Part shown: positions 1 to 58,414 of the stretch, in pieces
Layout of the letters: each line of letters opens with the position of its first letter
Position numbering within the stretch: position 1 is the first letter of the stretch
Source of the DNA: Deltaproteobacteria bacterium
GTDB taxonomy: Bacteria; Myxococcota_A; Polyangia; Polyangiales; JADJMO01
DNA length: 58,414 nucleotides
Assembly (NCBI GenBank): GCA_022843175.1
Contig: JALHOE010000030.1
Span: 1 to 58,414, forward strand
Reading direction: 5' to 3'
The notes under the pieces: model-generated
What the model saw: the letters and a program-made list of their open reading frames with translations, nothing else
The model's database searches: none
Told to the model about the DNA's origin: nothing
Position numbers and translations under genes: made by a program

Positions 1-1
1 G

Positions 2-745
2 CCCGCGCCCTCGGTGTCGCCCTCGGTGTCGCCCTCGGTGTCGAGCGCCGCGTCCGCGGCGACGGCCCTCGGCGCCGCGGAGGCCGACCGCACCAAGATG
101 ATCACGTTCGCCGAGGCGACGTTCACGATGGGTACGCAGTTCGGTTCGGACAACGAGGTGCCGGCCCACAAGGCGACGGTCTCGTCGTACCTGCTCGACG
201 TGACCGAGGTGACCACGGCCGCGTATGCGCGTTGCGTCGCGGCGGGGGCGTGCACGCCGGCGCGCACCGGCCCGCACTGCAACGCTGGGGTCGCGGGCCA
301 CGACGACCATCCGATCAACTGCGTCACCTTCGAGCAGGCCACGCGCTTCTGCGATTGGCGCGGCGATCGCCTCCCGAACGAGCGCGAGTGGGAGTTCGCC
401 GCCGAGGGTCACGCCGATCGGACCTGGCCCTGGGGCAACGCGTCGCCGACCGTGGAGCCGTGCTGGGGGAGGTGCTCGACGAACGAGGGGACGTGCCCGG
501 TGTCGTCGCACCCGAAGTCCGCCACGCCGGAGGGGGTGCACGACCTCGCCGGCAACGTCTGGGAGTGGACGAGCGCCCGCTACTGTCCCTATTCGCAGCC
601 CGCGTGCACCGACGAGCGGCGCGCCATCCGCGGCGGCGGCTGGTGCGGCCGCGATCCGAGCGCGCTCCGCAGCGCGATCCGCGACGGCAAGAACCCCAAC
701 GACCACAGCAGCGAGCTCGGCTTCCGCTGCGCTCGCTCGCTGTAA
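2..745 (+). CDS. formylglycine-generating enzyme (SUMF1/FGE-sulfatase) family protein, 5' partial
   Basis: The frame is open to the left edge, so the N-terminus is probably outside the window; the first internal candidate start is GTG at 14. The visible N-terminus is a low-complexity Pro-Ser-Val-Ala stretch, suggesting a linker after a signal peptide or another domain. The remaining ~210 residues show the FGE/SUMF1 fold: TFTMGT near the start, then VTTAAYARCV, RLPNEREWEFAA, GNVWEWTSARY, an RGGGWCGR segment and a terminal ELGFRCARSL. In this family such domains oxidise a sulfatase Cys or act as C-type-lectin-fold binding or activator modules. No sulfatase is adjacent, so an activator or binding role is as likely as true formylglycine synthesis. 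Several extra Cys residues suggest an exported protein. Confidence 0.85.
   Translation, partial: PAPSVSPSVSPSVSSAASAATALGAAEADRTKMITFAEATFTMGTQFGSDNEVPAHKATVSSYLLDVTEVTTAAYARCVAAGACTPARTGPHCNAGVAGHDDHPINCVTFEQATRFCDWRGDRLPNEREWEFAAEGHADRTWPWGNASPTVEPCWGRCSTNEGTCPVSSHPKSATPEGVHDLAGNVWEWTSARYCPYSQPACTDERRAIRGGGWCGRDPSALRSAIRDGKNPNDHSSELGFRCARSL
8..43 (+). repeat. 12-bp tandem repeat, three exact copies
   Basis: The unit CCCTCGGTGTCG occurs three times in a row and encodes Pro-Ser-Val-Ser repeats in the partial FGE-family gene. It is in frame and lies at the window edge, so the array may continue further left. Confidence 0.85.
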
Positions 746-789
746 GCTTCGTCGAATCTGCGCCGGCGGATCGCGGGGAGCGCGGACGT

Positions 790-818
790 TTTGTTCGGTC
801 AAACATTGGACGAACAAA
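790..818. promoter_or_regulatory. AT-richer inverted repeat upstream of the Cys-rich lipoprotein gene
   Basis: TTTGTTCG (790-797) and CGAACAAA (811-818) are perfect 8-bp inverted arms around a 13-nt centre. They sit in an unusually A+T-rich patch between the FGE-family gene and the start at 861. This could be an operator or part of the promoter of the downstream gene, or a terminator of the upstream gene. No convincing -35/-10 pair was fixed. Confidence 0.35.
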
Positions 819-860
819 GTTCGACTTCCGATCGACGACTCATCGACGGTAAAAGGGCTC

Positions 861-3800
861 ATGCGCTTGCGCTCAGTCGCTCTATCCGCATTCTCTCTTC
901 TTGCCTGCGCCGGCCCCTCGGCTCCCGAGACCTTTTCGGCGGACGCCGCGGTCGAGAGGACGGCGCCGCTCGCGATCGTTCGCTCGCACGCGCAGCTCGC
1001 CTCGCGCCTCTCGCGCGCGACGCTCACCCGTGACGGCGAGCGATGGACGCTCGCGAACGCGCCGCGCGCCGCGCTCCGCGCGAAGCTGCCGCAGCGCGCA
1101 GCGGACGGGGTCGAGCTGTCGAACGGAGCTGCGACGATCACGATCTCCGCGCTCGACGTGGCGTCGGTGCCGGCGACGGTGGACGGCAACGCGCTCGTGT
1201 ACCGCGACGCCGCGGCGGCCACCGATCTCGTTCTCTCGCCCTCGCCGGGCGGCGTCGAGGAGCTGCGGGTGCTCTCCGACGCTCGCGCGCCGACGACGTT
1301 CCGTTGGCGGATCCAGGGCGGAGCTGCGCGCGCGACCGCCGCGGGGGTCGAGGTGCTCGACGGCAACGGCGCGCTGATCGCCGCTGCCGAGCGGCCGTGG
1401 GCGCTCGACGCCAACGACGTGCGCCGCGAGCTCGCCTTCCGGGTCGAGGGCGACACCCTGATCGCGTCGCTCGACGTGAAGGGGCTCGCCTTCCCGATCG
1501 TCGTCGATCCCACCTGGTCCTCGGCCGGCAACCTCCGCACCGTCCGCTTCAAGGCGATCCTCATCGCCCTCGCGGACGGCAAGGTCGTCAACATCCCCAA
1601 CGACACGGCCCCGTGGCCCGACATCTTCGATCCCGCGACGGGTCTGTGGGACACGACGACGCCGGACATCCCGCTCACGTCGTGGACCGACGCGAAGGCG
1701 ATCGGCCTCGCCGACGGCAACGTCCTCGTCGTCAGCGCCGCGGACAGCAGCTTCGTTCGCCTGAACTACCCGGCCAAGACGTGGACCACCTTCGCCGCGA
1801 CGCAGGTCTCCGCGTGCGACGGGTGCGCGCTGACGCGCTTGACCGACGGTCGCGTCGTGAAGCTGAATGGCAGCGGCTCGTACGCGAACGTCGAGATCTT
1901 CAACCCGGCGACGAACACCTGGTCGGCCGGCACCGGCGGCTCGTTGAGCGGCTCCGGCCTGTCGAACGCGGTCACCCTCAACGACGGCCGCGTGATGGTC
2001 ATCGACAAGTCGCTGGGCCAGACGGCGCGCCTCTACAACGTGACGACGGGCGCGTGGGCGTCCGCGGCGCTGATCAACAAGCACCTCGATTCGCAGCTGA
2101 TCAAGCTCGCCGACGGCCGGGTGATGCTGCTCGGGGTGCCCTACGGCGCCGGCATGCCCGCGCCGATCGCACAGATCTACAACCCCGCGACCGACTCCTG
2201 GTCGCCGACCTACAACCACGTCCGCTTGCGGACGAACCCGGGTGCGGTGCTCCTGCCGAACGGCCGGGTGATGCTCGTCGGCGGCAAGCGGGTCATCGGC
2301 TCGCTCACCGAGTTCTACGACGACGCCGAGCTCTGGGACCCGCTCTACAACTCGTGGTCGCTGATCGACTCGATCGGCGCGGCGGCGCGGGAGCTCCCCG
2401 GCATCGCCAACCTGCCGAACGGCGGCGTGCTCATCGCGGGCGGCACCACCAACACCGGCCCGACCTCGAGCGCCGCGCGCTTCACCGCGATCGCTGCGGG
2501 CGCCTCGTGCGTCGCCCCGGCGTTCGCCGTCACCTGCTCGACCGCGTACTGCACCGACGGCGTCTGCTGCACCGCGGCCTCGTGTCCCGGCGGCACCTGC
2601 GACGCGCCCGCGGTCGCCGGTCGGCCGGCCGGCACCTGCGCGAAGAACCTCGGTCAGTCGTGCACCGCCAACGCCGACTGCGCGTCGAACTTCTGCGTGG
2701 ACGGCGTGTGCTGCAACCGCGCCTGCAACGCGAAGTGCGAGGCCTGCAACCTTCCTCCGTCACCCGGCACCTGCCGTCCTGTGCTCGGCGCGCCGATCGG
2801 CGCGCGCGGCGCGTGCACTGGCGCGGGCGTGGGCACGGCCTGCGCGCCCACCTGCAACGGCGTGGACGCGACGAAGTGCAACTACGCGACCGCCGGCACC
2901 GTGGCGTGCGGCACCGACAGCTGCAGCGGCGGCATCGAGATCAAGGCCGGCACGTGCGACGGCGCGGGCAGCTGCACCACCGCCGCGGGGACCTGCGATC
3001 CGTACGTGTGCGGCGCGCTCGCCTGCAAGAAGTCCTGCGCCACCGAGAGCGATTGCCTGCCCGGCTACTACTGCGGTGGCGACAAGTGCCTCCCCAAGGT
3101 GGGCCTCGGGGCCTCGTGCACCGCGACCTCGATGTGCCCGTCCGGTCTGTTCTGCACCGACGGCGTGTGCTGCGGCGTCTCCACCTGCGGCGCCGGCAGC
3201 TCCTGCTCCGCCGGACCGAAGAAGGGCGAGTGCGTCCGCGTCGCCGGCGCGACCTGCGCCACCAACGCCGACTGCGCGACCGGCTTCTGCACCGACGGCG
3301 TGTGCTGCAACCGCGCATGCGACGGCCAGTGCGAGGCGTGCAACCTCCCGACGACGGTCGGCACCTGCTCGCCGGTGATCGGCGCGCCGCTCGGGGGGCG
3401 GACCGCGTGCGGCGGCCCCGGCGTCGGCACCAGCTGCGCCGCCACGTGCAACGGCGTCGACACCACCAAGTGCGTCTACGCGACCATGGGCACCGTCGCC
3501 TGCGGCACCGACAGCTGCGCCGACGGCGCGGAGATCAAGGCCGGCACCTGCGACGGAGCGGGCGCGTGCGCCACCACGACGGCGAAGTGCGACGCGTACT
3601 CGTGCGGCGCGACCGCGTGCAAGCGCTCCTGCGCCGTCGAAGCGGACTGCGCCGCCGGTCACTACTGCGCTGGCGACAAATGCCTGCCGAAGGTCGGCCT
3701 CGGCTCGCCGTGCAGCGCGGCGTCGATGTGTCCGTCGGGGCTGCTCTGCACCGACGGGGTGTGCTGCGGCGTCGCGAGCTGCGGCGAGGGCAGCTCGTGC

Positions 3801-4613
3801 GCGGCCGGTGAGAAGAAGGGCGTGTGCATCAAGATCGACGGCGCGACCTGCACCGCCGACACCGACTGCGCCTCCAAGCACTGCGCCGACGGCGTGTGCT
3901 GCAACCGCGCCTGCGACGGCCAGTGCGAGGCGTGCGACGTGCCGGCCACCCGCGGCACGTGCTCGCCGGTCGTCGGCGCGCCCCACGGCACCAGGGCCAA
4001 GTGCGCGTCGGACGCGACCGACGTGTGCAAGGCCAAGGCGTGCGACGGCAAGAACTCCACCGCCTGCGACGGGTACGTCAGCGGCGCCACGGTGCAGTGC
4101 AAGACGGCCAGCTGCGACGGGTCGAAGCTGGTCCCCAAATCGAACTGCGACGGCGCGGGCAACTGCATCACGCCGCCGATCGCGTCGTGCGGTCGCTACA
4201 GCTGCGACCCCGCGGCGATCGCCTGCCGCACCACCTGTGCGGCGAGCAGCGACTGCGCCGAGGGCTTCTCGTGCATCGCGGGCGCCTGCTCCGAGGGCGC
4301 GCGCTGCACCGGCGATCGCACCGGCTCGATCGGCACCGACGGGCTCACGGTCACCTGCGCGCCGTACCTGTGCGGCTCGGACGGCAAGTGCCAGAAGAAC
4401 TGCGCCACCACCTCGGACTGCATCGGCGGCGCCGTCTGCGACACCACCAGCGGCGTCGGCAACTGCGTCACTCCGCCGGCAGACGAGGGCGAGGGCGGGT
4501 GCGCGACGACCAGCGCCCCGACCGCGCGCGGCCCCTCCGCGCTGCTCCTCGTCGTGATCGGGCTCGGCCTCGCGCGGCGTCGCCGTCGGGCTACCAGCCG
4601 AGCTTCGATTTGA
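861..4613 (+). CDS. large kelch-like and Cys-rich repeat lipoprotein with MYXO-CTERM tail
   Basis: The 1250-aa product starts at ATG 861, where a hydrophobic signal with lipobox LLAC appears; the frame is open further upstream but lacks a signal peptide there. Residues ~180-550 contain kelch/Galactose-oxidase-like repeats (LADGRVMLLG, IFNPATNTWSAG and similar). Residues ~550-1200 are extremely Cys-rich, with motifs such as DGVCCNRAC, CEAC and SDC spaced as in myxobacterial disulfide repeats, organised in a 198-residue period. The C-terminus has GGCATTS, a hydrophobic helix and an RRRRR cluster, matching the MYXO-CTERM surface-sorting signal. Expected to be an outer-surface protein, possibly adhesive; the function is not known. 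The last 23 bp overlap the convergent esterase gene. Confidence 0.85.
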   Translation: MRLRSVALSAFSLLACAGPSAPETFSADAAVERTAPLAIVRSHAQLASRLSRATLTRDGERWTLANAPRAALRAKLPQRAADGVELSNGAATITISALDVASVPATVDGNALVYRDAAAATDLVLSPSPGGVEELRVLSDARAPTTFRWRIQGGAARATAAGVEVLDGNGALIAAAERPWALDANDVRRELAFRVEGDTLIASLDVKGLAFPIVVDPTWSSAGNLRTVRFKAILIALADGKVVNIPNDTAPWPDIFDPATGLWDTTTPDIPLTSWTDAKAIGLADGNVLVVSAADSSFVRLNYPAKTWTTFAATQVSACDGCALTRLTDGRVVKLNGSGSYANVEIFNPATNTWSAGTGGSLSGSGLSNAVTLNDGRVMVIDKSLGQTARLYNVTTGAWASAALINKHLDSQLIKLADGRVMLLGVPYGAGMPAPIAQIYNPATDSWSPTYNHVRLRTNPGAVLLPNGRVMLVGGKRVIGSLTEFYDDAELWDPLYNSWSLIDSIGAAARELPGIANLPNGGVLIAGGTTNTGPTSSAARFTAIAAGASCVAPAFAVTCSTAYCTDGVCCTAASCPGGTCDAPAVAGRPAGTCAKNLGQSCTANADCASNFCVDGVCCNRACNAKCEACNLPPSPGTCRPVLGAPIGARGACTGAGVGTACAPTCNGVDATKCNYATAGTVACGTDSCSGGIEIKAGTCDGAGSCTTAAGTCDPYVCGALACKKSCATESDCLPGYYCGGDKCLPKVGLGASCTATSMCPSGLFCTDGVCCGVSTCGAGSSCSAGPKKGECVRVAGATCATNADCATGFCTDGVCCNRACDGQCEACNLPTTVGTCSPVIGAPLGGRTACGGPGVGTSCAATCNGVDTTKCVYATMGTVACGTDSCADGAEIKAGTCDGAGACATTTAKCDAYSCGATACKRSCAVEADCAAGHYCAGDKCLPKVGLGSPCSAASMCPSGLLCTDGVCCGVASCGEGSSCAAGEKKGVCIKIDGATCTADTDCASKHCADGVCCNRACDGQCEACDVPATRGTCSPVVGAPHGTRAKCASDATDVCKAKACDGKNSTACDGYVSGATVQCKTASCDGSKLVPKSNCDGAGNCITPPIASCGRYSCDPAAIACRTTCAASSDCAEGFSCIAGACSEGARCTGDRTGSIGTDGLTVTCAPYLCGSDGKCQKNCATTSDCIGGAVCDTTSGVGNCVTPPADEGEGGCATTSAPTARGPSALLLVVIGLGLARRRRRATSRASI
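2661..4300 (+). repeat. 594-bp in-frame tandem repeats (three units, the last partial)
   Basis: The same Cys-rich segment (CT/CA-x-NADC followed by DGVCCNRAC, CEAC and GTDSC) begins at 2661, 3255 and 3849, giving an exact 594-bp (198-codon) period twice. Units one and two are close copies. The third diverges after about 150 bp into a related but shorter version. Confidence 0.85.
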
Positions 4614-5796
4614 GCGCGGCCTCCACGACCTTCGCCATCTTGGCGTTGGTCGCGAGGCTCGGGTGCCAGTCGCAGCCGTAGCCGTCGGCTGCGGCCTGGG
4701 TCGCGAACTCGAGCACCGAGACCTTGGTGTCGCCCTCGGACTCGAGCGTCTTGACCACGTTGCCGAGGTAGCCGCGCGCGCTCGTGAGCGAGCCGCCGGA
4801 CAGCATCGGGCCGACCGAGGGGAAGATCCACGCGCTCGGATACGCCTTGCGCACGCGGCGGACGAACGTGAGGTAGGCGGTCTCGAACGGCTTGCCGGGA
4901 TCGCCCTTGGCGAAGTCGTTGGTGCCGAGGTTGATGATCACCGCGTCGGGCACGTATTTGCTGGTGTCCCAGGTGCTCGTCGTGCGCTCGGGGAGCGTGC
5001 GGCCCCACCGCTCGGGCATCGTGCCCGTCGTCTCGCCGCCGTAGTTTCGGTACATGCCGATGCCGGACCACGACTGCGTGTGGAGGTCCGCGTCGAAGGT
5101 GCGCGCGGCGAGGGCGCCGTACGTGAGGTAGTGGTTCTCGGTGTCCGCGGTGAACTTGCAGTATTGGTCGGGACCCTCGTTGCCGTAGCCGCAGGTGATC
5201 GAGTCGCCGATGATCTCGAGCCGCCGCGCGCGGGCAGGGGGCGGCGGGAGCAGCGCGCCGCCGTCGATCTCGAAGCCGAGGAACTGCGCCTCGCCGAAGA
5301 AGGCCTCGGTGCGCCGATGCACGAGCACGCTGTGCTCGCCCGCCGCGAGACCGCTCGCGAGCGTGTAGGTCGCGGTGCCGGACATGGTCTTGATCGTCTT
5401 GGGCGCCGCGCCGTCGATGACCACCGCGAACTGATTGGCCTGACCGCCGAAGCGGACCTTGATGCCGGTGCCGGTGAAGCGCGCGAGCATCGCGCTCCCC
5501 GACCAGGCGAACCGCGGCCCCGCAGCGTCGCTCGTGTCGAACCGACCGACGAACCGCACGCCCGGCGGCCCGGCGTCGACGGCCACCTCCGCGACCGGCG
5601 TGTCGGCCGGCGCGGAGTCGGTCGTCGTGGTGCCGGTGTCCTCTCCGCCGGCGTCGGCGAGCGTGTCGTCGGCCGTGAGCGAGTCGGCGGTGAGCGAGTC
5701 GGTCGACGCGGCGTCGTCGGCTGCTCCGGTGACGGGCTCGTCGGCCCCACCACACGCGACGAGAGCGAGCACCCATGCGAGCGAGGCGATGCGCAT
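4591..5796 (-). CDS. GDSL/SGNH esterase lipoprotein, carbohydrate esterase family 2-like
   Basis: The 401-aa product starts with a signal peptide whose lipobox is VACGG, followed by an Asp/Ser/Thr-rich linker. Residues ~80-185 form a beta-sandwich-like segment (GRFDTSDAAGPRFAWSGSAM and FEIDGG), as in CE2 acetyl-esterases. The SGNH block follows: IIGDSITCGYG with Ser199, NLGTNDFAKG (block III), and DWHPS with Asp376 and His378. By family this would deacetylate polysaccharides at the cell surface. An ATG four codons upstream is also possible; the chosen start leaves the cleaner signal peptide. The gene converges on the Cys-rich lipoprotein gene with a 23-bp overlap. Confidence 0.85.
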   Translation of the reverse strand: MRIASLAWVLALVACGGADEPVTGAADDAASTDSLTADSLTADDTLADAGGEDTGTTTTDSAPADTPVAEVAVDAGPPGVRFVGRFDTSDAAGPRFAWSGSAMLARFTGTGIKVRFGGQANQFAVVIDGAAPKTIKTMSGTATYTLASGLAAGEHSVLVHRRTEAFFGEAQFLGFEIDGGALLPPPPARARRLEIIGDSITCGYGNEGPDQYCKFTADTENHYLTYGALAARTFDADLHTQSWSGIGMYRNYGGETTGTMPERWGRTLPERTTSTWDTSKYVPDAVIINLGTNDFAKGDPGKPFETAYLTFVRRVRKAYPSAWIFPSVGPMLSGGSLTSARGYLGNVVKTLESEGDTKVSVLEFATQAAADGYGCDWHPSLATNAKMAKVVEAALKSKLGW

Positions 5797-5813
5797 CGCC
5801 CGAAGCATAGCGC

Positions 5814-7352
5814 TCAGATTTCGATCTTCGACCACATCTCCCGGCGCATCTTCTCGCGTTTGCGATCGGTGCGCGTGATCAATCGCGCCGCGCCCCACGC
5901 GGCGATCAGCTCGCCCTCGACGCCGAGCGCGGGGATCACCGACGGCGCGACGGTGAGAACGTGCTCGACGGGCGTGCGGATCGGCTCGCCGCCGATCTCC
6001 GCGTAGGCGTCGGGATAGCGGCGGAACTGGGGGTCTCCGCCCTCGGCGTGGGGGCTGCCGCCCGTAGCGCGGAACGTGGCGCGTGGGTGCGCGACGAGCT
6101 CGCCGCGCTCGTCGCGGGCGAACAGCGGCGCGCCGTCGTGCGGCGAGTCGAGGACGAGGATGTGGCGGTCGACGAACGGGAAGTGATCGCGCACCGTGGC
6201 GAGCACGGCCTCGCGCGCGCGGAGATCGCGCGCGCCGCTCGGCATCCACGCGTCGTCGAGCAGCGCCTCGCACACCCACAGCTCGCCGTCGCGCTCGGCG
6301 AGGCCGGCGTCGGGCCGGTTGAACGTGGCGCGGTGAAGGTGCACGTCGAGCCCGCCCTCGCGGAGCGGCCGGAGAAACGCGTGGCGCGCGAGCGGCGCGG
6401 GGACGAGCTCGCGGGCGACGACGAGCGACAGCACGAACCGGCGCCGTGCCACGAACGAAGCCTCGTGCTGCGGGTCGTCGACGGCGACGTCGCGCACGCG
6501 GTCGAGGATGCGGGCCGCGGGGCGGTCGGTGATCACGAAGCCGCAGCCGGTCTCCTCGCCGTCGGAGTCGAGGATCACCGCGCGCGCTCGGTTGCGCTTG
6601 TGGAGGATCGCCTCGCAGTGCTCGCTCTCGCGGACCTCGCCGCCGTGGGCGCGGATGCGCTCGATGAGCATGGCGGCCAGCTCATCCTCGTCGCCGGGGA
6701 GCTCGAGCGGCCCGCGGGTCCACGCGCTGTGGAGGCGCGCTGCCGCGATCGGCGGGAGCGGATCGAGGCCGTCGCTCGCGAGGTGGCTGCCGAAGCGCGA
6801 CGCGATTTCCATGACGCGTCGGTATTCGGCGTCGACGGGGAAGACCTCGGGTGCGTCGGGGAGCTGGTCGCGTAGCTTGCCCGTCTCGCGCCGCTCCCAG
6901 AAGGTGCCCGGCGGCCACACCGCGTCGCGCTCGAGCACCTGATCGAGCGACGTCTCGAGCTTGCCCAGCGTGGCGTACATCTCCTCGATCGGTCCGCGTG
7001 CCCCCGGGAACGCGCGGTCGAGCTCGCGCGCGAACGCGGCCGGCTCGGGCGGCACGTCGAGGCGTAGCTCACGGTCGAGCACCTGGTACATCGGGTCGAG
7101 GGGGCGGAGTCGGCGGCGGAACGCCTGGGACTGCGCGAGCTCGGCGAGCACGCGGCGATAGGCCGGCGTCTGCGCGGCGAGGTGCACGAACGCGCGCCGG
7201 CGCAGCGGGATCGCTCCGAATCGATAGGTGGCCGGCAGGTGCCCGTCGCCGACGACCAGCACCCGGAAGTCCCGCCGCGCGAGCAACGCGGCGCTCGCGA
7301 GCGCGCCGAGGCGCATCCCGAGGACGACAACGTCGAAGTACCGCAGGGTCAT
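5814..7352 (-). CDS. FAD/NAD(P)-dependent oxidoreductase, phytoene-desaturase-like
   Basis: The 512-aa protein begins with DVVVLGMRLGALASAALLA and FRVLVVGDG, a Rossmann dinucleotide-binding segment in which one glycine of GxGxxG is replaced. The C-terminus (PSVIPALGVEGELIAAWGAA) resembles the closing FAD-binding segment of the CrtI/amine-oxidase-like family. No carotenoid gene is adjacent, so the substrate is unknown. It lies 17 bp upstream of the esterase gene on the same strand and could be cotranscribed with it. The start is ATG at 7352, 29 bp from the divergent GTG start at 7382, so both promoters would have to overlap or lie within the coding regions. Confidence 0.7.
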   Translation of the reverse strand: MTLRYFDVVVLGMRLGALASAALLARRDFRVLVVGDGHLPATYRFGAIPLRRRAFVHLAAQTPAYRRVLAELAQSQAFRRRLRPLDPMYQVLDRELRLDVPPEPAAFARELDRAFPGARGPIEEMYATLGKLETSLDQVLERDAVWPPGTFWERRETGKLRDQLPDAPEVFPVDAEYRRVMEIASRFGSHLASDGLDPLPPIAAARLHSAWTRGPLELPGDEDELAAMLIERIRAHGGEVRESEHCEAILHKRNRARAVILDSDGEETGCGFVITDRPAARILDRVRDVAVDDPQHEASFVARRRFVLSLVVARELVPAPLARHAFLRPLREGGLDVHLHRATFNRPDAGLAERDGELWVCEALLDDAWMPSGARDLRAREAVLATVRDHFPFVDRHILVLDSPHDGAPLFARDERGELVAHPRATFRATGGSPHAEGGDPQFRRYPDAYAEIGGEPIRTPVEHVLTVAPSVIPALGVEGELIAAWGAARLITRTDRKREKMRREMWSKIEI

Positions 7353-7381
7353 CGCGGCCCGAACGGTACTACACTCCGCGC

Positions 7382-8017
7382 GTGATCAAGGTCCGATACC
7401 CCCTCGAGCGCGGCGGTCCGCCTCGGCTCGAGGTGTCGTGGTCGGACGGCTATCGACGGGTGAAGATCCGCCTCGACGACGTGGTGGTGGCGCGCAGCGA
7501 CGTCGTCGCGCTGCGCCGCGGCCGGACGTTCGAGCTCCCCGACGGTCGCCCGCTCGCGGTGGCGATGCAGCGCGGGATCGCGATGTGGGTCGACGGCGTG
7601 CCGGTGCCCGAGACCTACGCGGATCCGTGGATTCGGGTGAAGAGCGCGCCGATCTGGGTGCTCTCGATCGGCGCGGCGGCCGTGTGGCGGGCGCTCTACC
7701 TCGCGCCCGAGCGCCCGTGGCCCGCGGGCACCTGGGCGAACCTCGCGCTCGCGGTGTCCCTTTGCGCGAGCGCCGTCGCGATGCGCCGCGGCTCGTACGC
7801 CGCGCACGTGCTCGCGCTGATCGTCACGCTGTTCTGGTTGCTACAGGCGTTCCCGATGGTCCACCTGGAGCTCGACGCAGAGGGCCGCACCACGCTCGAC
7901 GCCGCGACGATCGTCGTCCGCGTGCTGAGCGCGGTCGCCTACCTCGCGATCGGCGTGTGGGTGCTCCGCAAGATCGCCCGGGGCGCCCACGCCGCCCGCG
8001 ATCTTCACCGGCAATAG
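7382..8017 (+). CDS. hypothetical membrane protein
   Basis: The 211-aa product uses GTG at 7382, the first start downstream of the divergent flavoprotein gene. The first ~90 residues are soluble and resemble a small beta-rich domain (KVRYPLERGG, RVKIRLDDVVVA). The C-terminal half holds about four hydrophobic segments (near SAPIWVLSIGAAAVW, LALAVSLCASAVAM, VLALIVTLFWLLQAF and LSAVAYLAIGVWVL). No family was recognised. The TAG stop overlaps the first two bases of a 24-nt palindrome. Confidence 0.6.
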   Translation: MIKVRYPLERGGPPRLEVSWSDGYRRVKIRLDDVVVARSDVVALRRGRTFELPDGRPLAVAMQRGIAMWVDGVPVPETYADPWIRVKSAPIWVLSIGAAAVWRALYLAPERPWPAGTWANLALAVSLCASAVAMRRGSYAAHVLALIVTLFWLLQAFPMVHLELDAEGRTTLDAATIVVRVLSAVAYLAIGVWVLRKIARGAHAARDLHRQ

Positions 8018-8039
8018 GCGCGCGCGTCAGCGAGCGCCT
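8016..8039 (+). repeat. GTCA-centred palindrome, copy 1
   Basis: Arms AGGCGCGCGC and GCGAGCGCCT flank GTCA, giving a 10-bp stem with one mismatch. The AG at its left end is part of the TAG stop of the upstream gene. The identical 24 nt recur at 12588, 13645 (reverse), 52878, 52924 and 52975 (reverse). It may act as the terminator between this gene and convergent purN. Confidence 0.9.
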
Positions 8040-8060
8040 CGATCTCGTCGCTCGAACCGC

Positions 8061-8695
8061 TCACCGCGCGAGCCCGAGCGCGGGGACGACTCCCGAGAAG
8101 CGGGGGCGGCCGTCGACGAGCTGCATTCGGCCCTCGCTGATCCACTGCAGCACCGCGGGGAGGATCGCGTGCTCCTGCTCGAGGATGCGCGCGGCGAGCG
8201 TGTCGCGGGTGTCTCCGTCGAGGACCGGAACCGCGGCCTGCGCGAGGATCGGGCCGGTGTCGGTGCCGGCGTCGACGAGGTGGACGCTGCAGCCGGTGAT
8301 GCGCACGCCCTTGTCGAGGGCCTGCTGCTGCGCATCGACGCCGGGGAACGCGGGGAGGAGCGACGGGTGGATGTTGAGCACCCGTCGCGGGAACGCGTCG
8401 AGGAACGTCGCGGTGAGGATCCGCATGAAGCCCGCGAGCACCACGAAGCCGTCGGCGACGACGGGCCGCAGCACCTCGACCAGGTGCGCGTCGAACGCAG
8501 CGCGGTTCGGGTAGTCCTTGTGCGGCACCACCAGGGTGGGCACCGACGCGCGCGCGGCGCGGTCGAGCGCCTTGACGCCGGCGACGTTGGAGACGACGAG
8601 CCGCACCCGTGCGTCGAGCCGGCCCGCTTCGATGGCGTCGAGGATCGCCTGCAGGTTGCTCCCAGAGCCGGAGACGAGCACCGCGAGGTCGAGGC

Positions 8696-8699
<4 letters not shown>
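8061..8699 (-). CDS. purN: phosphoribosylglycinamide formyltransferase PurN
   Basis: The 212-aa product transfers a formyl group from 10-formyl-THF to GAR in purine synthesis, in the cytoplasm. Visible motifs are LVSGSGSNLQAILDAI at the N-terminus, NIHPSLLPAFPG with the catalytic Asn-His, and VHLVDAGTDTGPIL with the active-site Asp. The length matches the family. It starts with GTG, whose bases overlap the purM TGA as GTGA (8696-8699), indicating translational coupling. Confidence 0.95.
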
Positions 8700-9751
<1,052 letters not shown>

Positions 9752-9785
9752 CGGCGGCGGAGGCTAGTGCGGCGCGTGTCGTATG

Positions 9786-12233
9786 TCACAGGGGGCGGAT
9801 ATCCCAGCGAATCCGCCGCGCCGATGGGCCCTTCACCGAGAGCCGGTAGTCGCGGTAGGTGACGTCGACCGTGCTGCTGACGCGGAGGCGTCCCGGCGTC
9901 TCGAGCCAGCAGCCGTCGCACGTCGAGAGGAGCGCTTCGTCGGCGGCGGCGGTGAGCATCGCGGGGTTGCCGGCGTCGTCGCTCACGCGCTCGGCGACCA
10001 GCGAGGTGCCGTCGACCAGCGTGAGCTGCGCCTTGTCGCCCTTCGCCAGCGCGACGAGCACGTCGAGGCGATCGCTGACCTTGTCGAGCGTGACCACCGA
10101 CGGCTCGGTCGCCGGCGCGAGGGTGTCGATCGTCGGATCGAGCAGGGGGAGCAGCTCGCCCTCGACGAGGAGGAGCGGGAGCTTGTCGAGCGGCGCCGGG
10201 ATCACCACGTCACCCGCTGCGTAGATCTTGTTGTCCGCGAGATCGACGTACTTCTTGCCGGGCGGGAGCCAGGTCTTCTTCTCGCGCACGCCGCGGCGCA
10301 CGACCGGTGACGCGTAGAGCGCGGGCCCGAGGAAGAACGAGTCCTCGATCGTCCACGCGGCGGGCTCGCGCGGGTGCAGGAGGAACGGGTGCCGCATCAG
10401 CGGGATGCCGCGGGTGCTCGCCTCGCGCGCCAGCGTGAGGAAGTAGGGCTGCAGTCGCGTGTGCAGGCGCGACATGTCGGCGTAGAGCTTGGTGCTCTCG
10501 GCGTCGCTCCACAGGTGCCACTTCGGCAGCTTGCCCGAGAGCGTGTAGCACTGGTTCTGGTCCATCATGATCGGCGACACCGCGCCCATCTGGGACCAGC
10601 GGAAGAAGACCTCTTTGTCGCGCGGCGCCGTGTCGAAGCACTTGAACCCGGAGATGTCGCTGCCCCAGTACGGCACGCCGACCATCGCGAGGTTGAGGCC
10701 GCCGCGGAGCGAGGCGGGGAGCCCCTGCGTCTCGTCGAACGTCGCCTCGGGATCGCCGCCCCACACCGCCGGCGTGAAGGCCTGCGTGCCGGTGTAGCCG
10801 CTGCGGTTGAAGTAGAGGTAGTCGCCGGGGCGCTGCTTCTGCCAGAAGTCGTGCGCGGCCTTCGCCGACAGCACCGGGTAGAGGTTGTGCAGCTCCTCGC
10901 CGTTCATGCCGTTGCCCGCCGTCCACTTGCGGCCGACGTACTCGCCGAAGTCGTGCATCCAGCCGTCGTAGCCGAGGTCGACGGAGCGCTTGAGGAGCGT
11001 GTGGAACCAGTCCACCGCGGCGGGCTTGGTGAGATCGATGGTGGCGACGTCGAGCAGCTGGCCGGAGATGAACGAGGTGATGCCGGGCGCGCCCTTCTCG
11101 TCGAGCAGGAAGTAGCCCTTCGCCTTGCCCTCGTCGTAGTCGAGCGAGGGCACCGGCTTGTTCTTCCCGACGTACGGGTTGTAGTAGCAGAGCGCCTTGT
11201 AGCCGTTGGCGTGGATGGTCTCGGTCCACGACTTGAGCTCGGCCTCGATGCCGACCTCGGAGCGCGCCGGTAAGAAGTGCACCGCGTCGTCGAGCCCCGT
11301 GGTCGGGATCTTGTTGTCGCGGATGGCCTTCCACTCCGGCACGCCGGAGACCATGGAGCCGCGGCCGACGCGGCGGCGTGGCCCGAACACCCACTGTGGC
11401 GGCGCGATCGGACGACCGGTCGCCCGGGTGTACGCGTCGAGCACCGCGAGCGGATCGGGTTGCGTGTAGACGACCAGCTCGAGGGCCTTGGCGCTGACCG
11501 CGATGCGCATCGCGTCGGGCTGCTCGCTGCCGAGGTGCGTCTCGCTCCGGTAGGTGGTGTTGACGTGGAGGCCGTACCCCTTGCTCGAGAGGAAGAACGG
11601 CACCGGGAAGTAGGTCATCGACGGGCCGTTGGGCGTCGGGTTCTTGTCGTTGCGGGGCGTGCTCTCGCCGTTGCCGAGCCCGGCCTCCTCGGCCCACGAG
11701 TAGAGCGACAGCCCGCGGTGATCGACCGACGCGTAGCGCTCGCCGAGCCCGAACACGTGCTCGTCGGCGGGGAACGCGAACGACATCGCGGTCTTGTTCC
11801 ACGCGCGCTTGTCGTCGTTGTTGGATTTGCCGGTTGCCGTGCTGCGCAGCCGCACCACCGCGCCCTCGATCGCGATCTCGAGGTCGACCGCGCCGCCGGG
11901 GACCTGGAAGCGGAGCTTCGCGCTCTTCGCTCCCTTCTCGAGGATCGCGCCGTCGTCCGAGCGCACCCACGGGTCGGCGACCTCCTCGTAGCCGTCCCAG
12001 CCGGGCAGGCCCTTCGCGCTGACATTGTACTCGTCGAACGTCGCCGAGGGGCCGCCGTCGCGCGAGGTGAGGACGGTGCGGGCGCCGTCGAGGATGGTGA
12101 GGCGGAAGGGGCGGGTCTCGACCTTCACCTTCACCGCGCCGTCGGCGAGCTCGAACGTCGGACCGGGCTCGCGGGCGTCGTCGTCGCCGGAGCAGGCTGC
12201 GAAGAGGAGGACAAGGGCGAAGAATTGGCGCAC
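9786..12233 (-). CDS. glycoside hydrolase family 31 lipoprotein
   Basis: The 815-aa product has a lipoprotein signal with lipobox FAAC. The GH31 barrel shows [14 protein letters not shown] with the presumed nucleophile Asp428, and [11 protein letters not shown] with the presumed acid/base Asp494, 66 residues later. The DGWMxDFGEY wording is like the YihQ sulfoquinovosidase branch rather than the WxDMNE of maltase-type enzymes, but the sulfonate-binding residues could not be confirmed by eye. Expected to remove alpha-linked sugars in the periplasm or at the outer membrane. The start is GTG at 12233; a hexanucleotide array begins 27 bp upstream in its presumed 5' region. Confidence 0.88.
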
Positions 12234-12260
12234 GGGGCGATGATAACCGCCGCCCGCGAC

Positions 12261-12574
12261 GACGCGTCGGCGTCTGCGTCTGCGCCCGCGTCCGCGCCTG
12301 CGTCTGCGCCTGCGTCTGCGCCCGCGCCCGCGTCCGCGCCTGCGTCTGCGTCCGCGCCCGCGTCTGCGCCTGCGTCCGCGTCCGCGTCTGCGTCTGCGTC
12401 TGCGCCTGCGTCCGCGCCCGCGTCCGCGTCCGCGTCCGCGTCCGTGTCTGCGTCTGCGTCTGCGCCTGCGCCTGCGTCTGCGTCTGCGTCTGCGTCCGCG
12501 TTGGCGTCTGCGTCCGCGTCTGCGTCCGCGTCCGCGTCCGCGTCTGCGTCCGTGTCGGCGTCCGTGTTGGCGTT
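12261..12574. repeat. degenerate hexanucleotide array (NNNGCG)n
   Basis: Roughly fifty hexamers of TCTGCG, TCCGCG, CCTGCG and CCCGCG follow one another with few interruptions. All reading frames stay open (Ser-Ala/Pro-Ala on plus, Thr-Arg/Gln on minus), but no gene is credible. The array fills most of the ~550-bp gap upstream of the GH31 gene and ends 13 bp before the palindrome at 12588. It could change length by slippage and affect GH31 expression; that is inference. Confidence 0.85.
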
Positions 12575-12587
12575 ATCGCGGCGTGAT

Positions 12588-12611
12588 AGGCGCGCGCGTC
12601 AGCGAGCGCCT
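12588..12611 (+). repeat. GTCA-centred palindrome, copy 2 (left flank of four-helix-bundle pair)
   Basis: Identical to the copy at 8016. Including flanks, 30 nt (from GAT before to GAC after) are identical to the inverted copy at 13645-13668 on the other side of the gene pair. Confidence 0.9.
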
Positions 12612-12783
12612 GACCCGATGGGGCTCTCTCCTTCGATTCTGCCGGCGTGCTCGGGTCGGTCGAGGGGTCGCGCCCTGCGGGCGCCTCGTCGCTGCGCTCC
12701 TCGCCCTTGACCGAAGCTCCGCGCGCCGGCGGGGGGCGGGGGCGTCCCGCCGAGAGTCGGCGTGGCTCACCGGGAGTTACCTC
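12612..12783 (+). other. G+C-rich leader of the plus-strand four-helix-bundle gene
   Basis: No gene was seen in this 172-nt stretch. It contains GC-rich self-complementary blocks (GCGCCCTGCGGGCGC and GGGGGCGTCCC) and shares short blocks in the same order with the leader at 13463-13644: GCGTGCTCGG, TCGAGG, CTGCGG, GCCTCG, CCTTGA, then a G-run and GAGAG or GCGAGAG. It is probably a structured leader that moves or evolves with the gene. Confidence 0.5.
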
Positions 12784-13101
12784 ATGTTGCGAATCTACGA
12801 CGACGTCCTCGAGATCATCCGCGCCGCTGCGCCCCTCGTTCACGAGCTCCGCAAGCGCAGTCCCAACCTCGCCGACCAAGCCGAGCGCGCACTGAGCTCG
12901 GTGCCGCTGCGGATCGCCGAGGGGAGCTACAGCCGCGGAAAGAACCGCGCCGCCCACTACCACGGTGGCGCGGGCTCGATGCAGGAGGCGATCGGCGCCT
13001 TCGACACCGGCGCGGCGTGGGGGTGGATCGCGCCGCTCGATCCGGCGCTGCGTGATCGCATGTCGCGCGCGCGGGCGGTGCTGTTCAAGAACGCGCGATG
13101 A
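12784..13101 (+). CDS. four-helix-bundle protein (S23/IVS-encoded, bAvd-like family), copy A
   Basis: The 105-aa product starts at MLRIYDDVLEIIR and has the hallmark RIAEGSYSRGKNRAAHY of the small four-helix-bundle family, which includes proteins encoded in 23S rRNA intervening sequences and the Avd accessory protein of diversity-generating retroelements. Paralogue B, on the opposite strand, shares MLRIYD, the ADQ-x-x-RAL block and the IAEGS-SRGKNR-AHY block. No 23S rRNA gene or reverse transcriptase is in the window, so the partner is unknown. The start was chosen because both copies begin MLRIYD. A palindrome and a structured leader lie upstream. Confidence 0.85.
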   Translation: MLRIYDDVLEIIRAAAPLVHELRKRSPNLADQAERALSSVPLRIAEGSYSRGKNRAAHYHGGAGSMQEAIGAFDTGAAWGWIAPLDPALRDRMSRARAVLFKNAR

Positions 13102-13107
13102 CAGGGG

Positions 13108-13138
13108 TGCGGGCCGGCGCTGGCAACGCCGGCCCGCA
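13108..13138. terminator. bidirectional terminator-like hairpin between the convergent pair
   Basis: TGCGGGCCGGCG (13108-13119) and CGCCGGCCCGCA (13127-13138) form a perfect 12-bp stem with a 7-nt loop. It lies exactly between the two convergent stop codons. There is no long T-run on either side, so termination efficiency is unproven. Confidence 0.65.
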
Positions 13139-13144
13139 GCTTCG

Positions 13145-13462
13145 CTAGCGCGACACCTTCACCAGCACGGCGACGACGTGCTTCATCTTGTCGCGGACGG
13201 CTTCGTCGACAGGAGGCATGCTGCCCTTGGCGACGCAGAGGTCGGTGATCGAGATGCTCTCGTCCATCGACGCGCAGCCACGGGAGTAATGGGCGGGGCG
13301 GTTCTTGCCCCGTGAGCGCGATCCCTCGGCGATCGCGAGCACCGTGGTAGTGAGCGCTCGATCCAGCTGATCGGCGTGGTGCGGTGACTTGTGCTGAAGC
13401 TCGGCGACATAGGGCCGCAGCGTGCGCACAATTTCTAGCGAGACATCGTAGATACGAAGCAT
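13145..13462 (-). CDS. four-helix-bundle protein (S23/IVS-encoded, bAvd-like family), copy B
   Basis: The 105-aa product runs from MLRIYDVSLEIVR to a VLVKVSR end. The core LAIAEGSRSRGKNRPAHY gives the family. It is the same length as copy A and aligns without obvious gaps, but is diverged over most positions, so the duplication is old or the two arrived separately. A possible ribosome-binding site, AAGGAG, lies 8 nt before the ATG. The gene is convergent with copy A and preceded by a related leader and an identical palindrome. Confidence 0.85.
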   Translation of the reverse strand: MLRIYDVSLEIVRTLRPYVAELQHKSPHHADQLDRALTTTVLAIAEGSRSRGKNRPAHYSRGCASMDESISITDLCVAKGSMPPVDEAVRDKMKHVVAVLVKVSR

Positions 13463-13644
13463 GGGAACGACTCCTTGTTCGCCCCCGAACGACCGCCGCT
13501 CGGGGCTCTCGCCCCACCCCCGCGCGCGCAGGCGGGATCAAGGCTGCCGAGCAATGCGAGGCACCGCCGCAGGCGGCTTGGCCTCGAGGCCGCCGAGCAC
13601 GCGGGTATGGTGGCGAGCCCGAGCGGGGGGACCATTCACACGTC
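13463..13644 (-). other. G+C-rich leader of the minus-strand four-helix-bundle gene
   Basis: No gene was seen. Read on the minus strand, this 182-nt stretch parallels the leader of copy A, with ordered shared blocks (GCGTGCTCGG, TCGAGG, CTGCGG, GCCTCG, CCTTGA). It contains GGGGCGAGAGCCCC, which can pair with itself. It ends with AAGGAG upstream of the ATG. Confidence 0.5.
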
Positions 13645-13668
13645 AGGCGCTCGCTGACGCGCGCGCCT
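13645..13668 (-). repeat. GTCA-centred palindrome, copy 3 (right flank of four-helix-bundle pair)
   Basis: Exact reverse copy of the 24 nt at 12588-12611. The stem has one mismatch that breaks perfect symmetry and so gives the element an orientation. Both flanking copies point toward their adjacent four-helix-bundle gene. Confidence 0.9.
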
Positions 13669-13677
13669 ATCCCGCCC

Positions 13678-13755
13678 GCGTTCGCGTTCGCGTTCGCGTT
13701 CGCGTTCGCGTTCGCGTTCGCGTTCGCGTTCGCGTTCGCGTTCGCGTTCGCGTTC
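13678..13755. repeat. pure hexanucleotide microsatellite (GCGTTC)n
   Basis: About thirteen uninterrupted copies of the GCGTTC/TTCGCG hexamer. The array starts about 10 bp beyond the right palindrome and ends 8 bp before the stop codon of the M23 peptidase gene, so it would be in that gene's 3' region. Its purity suggests recent expansion, unlike the degenerate left array. Confidence 0.9.
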
Positions 13756-13762
13756 TCCGCTT

Positions 13763-14851
13763 CTACGGGCAGTTTCCGGACTTCACCGTCGTGCCCGTCG
13801 CGATCGCGCCCTCTCCGAACTTCATCGGGATCGACTGGCACCACCAGATCCCGCAGGCGTTCTGCAGCTGAACGTGGACGTGCGGGCCGGTGCTCCAGCC
13901 GGAGTTGCCGGACTTCGCGACGACGTCGCCCTGCTTCACCGTCTGGCCGGCCTTCACGCTCGACGACGAGAGGTGCATGTACAGCGCGACGGTGCCGTCG
14001 GAGTGCTTGATCTCGAGCGTGTTGGCGAGGTTTGCGCAGGCCGAGCCGCCGCCGTTGTAGCAGGGGTCGCCGGGCTTGCTCACGTTGCGGACCGCGAGCA
14101 CGGTACCCCCGCGCATCGCGCGCACGGTGGTGCCGACGGGGGCGGGGAAGTCGTAGGCGTACTCGTCCTTGCCGTCGTGGAGCGAAGTGTGGTTGCCGTT
14201 GCTGCAGTACGTGGTGCGGCCGCAGTCGAACGGCACCCTGTACGCCGCGTCGGTCTTGCACGCGTCGGGGACGCCGGCGGGGTTGCTCTGGCAGCCCTTG
14301 CTGCACTCCTGTTTGACGATCCATTTGCCGTCGGCCGAGCACGCCACGATGTCGTCGTTGTGCTCGGGGAGGATCGGCACCCGGCACCCCATCGTCCCCG
14401 CGCGCTCGCCGGCGCCCGAGCCGCAGTACGCGTCCTTCACGAAGCAGGTGCAAACCGGCAGCTCGCAGTCGTCGTCGAGCTTGGTCGCCGTCGCGGTGTA
14501 CTTGCACGCGCCCGGGCAGTCCTCGAGCCTGCGCCACTTCCCGTCCTCGCACGCGAGCAGATCGCCCGACCACTTGGCGAGGTCCTGGATCGTGCAGCCG
14601 AGCTTCTTCGCCTCGTCCGCCGCGCGACCCTGGCAGTAGGGCCCGTCGCCGAAGAAGCACGGGCAGCTCGCGGCCGCGTCGGGGCCGCTCGCCTCGCTCG
14701 CCTCGCCGGACGCGTCCCCCACGGTCTCGGCGACGGCCGCGCTGTCGTCGACCGGCGCCGTCTCACCCGTGGCATCGGCGACGAGGGGGGCCTCGGTCCC
14801 GCCGCCGCACGCGGTGGTGAGCACGAACACGGCGAGAAGGGCGCGCGACAT
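13763..14851 (-). CDS. M23 family (LytM-type) peptidase lipoprotein
   Basis: The product is 362 aa from ATG 14851 (an in-frame GTG two codons upstream is possible). It starts with a lipoprotein signal with lipobox TTAC and an Ala/Ser/Asp-rich linker. The middle (~residues 70-210) is Cys-rich, with pairs such as CPCFFGDGPYC and CTCFVKDAYC that look like repeated small disulfide modules. The C-terminal ~150 residues are the LytM fold: YAYDFPAPVGTTVRA supplies the Asp ligand and GPHVHVQL the HxH pair. Expected to cleave peptidoglycan cross-bridges or bind peptidoglycan in the periplasm. The 3' end abuts the pure hexanucleotide array. Confidence 0.85.
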   Translation of the reverse strand: MSRALLAVFVLTTACGGGTEAPLVADATGETAPVDDSAAVAETVGDASGEASEASGPDAAASCPCFFGDGPYCQGRAADEAKKLGCTIQDLAKWSGDLLACEDGKWRRLEDCPGACKYTATATKLDDDCELPVCTCFVKDAYCGSGAGERAGTMGCRVPILPEHNDDIVACSADGKWIVKQECSKGCQSNPAGVPDACKTDAAYRVPFDCGRTTYCSNGNHTSLHDGKDEYAYDFPAPVGTTVRAMRGGTVLAVRNVSKPGDPCYNGGGSACANLANTLEIKHSDGTVALYMHLSSSSVKAGQTVKQGDVVAKSGNSGWSTGPHVHVQLQNACGIWWCQSIPMKFGEGAIATGTTVKSGNCP

Positions 14852-14954
14852 GCCCACGTTCTAGCAACGGAACGCCGCGCGCGCGTGCGTCCAAGAGTCC
14901 TCCCCGCTGTCACTCACTGGTGACGCCAGCGCTTTCGACCTACCCTTTTTCGAG

Positions 14955-16916
14955 ATGATTCGAGTTCGTTGGTCGCGGGTCGGAGCGAGCGAGGTTCACG
15001 AGGGCGGGCTGGCGGGGCTGCGCGAGACGCGCGGGCGGCTCGAGTCGGTGGAGCGCGCCGAGCGCGGCGAGACGCTCCGGCTCGAGATCCTCACGCCGCC
15101 TGCGCTGGCGTTCGCGGAGGTGATCGACGACGCGATGACCATCGAGGTCGTCGCGCTCGGGACCGACCCCGCGCTGCTCGCGGCCCTCTATCAGCACGAG
15201 CAGAAGCCGCGCGTGGTGCCGCCGCCGCTGCCGCGTCGCGCCAGCATACGGCCCGTCGGGCTGGACGACGCCGAGGACGTCGAGCTCATCGAGCCCCTCG
15301 CCGTGCAGCCGACCGGCGTGATCATCGGCATCGATCTCGGCACCACGAACACCTGCGCGTCCTTCGTGCGCGACGGCCGCGCGCAGATCATCCCCGGTCG
15401 CACGGGCACCAACACCATCCCGTCGATGATCACCTTCGAGCCCGACGGCAGCTACCACGTGGGTCAGCGCGCGGCCGATCGGCAGGTCCTCTACCCGCTC
15501 CGCACCGTGTACGGCAGCAAGCGCCTCATCGGCCGCACCTACCGCCCCGAGCTCGCGGCCGAGCTGCAGCAACACTTCGCCTACCCGCTGGGCGAGGCCG
15601 AGGGCCAGCGTTTCGGCGCGCGGATCGACGACCGCGTCATCAGCATGGACACCATCGCGGCGCGCGTGCTCGACGAGGTGCGCGCCTCCGCCGAGGCCTA
15701 CCTCAAGGTGCCGATCGAGGCCGCGATCATCACGGTGCCGGCGTACTTCACCGAGGTGCAGCGCGAGGCCGTGCGGCGCGCGGCCGCGCAGGCGAAGCTC
15801 GCCGTCTACCGCATCGTCAACGAGCCGACGGCGGCGGCCGTGGCCTACGGACACAAGCAGCAGAGCGATGCGCGCATCGCCGTGTGGGACTTCGGCGGCG
15901 GCACGTTCGACTTCTCGATCGTCGACGTGTCGGCCGAGCAGCTCGAGGTCGTCGCCACCGGCGGCGACAACTTCGCGGGCGGCTCCGACTTCGACGACAT
16001 GCTCGCCGGCCATCTGCTCGAACAGTGGCAGGAGTCCGAGGGGGTCGCCGTCGACCCCACGCCGCAGCAGATCGCGCGTCTCCGCGAGGCCGCCGAGCAC
16101 GCGAAGCGCGCGCTCTCCACCGAGTCCGAGCACCTCGTCGAGCTGTTCGAGTTCACGCGCAACCCCACCCGTCATCTCCGGGTCGAGGTCTCTCGCGAAG
16201 CGTTCGAGGCGCTGACGCGCACGCTCATCGACCGCACCGTCGCCATCGCCAAAGAGGTGATGGCTGCGGCGAAGATCGCGCCGTCGGACATCAGCGACGT
16301 GCTCCTGATCGGTGGAACCACGCGTATCCCCGCGGTGCAGCAGTCCGTCGCCGACCTGTTCCAGCGGCGCCCGAGCAAGCGGATCAACCCGGACGAGGCC
16401 GTCGCGATCGGCGCAGCGCTGCTCGCGGCCGAGATCGGCGGGGGTCCGAACCTCGTCGACATCCTCCCGATGACGGTCGGTCGCGGCGTCCCCGGTCGCG
16501 GCTTCGAGCCGATCGTCGCGCGCTACACCCGCGTGCCGGCGATCAAGGAGCTCACCCTCGACGCCGATCTTCTCGGCAGCGTCCACGTTCCGCTCTTCCA
16601 GGGCGAGTCCACCGACGTGACGCAGAACGAGTACCTCTGCTCGGTGCTGGTCGAGGACCGCTCGCTGTGGGACGGCGGGCGCGTGGTGCTGCGGCTCTCC
16701 TTCGACGAGCACTGCGTGATGGCGGTCGACGCGGTCGACGCGCGCACACGCCGGCGACTCCCCGTGAAGCTCGATCGATCGCGTTCGCTCGAGGACGTGC
16801 TGCGCGAGCTCGGCGCCTTCGCAGGGCCGCCGCCGCCGGTGGAGGCCTACAAGCCGCCCGTCAGCGCGCTCGGCAAGGTCCTCGGCAAGCTCTTCCGCGT
16901 CTTCGGCCGCGGCTGA
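14955..16916 (+). CDS. Hsp70/DnaK-like protein with N-terminal extension and no lid
   Basis: The 653-aa product has a ~120-residue N-terminal domain before the chaperone ATPase starts at IIGIDLGTTNTCASFV (~residue 121). NBD motifs follow: VPAYFTEVQREAVRRAA, IVNEPTAAAVAYG, VWDFGGGTFDFSIVD and LLIGGTTRIPAVQ. The beta-sandwich substrate domain begins after ~residue 505 and the protein stops without the helical lid, replaced by a short Pro-rich tail. The N-terminal region is acidic and contains Pro-rich PPPLPRR; it matches no domain recognised here. Likely a specialised Hsp70 (DnaK2/HscC-like) rather than the housekeeping copy, since grpE and dnaJ are absent nearby. Confidence 0.9.
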   Translation: MIRVRWSRVGASEVHEGGLAGLRETRGRLESVERAERGETLRLEILTPPALAFAEVIDDAMTIEVVALGTDPALLAALYQHEQKPRVVPPPLPRRASIRPVGLDDAEDVELIEPLAVQPTGVIIGIDLGTTNTCASFVRDGRAQIIPGRTGTNTIPSMITFEPDGSYHVGQRAADRQVLYPLRTVYGSKRLIGRTYRPELAAELQQHFAYPLGEAEGQRFGARIDDRVISMDTIAARVLDEVRASAEAYLKVPIEAAIITVPAYFTEVQREAVRRAAAQAKLAVYRIVNEPTAAAVAYGHKQQSDARIAVWDFGGGTFDFSIVDVSAEQLEVVATGGDNFAGGSDFDDMLAGHLLEQWQESEGVAVDPTPQQIARLREAAEHAKRALSTESEHLVELFEFTRNPTRHLRVEVSREAFEALTRTLIDRTVAIAKEVMAAAKIAPSDISDVLLIGGTTRIPAVQQSVADLFQRRPSKRINPDEAVAIGAALLAAEIGGGPNLVDILPMTVGRGVPGRGFEPIVARYTRVPAIKELTLDADLLGSVHVPLFQGESTDVTQNEYLCSVLVEDRSLWDGGRVVLRLSFDEHCVMAVDAVDARTRRRLPVKLDRSRSLEDVLRELGAFAGPPPPVEAYKPPVSALGKVLGKLFRVFGRG

Positions 16917-16926
16917 ATCGACGGGG

Positions 16927-16946
16927 CCGCGCGCGTCAGCGCGCGG
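16927..16946. repeat. GTCA-centred palindrome, variant with perfect 8-bp arms
   Basis: CCGCGCGC and GCGCGCGG flank GTCA. It lies 10 bp after the Hsp70-like gene's stop and is followed by GTTGCCC, the same as in the copy inside the cheA-like gene at 45122-45141. Confidence 0.75.
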
Positions 16947-16973
16947 TTGCCCGAATGGGTATCCATGAGAGCC

Positions 16974-16995
16974 ACCGCCGGCTTACGCCGGCGGT
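16974..16995. terminator. hairpin between convergent Hsp70-like and kinase-TPR genes
   Basis: ACCGCCGGC and GCCGGCGGT form a perfect 9-bp stem with a TTAC loop. Imperfect copies of CCCTTSGTGGAGGC follow up to the kinase stop codon. It probably serves as a bidirectional terminator; there is no T-tract. Confidence 0.5.
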
Positions 16996-17044
16996 CCCTT
17001 CGTGGAGGCTGCGGCCCCTTGGTGGAGGCCCCTTCGTTGGTGGC

Positions 17045-20000
17045 TCAGGAGTCGATGGCGACGCCGAGCTTGTCGCGGAGCGTGAAGTAGTCCTCGCCGG
17101 CGGCGAACAGGATCATCTCCTTGGCGCGGTCCTTCTGCGGCACGGCGACCGACGAGTCCTCCGACGCCTTGATGAGCGCCATCGAGACCTCGAGGTCGTG
17201 CGCCAGCAGCATGCCGGTGCGGTCGGCCGTGAGATCGCACGCGGCGATCCACTTCTTGAGATCGATCGCGGCGCCCCCCTGGAGCAGACGCGCGACGAGC
17301 GACGCGAGCTGCTCCTTGCCGCTCGGATGAAGCTTCTCGAGGGCGGCCATCGCCTGACGGACCGGCCCCTCGAGCTCGCTCGCGACGGGGAACGTCGGCG
17401 AGATGCTCTTGATCGCGCCGAACAGCCACGCCTTGAGGCCGGTGCCGGTGGAGACCAGCTGCCGCACGTACATGCCGGGGCGCATGAACGCGAGCTTCTG
17501 GCCGGCGACGAACGCGAGCGCCTGCGGGGGGAGCTCGCCGTGCTGATCGAGCGCCGCGCGTCCGAGGACGAGCGCGCGCGGGTTGGCGTGGACGAACGCG
17601 AGGCCCGCTTCGAGCTTCGGGTTGTGGAACACCATCGGGATCTCCATCCCGAGGACGCCGCAGGCGTAGTAGATGGTCTGCGACATCGCGTACTCGTCCT
17701 GCGAGACATCGACGGCGTAGCCGGGGTGGTAGCCCTCGGACTCCAGGGTGACGCCGCGCGACTGGATGATCGCCGGCTCGATGGTCGCGAAGATCGCCGT
17801 CAGCAGCGGATCGCGGTCGGGGTGGCGGAGGGTCTGCAGGTGGTCCTCGGCGGTGAGCACCGACTGCGCGGGCGCCGCGGTCTCGCTCTTGTGGCGCTTC
17901 CAGAAGCGCTCCTCGTCGGTCTCGGCGAGGTTGAGGACACCGAGCACCTGGCACATGCACCAAGCCGCGTCGGCGCGCTTGCTCTGCGTGTACAGCTTGC
18001 GGAGCAGCTTGAACGACTCGGCGCGGTACGGGTTGCGCTTGAGGATCGCCGTCTGCGCGCGCACGGCCTTGTCGAGGAAGCGCGCGGGATCGGACGCGTA
18101 GATGTTGGCGAGGACCTCGTTGCGGTCGCGGCCCTCGGGGTCGAGCGCCTGCCCGCCCTCGTAGGCCTCGATCGCCTCGTCGACCATGCCGAGGTGGCGG
18201 TGGTAGAGGTCGCCGAGCGCGTCGAGCGACGCGAGCTGCGCGGGCTTGTCGCCGGACGACTTGGCCCGCTCGAGGCGCACCCGAAGAAGGCGCTCGCTGC
18301 CCTGGTGGTCGCCCTGCTCGGCGCGGATGCGAATCGCCTCTTCGAGCGCTTTGTCGTTGCTCGGATCGGCCTCGACCACGCGCTCGTACAAGTTGGCGGC
18401 CTCGGCGAGGTCCTTCACCTGCCGCTCGGTGACGATGGCGGCCGTCATCAGGTACTTGCCCTTGGCCTTGGGGTCGGCGTTGAACTCGGCCAGGCGGAGG
18501 ACGACCTCGATCAGCTTCGACCAGTTCTCGCCCTCGCTGTAGAGCTGCATCAGCTTGAGGAGGATGCCGCGGTCGTCGGGGCGCTCGTCGAGCGCGGCGA
18601 CGTATTGCTTGGCCGCGCCGTTCCGGTCCTTGAGCTTCTGGGCGAGGATGTCGCCGCACTCGACCATCAGCTTGATGCGCTCCTCCTCGCTCGCGATGTC
18701 GAGGCGACGGCGCTTGACGATGATGACCTCACCCCACGACTCGCGCGCCTCGTAGACCTTGGCGAGGGCGTCGAGCGCAGCGACGTTGTTGACGTCCAGA
18801 TCGGCGGCCTCTTCGAGCGCGATCTCGGCCTTGTCGAGGTCGCCGAGGCGACGCGCCGACTCACCGAGCCGGAACACGATGTCGGCGCGATCGGCGGCGG
18901 AGAACTTCTCGCCGTGCTTGTCGATGAGGGTGGTGTGGATCTCGAGCGCCGCCTTCGGCTCGCCGTGGGCGAAGGTGACCTCGCCGACGAGGCGAAGCGC
19001 CTCGGCGTCGTCGGGGGCGAGCACCCGCAGTCGGTCGACCGCCTTGACCGCCCTGTCGCTCTGGTTGGTCTTCACCAACGCATCGACGTAGTGGGTGAGG
19101 ACCGACTGCTGCTCCTCCTTGGAGAGTCCGTCTGCGCGCTGCGCCACGGCCTCGAACCGCTGCGCGGCCTCGATGTAGCGCTGCTTCTCGTAGGCGATCT
19201 CGCCGAGGATGGTGAGCGCCACGATGTTGGTCGGATCGTGGTCGAGCGCCTTGCCCGCCGCCGTCTGCGCCCTGTCGTTGTCGTTCATCCGGTCGCGGGC
19301 GACCTTGGCCATCTCGGCGTAGAGGCGCGCCTTCTGGAGGGGGCCGTCCGTGAGGGCGACCTCCTTTTCGATCATGGCGATCGCCGCGGCGACGTCGCCA
19401 CGCGCGGCGTAGGCGGCGCGGAGCGCGGCCGCGGCGCCCTTGTCGGCGGGGTTGGCGTCGAGCGCGAGCTTGTAGCGTTCGATGGCGCCGTCCTTGTCGC
19501 CGCGGCCCTCGAGGAGCTTGGCGGCGCGGACGTACTGCTCGGCCTTGGCCTCGGGCGTGGACGCCTTGGCGGCGAGGGCCTCGACGGCGGCGACGGCGCT
19601 GTTGGCGTCACCCGCGGTCTCGCGGAGGCGGGCGAGCGCTTCGAGCGCTCCCGCGTGCTCGGAGTTGATCTCGAGGACCTTCTCGAACGACTGCATCGCG
19701 CGCTCGGGCGAGCCGATTTGCTCGGAGAGCACGCGACCGCGCGCGAGGAGCACCTCGACGCGACGGCTTCCGTCCTCGATCACCTTGAGGTGGCGGTCGT
19801 AGACCGCGATGACATCCTCCCAGCGATCGAGCGCGCGGTAGTGACGGCCGAGCGCCACCAGCGCGTTGTCGCTCGCGTTGTCGATCTTGAGGACGGCCTC
19901 GTAGGCGGCCGCCGCCTTGGTGTGATCGAGGAACTCCTCGTCGTAGATGGCGGCGATGCGCTCGAAGAGGCCGATCTTCTGGCGCGGCGTGGCCGCGACC

Positions 20001-22465
20001 TCGACCTGGCGCTCGAGGTTGCCGAGCAGCTGCTCGTAGCGACCCTGACGGTTGTAGATGCGGTCGAGGCCCTTGAGCGCGCCGAGGTGGCGCGGCTCGA
20101 GAGCGAGCACCGCCTCGAAGCGCTTCTGCGCTTCGTTGAGGTCGCCGAGCTGGTCCTCGTACACCTCGGCGATGCGGGCGAGGACGTCGGCGCGCTCGAC
20201 GCCGCCGAGCGCCCTGGCCTTGGCCTCGAGCAGCTTGACGATGCCCTGGAAGTCGCCGGTGCGCGTGCAGATCCGCTCGAGCGCCTCGACCGAGGCGCTG
20301 TGGCCGGGGTCCTCCGCGAGGATCTGCTGGTAGAGGTCCTTGGCCTTGTGGGCGTCCGAGAGCTTGCTCTCGAGGAGCTCGGCGGCCTGCGCGCGGAGAT
20401 CGCGCGCCTTGCCGGGGGTGGCCGCGGCCTCGGCGCGGCGGAGCAGGACGGCGCCGAGCTCGGGCCACTGCTGCGCGCGGCGATAGACCTCGCACATTCC
20501 CTCGAGCGCCTCGTCGTGGGACGGCTGGATCTGGATCGCCGCCTGGAACGCCGGGAGCGCGAGATCGAGGCGGTTCACCTTCGAGACGAACCACTTACCC
20601 ATCTGGACGAAGAGGGCGAGCTTGTCGTCCGTGGAGACACCCTCGACCTGCACCTTGTGCGCGCCCTGACCGAGCGCCTCGTCCCACTTCTCTTCGTTGT
20701 TGCCCGCGAGCCGCTCGATGTCGCGCGCGTAGTCGTTCTCGCGCGGCTCCTCGCACCACGCCTGCACGTAGGCGACGAAGGCGTTGTCCGGGTCCTCGAG
20801 CTCGTTCTCCGACAGGCGCGCGATCTCGGCGTAGACCGAGGCGCGCTCGCGGCCGTGGTGCACGGTGTCGACGCGCGCGAGGAGCATCTCGACGAGGTCG
20901 TTCCACTGACCAGCCGTCTTCTTGAGCTCCTCGAGCGCGGCCTGCGCGATGTCGTCGCCCGGGTCCTGCTCGAGGAGGCGCTTGTAGATCGCCTCGGCGC
21001 GGTCGAACGCCTTGGCGTTCTCGAAGATGCGCGCGGCGCGGAACAGCATCGCGGCGCGGAGGTCCTTCTTGGTCTCGCCCTCGAGGCCGTTGGCCACCTG
21101 CTCGAAGCCGTCTGCGATGCGCGCGGGGTCGCCGCCCTGCTCGATCGCCTTCTCCAGGTTCGCGGCGGCGTCGCTGTCCTCGGGCTTGTCCACGAGCTCG
21201 GCGATGCGGACGTCGACCTCGTCGTCGGTGAGCTTCGGGCCCTGCGCCGCCTGCTGCGCCGCGGTGCCGCGGCCCAGGCGATCGAACGCCTCGAGGACGG
21301 CGTTGGCGTCGGCGGGCCGCGCCGTTGCGTCCTTGCGGAGCAGCTCGAGGACGAACGTGTCGACCTCCTTGCTCACCCAACCGCGAGGCGCGAGCGCGCT
21401 CGGCGGCTCGGGGTTCTGCGCGAGGTGCGCGAGCGCGACCTCGAGCGAGGTGGACTTGTCGTTGGCGAAGAGCGCCTTGCCGGTCAGCACCTCGTAGAGG
21501 AGGGCGCCGAACGCGTAGACGTCGCTCTTGCTGTCGGCGACCGAGCCGCGCACGAGCTCGGGGGCCATCGCCTTGGCGCTGCCGTACACCGCGAGGATGC
21601 CGGTCTGGTGGAGCGCGGTGCGGCCACGCGCGCGGAGGCGGTCGGTGCCGAAGTCGACGAGGACAATCTTGGGGACGCCGCCGTCTCCCTTGGCGATGAT
21701 CACGTTCTCGGTCTTGAGATCGCCGTGCGCGAGACGCTTGCTGTGGAGCGCGGCGAGCGCTTCGAGGATCGCCTTGAGGATCGGCCGGCCCTCGTTGAGG
21801 TGCATCGGACCGGTGCGCGAGAGGCGCGCGGCGAGCATCTGGCCGTCGACGTAGTCGTACGCGACGAACGAGCGCCCGTCGGGGAAGGTGCCGGTCTCGA
21901 CCGCGCGCGGCAGCCCGGGGTGCGCGACGCCTCCGACCATGCGGTTGGCCGTGAGGAAGCGCTGGAGCGCGCGCACGTCGCGGGCGGCCTCGCGCTTGAT
22001 CACCTTGAGCGCGATCTGGCGGTTGCCCGCGTCCTTGCGGGTCGCGAGGTAGACGACGCCCGCGCCGCCCTCGCCGATCTTCCTCACGATGTTGAAGCCG
22101 GAGACCTCGGTGTTCGGCGTGAGCTCGTCGGTCGGCGCGAGGCCGGTCGCGGCGATCTCGCGGACGCGCGGGTCGAGGTCGGTCTTGAGGATCAGCACCG
22201 CGTCGACCAGCGCCTCGACGGCGTCCCTGCGGGCGCAGTCGTCGACGAGCGCGCGCGCGAACGAGCCCTTCGCCGAGCTGCCGCCGACCGCGTCGGGATC
22301 GAGGCCGAGCGAGCCGCTCGCGAGCTTCTTGAGCTCGTCGAGCGAGAAGAGCCGCTCGAGCTCGCCGCGGATCACGTCGAGCAGCGGGTGGCCGACGGCG
22401 ACGGGAGTGGGCATGACACCGGAGGTGATCGACGGGCTGTGCGTGCTGACCGGGGCGGGATCCAT
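17045..22465 (-). CDS. giant Ser/Thr protein kinase with TPR array and C-terminal M48-like domain
   Basis: The product is 1806 aa. Residues ~25-100 form a small helical domain (LFSLDELKKLASGSLGLD, FARALVDDCARRDAVEALVD) resembling a Death-like effector-associated domain. The kinase follows at ~125-390: GEGGAGVVYLA, ALKVIK, HGDLKTENV (Gly in place of Arg in HRD), VDFGTDR and AMAPE. About 1000 residues of TPR-type helical repeats follow (ALEALARL, AAAYEAVLKI and similar). The last ~300 residues resemble an M48 peptidase core, but where HExxH is expected the sequence reads AGQKLAF, so it is probably inactive. There is no membrane segment, so a cytoplasmic scaffold kinase is likely. It is transcribed divergently from the DciA-like gene. 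Confidence 0.85.
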   Translation of the reverse strand: MDPAPVSTHSPSITSGVMPTPVAVGHPLLDVIRGELERLFSLDELKKLASGSLGLDPDAVGGSSAKGSFARALVDDCARRDAVEALVDAVLILKTDLDPRVREIAATGLAPTDELTPNTEVSGFNIVRKIGEGGAGVVYLATRKDAGNRQIALKVIKREAARDVRALQRFLTANRMVGGVAHPGLPRAVETGTFPDGRSFVAYDYVDGQMLAARLSRTGPMHLNEGRPILKAILEALAALHSKRLAHGDLKTENVIIAKGDGGVPKIVLVDFGTDRLRARGRTALHQTGILAVYGSAKAMAPELVRGSVADSKSDVYAFGALLYEVLTGKALFANDKSTSLEVALAHLAQNPEPPSALAPRGWVSKEVDTFVLELLRKDATARPADANAVLEAFDRLGRGTAAQQAAQGPKLTDDEVDVRIAELVDKPEDSDAAANLEKAIEQGGDPARIADGFEQVANGLEGETKKDLRAAMLFRAARIFENAKAFDRAEAIYKRLLEQDPGDDIAQAALEELKKTAGQWNDLVEMLLARVDTVHHGRERASVYAEIARLSENELEDPDNAFVAYVQAWCEEPRENDYARDIERLAGNNEEKWDEALGQGAHKVQVEGVSTDDKLALFVQMGKWFVSKVNRLDLALPAFQAAIQIQPSHDEALEGMCEVYRRAQQWPELGAVLLRRAEAAATPGKARDLRAQAAELLESKLSDAHKAKDLYQQILAEDPGHSASVEALERICTRTGDFQGIVKLLEAKARALGGVERADVLARIAEVYEDQLGDLNEAQKRFEAVLALEPRHLGALKGLDRIYNRQGRYEQLLGNLERQVEVAATPRQKIGLFERIAAIYDEEFLDHTKAAAAYEAVLKIDNASDNALVALGRHYRALDRWEDVIAVYDRHLKVIEDGSRRVEVLLARGRVLSEQIGSPERAMQSFEKVLEINSEHAGALEALARLRETAGDANSAVAAVEALAAKASTPEAKAEQYVRAAKLLEGRGDKDGAIERYKLALDANPADKGAAAALRAAYAARGDVAAAIAMIEKEVALTDGPLQKARLYAEMAKVARDRMNDNDRAQTAAGKALDHDPTNIVALTILGEIAYEKQRYIEAAQRFEAVAQRADGLSKEEQQSVLTHYVDALVKTNQSDRAVKAVDRLRVLAPDDAEALRLVGEVTFAHGEPKAALEIHTTLIDKHGEKFSAADRADIVFRLGESARRLGDLDKAEIALEEAADLDVNNVAALDALAKVYEARESWGEVIIVKRRRLDIASEEERIKLMVECGDILAQKLKDRNGAAKQYVAALDERPDDRGILLKLMQLYSEGENWSKLIEVVLRLAEFNADPKAKGKYLMTAAIVTERQVKDLAEAANLYERVVEADPSNDKALEEAIRIRAEQGDHQGSERLLRVRLERAKSSGDKPAQLASLDALGDLYHRHLGMVDEAIEAYEGGQALDPEGRDRNEVLANIYASDPARFLDKAVRAQTAILKRNPYRAESFKLLRKLYTQSKRADAAWCMCQVLGVLNLAETDEERFWKRHKSETAAPAQSVLTAEDHLQTLRHPDRDPLLTAIFATIEPAIIQSRGVTLESEGYHPGYAVDVSQDEYAMSQTIYYACGVLGMEIPMVFHNPKLEAGLAFVHANPRALVLGRAALDQHGELPPQALAFVAGQKLAFMRPGMYVRQLVSTGTGLKAWLFGAIKSISPTFPVASELEGPVRQAMAALEKLHPSGKEQLASLVARLLQGGAAIDLKKWIAACDLTADRTGMLLAHDLEVSMALIKASEDSSVAVPQKDRAKEMILFAAGEDYFTLRDKLGVAIDS

Positions 22466-22603
22466 GTCGCGCTTTCTCTCTCTCTGTGCTCTCTGCGAGG
22501 TGCTCTCGGCGAGGACTGTCGGCCTCTCGCGCGGGCGCGGGATGGTGACATGCGAGGGGGCCAGTGGAAAGGCGGGCCGTGAGGCCTTAGGGTGAATCGG
22601 CCC

Positions 22604-23161
22604 ATGCCGCGACGCCCGCCCCGCCGAAGCCGGACCGCTGGGCCGACCTCACTCGGAGACCTCGTGCAGAAGACGGCCCCCGGCAAGGCCGCTTCGCAGA
22701 TCGTCGTGTCTCGAACCGTCTGGCAGGAGGTCGCCGGCGTCGGGTTCGCCCGACGCACGCACCCGGTGCGGTTCGACCGCGGCACGCTGTGGATCCAGGT
22801 CGCTTCCGCCGGATGGGCCCAAGAGCTCGCGCTGGTCGAAAAGACCATATTGCAGCGGCTGCGTGAGCGCGGCGTCGTCGTCGATCGCCTCCGTTTCCAC
22901 GTGACGGACGTGATCCGCGCCGAGCGAGGGGGGGTCTACGCACCGCCGCGTTCGGCCGTTCAGGCTGCGCGCGAGATGGAGCTGCCCGAAGAGACCGCCC
23001 GCGTCGTGGCGAAGGTCCGCGACGACGACCTGCGACGCGTCATCGCCGCAGCCGCGCGTGCCGCGGCGCGTCGCGACGCGGAGGTCGCGCTCAAGGCCCG
23101 GGCGGCCGAGAACGAACGCGCGATCCCCAAGCTACCGGGAAAGAAGGAGCCGCGCGCGTAA
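22604..23161 (+). CDS. DUF721/DciA family protein
   Basis: The product is 185 aa from ATG 22604 (a GTG four codons upstream is possible). The first ~100 residues match the DciA/DUF721 pattern: SLGDLVQKTAPG, VVSRTVWQEVAG, GTLWIQVASAGWAQELALV and ILQRLRERG. DciA proteins load or regulate the replicative helicase DnaB in bacteria lacking DnaC. The C-terminus is a basic, Ala/Arg-rich helix likely to contact nucleic acid. The TAA stop lies inside a long inverted repeat of the GTCA family, where the family's TCA reads TAA. Confidence 0.8.
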   Translation: MPRRPPRRSRTAGPTSLGDLVQKTAPGKAASQIVVSRTVWQEVAGVGFARRTHPVRFDRGTLWIQVASAGWAQELALVEKTILQRLRERGVVVDRLRFHVTDVIRAERGGVYAPPRSAVQAAREMELPEETARVVAKVRDDDLRRVIAAAARAAARRDAEVALKARAAENERAIPKLPGKKEPRA

Positions 23162-23257
23162 GCGAGCGGGTCTCGACCGCGAGATCGACCCGCTCTCGGA
23201 CAACCCGCTCTCGGACAACCCGCTCTCGGACAACCCGCTCCCTGACGGTCGCGGCTC
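23147..23257. repeat. long-arm GTCA-family inverted repeat with 15-bp tandem copies in the loop
   Basis: Arms at 23147-23171 and 23233-23257 match at 21 of 25 positions. The loop carries three copies of a 15-bp unit (CTCTCGGACAACCCG) between about 23189 and 23240. The left arm holds the last codons and TAA of the DciA-like gene. The same architecture, without the tandem copies, is at 51649-51716. Confidence 0.8.
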
Positions 23258-23281
23258 CGTGGCCCCGTCGACACGGGAGTT

Positions 23282-23881
23282 TCAGTGGCCGTGCGGGTCG
23301 TGGGGCTGCGGGGGGTACGACGGCTTGGGGTGCGCGTGCGCAGCCTTCTGCTCGGCCTCGAGTTTGTGACCGGCGTGCTGCAGGTACAGCGCGGCCGCGA
23401 CGAAGAGCACCCCGAGCGCGAGCCAGAGCAGGTGAATCGGCTGCTCGTACTTCATCTTCACCGCGGACTCGAAGAGACGGACGATCAAGATCATGAGGAT
23501 GACCTTGCCGACGGCGCCCTTGAGGTCGTCGAGCGAGTGAATCTCGAGCCAGTTCGGCCGCGAGTCCTCGTGACGCGACGCCGGGTCGATCTTGCTGATG
23601 AACAGCTCGTAGATACCCATCGCGAAGATGAGGAGGACCGTCGCGAACAGGAACGTGTCGACCGACGAGATGAGGGCGATGGCCATCTCCTCGCCGCCCT
23701 CGTGTCCGCCCATCGGGTGATGAAAGAACTCGACGGTCGTCTGGTAGATGACGATGACGCCGCGCACGAACATCAGCACGGACGACACGAGCGATCCGAG
23801 CACCGCGAGGATGACGATCAGCCGGGAGTTGAAGAGGAAGGTCTCGAAGGCGGTCTCGAGCGCCCGTTGAATGCGGCTCAT
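23282..23881 (-). CDS. YqhA/UPF0114 family membrane protein
   Basis: The 199-aa protein has four hydrophobic segments: NSRLIVILAVLGSLVSSVLM near the N-terminus, SVDTFLFATVLLIFAMGIYE, KVILMILIVRLFESAVKM and IHLLWLALGVLFVAAALYL. The order and the segment LFISKIDPASR match the YqhA family of inner-membrane proteins of unknown function. The tail is rich in His and Pro (HAHPKPSYPPQPHDPHGH), which could bind metal. It is the last gene of the minus-strand envelope cluster, 36 bp after the collagen-like gene. Confidence 0.8.
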   Translation of the reverse strand: MSRIQRALETAFETFLFNSRLIVILAVLGSLVSSVLMFVRGVIVIYQTTVEFFHHPMGGHEGGEEMAIALISSVDTFLFATVLLIFAMGIYELFISKIDPASRHEDSRPNWLEIHSLDDLKGAVGKVILMILIVRLFESAVKMKYEQPIHLLWLALGVLFVAAALYLQHAGHKLEAEQKAAHAHPKPSYPPQPHDPHGH

Positions 23882-23917
23882 GGCGGGAGCACGCGTATCA
23901 CGTTCTCCGGCTCCGCG

Positions 23918-25030
23918 TCACCGGGGCGCGGGGGTCGCTTCGATCTGTTGAATGATCGAGAGCTCTTTCGGAAACAGCGACGCACGCGCCCCACTATCGA
24001 ACGTGGGCGGGGGCCCGGGATGACCGGGCATGCCGGGAGGTCCCGGAACGCCGCTGGTTCCGCTCGGGCCGCTCGGGCCGTTCGATCCAAAGCAATTCTT
24101 GCCCGAGGGACCGCCCGAGCCGCCGGCGCCGCCGGGCCCCCCCGAGCCGCCGAATCCGCCGGGGCCCTCGTGGCCGCCGGGGGTCGACACCTTCACCCGC
24201 GCGGCGAGCGCCTCGCCGCCGGCTGCGTCGAAGTGGATGTGGACCACGCCACCCGCGCCTCCGTCGCCGCCCGGACCGCCCGGACCGCCCGGACCGCCGG
24301 GCATTCCGGCGCCGCCCTGTCCGCACGTCGCGCTCGAGTTGTACCCGCGCGCGCCCGCGTAGCCGCTCGATCCGGGGAAGCCGCGCGCGCCGTCCTGACC
24401 CTTGGCGACGACGTGCACCGGCTTGTCGGCCGACGGGCTGATCGCGTAGCGCGTGAGGCCGAGCTCCGGCGCGTCCATGCGAATCAGCGCTGCGTTCGCG
24501 TAGAACGGCGTGGAGAACGACGTGATGTAGACGTGCACCGTGGGGCCGGGGCCGCCGTGCGCGCCGAACCCGAGGTCCTCATGGAACGACAGGATGTGCT
24601 CGGCCTGGCACGCGTAGACCGGCTTGAGGGTGTTCTTTCCCTCGACCGACTTCTTGCCGTTGCTCTCGATCCAGCCGCGCAGCATCAGCCCGGTGCCCGC
24701 GGTCGCGAGCGGATCGGGATTGGGCGTGAACGTGAAGTTCTGGTTCGGGACCGGCTCGGCGGGCCACGCCTGCACGACGACGGTCGACGGCTCGATCACC
24801 GCGTCGCTCTTACCCTTGCACCCGAGCTTGCGATCGGTGCTGCTGCACGCGCCGCCGTCCCTGGTGCGGGCGATGAGCTCGATCTGAAAGGCGTCGCCGG
24901 GGCAGAACAGCCCCTGACCCGACGCCGGCCGCACCTCGACCCGGCTCACGTCCTGCGGCTCGAGACCCACGCGCGAGGGACCGCACGCGATCGCGAGCGG
25001 TGCGATCGTCATCAGCAACAGACTGCGCAT
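23918..25030 (-). CDS. collagen-like Gly-rich lipoprotein
   Basis: The 370-aa product starts with a lipoprotein signal ending in lipobox AIAC. Residues ~20-210 form a beta-rich domain without a recognised family. From ~210 on it is collagen-like or Gly-rich: GARGFPGSSGYAGARG, GGPGGPGGPGGDGGAGG, then GFGGSGGPGGAGGSGGPSG and GPPGMPGHPGPPP, with strict Gly-X-Y only in parts. A short non-repetitive segment separates the two Gly blocks. The ATG overlaps the OmpA stop in TGATG, so it is translated from the upstream gene. Likely an outer-membrane-anchored surface fibre or matrix protein. Confidence 0.8.
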   Translation of the reverse strand: MRSLLLMTIAPLAIACGPSRVGLEPQDVSRVEVRPASGQGLFCPGDAFQIELIARTRDGGACSSTDRKLGCKGKSDAVIEPSTVVVQAWPAEPVPNQNFTFTPNPDPLATAGTGLMLRGWIESNGKKSVEGKNTLKPVYACQAEHILSFHEDLGFGAHGGPGPTVHVYITSFSTPFYANAALIRMDAPELGLTRYAISPSADKPVHVVAKGQDGARGFPGSSGYAGARGYNSSATCGQGGAGMPGGPGGPGGPGGDGGAGGVVHIHFDAAGGEALAARVKVSTPGGHEGPGGFGGSGGPGGAGGSGGPSGKNCFGSNGPSGPSGTSGVPGPPGMPGHPGPPPTFDSGARASLFPKELSIIQQIEATPAPR

Positions 25031-26037
25031 CACACGCCTCCTCCGTGAACCTCGACCGGTGTCGGCGGCAGGGGCGGGACGCCGGCCGGCACCTTCGAGG
25101 GATCGATTCCGGCCTGCTTGGCTCTCCAGCACCCGCGCGAGACGTCCTGCCAGTGGCCCGAGATGCGGACGATCTTCAGCTCGACGCGGCGGTTCTGCGG
25201 TTCGTCCACCTCGTCGCCCTTGTCCATCTTCGGGCAGTACTCGCCGTAGCCGACCGGCGCGAGGCGGCGGTGGTCGACGGCGTTGGCCTGCAGCGCGCGG
25301 CCGACGGCGCGCGAACGCTCGAGCGTGAGCACGACGTTCGACTTGTCGTCGCCCTTCGACGAAGCGTGCCCCTCGATCTCGATGCGGTCCCACTCCGGGT
25401 GCGCGATGATCAGCTTGGCAGCCTCTTTGGCCGCGTTTTGGCCCTGCGCGGTGAGCACGGTGGAGCCGATCGCGAACTCGAACGAGAAGCCGGGGGGCAG
25501 CTGGACCTTGAGATCCTTCTGGTCGACGACGACCTCGGTCTGCTGGGGGACGCTGTCCGGGCAGCCGTCGCTGTCCTCCCAGCCGTTGATCGTCTCCGGT
25601 TGGTCGGGGCATTTGTCGAGCGCGTCGGCGATGCCGTCCTTGTCGCGATCGGACGCGGGGCAGCCGTCGCTCGGCAGGGGGGGGAGGTTGTCCTCGCGAG
25701 CGCCGGGGCATCGGTCCAACATGTCCGCGACGCCGTCTCCGTCGCTGTCGTTTGCGGGGCAGCCGTCGTTCGGATCGGGCGGCTGTCCGTCCTCCTTCGC
25801 GTTCGGGCAGCGGTCGACCGCGCGTGCGATGCCGTCGTTGTCCGGGTCCTCCGCGGGGCAGCCGTCGTTGGCGAGCGGCGGATAGCCGTCCTCCGCATCG
25901 GCGGGGCAGCGGTCGTCGACGTCGGCGATGCCGTCGCCGTCGGCGTCGGGGCCGCGTGCCTCCTCGTAATAGGTGGGCCGCGGCGCAGGCGGGTGGCACG
26001 ACGTGACGAGGACGAGCGCGAGCAAGAACCGTCGCAT
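25030..26037 (-). CDS. OmpA-family lipoprotein with thrombospondin type 3 repeats
   Basis: The product is 335 aa from ATG 26037 (an in-frame GTG three codons earlier is possible). The signal ends in lipobox VTSC. Residues ~30-145 hold five Asp-rich type 3 repeats of the form D-x-D-x-DG-I-A-D followed by CP, which bind Ca2+ in this family. Residues ~165-280 are an OmpA/MotB peptidoglycan-binding domain: FEFAIGSTVLT, IEIEGHASSKGDD, LERSRAVGRAL and EPQNRRVELKI. The Cys-containing C-terminal tail is unusual. It probably ties the outer membrane to peptidoglycan. The gene is 39 bp after the 314-aa gene and coupled to the collagen-like gene. Confidence 0.9.
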   Translation of the reverse strand: MRRFLLALVLVTSCHPPAPRPTYYEEARGPDADGDGIADVDDRCPADAEDGYPPLANDGCPAEDPDNDGIARAVDRCPNAKEDGQPPDPNDGCPANDSDGDGVADMLDRCPGAREDNLPPLPSDGCPASDRDKDGIADALDKCPDQPETINGWEDSDGCPDSVPQQTEVVVDQKDLKVQLPPGFSFEFAIGSTVLTAQGQNAAKEAAKLIIAHPEWDRIEIEGHASSKGDDKSNVVLTLERSRAVGRALQANAVDHRRLAPVGYGEYCPKMDKGDEVDEPQNRRVELKIVRISGHWQDVSRGCWRAKQAGIDPSKVPAGVPPLPPTPVEVHGGGV

Positions 26038-26076
26038 GGCCGGCACGTTATATCGTTCGACGGCGCTCCGCGGGAG

Positions 26077-27021
26077 CTATTCCCTGAGAAGATCGACCAC
26101 CCGATCGCCGTACGCGAAGGGGATCACCACCGATAGGGATGATGTGAGCCGGACCCTCGGCTCCACGGTGAGCTCGAACTGGGTGCGCGTTCCCGCCACC
26201 GGCTCCATCGGGAGCTCGGCGCTCGCCGTGCGGAGGCGGGGACGCTCGGTGTCGCGGAGCGCGCCACGCACCCGCACCACCAGCAAATCGGGCGCGGTCG
26301 CGCGGATCTCGAACGTCTCCTCGTTGAGGACCAGCGACCCGCGCTCGGTGAGGATGCCCTCGAGGTTGACGCCGCGCGCGATCCGCCGCGTCGAGCCCTG
26401 GGCGCGGCCGTCGCGGGCGCGCAACAGATCGTCGAAGGCGGCGCGCGCCGGCGCGAACAGCGCGACCAGCGCCGCGACGTCGGCCATGCGGTCGACGGTG
26501 TCGGAGGGCAGCTCGACGCCGCGCGAGAGCCAGAACAGCGTGCCACGGAACGGCGGCGCGATGTCCTCGAGGAGCGCGGCCCGCACGTCGTTGACCGAGA
26601 CCAGGCGATAGAGCACCTCTTCGGCCGCGTCGTCGAACGCGCGCACGTGCCGCTCCTGCTCGGCGGACCAGGGGAAGGTGTGACCGAGCAACGCGCTCGC
26701 ACCGCGCCGGATCTTCTCGACCTCGGTGCGACGCGCGAGGAGCCCCCGCAGGTGCTCGACGAGCGGGGCGGTCCGGCGAAAGCCGGGAGCGAGCGCGCGG
26801 AGGGCGCGAGCACCCTCGGACAGGTCGGAGAGATCGAGCGTCGGCAGATCGACGCGGATGTGTCGGAGCGCGCGGTCGTCGACGTCGGACTCGCGGAGCG
26901 CACCGGAGAGCGCGAGCTCGCCAGCGGCCCGCGCCGCGCGCCGCGCGAACTCGACCCGCTGCGCGCCCTCGCTGTTTCCTGCGCCCGCGATCGCGTCGCG
27001 CAGCTCGTCTCGGGGATCCAT
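26077..27021 (-). CDS. conserved-looking protein of unknown function coupled to tamB-like gene
   Basis: The product is 314 aa and starts at ATG 27021, whose A is shared with the TGA of the tamB-like gene (TGATG). It has no signal peptide or membrane span. The N-terminal ~200 residues look helical (RRAARAAGELALSGAL, GARALRALAPGF, RALLEDIAPPFRG), and the last ~90 are beta-rich (GSLVLNEETFEIRAT, LLVVRVRGALRD, TQFELTVEPRVRL). No family was recognised. Its place between tamB-like and ompA-like genes suggests an envelope-assembly role, but lack of a signal would keep it cytoplasmic or peripheral. Confidence 0.6.
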   Translation of the reverse strand: MDPRDELRDAIAGAGNSEGAQRVEFARRAARAAGELALSGALRESDVDDRALRHIRVDLPTLDLSDLSEGARALRALAPGFRRTAPLVEHLRGLLARRTEVEKIRRGASALLGHTFPWSAEQERHVRAFDDAAEEVLYRLVSVNDVRAALLEDIAPPFRGTLFWLSRGVELPSDTVDRMADVAALVALFAPARAAFDDLLRARDGRAQGSTRRIARGVNLEGILTERGSLVLNEETFEIRATAPDLLVVRVRGALRDTERPRLRTASAELPMEPVAGTRTQFELTVEPRVRLTSSLSVVIPFAYGDRVVDLLRE

Positions 27022-30000
27022 CAGTACCGATAGTGCCATAGCAGATCGACGAGCGTGCTCCCGGTGTCGCCGATGGTCGTCATCAACGACCACATCTTGT
27101 GGAAGCGCCATTCGATTCCAAAGGTTGTACGCGGCACCGTCTGCCCGATCGCCTGCGGGCCCATCCGGGCGCCCGCCGAGTTGTACGCCACCTCGAAGTA
27201 CACGCTGTCGTGCTGGTAGCCGCCCGAGTACCGGCCCGGGGCGAGCGACAGGCTCATCGAGGTCGGCAGCACCTTCTGCAGCTGCTTGCCCAGGATCGCG
27301 CCGGTCATCCCCTGCACGAGCGACGCGGTCTGCGCGGCGGCGCCCTTCTCGGCGGCCTGCTGCTGCCTCGCGCTGCCGGCGTCGCGGCGGCCGAGCACGA
27401 GGAGGCTCATGACCTCGCCCCGGCTGAGGCCGAGCGGCTGGCCGCTCTCGTCGAGCGCGGTGAACTGCACCTTGGGCGCGGAGAGGAAGCCGGTCACTCG
27501 GATCTGGACGATCGATCGATCCGGCGCCTGCCAGCGGAGCTCGACGTCGAGCCGGGGATCGAGCTCCTCGTTTCCCTGGAACGCGATGCGCGACTGCTGG
27601 ATGTAGAACCGTTTGCCCGCCACCTCGACCCAGCTCCGCTGCCGGAGATTGCTCGTGGGGTTCGCGTCGATCCGCACTTCGCCGGCGATCTTGGCGGGCC
27701 CGTCGACGAGGGCCGACGGGTTGCCGGTCACGGCGACGCGCAGGTCGTCGCGACGCACGAGGATCGGATGCGGGATGTGCACCGTCACCTTCATCGCCGT
27801 GCCCTTTCCCGGCGGCGGGGTCGGCTCGATCGGCGGACCGAGCGCCTGCGCCACGAGGATCGACGGATCCGCGTTCAGCGGCTGCACCGCCTTGCCAGCC
27901 TCGGGGGCGAGGTCGACCGTCATGTCGTCGAGCGTGATGTCGACGACCATCTGCGTGCGCTTGTCGGCGAGCGCGATCGTCTTGCCGTCGACGACGATGC
28001 TGCCGGTGAGGTCGCCGACCTTCACGCCCTCCGTGGCGAACGAGAGCCGCTTGGTGTCGAGCTGCCCGTGGAACCCGGTGGGCGTGAACCCATCGAGGGT
28101 CGCGTGCCCGGACAGCTTGGCGGTGCCGCCGGTGCGGCCGCGGAGCGCGAGCCTCGGCAATTCTATACGGTTGTTATGGAACTGGAGCTCCCCCTCGACG
28201 TGCTCCCAGCGCTCGCCGACCGCGTCGACGATCACCACGCCCTCGCGGAGCGTGAGCGAGCCCTCGGGCGCGCCGTCGAAGTGCCCGCTCGCGTTCTTGG
28301 TCACCTTCGCGGTGATGTGCGCGCTGAGCTTGCCGTCGAGCTTGTCGACCGCCGTCACGAACGGCTCCGCGAGCGCGAGGCGGAGATCCTTGGCGTCGAG
28401 CGTCGCCTCGATCGGCGCGCCGGTGGCGATGCTCGGCGACGCCGCGTTCTTCCACACGAGGGGGACGTGCAGCTTGCCGTCGAGCCCGGAGTCCTTGCCG
28501 TGCACCGCGACCTCGGCGTCCGCGGCCGTCTCGTTGACCTTCACCTTCAGGTACGTCTCGTCGAACACGACGTCGCCGACGGTGAGCTTGTCGACGTCGA
28601 TTCGACCGTCGACGGTCGCGGCCGGCGCGGCGGGATCGTGGATGTGGTCGATGTGCAGCTCGCCGCCCGCGCTGCCGCTGATCCCGCGGTCGACGAGCAG
28701 GAGATCGAGCGGCAGTTTGTCGAGCTTGGCGTCGAGCTTCGCGGTCCACGGGACGACGCCGCCGGCGAGCAGATCCTTCGCAAGGACCCTCACCTCGGCG
28801 TCGAGCGAGAGCATCGTCTGCTCCGGCGCCCGCCGTCCGACGACGGTGGTCAAGAGCTTCGCCAGCGCGCCGTCGTACGTGAGCGTGACGTCGGCGTCGT
28901 GCACCGTGCCGGCGGCCGAGCCGATGTCCTCGATGCGTGCGCGGAGCTCGATCCGGGGCGCTCCGAGCGTGCCCTCGCCGTGACCCGCGAGGCCCAGCTT
29001 GCCGTGCACCGGGAACAGCTTGGCGATGGACTTCGGGTAATGATCGACGTCGCGCGGGGCGGCGACCACGTCGAAGATCAGGGGCAGGTCGGCGAGCGCG
29101 TGGGTCGCGTTCGTGATCTTGTTCCAGGTCCCTGCCGTCCCGGCGTGGAGCGCGAGCAGCGGGCCCTTGTCGTCGCGCGCCTCCCCGACGGCGTACAGCT
29201 TCAGCGGTTTGTCGGTGCGGACGCCGCCGTCCTCGTCGTGCTCGCCCTCGAGCGCGGCGCGCAGGCGGAGCTCGATCCCCTCGAGGCGCGTCGCGCCCGA
29301 GAGCACCGCGAGCCCGTGGGTGTCGAACGAGAGCCAGCCGGTCGGCGGCCCGCCGCCGGCGCGTCGCTCGAGGTGTCCGTCGACGTCGACGAGGCCCGCG
29401 AGCTGCGGCGGCGGCGCGTGGGGCGAACGCTTGGCGAGGAACGCGGAGACCTTCGCCAGATCGACGCTCGGGATTCGTAGATCGACGTGCCCCGCGGCGC
29501 CCGCCCACGACTTCGGATCGTCGATGCGCCCGGTCGCGAGCGCGCCGCCGTGGAGCCCGACGCTGATCAGCTCCTTGATCGAGATCCCGACGTCGCCGAG
29601 GACGAGCCGATCCTCGACGTCGACGTCGATGTGGGCGCTGACGTCGCCGACGCTCGGCAGCGAGCCGTTGTCGAGATCGAGCGCGAGGTGACCGGTCAGG
29701 TACGGCGTGGCCGCCGTCGGAACCTTCGGCGCGCGCGGCGCGTCGTCGGCCAGTCGGAGGATCCCGGTCTCGCTCCCGTCGACGAGGTTCTTCCGCGCGA
29801 TCGTGGCGAGCCGACTCTCGAGCTTCAGCGTGCCGCGAATCCCGAGATCTTCGAGCCCGGCGCCGTGCATCAGCTGAGCGAGATCGAGCGGCGTCGACGC
29901 GGCGTTGAGCGTGATTTTATGCCGCTTCGGATCGTAGGCGGCGTCGAGCCGGAGGCCGCCCGCCGTCGACGACATGCGGAGCCCGGACACCGCGAGCGCG

Positions 30001-31868
30001 CCGCCGCTGAGCGTGACCTCTTTGACCTCGAGCTCCGCGACGAACGCGCCCCGATCGACGTGGAGCTTGGTGCCGACGACGCGCGCGCCGGTCGCCGTCG
30101 GCGTGAGGTGGGTCGAGAGCGCGAGGTGCTGACCGGCGTCGGTCGAGAGCTTGCCGGTCACCGCGACGAGCTTCGGGGTGCCCGCGACCCGCACGTCGAC
30201 GTCGTGGAGGCGGAAGGGGTTCTTGTCTCCCGGCGAGAGCACGAGTTGATGCGCGGCGACCGCGGCCACGAACTTCGGCTCGGCGACGGTGCCCTCGGCC
30301 TGCAGCGCGACGGCGCCGTCCGGCATCGCGACGGACGGGTGGTGGAGACCGAGCGCGTGCGCGCGCGCGGTGAGGGCGAAGGTCTGCTTGCCGAGGTCGA
30401 CGTCGACCGCGCCCTCGAGATCGACCCGCCCCTTGAGCGGCTGCCGATGGAGCGTGTGCAGCTCCTCCACCGCGGGGACGCTCGCGGCGACCGTCGCGTG
30501 CGCGGTGCCGTCGCTGCCGTGCTGCTCGATGTGGAAGCCCACGTCGGCCGTCGCGCGACCGAGACCCGCGTGGAGGGAGCCCGTCGCCTCGAGCGCCCTG
30601 TCGGGCCTGATCAGCGCGCGCGCGTCGACGTGCAGCGTGCCCGCCCGGCCGGCGAGCGCGGTCGAGCCCTCGCCGCCGAGCGTCAGCTCGGTCCCGCGCT
30701 CGGTCGTGCGCGCGTGCGCCACGAGCTCGGTGGAGACCGAGAGCGACGGTCCACCGAACAGCGTCGGGTCGAACCCGCGCAGGGAGAGCGCGGCGTCCGT
30801 GTTGAGCGCTGTGAGGTCGGTGCGCGCGTCGAGCCACACGGTTCCGTGGCCGAGCGTCGCGCCGCCGTGGACCTCCGCGTACTGCAGGGTGCCGGACAGG
30901 TCCGCCGCGAGGGAGAGCGGGACGGGCAGGGGAGGGAGGCCGCCGGTGAACGCCGCGAGCGCCGCCGGCGTGAGCTCGGGCGCTTCGATTCGCGCGTGGT
31001 AGGTGCGCTCGTCGCTGGTCGCGGTGATCGTGGCCCGCGCGCCCGAGGTGGCCACGCGGATCCGCAGCCGATCGACGAGCACGGGTAGATCGCCCTCGGC
31101 GGCGTGGGTGGGCATCCGGAGCGCGCCGTCGACGTCGATGGCGATGGACGAGGGGAGGGCGCCCGCGATCGGCGCGACGTGGACGGAGATGCGCGGCGCG
31201 GTGAGCGTGGTCGCGTCGGGCGCGAGCGCGACCGAGAGCTTCTCGACCTCGCCGTGGGCGTCGATCCATCGGCCACCCGCCTCGCCGAACACGTGGATCG
31301 CACCGACGTCGATCGTGGCGATCGACAGGCGCAGCGTCGACGGCGTCTTCTCGCCCGGCCCCTTCGCGGGCATCGGCGCGCTCGCGGCGACCGCGTCGAG
31401 CAGCGTCGGTGCGCCCTCGCTGTTGGGGATCAGCGCGACGTTGATCCGCTCGATGGTCGCGGAATCGATCACCACCGTCGTCCGGCCGAGGAGCGCCCGC
31501 GCGATGGAGCTCACGTTGTAGCGAGCCCGGGCGCCGTACACCGACAGCACCGGGCGGCCGCTCGGATCGCGGAGCGTGAGCTCGCCGATCTCGAGCGCGC
31601 GCGGTGAGATCTTGTCGATCGAGACGATGTCGACGCGGCCGCGGAGCTCCCTCGACGCCGCGTCGCTGGCGAGCGCCGCGACGGCCCGGCGCGCCGCGGG
31701 CACGTTGAGGTGGAGGAGCAGCGCCGTCACGAATGACGACACAAACACCGTCGACAAGCCCAACCCAGCCGCGAGCCCGAGCGCGTAGCGGGCGGCGCGT
31801 CCGCGCCTCCTCGGTGGCTCCGGCTGTGGTGGCGTCGTGCTCGGAGGAGCCGGTGGTGTGGAGCGCAT
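27021..31868 (-). CDS. translocation/assembly module TamB (DUF490) protein
   Basis: The product is 1615 aa from ATG 31868; a GTG at 31952 is possible but would start flush against a perfect hairpin. A Pro/Arg-rich cytoplasmic N-terminus precedes one membrane anchor (YALGLAAGLGLSTVFVSSF). The long middle is repetitive amphipathic beta-sheet of the AsmA/VPS13-like type. The C-terminal ~300 residues are the TamB domain: VEVAGKRFYIQQSRIAFQG, ELRWQAPDRSIVQI, LLVLGRRD and an aromatic end WHYRY. Such proteins span the periplasm and move phospholipid or help insert outer membrane proteins with an Omp85 partner, here the gene just upstream. Confidence 0.88.
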   Translation of the reverse strand: MRSTPPAPPSTTPPQPEPPRRRGRAARYALGLAAGLGLSTVFVSSFVTALLLHLNVPAARRAVAALASDAASRELRGRVDIVSIDKISPRALEIGELTLRDPSGRPVLSVYGARARYNVSSIARALLGRTTVVIDSATIERINVALIPNSEGAPTLLDAVAASAPMPAKGPGEKTPSTLRLSIATIDVGAIHVFGEAGGRWIDAHGEVEKLSVALAPDATTLTAPRISVHVAPIAGALPSSIAIDVDGALRMPTHAAEGDLPVLVDRLRIRVATSGARATITATSDERTYHARIEAPELTPAALAAFTGGLPPLPVPLSLAADLSGTLQYAEVHGGATLGHGTVWLDARTDLTALNTDAALSLRGFDPTLFGGPSLSVSTELVAHARTTERGTELTLGGEGSTALAGRAGTLHVDARALIRPDRALEATGSLHAGLGRATADVGFHIEQHGSDGTAHATVAASVPAVEELHTLHRQPLKGRVDLEGAVDVDLGKQTFALTARAHALGLHHPSVAMPDGAVALQAEGTVAEPKFVAAVAAHQLVLSPGDKNPFRLHDVDVRVAGTPKLVAVTGKLSTDAGQHLALSTHLTPTATGARVVGTKLHVDRGAFVAELEVKEVTLSGGALAVSGLRMSSTAGGLRLDAAYDPKRHKITLNAASTPLDLAQLMHGAGLEDLGIRGTLKLESRLATIARKNLVDGSETGILRLADDAPRAPKVPTAATPYLTGHLALDLDNGSLPSVGDVSAHIDVDVEDRLVLGDVGISIKELISVGLHGGALATGRIDDPKSWAGAAGHVDLRIPSVDLAKVSAFLAKRSPHAPPPQLAGLVDVDGHLERRAGGGPPTGWLSFDTHGLAVLSGATRLEGIELRLRAALEGEHDEDGGVRTDKPLKLYAVGEARDDKGPLLALHAGTAGTWNKITNATHALADLPLIFDVVAAPRDVDHYPKSIAKLFPVHGKLGLAGHGEGTLGAPRIELRARIEDIGSAAGTVHDADVTLTYDGALAKLLTTVVGRRAPEQTMLSLDAEVRVLAKDLLAGGVVPWTAKLDAKLDKLPLDLLLVDRGISGSAGGELHIDHIHDPAAPAATVDGRIDVDKLTVGDVVFDETYLKVKVNETAADAEVAVHGKDSGLDGKLHVPLVWKNAASPSIATGAPIEATLDAKDLRLALAEPFVTAVDKLDGKLSAHITAKVTKNASGHFDGAPEGSLTLREGVVIVDAVGERWEHVEGELQFHNNRIELPRLALRGRTGGTAKLSGHATLDGFTPTGFHGQLDTKRLSFATEGVKVGDLTGSIVVDGKTIALADKRTQMVVDITLDDMTVDLAPEAGKAVQPLNADPSILVAQALGPPIEPTPPPGKGTAMKVTVHIPHPILVRRDDLRVAVTGNPSALVDGPAKIAGEVRIDANPTSNLRQRSWVEVAGKRFYIQQSRIAFQGNEELDPRLDVELRWQAPDRSIVQIRVTGFLSAPKVQFTALDESGQPLGLSRGEVMSLLVLGRRDAGSARQQQAAEKGAAAQTASLVQGMTGAILGKQLQKVLPTSMSLSLAPGRYSGGYQHDSVYFEVAYNSAGARMGPQAIGQTVPRTTFGIEWRFHKMWSLMTTIGDTGSTLVDLLWHYRY

Positions 31869-31952
31869 CGACGGGCGTGATTCGAGGGAGTCGAGGTCGG
31901 GATGCGATCGCCGCAGGGATTGGCCCGGAAACCCCGGCGAAGACGCGCTCAC

Positions 31953-31974
31953 GCCGCTTGCTCCAGCAAGCGGC
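31953..31974. terminator. perfect hairpin between tamA-like and tamB-like genes
   Basis: GCCGCTTGCT and AGCAAGCGGC form a 10-bp perfect stem with a 2-nt CC loop, beginning 9 bp after the tamA-like stop. It may attenuate transcription into tamB or protect mRNA. No U-tract follows. Confidence 0.5.
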
Positions 31975-31982
31975 GGGCCGCG

Positions 31983-34070
31983 CTAGAACGCTTCGCCGAC
32001 GCTGAGGTGCAGCGCGTACGGCCCCTTGATGCCCAGATTGAAGGGCCGCGGCTCCTCGCGCGGATCGAGCGAGCCGCCGATGCGTTGCGCGAACGGCAGC
32101 CGATAGCCGAAGTCCATGCGCACCGGCCCGACCGGCGTCATGTAGCGGAGGCCGGGGCCCACCGACAGGTGCGGGTAGTCGAGGCGAAGGTCGAACCGTC
32201 GTCGGGAGATATCGCTCGCGTCCATGAACAGCACGCCGGAGATCGGCCCGCCGATGTCGAAGCGCAGCTCCAACGAGCTCTCCCACATCGACGCGCCGCC
32301 GACGACGACGGAGCACTCCTGATCGCGCTCGATCGGCGTGAGCACGCCGTTGACGAGGTCGACCTGGCAGTCGCGGAGCCCGACCGACCGCGTCGGGTAG
32401 CCGCGGTTGCCGATCGCGCCGCCGGAGTAGAACGCGCGCCACGCCGGCGTCGCGCCGGTCTTGTCGAACGGATCGTCGCGGGTGCGAACCTCGTCGACGT
32501 AGATCGACTCGCTCGGGTTGGTCGGTCGCGGCGTCTTCTTCTTCGGTTCGCGGACGTCGTAGCTGTGCGGCAAGAGGAAGCCGGTTGTGAACCGAAACGC
32601 GAGGATCAAGCCCTTGGCGAGGGAGCCGTACATGCGGATCTCGGGCTGGATGCGAAGGTCGCCGAAGTCGCCGCCGATCGCCTTGGCGGCCATCCCGTAC
32701 TGGAACGAGAGCGTCGCGAAGTAGCCCGTGGTCGGCTTGAGCAGATCGTCGCGCGCGTCGATGGTGGTCAGCAGCTCGAGGTACCCGAGCGTCGAGTTGA
32801 ACGCGTTGGGCGGCAGCTCGAACCCGGCGTACGGAGCGGCGATCTGGAACGCCTTTCGGTAGAACAGGCCGCCGTAGACGATCCCGGCGAAGCGGCGATC
32901 GACGCCGACGGTGCCCATCGCGGTGGTGACGCGGTACTCGTTGACCGGATCGGGCAAGAGGCCGCCGCTCACGCCGACGACGCCGGCCAAGCGCGACTCG
33001 AGGAACCCGGGCTGGCGCAGCTCGGTGCTCGCGAGCACGCCGGGCCGCACCGCCCCGAACGCGAAGAAGCCGCCGCGGGTGATGAGCATCGGGCGCAGCT
33101 CGACGCGGAAGTTGCGGAGGCCGCCGAGGAAGTTGCGGTGCTCCCAACCGACCGTGACGTGCACGTCGTTGCGGAGCGGATCGATGAGGACCCCGGGCCC
33201 GGCCTTGACCCGGCGGAGCTTCGTCTCGGTGAGCGCGACCTTCACAGGGATCACCGTCGCGTTCGCGTCGGTGAGATCGGGCTCGAAGTCGACGGTGTCG
33301 AACGTGCCGAGATCGAACAGCGCGTTCTGCGCCGCGCGCATGGTGCGCGTGGAGTATTCGTCACCGGGCGCGATCGCGAGGATGCGCCGCACCCACGACT
33401 CGTCGAGCTCGCGGAGGCCGGTGAGGGTGATCTTGCCGAACCTGCACTGGGGGCCGGGGCGGACCTCCGCGTGCACCACGGCCTCGTGCTTGACGAGGTC
33501 GATGTCGGCGCCGATGGTCACCGCCGCGTGGGCGTAGCCCTCGTCGGTGAGCGCCTGCTCCACGGCGGCGCCGCTCGCGCGATAGAGCTCTTCGTCGAAG
33601 TGCTCGCCGGGGGCGAGCTTCCACGCTGCGCTGAATCGACGCCGCACCGTCTCGGGCAGGTTGCCGAGCCCGGTGACCTGCACCCGGGCGAGGCGCACCG
33701 GCGGTCCCTCCTCGACGACGATCTGCACGCGGACCGACCGGTCATCCTTGCGCAGCACGCGGCCGGCGCGCGCGCGGGCCTCGTAGAAGCCGCGCGCCTG
33801 GTAGTAGCGCTCGATGCGCTGCAGATCCTTCTCGAGGGTGATCGGATCGTAGAGCCCGTAGTCGACCCACCATAGGCGCGTGATCCCGAGCAATTTGGTC
33901 GTCGGCTCGCTCGCGATCGCGCCCCGGAGGTCTGTGGCGTCGACCTGGTCGGTCCCGTCGATCGTGATCTTGTCGAGCGCGGTGGCGCCCGCGGGGAGCG
34001 TGGCCGGACAACCGAGCAGGAACGATGCGCAGGCGAGCGCTGGCAAGAGCGATACCCATCGCGTCATCAT
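31983..34070 (-). CDS. Omp85-family outer membrane protein (TamA/BamA-like)
   Basis: The product is 695 aa from the first of two ATGs at 34070. The signal-like N-terminus ends LLGC and could be a lipobox, which is unusual for Omp85. Residues ~30-320 look like POTRA domains (ITIDGTDQVDATDLRGAI, RVQVTGLGNLPETV, KITLTGLRELDESW). The barrel covers ~330-695 with GNRGYP in the position of the conserved L6 RGF/Y motif and a closing GVLFMDASDIS and MDFGYRLPF. Followed 114 bp later by the tamB-like gene, it most likely is the outer membrane partner of a TAM-type complex rather than the housekeeping BamA. Confidence 0.85.
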   Translation of the reverse strand: MMTRWVSLLPALACASFLLGCPATLPAGATALDKITIDGTDQVDATDLRGAIASEPTTKLLGITRLWWVDYGLYDPITLEKDLQRIERYYQARGFYEARARAGRVLRKDDRSVRVQIVVEEGPPVRLARVQVTGLGNLPETVRRRFSAAWKLAPGEHFDEELYRASGAAVEQALTDEGYAHAAVTIGADIDLVKHEAVVHAEVRPGPQCRFGKITLTGLRELDESWVRRILAIAPGDEYSTRTMRAAQNALFDLGTFDTVDFEPDLTDANATVIPVKVALTETKLRRVKAGPGVLIDPLRNDVHVTVGWEHRNFLGGLRNFRVELRPMLITRGGFFAFGAVRPGVLASTELRQPGFLESRLAGVVGVSGGLLPDPVNEYRVTTAMGTVGVDRRFAGIVYGGLFYRKAFQIAAPYAGFELPPNAFNSTLGYLELLTTIDARDDLLKPTTGYFATLSFQYGMAAKAIGGDFGDLRIQPEIRMYGSLAKGLILAFRFTTGFLLPHSYDVREPKKKTPRPTNPSESIYVDEVRTRDDPFDKTGATPAWRAFYSGGAIGNRGYPTRSVGLRDCQVDLVNGVLTPIERDQECSVVVGGASMWESSLELRFDIGGPISGVLFMDASDISRRRFDLRLDYPHLSVGPGLRYMTPVGPVRMDFGYRLPFAQRIGGSLDPREEPRPFNLGIKGPYALHLSVGEAF

Positions 34071-34158
34071 TCCGACTCGGGTCGCTTGGACTCCTCCCCG
34101 ACCGCCTGCGTTGCGGAAAAAAGTCACCTGAGCGCTGCCGCCCGGTACCCTCGACCCC

Positions 34159-34698
34159 ATGGCAGGTGACGACACGGAGCCCGGGCGCAGGACGTTTCTC
34201 GCGGTCGCCGCGGCAGGGGGCTGCGTCATCGCCGGCGCGGTCGGAGCGCCCGCGCTCGGCTTCGTCGGTGCACCCGCGATGGCGGCCGGCTCCGGCGGCC
34301 TGCGCTTCGTGGTGGGCAAGCTCGACGATCTCGACGTCGGCGTCCCCAAGAAGTTCGCGATCGTCGGCGACCAGGTCGACGCCTGGACGCGCGCGCCCAG
34401 GCGCAAGCTCGGCTCGGTGTGGCTCGAGCGGACGGCCGACCGCGAGGTGCGCGCGCTGAACGTGACGTGCCCGCACCTCGGGTGCGCGATCGACGTGGTG
34501 GCGGACGGCGCGGGCAAGCCCACGGGATACAACTGCCCGTGCCACGACTCCAACTTCGAATTGAGCGGCAAGCGCGGGGAGGGCCCATCGCCGCGGGACA
34601 TGGATCCGCTCCCCGTCGAGATCGCCGCCGACGGCACGCTCACGGTCACCTTCAAGCGCTTTCGCATCGGCACCGAGAGCCGCGAAGAGGTCGGATGA
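34159..34698 (+). CDS. Rieske iron-sulfur protein of a cytochrome bc-type complex
   Basis: The 179-aa protein begins with a Tat-like segment (GRRTFLAVAAAGG) and one hydrophobic anchor. The Rieske cluster motifs are CPHLGC and CPCHDSNF, which provide two Cys and two His ligands to a 2Fe-2S centre. It would pass electrons from quinol to cytochrome c in the periplasm. The stop overlaps the cytochrome b start as ATGA (34695-34698). Confidence 0.93.
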   Translation: MAGDDTEPGRRTFLAVAAAGGCVIAGAVGAPALGFVGAPAMAAGSGGLRFVVGKLDDLDVGVPKKFAIVGDQVDAWTRAPRRKLGSVWLERTADREVRALNVTCPHLGCAIDVVADGAGKPTGYNCPCHDSNFELSGKRGEGPSPRDMDPLPVEIAADGTLTVTFKRFRIGTESREEVG

Positions 34699-36587
34699 GC
34701 GAGCGCAAGAGCTTGTGGGACGCGCTCGACGAGCGCTTCGGCCACCGCGCGGTCCTCAAGGACTTCCTCGACGAGAAGATCGTCGGCGGCGCGCGCTGGA
34801 GCCTGGCCATCGGGAGCGCGCTGCTCACCCTCATCGCCGTCGAGGCGATCACCGGCCTCGTGCTGATGACGGCCTACGCGCCGTCGAGTCAGACCGCGTG
34901 GGCGTCGGTCCATTACATCCAGTTCATGATGCCGCTCGGGTGGCTTGTCCGCGGCATCCACTACTTCGGCTCCAACGCGATCGTCGCGCTCACCGGTCTC
35001 CATCTCGCGCGCACCGCGGTCGCGGGCGCCTACAAGGGCACCCGCGACGTGGTGTGGTGGCTCGGGCTCCTGCTCTTTGGCCTCATGCTCGGCTTCGCGA
35101 TCACCGGCAGCCGCCTGATGTGGGACCAGGCCGCGTACTGGGCGCTGCAGGTCGAGATCAACGTGGCGGGGCAGACGCCGGTGATCGGCTCGCTCCTCGG
35201 TCGCCTCGCGCAGGGCGGCACGCAGGCCGGTCACCTCACGCTCACCCGGCTCTACGCGCTGCACGTCGCGGCGCTCCCGCTCCTCGCGATCGTCGTCATC
35301 GCCGGTCACGCGTACCTTCGGCGCCGTCACGGCTTCGCGCCCGGCGATCCCGCGCGCGTCGATCGCCGCAGCAAGCAGCTGATGTTCGACGCGCTGGTCT
35401 CGCTCGCGGTGGTCGCCGTCGTCATCGGGCTCGCGGTGAAGCTCGGCGCCCCTCTCGACGCGCCGGCCGATCCGGTGAGCGACTACCCCGCGCGCCCCGA
35501 GTGGTACCTCGCGCCGCTCTACCAGCTGCGCAAGATGATGCCCGGCAAGCTCGAGATGATCGCCACCATGGTCATCCCCGGCATCGCCGTCGGCTTCCTC
35601 GCGGCGCTCCCGTTCCTCGACCGCAAGCCCGACAACTCGCTCCGCGCCCGGATGCCGATCGTCGCCCCGCTCTTCCTCGGCTTCCTCGGCACCGTCGCCC
35701 TCGTCGCCATGGCGAAGCGCGCCGACGCGCGCGACGAGAAGTTCCAGAAGGCGCTCGCGCTGTCCGAGGAGCGCGCCAGGGTCGCGATCGAGCTCGCGAA
35801 GAAGGGCGTGCCGCCCGACGGCCCGCTCGAGATGCTCGCGCGCGATCCGGTGCTTCGCGCCGAGGAGATCTGGAAGAAGGAGTGCGCGACCTGTCACACG
35901 CTCGACGGGAAGATCGACCCCAAAGCGAAGAAGGGCGCACCCGATCTCAAGGGGTGGGGCACCGCCGCGTGGGTCGAGGAGACCGTGCGCGATCCCGACG
36001 CGCCGCACCGCTTCGGTCGCGGGCCGTTCAAGGGCGAGATGCCGTCCGCGATCAAGCCGCCGCCCGGCAAAGAGGCCGACTTCAAGCCGATGCCCGACGC
36101 CGACATCAAGGCCGTCTCCGCGTTCACCGCCGGTGAGAAGAACGCGCGCGGCGAGGAGGTCTTCGGCGATTGGTGCAGCGGCTGTCACAAGCTCGGCGAC
36201 AAGGGCGGCGACGACAGCGATCTCGCGCCCGACCTCACCGCCTGGGGCTCGTACCGCTGGCTCCGTTCGCAGATCGCCGACCCGGCCGCGGGCGACACCT
36301 ACAAGCCAGAGGCGTCGGACAAGAAGTACAAGGGCCACATGCCGGCGTTCAAGGACACCGACATCGCCGCGGACATCGACGTGATCGCGCGCTGGACCTA
36401 CTGGAAGACGCGCGGCCGTTGGCCGACCGACGAGGAGACGAAGGCCGCGAGCGCCCCCGCGCCGAAGGCCTCTGCATCGCCCCCCGCGTCGGGCTCCGCG
36501 TCGGCCTCTGCGTCCGCGCCTCCTCCTCCTCCGCCCCCTCCGCCGGCCCCGCATCCGGCGCCCAAGGGCAAGCCGAAGAAGAAGTGA
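34695..36587 (+). CDS. cytochrome b fused to two cytochrome c domains
   Basis: The product is 630 aa. Residues ~1-220 are a cytochrome b6-type N-terminal domain with paired heme-ligand His in IHYFGSNAI/TGLHLART and RLYALHVAALP/VIAGHAYL. A subunit-IV-like segment follows (~225-345, with LYQLRKMMPGK and three further membrane spans). The periplasmic part carries two c-type heme sites, CATCH (~residue 398) and CSGCH (~residue 494), each followed by a Met-containing segment (GEMPS, GHMPAF). The tail is Ala/Ser/Pro-rich and ends in Lys/Pro. The fusion puts quinol oxidase and its electron acceptor in one chain, coupled to the Rieske protein. Confidence 0.9.
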   Translation: MSERKSLWDALDERFGHRAVLKDFLDEKIVGGARWSLAIGSALLTLIAVEAITGLVLMTAYAPSSQTAWASVHYIQFMMPLGWLVRGIHYFGSNAIVALTGLHLARTAVAGAYKGTRDVVWWLGLLLFGLMLGFAITGSRLMWDQAAYWALQVEINVAGQTPVIGSLLGRLAQGGTQAGHLTLTRLYALHVAALPLLAIVVIAGHAYLRRRHGFAPGDPARVDRRSKQLMFDALVSLAVVAVVIGLAVKLGAPLDAPADPVSDYPARPEWYLAPLYQLRKMMPGKLEMIATMVIPGIAVGFLAALPFLDRKPDNSLRARMPIVAPLFLGFLGTVALVAMAKRADARDEKFQKALALSEERARVAIELAKKGVPPDGPLEMLARDPVLRAEEIWKKECATCHTLDGKIDPKAKKGAPDLKGWGTAAWVEETVRDPDAPHRFGRGPFKGEMPSAIKPPPGKEADFKPMPDADIKAVSAFTAGEKNARGEEVFGDWCSGCHKLGDKGGDDSDLAPDLTAWGSYRWLRSQIADPAAGDTYKPEASDKKYKGHMPAFKDTDIAADIDVIARWTYWKTRGRWPTDEETKAASAPAPKASASPPASGSASASASAPPPPPPPPPAPHPAPKGKPKKK

Positions 36588-36803
36588 TCACCGGCTCGGC
36601 AGCTCGTAGGGCGGGCGGCGCGGAAGTCCCGCGAGGGTGAACACCGCGCCCCCGAGGTACGCGAGCAACGCGATCGCCGTGCGCGCGCGGATCGGCTCCT
36701 TGCGCTTCGCGGCGCGCATCTCGCCCGGCGTGAGCGCCGCGCCGCAGAGCCACAGCGCCACGCCGAGCACCAACGTCAGCTTGTGACGGCGGCTCCAGCT
36801 CAC
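36588..36803 (-). CDS. small two-helix membrane protein
   Basis: The 71-aa product starts at GTG 36803, which overlaps the TGA of the upstream gene (GTGA). Two hydrophobic segments are visible (KLTLVLGVALWLCGAAL and TAIALLAYLGGAVFTLAGL) with a basic loop between them. No family was recognised. The stop directly abuts that of the convergent cytochrome gene. It is likely a small inner-membrane partner of the calycin-like protein. Confidence 0.55.
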   Translation of the reverse strand: MSWSRRHKLTLVLGVALWLCGAALTPGEMRAAKRKEPIRARTAIALLAYLGGAVFTLAGLPRRPPYELPSR

Positions 36804-37939
36804 ACGTACATCCGAATGCCGTGCGACGCGTCGTGCGTGCCGATCTCGAGCGCGGCGGCCTCGCTCGTGAGGTGGATCGGCGCGCGTCCGCGGGGCGTGA
36901 ACCGGAGGGCGGCCCGCGCGATCTTCGAGTTCAGGCAGTAGGTCATCTCGCCGGTCGGGTTCGGGTAGTAGAGGCCGACCGTGTCGTCGTCGCGGAGCTC
37001 GAGCTCGCCCTCGATCGTGGCGTCGGCCTGCTTGGCCCCGAACGACCACTTGCGGAGCCGCTCGATGCGGCCGCGCGCGCGGAGCAGCTCGCCGGGGAGC
37101 CGCGCCTCGTAGCGCACGCCGCGGTGGCGCAACCCGACGATGGTGATGAGCGGCGTCGTGACGCGCCCGATCTTCACCCGACCGGAGAAGCCCTCGAACA
37201 CGACGTCGCGTCCCTCGCTCTCGTTCCAGCAGTTGACGTGGGCCCACGCGTAGAGGTCGGCGTGTCCGCGCCCCCAGTTGTGGCCCTCCATCGCCGGCCA
37301 GTCGCGCACGTCCCAGGTTCGCTTCGGGCCGCTGCCCTCGACGATCACCTCGCCGGTCGCGCGCGCGTCGAAGATCGGCGACACGAGCTTGCTCTTGGGG
37401 AACGCGCCCCGATACATCGCCGGCACCGGAAACGGCACGAACGGCGCGGGATCCCGCGCGCGAAGCTCGAGGTCGAACGCGATGCGCGCGTGACCGTGCA
37501 GCACCTCGCCGCGGAGGCGCTCGCCGTCGAACTCGACCCCGGCGACCGCGAGCCGGAAGGGCCGGGTGCGCGTGACGAACGCCTGCTCCACCGGGACCGT
37601 CTGCTTCGCGGCGACGTGCCGCGCCGGTCCGCCGGGGACGAGCGCGCCGCGTCCGTCGCGGTAGCTCTCGGTGGGCCCGTCCTCGCGCGTGCGGTCGAAC
37701 GCGATCGCCCACGCCTCGGCGACCGTCCGGCCGCGCTCGTGGGGAGGGCCGCCGCTCGTCTTCTCGGTCGGGGCAAAGATCGTCATCTTCACCCACAGCG
37801 CCCGCGGCCCGTGCGGGTCGTTGAGCTTGATGAAGGTGCTCTCGACATGACCGCGGGCCGGATCGAGCTCGCGCGGGTCGAACCGCGCCAGGTTCCAGGC
37901 TTCGGCGTCGAGGTCTCGGGAGGAGAGAGTTGCTTCCAC
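36800..37939 (-). CDS. calycin-like (CrtC/AttH/tocopherol cyclase-like) protein, function unknown
   Basis: The 379-aa protein from GTG 37939 has no signal peptide. It is beta-rich and contains MEGHNWGRGHADLYAWAHVN near residue 225, similar to the HxWG...W pattern of lipocalin-like CrtC/AttH proteins. Other beta-rich segments (RLAVAGVEFDGERLRGEVL and ATIEGELELRDDDTVGLYY) fit a double-calycin fold. The substrate is unknown. Coupled by GTGA to a small membrane protein. The start is only 44 bp from the divergent MYXO-CTERM gene, so the promoters must be compact or overlapping. Confidence 0.5.
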   Translation of the reverse strand: MEATLSSRDLDAEAWNLARFDPRELDPARGHVESTFIKLNDPHGPRALWVKMTIFAPTEKTSGGPPHERGRTVAEAWAIAFDRTREDGPTESYRDGRGALVPGGPARHVAAKQTVPVEQAFVTRTRPFRLAVAGVEFDGERLRGEVLHGHARIAFDLELRARDPAPFVPFPVPAMYRGAFPKSKLVSPIFDARATGEVIVEGSGPKRTWDVRDWPAMEGHNWGRGHADLYAWAHVNCWNESEGRDVVFEGFSGRVKIGRVTTPLITIVGLRHRGVRYEARLPGELLRARGRIERLRKWSFGAKQADATIEGELELRDDDTVGLYYPNPTGEMTYCLNSKIARAALRFTPRGRAPIHLTSEAAALEIGTHDASHGIRMYV

Positions 37940-37983
37940 GTTCGCCCCGATCGTGCCCCCATTGTAGGATTCGCGAAAGTCCC

Positions 37984-39372
37984 ATGCGCAGTGCCCTGCT
38001 CGCCCTGGTCCCCGCGGTCGCCCTCGTCACCCTGCCGGCCGCCGCCGACGACGCGGGCGCCGACGCGCTGCCGCCGCCGATGCCCACCACCGGCGTGGTC
38101 AACGCCACGCAGTGCACCGAGCTCGACTTCAAGTGCCAGCGCGGCAACTTCACGGTCAGCAAGAGCGAGAAGATCGCCGGCGACTTCGACTACGACACGG
38201 GCTGGATCCCGTCGTCCGGCGCGGTGCAGATCCGCCTCCTCGCCTACCTCCACGGCCGCACCCGCGTCGACATGAGCGGCAGCATCGACGCGCACTGGCC
38301 CGACCCGATTCGTCTGCGCCCCGACGGCATGCGCGGCTCGGGCCTCCTCGCGATCGACGACGGCGTCGTCGTCAAGGCGATGGCCCGCTTCAAGGTCAAC
38401 GTCGCGGGCAAGGACTACAAATGGGAGGGCGACATCCCCGGCGTCCCCAAGGTCGATCTCGCCTCGGTGTCGCAGGTGAAGTTCGATCCGTGGGCGTGGA
38501 AGGGCATGCCGCTTCCCCCGCAGACCTCCGGCAAGACCGCGCAGATGGAGCTGTGGAAGGTCCCGCTCACCGACGCCATCATCCCGATCCCCGGCATCGA
38601 GGGCGGCTTCCAGCTCGAGGGGCAGGGCCAGTTCTTCGCCGAGTACAGCACGCTGCGCATCGGCTTCGACGAGCTCACCGCGGCGGGCACGATCCCGTGG
38701 GTCGACTCCACGACCCCCTTCACGCGCGTGCTCATGTCCTCGGCGCCCGCCCTCGACACCTCGCTCTTCATCCACGGCGAGCTCACGCGCCAGATCACGC
38801 TGCACTTCATCCCCGGTTTCTACTTCGAGATCCTCGGCAAGAAGTTCGACCTCGAGCTCGTCGACCTCCCGGTGCCGATCCCCGCGACGAAGAAGGCGTG
38901 GGACTTCGACCCGGTCAGCGTTCACTTCCCGCTCCCGCGCATCGAGGCCCGCCCCAACCCGATCGATCTCGGCACCATCCCCGTCGGTCAGCCCACGTCG
39001 GTGCTGGTCACCGCGTTCGACACCGGCGAGGCCAAGCTGGTGATCGACGCGAGCAGCTCGACCGACGTGCTCACGATCGACACCAAGCGCGTCGTGATCC
39101 CCGGCGGCTCCTCCGACGCGATCCGCGCCTCGGTCACCCCCAAGGACCCGGGGCCGATCGACACCACGTTGATCCTCGAGTCCAACGATCCGCTCGCCCC
39201 CAAGCTCACCATCCGCGTCACCGCCAACGCGGGCGGCAACGGAGCCAACCCCGACGACGCGGGCACCGAAGCGGGCGGCGGCTGCGGCTGCCGCACTCCC
39301 TCCCATGCGCCGAACGCGGCTTGGCTGCTGCCCCTTGCGCTCGCCGCCCTCGCCACCCGCCGCCGCCGCTAG
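37984..39372 (+). CDS. secreted MYXO-CTERM protein with terminal Ig-like domain
   Basis: The 462-aa product starts with a signal peptide (ALLALVPAVALVTLPAAADD). Residues ~35-310 are a beta-rich region of no recognised family (GDFDYDTGWIPSSGAVQIR, FYFEILGKKFDLEL). Residues ~320-420 look like a choice-of-anchor/ASPM-type Ig domain (IDLGTIPVGQPTSVLVTAFD, ILESNDPLAPKLTIRV). The C-terminus is GGGCGCRTPSH, a hydrophobic helix and RRRR, a clear MYXO-CTERM sorting signal. Likely a surface or outer-membrane-displayed protein. Confidence 0.8.
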   Translation: MRSALLALVPAVALVTLPAAADDAGADALPPPMPTTGVVNATQCTELDFKCQRGNFTVSKSEKIAGDFDYDTGWIPSSGAVQIRLLAYLHGRTRVDMSGSIDAHWPDPIRLRPDGMRGSGLLAIDDGVVVKAMARFKVNVAGKDYKWEGDIPGVPKVDLASVSQVKFDPWAWKGMPLPPQTSGKTAQMELWKVPLTDAIIPIPGIEGGFQLEGQGQFFAEYSTLRIGFDELTAAGTIPWVDSTTPFTRVLMSSAPALDTSLFIHGELTRQITLHFIPGFYFEILGKKFDLELVDLPVPIPATKKAWDFDPVSVHFPLPRIEARPNPIDLGTIPVGQPTSVLVTAFDTGEAKLVIDASSSTDVLTIDTKRVVIPGGSSDAIRASVTPKDPGPIDTTLILESNDPLAPKLTIRVTANAGGNGANPDDAGTEAGGGCGCRTPSHAPNAAWLLPLALAALATRRRR

Positions 39373-39532
39373 AGCGCTCTGGAGTCGATGCTGTCCGGTT
39401 CGCGAGCGGGGGCTGTGCTGCCGCCGTGTCCGCAATCGGTAGACCAAGTCTCGTGGCACCCTTGGCTCGGCAGGCGTTTGGGCGGCAAAGCTGTAAGCAG
39501 CGAGTCGCTCACCCCGCATTGGCTCTAGAGTT

Positions 39533-39910
39533 GTGAACGTGGAAAAGCTGCTCTTGCTGGTCTCTGTCTGGATCCTCGTGGGTTGCACCAGCCTCGAGAC
39601 CACTGCGCGCGAGACGTTCTCGCGCGATCACAGTTGCCCGCTCGACGGAATCACCGTCACCAGGCGCACCGATCTCTCCGTACACGAGCTGACCTTCGGA
39701 AGGTCAAAGCCACCCAGCGATATCGCGAAGGACCCGGCGCGTCTCGCGATCTGGAAGAAGAACCAGGACGAGTCCAAGAAGAAATGGGACGCCACGAGCA
39801 ACCTGTTCTTCCTGACGGGCTGCAACGTGAAGTCCTTCTACACCTGCAATCGCAACAGCAAGAGCGGCCGGAACAGCTGCTCGTCGCTGACGCCGCACGA
39901 GGACGATTAG
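39533..39910 (+). CDS. small lipoprotein, unknown function
   Basis: The 125-aa product starts at GTG 39533 (a GTG two codons later is possible). The lipoprotein signal ends in lipobox LVGC. The mature part is short and polar, with Cys at CPLDG, TGCN, TCNR and SCSS that could form two disulfides. Base composition is clearly lower in G+C than its neighbours (more AAG/AAC and AT-ending codons), suggesting acquired DNA. The TAG stop shares two bases with a palindrome of the GTCA family. No homologue was recognised. Confidence 0.6.
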   Translation: MNVEKLLLLVSVWILVGCTSLETTARETFSRDHSCPLDGITVTRRTDLSVHELTFGRSKPPSDIAKDPARLAIWKKNQDESKKKWDATSNLFFLTGCNVKSFYTCNRNSKSGRNSCSSLTPHEDD

Positions 39911-39932
39911 CCGGTCGCTGACGCTCCCGGCT
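39909..39932. repeat. GTCA-family palindrome at the lipoprotein stop
   Basis: Arms AGCCGGTCGC and GCTCCCGGCT surround TGAC. Eight of ten stem positions pair. Its first two bases are the last two of the TAG stop. Confidence 0.6.
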
Positions 39933-39957
39933 GATCGGCGGCACCGTCGCGCGCGTC

Positions 39958-41358
39958 CTACCGACGGCGGCGCCGCATCGCGAGGAGCGCGAGCGCTGCG
40001 ATCGAGAACAGCGCCGTTCGCGGCGACGACGAGCGCGGCACGTCGCATCCGCAACCGCCGTCCGTCGCCGTCTCGCCCGGGGCCGACGGATCGGGCGATG
40101 CCGAATCGACCACGGCGGAAGTGTCGGTCGTGGTCGAGGAGTCCTCGACCGTCGCGGAGTCCGCGGTCGCGGTGTCCGCTTCGCCGCTGTCGGTCGCCAT
40201 GGAGTCCGGAACCGTGGTGTCGGCGACCGTCGTGTCGGCGACCGTCGTGTCGGCGACCGCGGTGTCGGCGACCGCGGTGTCCGCGACCGCGCCATCCCCG
40301 GCCGCACTGTCGGCGACCGCGGTGTCCGTCGCGACCTCTGCGGGCGCGTCGATCACCGCGGTGTCGGCTGCGACGCCGGTGTCCGCGGTCGCGGTGTCCG
40401 CGGCGGTGTCGGCTGCGGTGTCGCTCCCGGCGTCGGCCGAGGCGGTGGCACAGGTGTGCGTCGCGAGGTCGCACGCGCGTCCGGCGCCGCAGTCCGGATC
40501 CGTCAAACACTCGACGCACGCTGCGGGTGTGACCGCGGTGTGGCACTTGAGGTTCGGAGCGGTCGTGCACTCGGCGTCGCTCGCGCACGCGCGGCACGCG
40601 CCCACGCTCAGATCGCACGCGGGCTTCGCGGCGGTCTTGCAGTCGGCGGTCGAGGTGCACTCGACGCAAACGTTGACCGCCGAACACCGCGGTTTGGCGG
40701 TGGGGCAGGTCGCGTCGGCGATGCACTCGACGCAACGACCGTCGGTCGTGCACGCCGGTGTCGTTCCCGAGCAGGCGACGTGGGCCGCACCCTCGGGGCC
40801 CACCGGACACGCGCCGTCGTAGAGACGGATGTCGTCGAAGTCTGCCGAACCCGCGGCTCCGCCGACGAAGAGCTCGTTCTTGATCAGCAGGTGGGTCGCG
40901 CCCGCCTCGAGAGGGAACGAGGCGCTGAGCCAATGCCACACGCCATCGGTCGTGACCGCGGTGACGGCGCCGCCGTAGCCGTTGGGGTAGCCGGAAGCGC
41001 CCATCAACCAATGTTCGGTGCCGAGCGCGCCGGCCGCGTTGGACAGGTTGATTCCGATGAACGGCTGGGTGCCCGCCGAGCCGCGCACCCACGCGGTGAG
41101 GCAGTGCGTGGTGCCACCCACGACCGGGATCGGACTGACCGTGAAGGCACGGCCACCGCTCGCAAGCACGGTCTCACGCTGAAAGGTCGAGGAGCAGATC
41201 GCCGCGTCGGTGGTGAGCGTGATGCCCGCGGCGTCGGTGGTGCGCCATGCCGAGGCGCCGGATTGCCAGTTCTCCGAGAACAACATCCTGGCCGCTTGGC
41301 TCGGCTTCGCAGACCCCACCGCACAAACCACCGCGCAGGCGAATACCCATCGACGCAT
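39958..41358 (-). CDS. MYXO-CTERM surface protein with Cys-rich and Asp/Thr/Ala repeat regions
   Basis: The product is 466 aa from ATG 41358, preceded by GGGAGGTG at a good spacing. A signal peptide is followed by a carbohydrate-binding-module-like domain (residues ~25-180; FSENWQSGASAW, GGTTHCLTAWVRGS, GSADFDDIRLYDG). Next is a Cys-rich part (VECIADATC, VECTSTADC, RACASDAEC repeats), then a ~110-residue linker of Ala-Asp-Thr-Val repeats. The end is GGCGCDVPRS, a hydrophobic helix and RRRRR, a MYXO-CTERM signal. The linker repeats are encoded by 15-bp tandem copies near 40216-40290. Likely displayed on the cell surface. Confidence 0.82.
   Translation of the reverse strand: MRRWVFACAVVCAVGSAKPSQAARMLFSENWQSGASAWRTTDAAGITLTTDAAICSSTFQRETVLASGGRAFTVSPIPVVGGTTHCLTAWVRGSAGTQPFIGINLSNAAGALGTEHWLMGASGYPNGYGGAVTAVTTDGVWHWLSASFPLEAGATHLLIKNELFVGGAAGSADFDDIRLYDGACPVGPEGAAHVACSGTTPACTTDGRCVECIADATCPTAKPRCSAVNVCVECTSTADCKTAAKPACDLSVGACRACASDAECTTAPNLKCHTAVTPAACVECLTDPDCGAGRACDLATHTCATASADAGSDTAADTAADTATADTGVAADTAVIDAPAEVATDTAVADSAAGDGAVADTAVADTAVADTTVADTTVADTTVPDSMATDSGEADTATADSATVEDSSTTTDTSAVVDSASPDPSAPGETATDGGCGCDVPRSSSPRTALFSIAALALLAMRRRRR
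40216..40290 (-). repeat. 15-bp in-frame tandem repeats
   Basis: Near-identical units of GTGTCGGCGACCGTC or GTGTCGGCGACCGCG recur about five times. They encode Ala-Asp-Thr-x-Val steps in the linker of the MYXO-CTERM protein, and unit number may vary between strains. Confidence 0.75.
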
Positions 41359-41380
41359 CTCGCACCTCCCTGTTGCGCCG

Positions 41381-41386
41381 AGCATA
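41381..41386 (-). promoter_or_regulatory. possible -10 box of the MYXO-CTERM gene
   Basis: Read on the minus strand this is TATGCT, ~22 bp before the ATG and upstream of the GGGAGGTG ribosome-binding site. No good -35 was found, so this is weak. Confidence 0.25.
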
Positions 41387-41490
41387 GGCCGCTGGCGTCA
41401 TGCAAGCCATGAGCAACGTGCGGCTCCAGAACGCGTTGCCCGCGGATAGGCACCGCACGCCGAGAAGTGCCGCACGGCGGCGAATGGCGA

Positions 41491-42747
41491 TCAGGGCTCG
41501 CGGTAGAAGCGCGGCACGCGGCGGGAGATGGACGTCATCACGTCCCAGGGGATGAGGCCGGCGTCGCGGGCGAGATCTTCGACGCGGATGGTGTCCTCGC
41601 CGTGCGGGCCGCGCTGGGTGCCGAGCGCGACGACCTCGTCGCGCAGGCGCGCGCCGGCGATGTCGGTGACGTCGATCGTGGCCAGGTCCATCGAGAGCAC
41701 GCCGACGATCGGCGCGCGCTTGCCGCGGACGAGCATGGCGGAGGCCGCGCGGCGCTCGGAGATGGAGCGGGGGAGGCCGTCGGCGTAGCCGACGGGGACG
41801 GTGGCGATGACCGACTTGCGCGCGGCGCGCCAGGTGGAGCCATAGCCGATGCCGGCGCCGGCCTCGACGGTGCGGAGCGCGACGATCTCGCTGCGGAGCT
41901 TGAGCGTTTGGCGGAGCTCGATCGCGACGCGGTCCTCGGCGGCGCCGGGGGCGACGCCGAACAGCGCGATGCCGGGGCGGACCGCGTCGAGCTTGGCGTC
42001 GACCGAGGCGCGCAGGAGGCCAGCGGTGTTCGCGGCGTGCACGTAGCGCGGCGTGATGCCGTGCGCGGCGGCCGTCGCACGTGCGCGCGCGAACTCGGCG
42101 AGCTGCGCGCGGATCGACTGCGCGCCCTCTTCGCCCGCGACGTCGGCGCAGGCGAGGTGAGTCATCAGCCCGTCGATCTTGATCTGGGGGAACGCCGCCG
42201 CGTACTCGAGGAGACTTGCGAGCTGCTCGGGGGCGACGCCGAGGCGACCCATGCCGGTGTCGATCTTGACGTGGACGAGCACGCGGTCGGAGACGCCGCG
42301 CGTGCGCGTCGCGCGGGCGAGCGCGTCGAAGTGACCCTCGTGGTAGACGACGGGGACGAGGTCGTGGGCGAGGAGCTCCTCGTAGGCGTCGCCGTAGTAG
42401 CCGCCCATCACGAGGATGGGAGCGCGGATGCCGGCGTCGCGCAGCTCGATCGCCTCTTCGAGGAGGGCGACCGCGACGCCGTCGATGCCGGCGCGCTCGA
42501 GCGTGCGCGCGACCGCGGGCGCGCCGTGGCCGTAGCCGTCGGCCTTGAGCACCGACCACACGCGCGCGTCGCCGGCGACCCGCTTGAGCGCGCGCAGGTT
42601 GTGGCGGAGCGCGGCGAGATCGATCTCGGCGCGGGTGGGCCGAACGGCGGCCTCCGGCGCTGCGCGCCGCGGCTTGAGCACCCGGATGGAGCGCTCGGAA
42701 TTTACCGAATTAACCGAAGAGGCCCGATCCGCGGCCGGGTTCGACAT
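41491..42747 (-). CDS. alr: alanine racemase
   Basis: The PLP enzyme interconverts L- and D-alanine for peptidoglycan. Visible motifs are VLKADGYGHGA with the PLP lysine (Lys68), VHVKIDTGMGRLG and AGIGYGSTWRA with the second catalytic Tyr. The core of ~370 residues is the usual length, but an N-terminal extension of ~38 residues (48 from the earlier ATG at 42777) precedes the first strand. The start at 42747 was taken because AAGGA lies just upstream; the earlier ATG lacks one. It follows the chemosensory operon on the same strand but is separated by a possible terminator. Confidence 0.92.
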   Translation of the reverse strand: MSNPAADRASSVNSVNSERSIRVLKPRRAAPEAAVRPTRAEIDLAALRHNLRALKRVAGDARVWSVLKADGYGHGAPAVARTLERAGIDGVAVALLEEAIELRDAGIRAPILVMGGYYGDAYEELLAHDLVPVVYHEGHFDALARATRTRGVSDRVLVHVKIDTGMGRLGVAPEQLASLLEYAAAFPQIKIDGLMTHLACADVAGEEGAQSIRAQLAEFARARATAAAHGITPRYVHAANTAGLLRASVDAKLDAVRPGIALFGVAPGAAEDRVAIELRQTLKLRSEIVALRTVEAGAGIGYGSTWRAARKSVIATVPVGYADGLPRSISERRAASAMLVRGKRAPIVGVLSMDLATIDVTDIAGARLRDEVVALGTQRGPHGEDTIRVEDLARDAGLIPWDVMTSISRRVPRFYREP

Positions 42748-42853
42748 CGTCCTTCGGCTAACGGGCGTGCGGGTCATGGGCCAAGTTGCTTGCTAGGTAC
42801 GGGCCGCAGCTCCTACCGCGAAAACACCGGCGAAGGAATGGCCGAGGCCTCCG

Positions 42854-42873
42854 GTCCGCGTGGTCGTGCGGAC
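42854..42873 (-). terminator. possible terminator of the chemosensory operon
   Basis: GTCCGC and GCGGAC pair around an 8-nt loop, about 10 nt beyond the cheA-like stop. The stem is short and there is no T-run. Confidence 0.3.
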
Positions 42874-42882
42874 ACGGGCGTG

Positions 42883-53024: not shown

Positions 53025-54923
53025 CTATTTGATCACGGGGCGGCAGACGCCGCTGACGCACTGCTCGCCCGCCAGGCACTCGGTGGCCATCGAGCACGGT
53101 TTGCGCTCGACCTTGGTGACCCACTGCGCGATGTGGTTGCCGCTCGCGACGTCCTGGAACGGCAGCCAGAACGCGGGGTAGCTGCCGACGGCGCCGCTCT
53201 TGGCCTTGGCGAGGTCGATCGCGGTCATCCAGATCTGCGCCTGCTTGCCCTCCTCGAGGCGCAGCCCGTATTGCCGGCGGCTCGAGAAGGTGATCCACAG
53301 GAGCTGGCCGCCCTTGTACTTCTGCACGACCGGCGTCCACTTCGGCCACGAGTCGCCGCCGAGCGACGCCCGCGCGAGCGTGACCGGCGTGCCGCCGTCG
53401 GCGGTCACCGTCATCACCTTCGCGTCCTTGCTGTCGTAGGAGTTGGTGTTGCCCGGCGACTGGTTGAACGCGACCAGCGATCCGTCGGGCGAGTACGCCG
53501 GGTAGAAGTTGTTCTTGCCGCCGAACGGCACCAGCGTCTTGAGCGGGCCCCACTTGCCGCCGGCGTCCTTTCCGAGGATCTCGAGCGACGCGCTGTCGAC
53601 GCCGGTCGCGCCGCAGAACGGCGGGAAGCACGGCGGCGCCATGCTCGGCTTGGCGTAGACGATGCGGTTGCCGTCGGGTGACCAGTCGGGCTGGGCGCCG
53701 GGGTTCGCGATCGGCTCCTGGATCGCGGCGCCGGTCTTGGCGTTGCGCAACACCAGCGTGATCGCGTTGGAGGTGACGATCTGCGACGCGTCGGGCGAGA
53801 ACGTGAAGAAGTTGGCGCCACCGCCGCCGAACGCAGAGCCCTGCGCGTAGACCAACGCGCGGGTCGCGACGTCGAACACTTTGTACGGCGAGGGGGAGGG
53901 GATATCGAGGCCGACCGAGATGCTCTTGCCGTTGCGCGAGAGCACGTGGCAGCCGACGCAGGTGGACGCGCCGGCCATCGGCGCGTTGAGGTAGACCTCG
54001 CCCTTGCTGCCGCTGACGCCGAACTCGTAGCGCATCGTCGCGCCCGCGCCGGCGTTCCAGTAATAGATGCCGCCGAGGATGTCCTCCTGGCCGAACGAGA
54101 TCTTGCGCGCCGCAGACACGCCGACCTTGCTCCCGTCGGTGCCGCGCAGCGTATAGGTGACCGGATCGCCGCCCCGCGCGTTCTCGGCGATGAGCTTCCA
54201 CACCGTGGCGTCCGGCGTGTACACGCAGCCGCCGCCGACGGCGGTGCACGCGAGGTAGACCTTCACGTCGATCGCGGTGCCCTTGAACGCGAGCTCGAAC
54301 GTCGTGTTCCCGTTCGCGGTGAAGTGGAACTCGAGGACGTTCATGTTCGGCGGAACGATCGTGTCGGCCGTCGGGTAGATCACCGTCGGCGCCCTCGTCG
54401 CGTCGACCGCGCCCCCGAACTTCGTGGGCGCGTCGGCGCCGGCTCCGGGCGTGATCACGGTGACGGGGCCGCGGACCTCGACGTTCGTCTCGACCGTCAT
54501 GCCGCGCGCGCTCGCGCGAACCTTCGTCTTGCCCTCTTTGCTGACCGTGAGCTTGTTGCCGGCGAAGCTGCCGAGCGTCGCGTCGAGGAGCGAGAAGCTG
54601 GCCTCGGCGGTGATCTCCGACTCGGTGCCGTCGGGGTTCTGCGCCATGAGGTAGTAGTCGAGCGCGGTCGGCTTGCCGTCGACGAGCATCAGGATGCCGT
54701 CGGTGGGGACGATCCGCATCGGCGACGCCTTCGCGTCGGTGATGACGGTGCCGTCCATTCCGCCGACCTCGAGGCCGCCGCCGCCGCCGGTGTCGTCGAC
54801 GGTGCTATCGCCGCCCGCATCTCCGAGCGTGGCGGGGTTGGGCGAGGTGTCCTTGGAGGCCGAGCAGGCGAGTGGCGCGGCGAGCGAGACGATGAACGCG
54901 AAGAGAGGGGCGCGCCACTTCAT
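53025..54923 (-). CDS. beta-propeller (TolB/PD40-like) lipoprotein with a CxxCH heme motif
   Basis: The product is 632 aa. A lipoprotein signal with lipobox PLAC is followed by an Asp/Gly-rich linker, then bacterial Ig-like beta domains (~residues 60-200). At ~330 STCVGCHVLSRNGKS carries a c-type heme-binding CxxCH. Propeller blades follow (FFTFSPDASQIVTS, PDWSPDGNRIVYAK, YPAYSPDGSLVAFN, WPKWTPVVQK). A terminal Cys-rich stretch (CLAGEQCVSGVCRPV) closes it. Expected to be anchored in the outer membrane, facing the periplasm or surface. The ATG overlaps the HAD gene stop (ATGA). Confidence 0.82.
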   Translation of the reverse strand: MKWRAPLFAFIVSLAAPLACSASKDTSPNPATLGDAGGDSTVDDTGGGGGLEVGGMDGTVITDAKASPMRIVPTDGILMLVDGKPTALDYYLMAQNPDGTESEITAEASFSLLDATLGSFAGNKLTVSKEGKTKVRASARGMTVETNVEVRGPVTVITPGAGADAPTKFGGAVDATRAPTVIYPTADTIVPPNMNVLEFHFTANGNTTFELAFKGTAIDVKVYLACTAVGGGCVYTPDATVWKLIAENARGGDPVTYTLRGTDGSKVGVSAARKISFGQEDILGGIYYWNAGAGATMRYEFGVSGSKGEVYLNAPMAGASTCVGCHVLSRNGKSISVGLDIPSPSPYKVFDVATRALVYAQGSAFGGGGANFFTFSPDASQIVTSNAITLVLRNAKTGAAIQEPIANPGAQPDWSPDGNRIVYAKPSMAPPCFPPFCGATGVDSASLEILGKDAGGKWGPLKTLVPFGGKNNFYPAYSPDGSLVAFNQSPGNTNSYDSKDAKVMTVTADGGTPVTLARASLGGDSWPKWTPVVQKYKGGQLLWITFSSRRQYGLRLEEGKQAQIWMTAIDLAKAKSGAVGSYPAFWLPFQDVASGNHIAQWVTKVERKPCSMATECLAGEQCVSGVCRPVIK

Positions 54924-55738
54924 GGGCGCGGATCGTGACTCCCGGTCGCGAGTCGCACAAGGCCCGGCACCCGATCGCGCACCTGCGTCAACGCCGGCTT
55001 GGGCCGGATCGCCACCGGGACGCGCGCGGCCGTGAGCATGGGGACGTCGAACACATTGTCGCCCATCGCGGCGATGAGCGTGCGCCCGCCCAGCGCCGCT
55101 TCGAGCGAGGTGCGCTTGCCCTCGCCGTAGATCACGGTGCCGGCGATCGACGGCCGGATCACGTCCTGTTCGACGCTCGGCGTCATCGCGATGACCGAGA
55201 GCGGCGGGATCGCGAGCTCCCGCGCGACGATCCGCGCCGCGGCGTCGACCACGGCCAGCGGCGACGCGGAGACGAGCCAGATCGGCACGCCCCGTGACGC
55301 GACGTGACGCAGCACGACGTGCGCCTCGCCGATGAACCGTTTGGTGAGGACGAAGTGGCGCTCGAGGAGATCGTCGCAGTAGCGCGCGAGGGCGAAGGTC
55401 GACATCCCCGCCATGCACCAGGCCATCGCCGCGCACATCCGATCCTCGGGGTACCTCAGCCCGACGTACGCCTGAAACAGCCCGTGGGCGACCTTGATCG
55501 GATCCTCGCGCGACTCGAGCTCGAGCCCGTGCGCGTCGGCCTCGGCGAGCAACGCCGCGAGCGCGCCCTCTCCCACGTAGCCCTCGGCGAGGATTCCCTC
55601 GAACAGCGCCTCGCCGATGTCGTGCGTCCAGAGCGTGCCGTCGCCGTCCGTCGCGAGCGCTGCGCCGGCGGGTGACGCCTCGTCGATCGCGGCGTCGATC
55701 CGCGCGATGACCTCGGAGACCTCGGCTGCCGGGATCAT
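54920..55738 (-). CDS. HAD-family phosphatase, phosphoserine-phosphatase-like
   Basis: The product is 272 aa and cytoplasmic. The HAD motifs are DGDGTLW (motif I, Asp nucleophile in DxDGT), VSAS (motif II), GEGKRTSLE (motif III Lys) and GDNVFDVPML (motif IV), with a cap domain between I and II. The order fits the SerB-like subfamily, but the substrate is not certain. It is coupled to fbp upstream (ATGA) and to the propeller lipoprotein downstream (ATGA). Its grouping with fbp hints at central carbon metabolism. Confidence 0.82.
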   Translation of the reverse strand: MIPAAEVSEVIARIDAAIDEASPAGAALATDGDGTLWTHDIGEALFEGILAEGYVGEGALAALLAEADAHGLELESREDPIKVAHGLFQAYVGLRYPEDRMCAAMAWCMAGMSTFALARYCDDLLERHFVLTKRFIGEAHVVLRHVASRGVPIWLVSASPLAVVDAAARIVARELAIPPLSVIAMTPSVEQDVIRPSIAGTVIYGEGKRTSLEAALGGRTLIAAMGDNVFDVPMLTAARVPVAIRPKPALTQVRDRVPGLVRLATGSHDPRP

Positions 55739-56781
55739 GTGCTCGAGCCGCTGCCCGGCTCGGACGAGCGCGCGAACCGTTCGAAGTCGGCGACGTCGTC
55801 CGGCGAGCCGATGACCAGGGGGGTGCGCTGATGGAGCTCCTTCGCGTCGATGTCGAGGATGCGGCGCTTGCCGTCGCAGGCTTTCCCGCCGGCGGCCTCG
55901 AAGATGAAGGCGAACGGGTTGGCCTCGTAGAGCAGGCGGAGCTTGCCCTGCGGCGACTTGTTGTCCGCGGGGTACGCGAAGATGCCGCCCTTGAGCAGCG
56001 TGCGGTGCGCGTCGGCGACGAGCGAGCCGACGTAGCGCGCGGTGTACGGACGCTTGGTCTCCTTGTGCTGCTCCTTGAGGTAGGCGACCCACCGGCGAGT
56101 GCTCTCGTCCCAGCGAATCGAGTTGCCCTCGTTGCACGAGAAGGTGCTGCCACGCTGCGGGATGCGGATGTTGTCGTGCGAGAGGAAGAACTCGCCGATG
56201 GTCGGGTCGAGCGTGAAGCCGTGCACGCTCTTGCCGGTCGAGTAGACCAGCATGGTGCTCGAGCCGTAGATCACGTAGCCCGCGGCGCGCAGATCGCGGC
56301 CGGGCTGCAGCAGATCGCCGACGTCGGCGGGGCCGTGGTGATCGCTCTTGCGGCGGTAGACGCCGAAGATGGTGCCGATGGAGACGTTGCAGTCGATGTT
56401 CGACGAGCCGTCGAGCGGGTCCATCGTGACCGCGTAGCGACCGGTGCCCTCGGGGAACACCGCGTCCTCGAGCTCCTCGCTCGCGATGGCGCAGCACCGA
56501 CCGCCGCGCTTGAGGACCGTGATGAAGGTCTCGTTGGCGACCTCGTCGAGCTTCTGCACCTGCTCGCCCTGCACGTTCACCTCGCCGGTGTAACCGAGGA
56601 TGTCGGCGAGCCCGGCCTGTCGCACGCGGGCGTCGACCAGCTTGGCGGCGAGCGCGATTTGATAGAGAAGCGAGGTGAAATGGCCGGTCGCGCCGGGGGA
56701 CAGCTCCATCTGATTCGCGATGTGCTGGTCGAGCGTGATTCCGACCTTCGAGGCCGGCGGGTGCAGAGACGGCGGCTGCAT
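55735..56781 (-). CDS. fbp: class I fructose-1,6-bisphosphatase
   Basis: The 348-aa enzyme dephosphorylates fructose-1,6-bisphosphate in gluconeogenesis. Class-I signatures are visible: TMDPLDGSSNIDCNVSIGTI (metal ligands), a SKSDHHGPADV-like loop (RRKSDHHGPADVG), LVADAHRTLLKGGIFAYP and RLLYEANPFAFIFEAAGG. The length fits. The operon promoter must lie in the ~75 bp between it and the divergent YbjN-like gene. It begins a three-gene coupled unit. Confidence 0.96.
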   Translation of the reverse strand: MQPPSLHPPASKVGITLDQHIANQMELSPGATGHFTSLLYQIALAAKLVDARVRQAGLADILGYTGEVNVQGEQVQKLDEVANETFITVLKRGGRCCAIASEELEDAVFPEGTGRYAVTMDPLDGSSNIDCNVSIGTIFGVYRRKSDHHGPADVGDLLQPGRDLRAAGYVIYGSSTMLVYSTGKSVHGFTLDPTIGEFFLSHDNIRIPQRGSTFSCNEGNSIRWDESTRRWVAYLKEQHKETKRPYTARYVGSLVADAHRTLLKGGIFAYPADNKSPQGKLRLLYEANPFAFIFEAAGGKACDGKRRILDIDAKELHQRTPLVIGSPDDVADFERFARSSEPGSGSST

Positions 56782-56856
56782 AGTCGGGCCTTTCCCTCGA
56801 AAAGAGAGGAGAGTCTAGCCGGCAACGAGCCGTCCCGGTTACCCTGCGTCGCCGCC

Positions 56857-57342
56857 ATGAACGAAGCCTCCCGCCGCACCGTCGCGAAGATCGAGGAAGT
56901 CCTCGGGCAGAGCCAGGCCTTCCAGAAGATCGACAAATCGTTCTTCGTGGTCCGACAGGGCAGCGCCTACATCTACCTCCTCGTCAACGACTGGAACGGG
57001 CGCTCGTTGCTGCGCTTCGTCGCGCAGCTCGCCCGCGGCGTCGACATGAACCCCGACCTCGCGATCAAGCTCCTCCGCATCAACGCCCGCTTGCGCTTCG
57101 GTGCCTTCGGGTTCGTGCGCGATCTCTCCTGCGTCACCTTCCAGCACACGCTCCTCGGCGGCGAGACGCTCGACGCCGACGAGATCCTCGCCACCCTGCG
57201 CGACGTGGCGCTCCTCGCAGACGAATACGACGACCAAATCGTTGCCGAGGCCGGCGGGCAGACGATGCAGCAGCTGCTCGAGGAGTCCGCCCTCTCGTCG
57301 CTCCGCGGCGATCTCGAACGCCACGGCTGGGGCGAGGCGTAG
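56857..57342 (+). CDS. YbjN-like protein
   Basis: The 161-aa protein has the size and layout of the YbjN/T3SS-chaperone-like fold: KIDKSFFVVRQGSAYIYLLV, LLRFVAQLARGVDM and INARLRFGAFGFVRDLSCVT with amphipathic helices after it. No signal or membrane segment is present. The function is unknown in the family. It is 8 bp upstream of a membrane-protein gene and likely cotranscribed with it. Confidence 0.7.
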   Translation: MNEASRRTVAKIEEVLGQSQAFQKIDKSFFVVRQGSAYIYLLVNDWNGRSLLRFVAQLARGVDMNPDLAIKLLRINARLRFGAFGFVRDLSCVTFQHTLLGGETLDADEILATLRDVALLADEYDDQIVAEAGGQTMQQLLEESALSSLRGDLERHGWGEA

Positions 57343-57350
57343 GAGTCCCC

Positions 57351-58414
57351 GTGAGCCCCGGAAGCGACCGGGGGGAGATCCCGATCACCACGCCGCGCGA
57401 GAGCTTCGCGGTCGGTGTGCTCCTCCCCGTCACGATCTTCGCCGTCGCCGCCAACATCCTCGGGGGCCTCCTCGCCCCGGGATGGATCGGCGTCGGCGGT
57501 GAGGTTCAGGTCGCGCGCTTTCGCAAGTGGGCGAACCTCACCTCGGTCTCGGCGGCCACGCTGGGCATGCTCGCGGTGTTGGTGCTGGTGCTCGCCGTCG
57601 CCGGCAACCCGCGCACCTCGGTGTCGACGCGCCTCGTGTCGACGTTCGGGGCCTGCCTCGTGTTCACGTTCGTGGCGATCGCGATTACGCGGGTGCTCGA
57701 GCCCTCGCAGCTGGTCGTGCTCTTCGCCGGCGCGTTCGCGGTGCTCGTCGCCGCCACGGTCGAGGCGGTCACGCCGCCCGCCACGCGCGCGCTCGGGATT
57801 CAGCTCGGCCTGATGGGTGGCGCCGCGCTCCTGCGGATCGCCGCCTGGGGCATCGCGTGGAACGCGAGCAAGCGCGGCAACCCGAACGCGTTCGCTTGGG
57901 CGCAGGTCTGCGCGTCGGCGGCGCTCGCGTTCGAGATCCTCGGCCAGATCTTCGTCGTCGTGTATTTGATCCACCGGCCCGGCGTGCGCGGCACGCTCGC
58001 GGCGTTCCTCGCTCTCGCCCTCGCGTTCCTGCTCGGGAGCTGGGCGCTCGGTTCCTCGCTGCAGCACGCCGGCACCCTCCGCGATGCGCTCCAGCGCGCG
58101 CTGTCGCTGCGGGTGCAGGGGGGCGGGCCGCTGCCGAGCTGGATCCCCGCCGAGGCCGCGACCCACGAGATCGCGCTCCTCGATCGCAACGTCCGAGTCG
58201 CGCTCCTCCCGCTCGTCTTCACCGAGGTGCTCTCGCTCACGCTGCCGCTCGCGGCGATCGCCTCGGTGGCGCCCGGCATCGTGCCGCTCTGCGCGGCCAT
58301 GGCCCTCGCGTCGCTCTCGCGGGGACAGGTCGACTCGCCGCTGCGCGGGCTCGAGCTCGCGGTCGCGGCGCTCGCGGGGCTCACGCTGTCGCGTGCGGCG
58401 CGCGAGGCCGAGGC
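57351..58414 (+). CDS. polytopic membrane protein, 3' partial
   Basis: The start is GTG 57351, with AGGAG 5 nt upstream in the end of the preceding gene. The frame stays open through the right edge (354 codons). About eight to ten hydrophobic segments are visible (for example TLGMLAVLVLVLAVAG, FGACLVFTFVAIAITRVL, LFAGAFAVLVAATVEAV and LAFEILGQIFVVVYLI). Gly- and Ala-rich helices and few charged residues suggest an integral membrane protein; no family was recognised. The 3' end is outside the window. Confidence 0.7.
   Translation, partial: MSPGSDRGEIPITTPRESFAVGVLLPVTIFAVAANILGGLLAPGWIGVGGEVQVARFRKWANLTSVSAATLGMLAVLVLVLAVAGNPRTSVSTRLVSTFGACLVFTFVAIAITRVLEPSQLVVLFAGAFAVLVAATVEAVTPPATRALGIQLGLMGGAALLRIAAWGIAWNASKRGNPNAFAWAQVCASAALAFEILGQIFVVVYLIHRPGVRGTLAAFLALALAFLLGSWALGSSLQHAGTLRDALQRALSLRVQGGGPLPSWIPAEAATHEIALLDRNVRVALLPLVFTEVLSLTLPLAAIASVAPGIVPLCAAMALASLSRGQVDSPLRGLELAVAALAGLTLSRAAREAE

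Follow-up and report, generated by a model that had tools for sequence, protein, structure and literature searches.

A tail-to-tail pair of four-helix-bundle genes as one copy of a probable, apparently undescribed mobile element in myxobacteria

Genes for four-helix-bundle proteins of the S23/IVP family are common in bacteria, and we know of no function for them. Two genes that appear to be of this kind face each other between inverted copies of a palindromic repeat on a 58-kb contig (C30; 58,414 nucleotides, referred to here as the window) of a GC-rich genome of 9.75 Mb in 470 contigs, which raises the question of what sort of unit they constitute and how it came to lie there. The explanation that we favor, and regard as reasonably probable when taken as a whole, is that the locus represents a copy of a small mobile element whose distribution spans several families within a single myxobacterial order. 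It is apparently an undescribed kind of myxobacterial jumping DNA, the only genes of which encode two helix-bundle proteins.

The gene pair and its proteins

The features of the locus, in the order of their coordinates, are as follows.

12257..12573, + strand: left hexanucleotide array, units GCGYYY (GCGTCT/GCGCCT/GCGTCC and others)
12588..12611, + strand: REP core AGGCGCGCGCGTCAGCGAGCGCCT, upstream of gene A; the extended repeat is 12580-12614
12612..12783, + strand: gene A leader, its 3' end being the Shine-Dalgarno-like GGGAG
12639..12732, + strand: conserved leader stem-loop, copy A (covariance model R1, 69 bits)
12784..13101, + strand: four-helix-bundle protein A, predicted S23/IVP-Avd fold, open frame of 105 aa
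13108..13138, no strand: hairpin between the two stop codons, 12-bp stem, z -3.6
13145..13462, - strand: predicted four-helix-bundle protein B, open frame of 105 aa
13463..13644, - strand: gene B leader, with Shine-Dalgarno AAGGAG
13516..13608, - strand: conserved leader stem-loop, copy B (covariance model R1, 65 bits; fold z -2.2)
13645..13668, - strand: REP core upstream of gene B; the extended repeat is 13642-13676
about 13676..13760, + strand: right hexanucleotide array (GCGTTC)n, in the same strand sense as the left array

The first-pass annotation had described two homologous 105-aa genes facing each other, with related leaders of 172-182 nt, the same outer sequence in opposite orientation, and a hairpin separating the stop codons. 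All of these were recovered on measurement: both frames are open and lie tail to tail, and their products are 53% identical; the REP-to-ATG distances are 172 and 182 nt; the outer inverted repeats (12580-12614 and 13642-13676) are 35 nt long and 97% complementary (34/35); and the hairpin at 13108-13138 indeed stands between the stops. The REP core at 12588-12611 itself folds as a hairpin with one internal mismatch (z -3.2). A scan of the whole 58-kb window found hexamer arrays only at the two borders of the gene pair, and the neighbors of the unit are ordinary protein-coding frames. No rRNA was found in the window by Rfam, and the pair is thus not an intervening sequence of 23S rRNA; the reverse transcriptase (RVT_1) matches of the genome lie on other contigs (C3, C56, C84). 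These results agree with the earlier claim that the genes stand apart from both 23S rRNA and a retroelement. The leader, when compared with Rfam, produced sub-threshold chance matches only, none of which was convincing.

The PF05635/TIGR02436 profiles matched both window proteins weakly, at 23.9 and 14.8 bits against a cut-off of 33.8, and paralogues on contigs C54 and C246 exceeded the Pfam cut-off; PF05635 matched 9 of 10 aligned members at E<=0.01. A profile search of the PDB retrieved the S23-family protein 2gsc (E 1e-4). Protein B was modeled by AlphaFold2 as four helices with a pLDDT of 94.7 when both window proteins were supplied in alignment, the single-sequence run having given 65, and Foldseek placed the predicted fold closest to 2rld/2gsc in the PDB (TM 0.80), with the Avd protein of diversity-generating retroelements (DGRs) at TM 0.70-0.75. 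Judged by this predicted fold, the window proteins appear to be S23-type four-helix bundles that belong with the S23/IVP family, though they score below the Pfam cut-off, which is consistent with the S23/IVS or bAvd-like family named in the first reading.

Among paralogues within a genome, dN/dS was 0.02-0.20 (0.02-0.14 for gene A against its paralogues), which denotes purifying selection; thus, the proteins have been kept functional while the copies spread. PADLOC returned no match for the proteins, and no homologue of protein B was found in a phage collection, so that neither a defence role nor a phage origin is indicated. A toxin-antitoxin pair was also considered, and was dropped because the two genes are homologous and convergent, and do not form a single operon.

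Dispersed units, their REP and their leader

The source genome contains at least 14 genes or gene remnants of the window subfamily. In every one of the 12 copies that have upstream DNA on the contig, a REP core precedes the gene and shares its orientation, so that the gene-leader-palindrome unit recurs at different loci in every assessable copy, as had been proposed for a check. The distance from REP to ATG is mostly 172-199 nt; two copies, in which the leader stem-loop has been lost, have shorter distances of 96 and 102 nt. From the REP through the leader and gene to the 3' hairpin, the loci, including that of gene A, align at 82-91%, after which arrays or unrelated DNA follow; arrays of the class at 12257-12573 also adjoin most of the other copies. 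At other places in the genome there are solitary units that share this REP, leader and 3' hairpin, the REP being on one side only. The mirror-image unit that had been perceived at first is therefore real as a symmetry, but it is made of two separate units of REP, leader and gene, and is symmetrical because these sit tail to tail. A second REP-bounded pair in the same arrangement is present on C54, and frameshifted or truncated copies are found on C151, C28, C35 and C69; single-gene derivatives and decayed copies coexist with the paired elements.

Two units (L010, L012) have lost the central leader stem-loop, and their genes are disrupted as well. Two more distant helix-bundle genes of the same genome (L053, L059) are without REP and also lie beside hexamer arrays, the units of which differ from those above (CGANNC, NTCGGC).

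The palindrome itself fits the description of a REP/REPIN. Its core, at 24 nt, falls within the 20-40 nt of such palindromes and has 668 copies in the genome, where more than 100 are called for, against one match for the reversed control pattern; it forms inverted pairs elsewhere in the genome, as REPINs do; and it is species-specific, the three matches in the congener G001 being at the level of noise. Of the GTAG or CGTC tags that may stand at one end of a REP palindrome, the copies that were read have no constant GTAG head, and the CGTC is located inside the hairpin, not at its end. In the window, a cluster of REPs (+,+,-) occupies an intergenic stretch at 52878-52998 and a single copy lies at 8016-8039, both without helix-bundle genes. 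Within the leaders of other genomes, no repeat that is dispersed in the sampled background was found; it is in the source genome only that a REP is fixed upstream of every readable unit. As all 668 REPs are peculiar to the source genome, the REP is an addition and not the moving ends of the family. The proposal of a REP-associated element thus holds for the 12 of 12 units of this genome, but not as a general property of the ends, the REP being genome-specific and about 98% of its copies not being adjacent to a helix-bundle gene.

It may nonetheless be asked whether the element is REPIN-like cargo of a RAYT, the Y1 HUH transposase that acts on REPs. RAYT genes are reported to be always flanked by two inverted REPs (PMC2817692), and inverted REPs likewise bound the present gene pair; RAYT-REP units and REPINs also resemble it in having a species-specific REP in hundreds of copies, with inverted pairs, as well as a gene unit between inverted REPs (PMC2817692, PMC3116915, PMC3733652). 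The source genome moreover contains four Y1_Tnp matches, at least three of which are RAYT-like in sequence. However, none of the four lies between paired REPs (near one of them there is a lone REP, at a distance of about 420 nt), the genes that are bounded by REPs encode helix-bundle proteins and not a Y1 transposase, and the REP stands on one side only in single units. In other genomes, G001 included, the element occurs without this REP, and the leaders there offer no repeat dispersed in the sampled background in its place. Y1_Tnp is also absent from the element-rich relatives G008, G015 and G030. The locus was hence rejected as a RAYT-REP unit, and movement of the element by a RAYT is considered improbable. 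As to the REP itself, it may have been spread either by the helix-bundle proteins or by a RAYT; its recognition by the same helix-bundle protein is conceivable, and we would place it on the unlikely side.

For the leader, 21 sequences from five genomes were aligned. The alignment supports a stem of 23 pairs, with 91% of the cells paired and 15 pairs showing changes on both sides. The covariation score was 0.47, whereas shuffled alignments gave 0.13 and none of 500 reached the observed value, and controls with slid partners were 33-46% paired, although this last comparison is inflated because the structure was drawn from those same sequences. In genomes outside the training set, covariance model R1 located the stem-loop about 35-55 nt upstream of helix-bundle genes; all seven matches in G011 were at these genes, and matches were also obtained in G044, G038, G030 and G015. 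All 11 matches in the source genome were units of the window family. Elements of the G008 type gave no match to R1 and use different hairpins. On this comparative sequence evidence, the leader is a conserved structure tied to the genes.

Relatives, insertion sites and arrays

Of 57 relatives, 28 carry these genes, with 0 to 31 copies among the relatives and 0 to 16 within one genus. Order-level relatives show the same architecture with different sequences, and convergent pairs, more than 20 in total, are found in G000, G001, G008, G026, G031, G045, G049 and G053. In the pairs of G008, the stops overlap and a long hairpin precedes each start. In the gene tree, many forks of which are not resolved, genes A and B of the genus of G008 form two clades, each with several species, and the pair therefore predates that genus; in the lineages of G053 and the source genome, the two genes group more closely with one another, so that pairs have either arisen repeatedly or exchange sequence. 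A scan of named genomes returned one distant partial locus only, in a Myxococcales MAG.

Three G008 elements were compared with congeners. One congener, G016, has no helix-bundle gene of this kind, and its flanks are contiguous at two of the element sites: in 138 kb of collinear sequence (12 aligned blocks, 89% identity), the G008 elements at C6:465.4k and C6:495.5k appear as gaps of 1013 and 1159 bp versus 134 and 13 bp in G016. At the tested G008 sites, the inserted segment includes the arrays. The 134-bp site of G016 holds an array-and-tail scar that resembles the tail of an element, and may therefore represent loss and not gain. The empty site corresponding to L102 has a four-unit array of the same class in G016, much as a landing site would have. 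For the window subfamily, the congener G001 has no copy, at the syntenic site, of the unit that the source genome carries on C11. The gene to the left of the window unit (9786-12233) has an orthologue in G001 without an adjacent unit, and the window site alone decides nothing in that genome because the other flank is not syntenic there.

At the C11-equivalent site (L219; G001:C19, about 12570-12790) lies a different small insert with inverted TCTAGAGTC-like arrays and no helix-bundle gene, which is perhaps another array-ended element.

Insertion polymorphism at syntenic sites is thus indicated by both genome alignments, G016 being without two G008 elements of the same architecture and G001 without the C11 unit, which are the empty sites in relatives that had been suggested for examination. 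Considering that the G008 elements are unlike the source leader and show no R1 match, the mobility of the window subfamily rests on the dispersed copies and one absent site. Mobility, which the first-pass annotation had put forward as an inference, is now well supported by dispersed copies and insertion polymorphism together, and from these genome comparisons the unit is very probably a mobile element. Recurrent units and empty sites similarly favor the notion of an undescribed selfish or REP-associated element, and no description of such an element was found in the open-access literature, absence there being weak evidence.

The same observations bear on a non-selfish explanation, namely, that these are duplicated ordinary host genes, RNA-binding regulators of no known role. 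Strong purifying selection would suit such genes, and the conserved leader could be an autoregulatory site. Host genes would, however, poorly account for clean insertions and absent sites between congeners, for the spread in copy number within a single genus, for copies decayed by truncation or frameshift, and for constant element ends at unrelated loci, and we give this explanation little credence.

Hexamer arrays are present on 87 of 129 scorable flanks of helix-bundle genes, i.e., about two thirds (a few loci being entered twice in this count), against an expectation of roughly 1-3% per flank; the background is 14 arrays per 800 kb for the source genome, and for the others it is 2-7 arrays in stretches of 130-240 kb. 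The array unit varies by genome and gene subfamily, with GCGYYY and GCCTGC types in the source genome and CTGNCN in G008. The two arrays run in the same direction on either side of a pair but in opposite directions around several single units, a difference that is not accounted for by any one simple model of recombination. The first reading had placed the arrays just outside the window unit; they are indeed the only two of the window, but where this could be tested, arrays are part of the inserted segment. They are thus taken to belong to the element, although they also occur away from helix-bundle genes and may therefore instead be an independent repeat that the element prefers.

Alternatively, it could be the arrays that primarily move or expand, the genes being mere passengers captured between them. 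Most elements are array-bounded, and solo arrays without genes exist in the comparison of G008 with the gene-free G016, one of them polymorphic and another shared. Against this, the array sequence changes with genome and subfamily whereas the gene-leader core is conserved, and arrays are rarer in G016 than in G008 (3 versus 10 per about 140 kb). The passenger role of the genes is therefore rated as a poor prospect, and a mobile element with its own gene-leader core continues to be preferred.

Known systems and a possible mechanism

The 23S rRNA intervening sequences (PF05635, TIGR02436; PMC4990558), which are insertions within a 23S rRNA gene that RNase III excises, share the fold and family, and they too consist of a small ORF within a structured element that has been called selfish and is sporadic in distribution (PMC4990558). 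The Coxiella intervening sequence has variable tandem heptamers preceding its S23 ORF (PMC4990558), a possible parallel to the arrays described here. In contrast, the present element is intergenic, outside rRNA and multi-copy; it has two diverged facing genes, its own stem-loop leader with a Shine-Dalgarno sequence, and arrays at both ends; and its genes evolve under purifying selection, unlike the ORF of Coxiella, which is in decay and probably untranslated (PMC4990558). Like MITEs and insertion sequences, the element is present as many small insertions, each of about 1 kb, between genes. It differs from them in having no recognizable transposase, no family-wide terminal inverted repeat and no clear target-site duplication, and in having tandem arrays of short units as its ends.

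The DGR Avd protein (4dwl, 8ub7) has a four-helix-bundle fold like that predicted here, is an accessory subunit of the DGR ribonucleoprotein (structure 8ub7, to which the fold was matched), and likewise has an RNA-like structured element beside its gene. However, no DGR reverse transcriptase is present at the copies examined, the RVT_1 matches of the source genome being on other contigs, and some element-bearing genomes have none. In a DGR, Avd is accompanied by a reverse transcriptase with template and variable repeats, and on the reverse transcriptase results the locus was rejected as a DGR. A reverse transcriptase might still act in trans and copy leader RNA plus gene in a DGR-like or SINE-like manner, with the arrays being generated by priming slippage. 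Such an origin would be in keeping with the resemblance to Avd, which serves the DGR reverse transcriptase as an accessory protein, and with the position of the stem-loop within the predicted mRNA leader, and some retroelements are known to have short tandem tails. The arrays here, however, are at both ends, the element-carrying genomes G026 and G031 have no RVT_1 match, and the reverse transcriptase matches in other genomes are few and not adjacent to elements, so that we find this origin hard to credit. RAYT and reverse transcriptase companions not being universal, no single known enzyme appears to fit as the mover.

The core of the proposed mobile element is, then, a pair of diverged genes of predicted S23/Avd fold, tail to tail, with stem-loop leaders, short 3' hairpins, and arrays of about 6-nt units at the ends. 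In the DGR ribonucleoprotein, Avd contacts RNA. By analogy, proteins A and B would assemble into a ring like that of Avd, probably containing both, and this ring would bind the stem-loop of its own leader, in the form of either mRNA or extruded single-stranded DNA, thereby marking the element for copying; that the protein acts on its own stem-loop is, in our judgment, somewhat favored. An S23 protein of Xanthomonas crystallizes as a pentamer of four-helix bundles (PMC4990558). The arrays would provide portable homology at the ends of the element, by which host recombination or replication could insert it at intergenic sites where short arrays match its own, or take it out again; the direct arrays around pairs could permit the same recombination to excise the element, leaving a solo array. 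Such array-assisted insertion by host enzymes is advanced tentatively. Still more speculative is the possibility of a transposase-free class, in which paired S23/Avd proteins bind the stem-loop of their own leader and host enzymes copy the element between arrays that it also seeds, and in which, in the source genome, this apparatus took over or spawned a REP family of more than 600 copies in place of a RAYT.

If the mobile-element explanation is correct, the S23/IVP genes would here make up all of the coding sequence of an element inserted in multiple copies, and their function could be tested by asking whether they bind a defined stem-loop and whether the element moves from array to array. 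A further suggestion is that such elements may have given rise both to the S23 genes found within intervening sequences of rRNA and to Avd as a subunit of DGRs, and the explanation would add a route of DNA spreading without a recognized transposase, recombinase or reverse transcriptase.

As a separate observation, a large palindrome (CGGACCGCGGCGCGGGATGGGC ... GCCCATCCCGCGCCGCGGTCCG) is seen at the right flanks of G008 loci L101 and L107; it is recurrent in both G008 and G016, and adjoins several elements.
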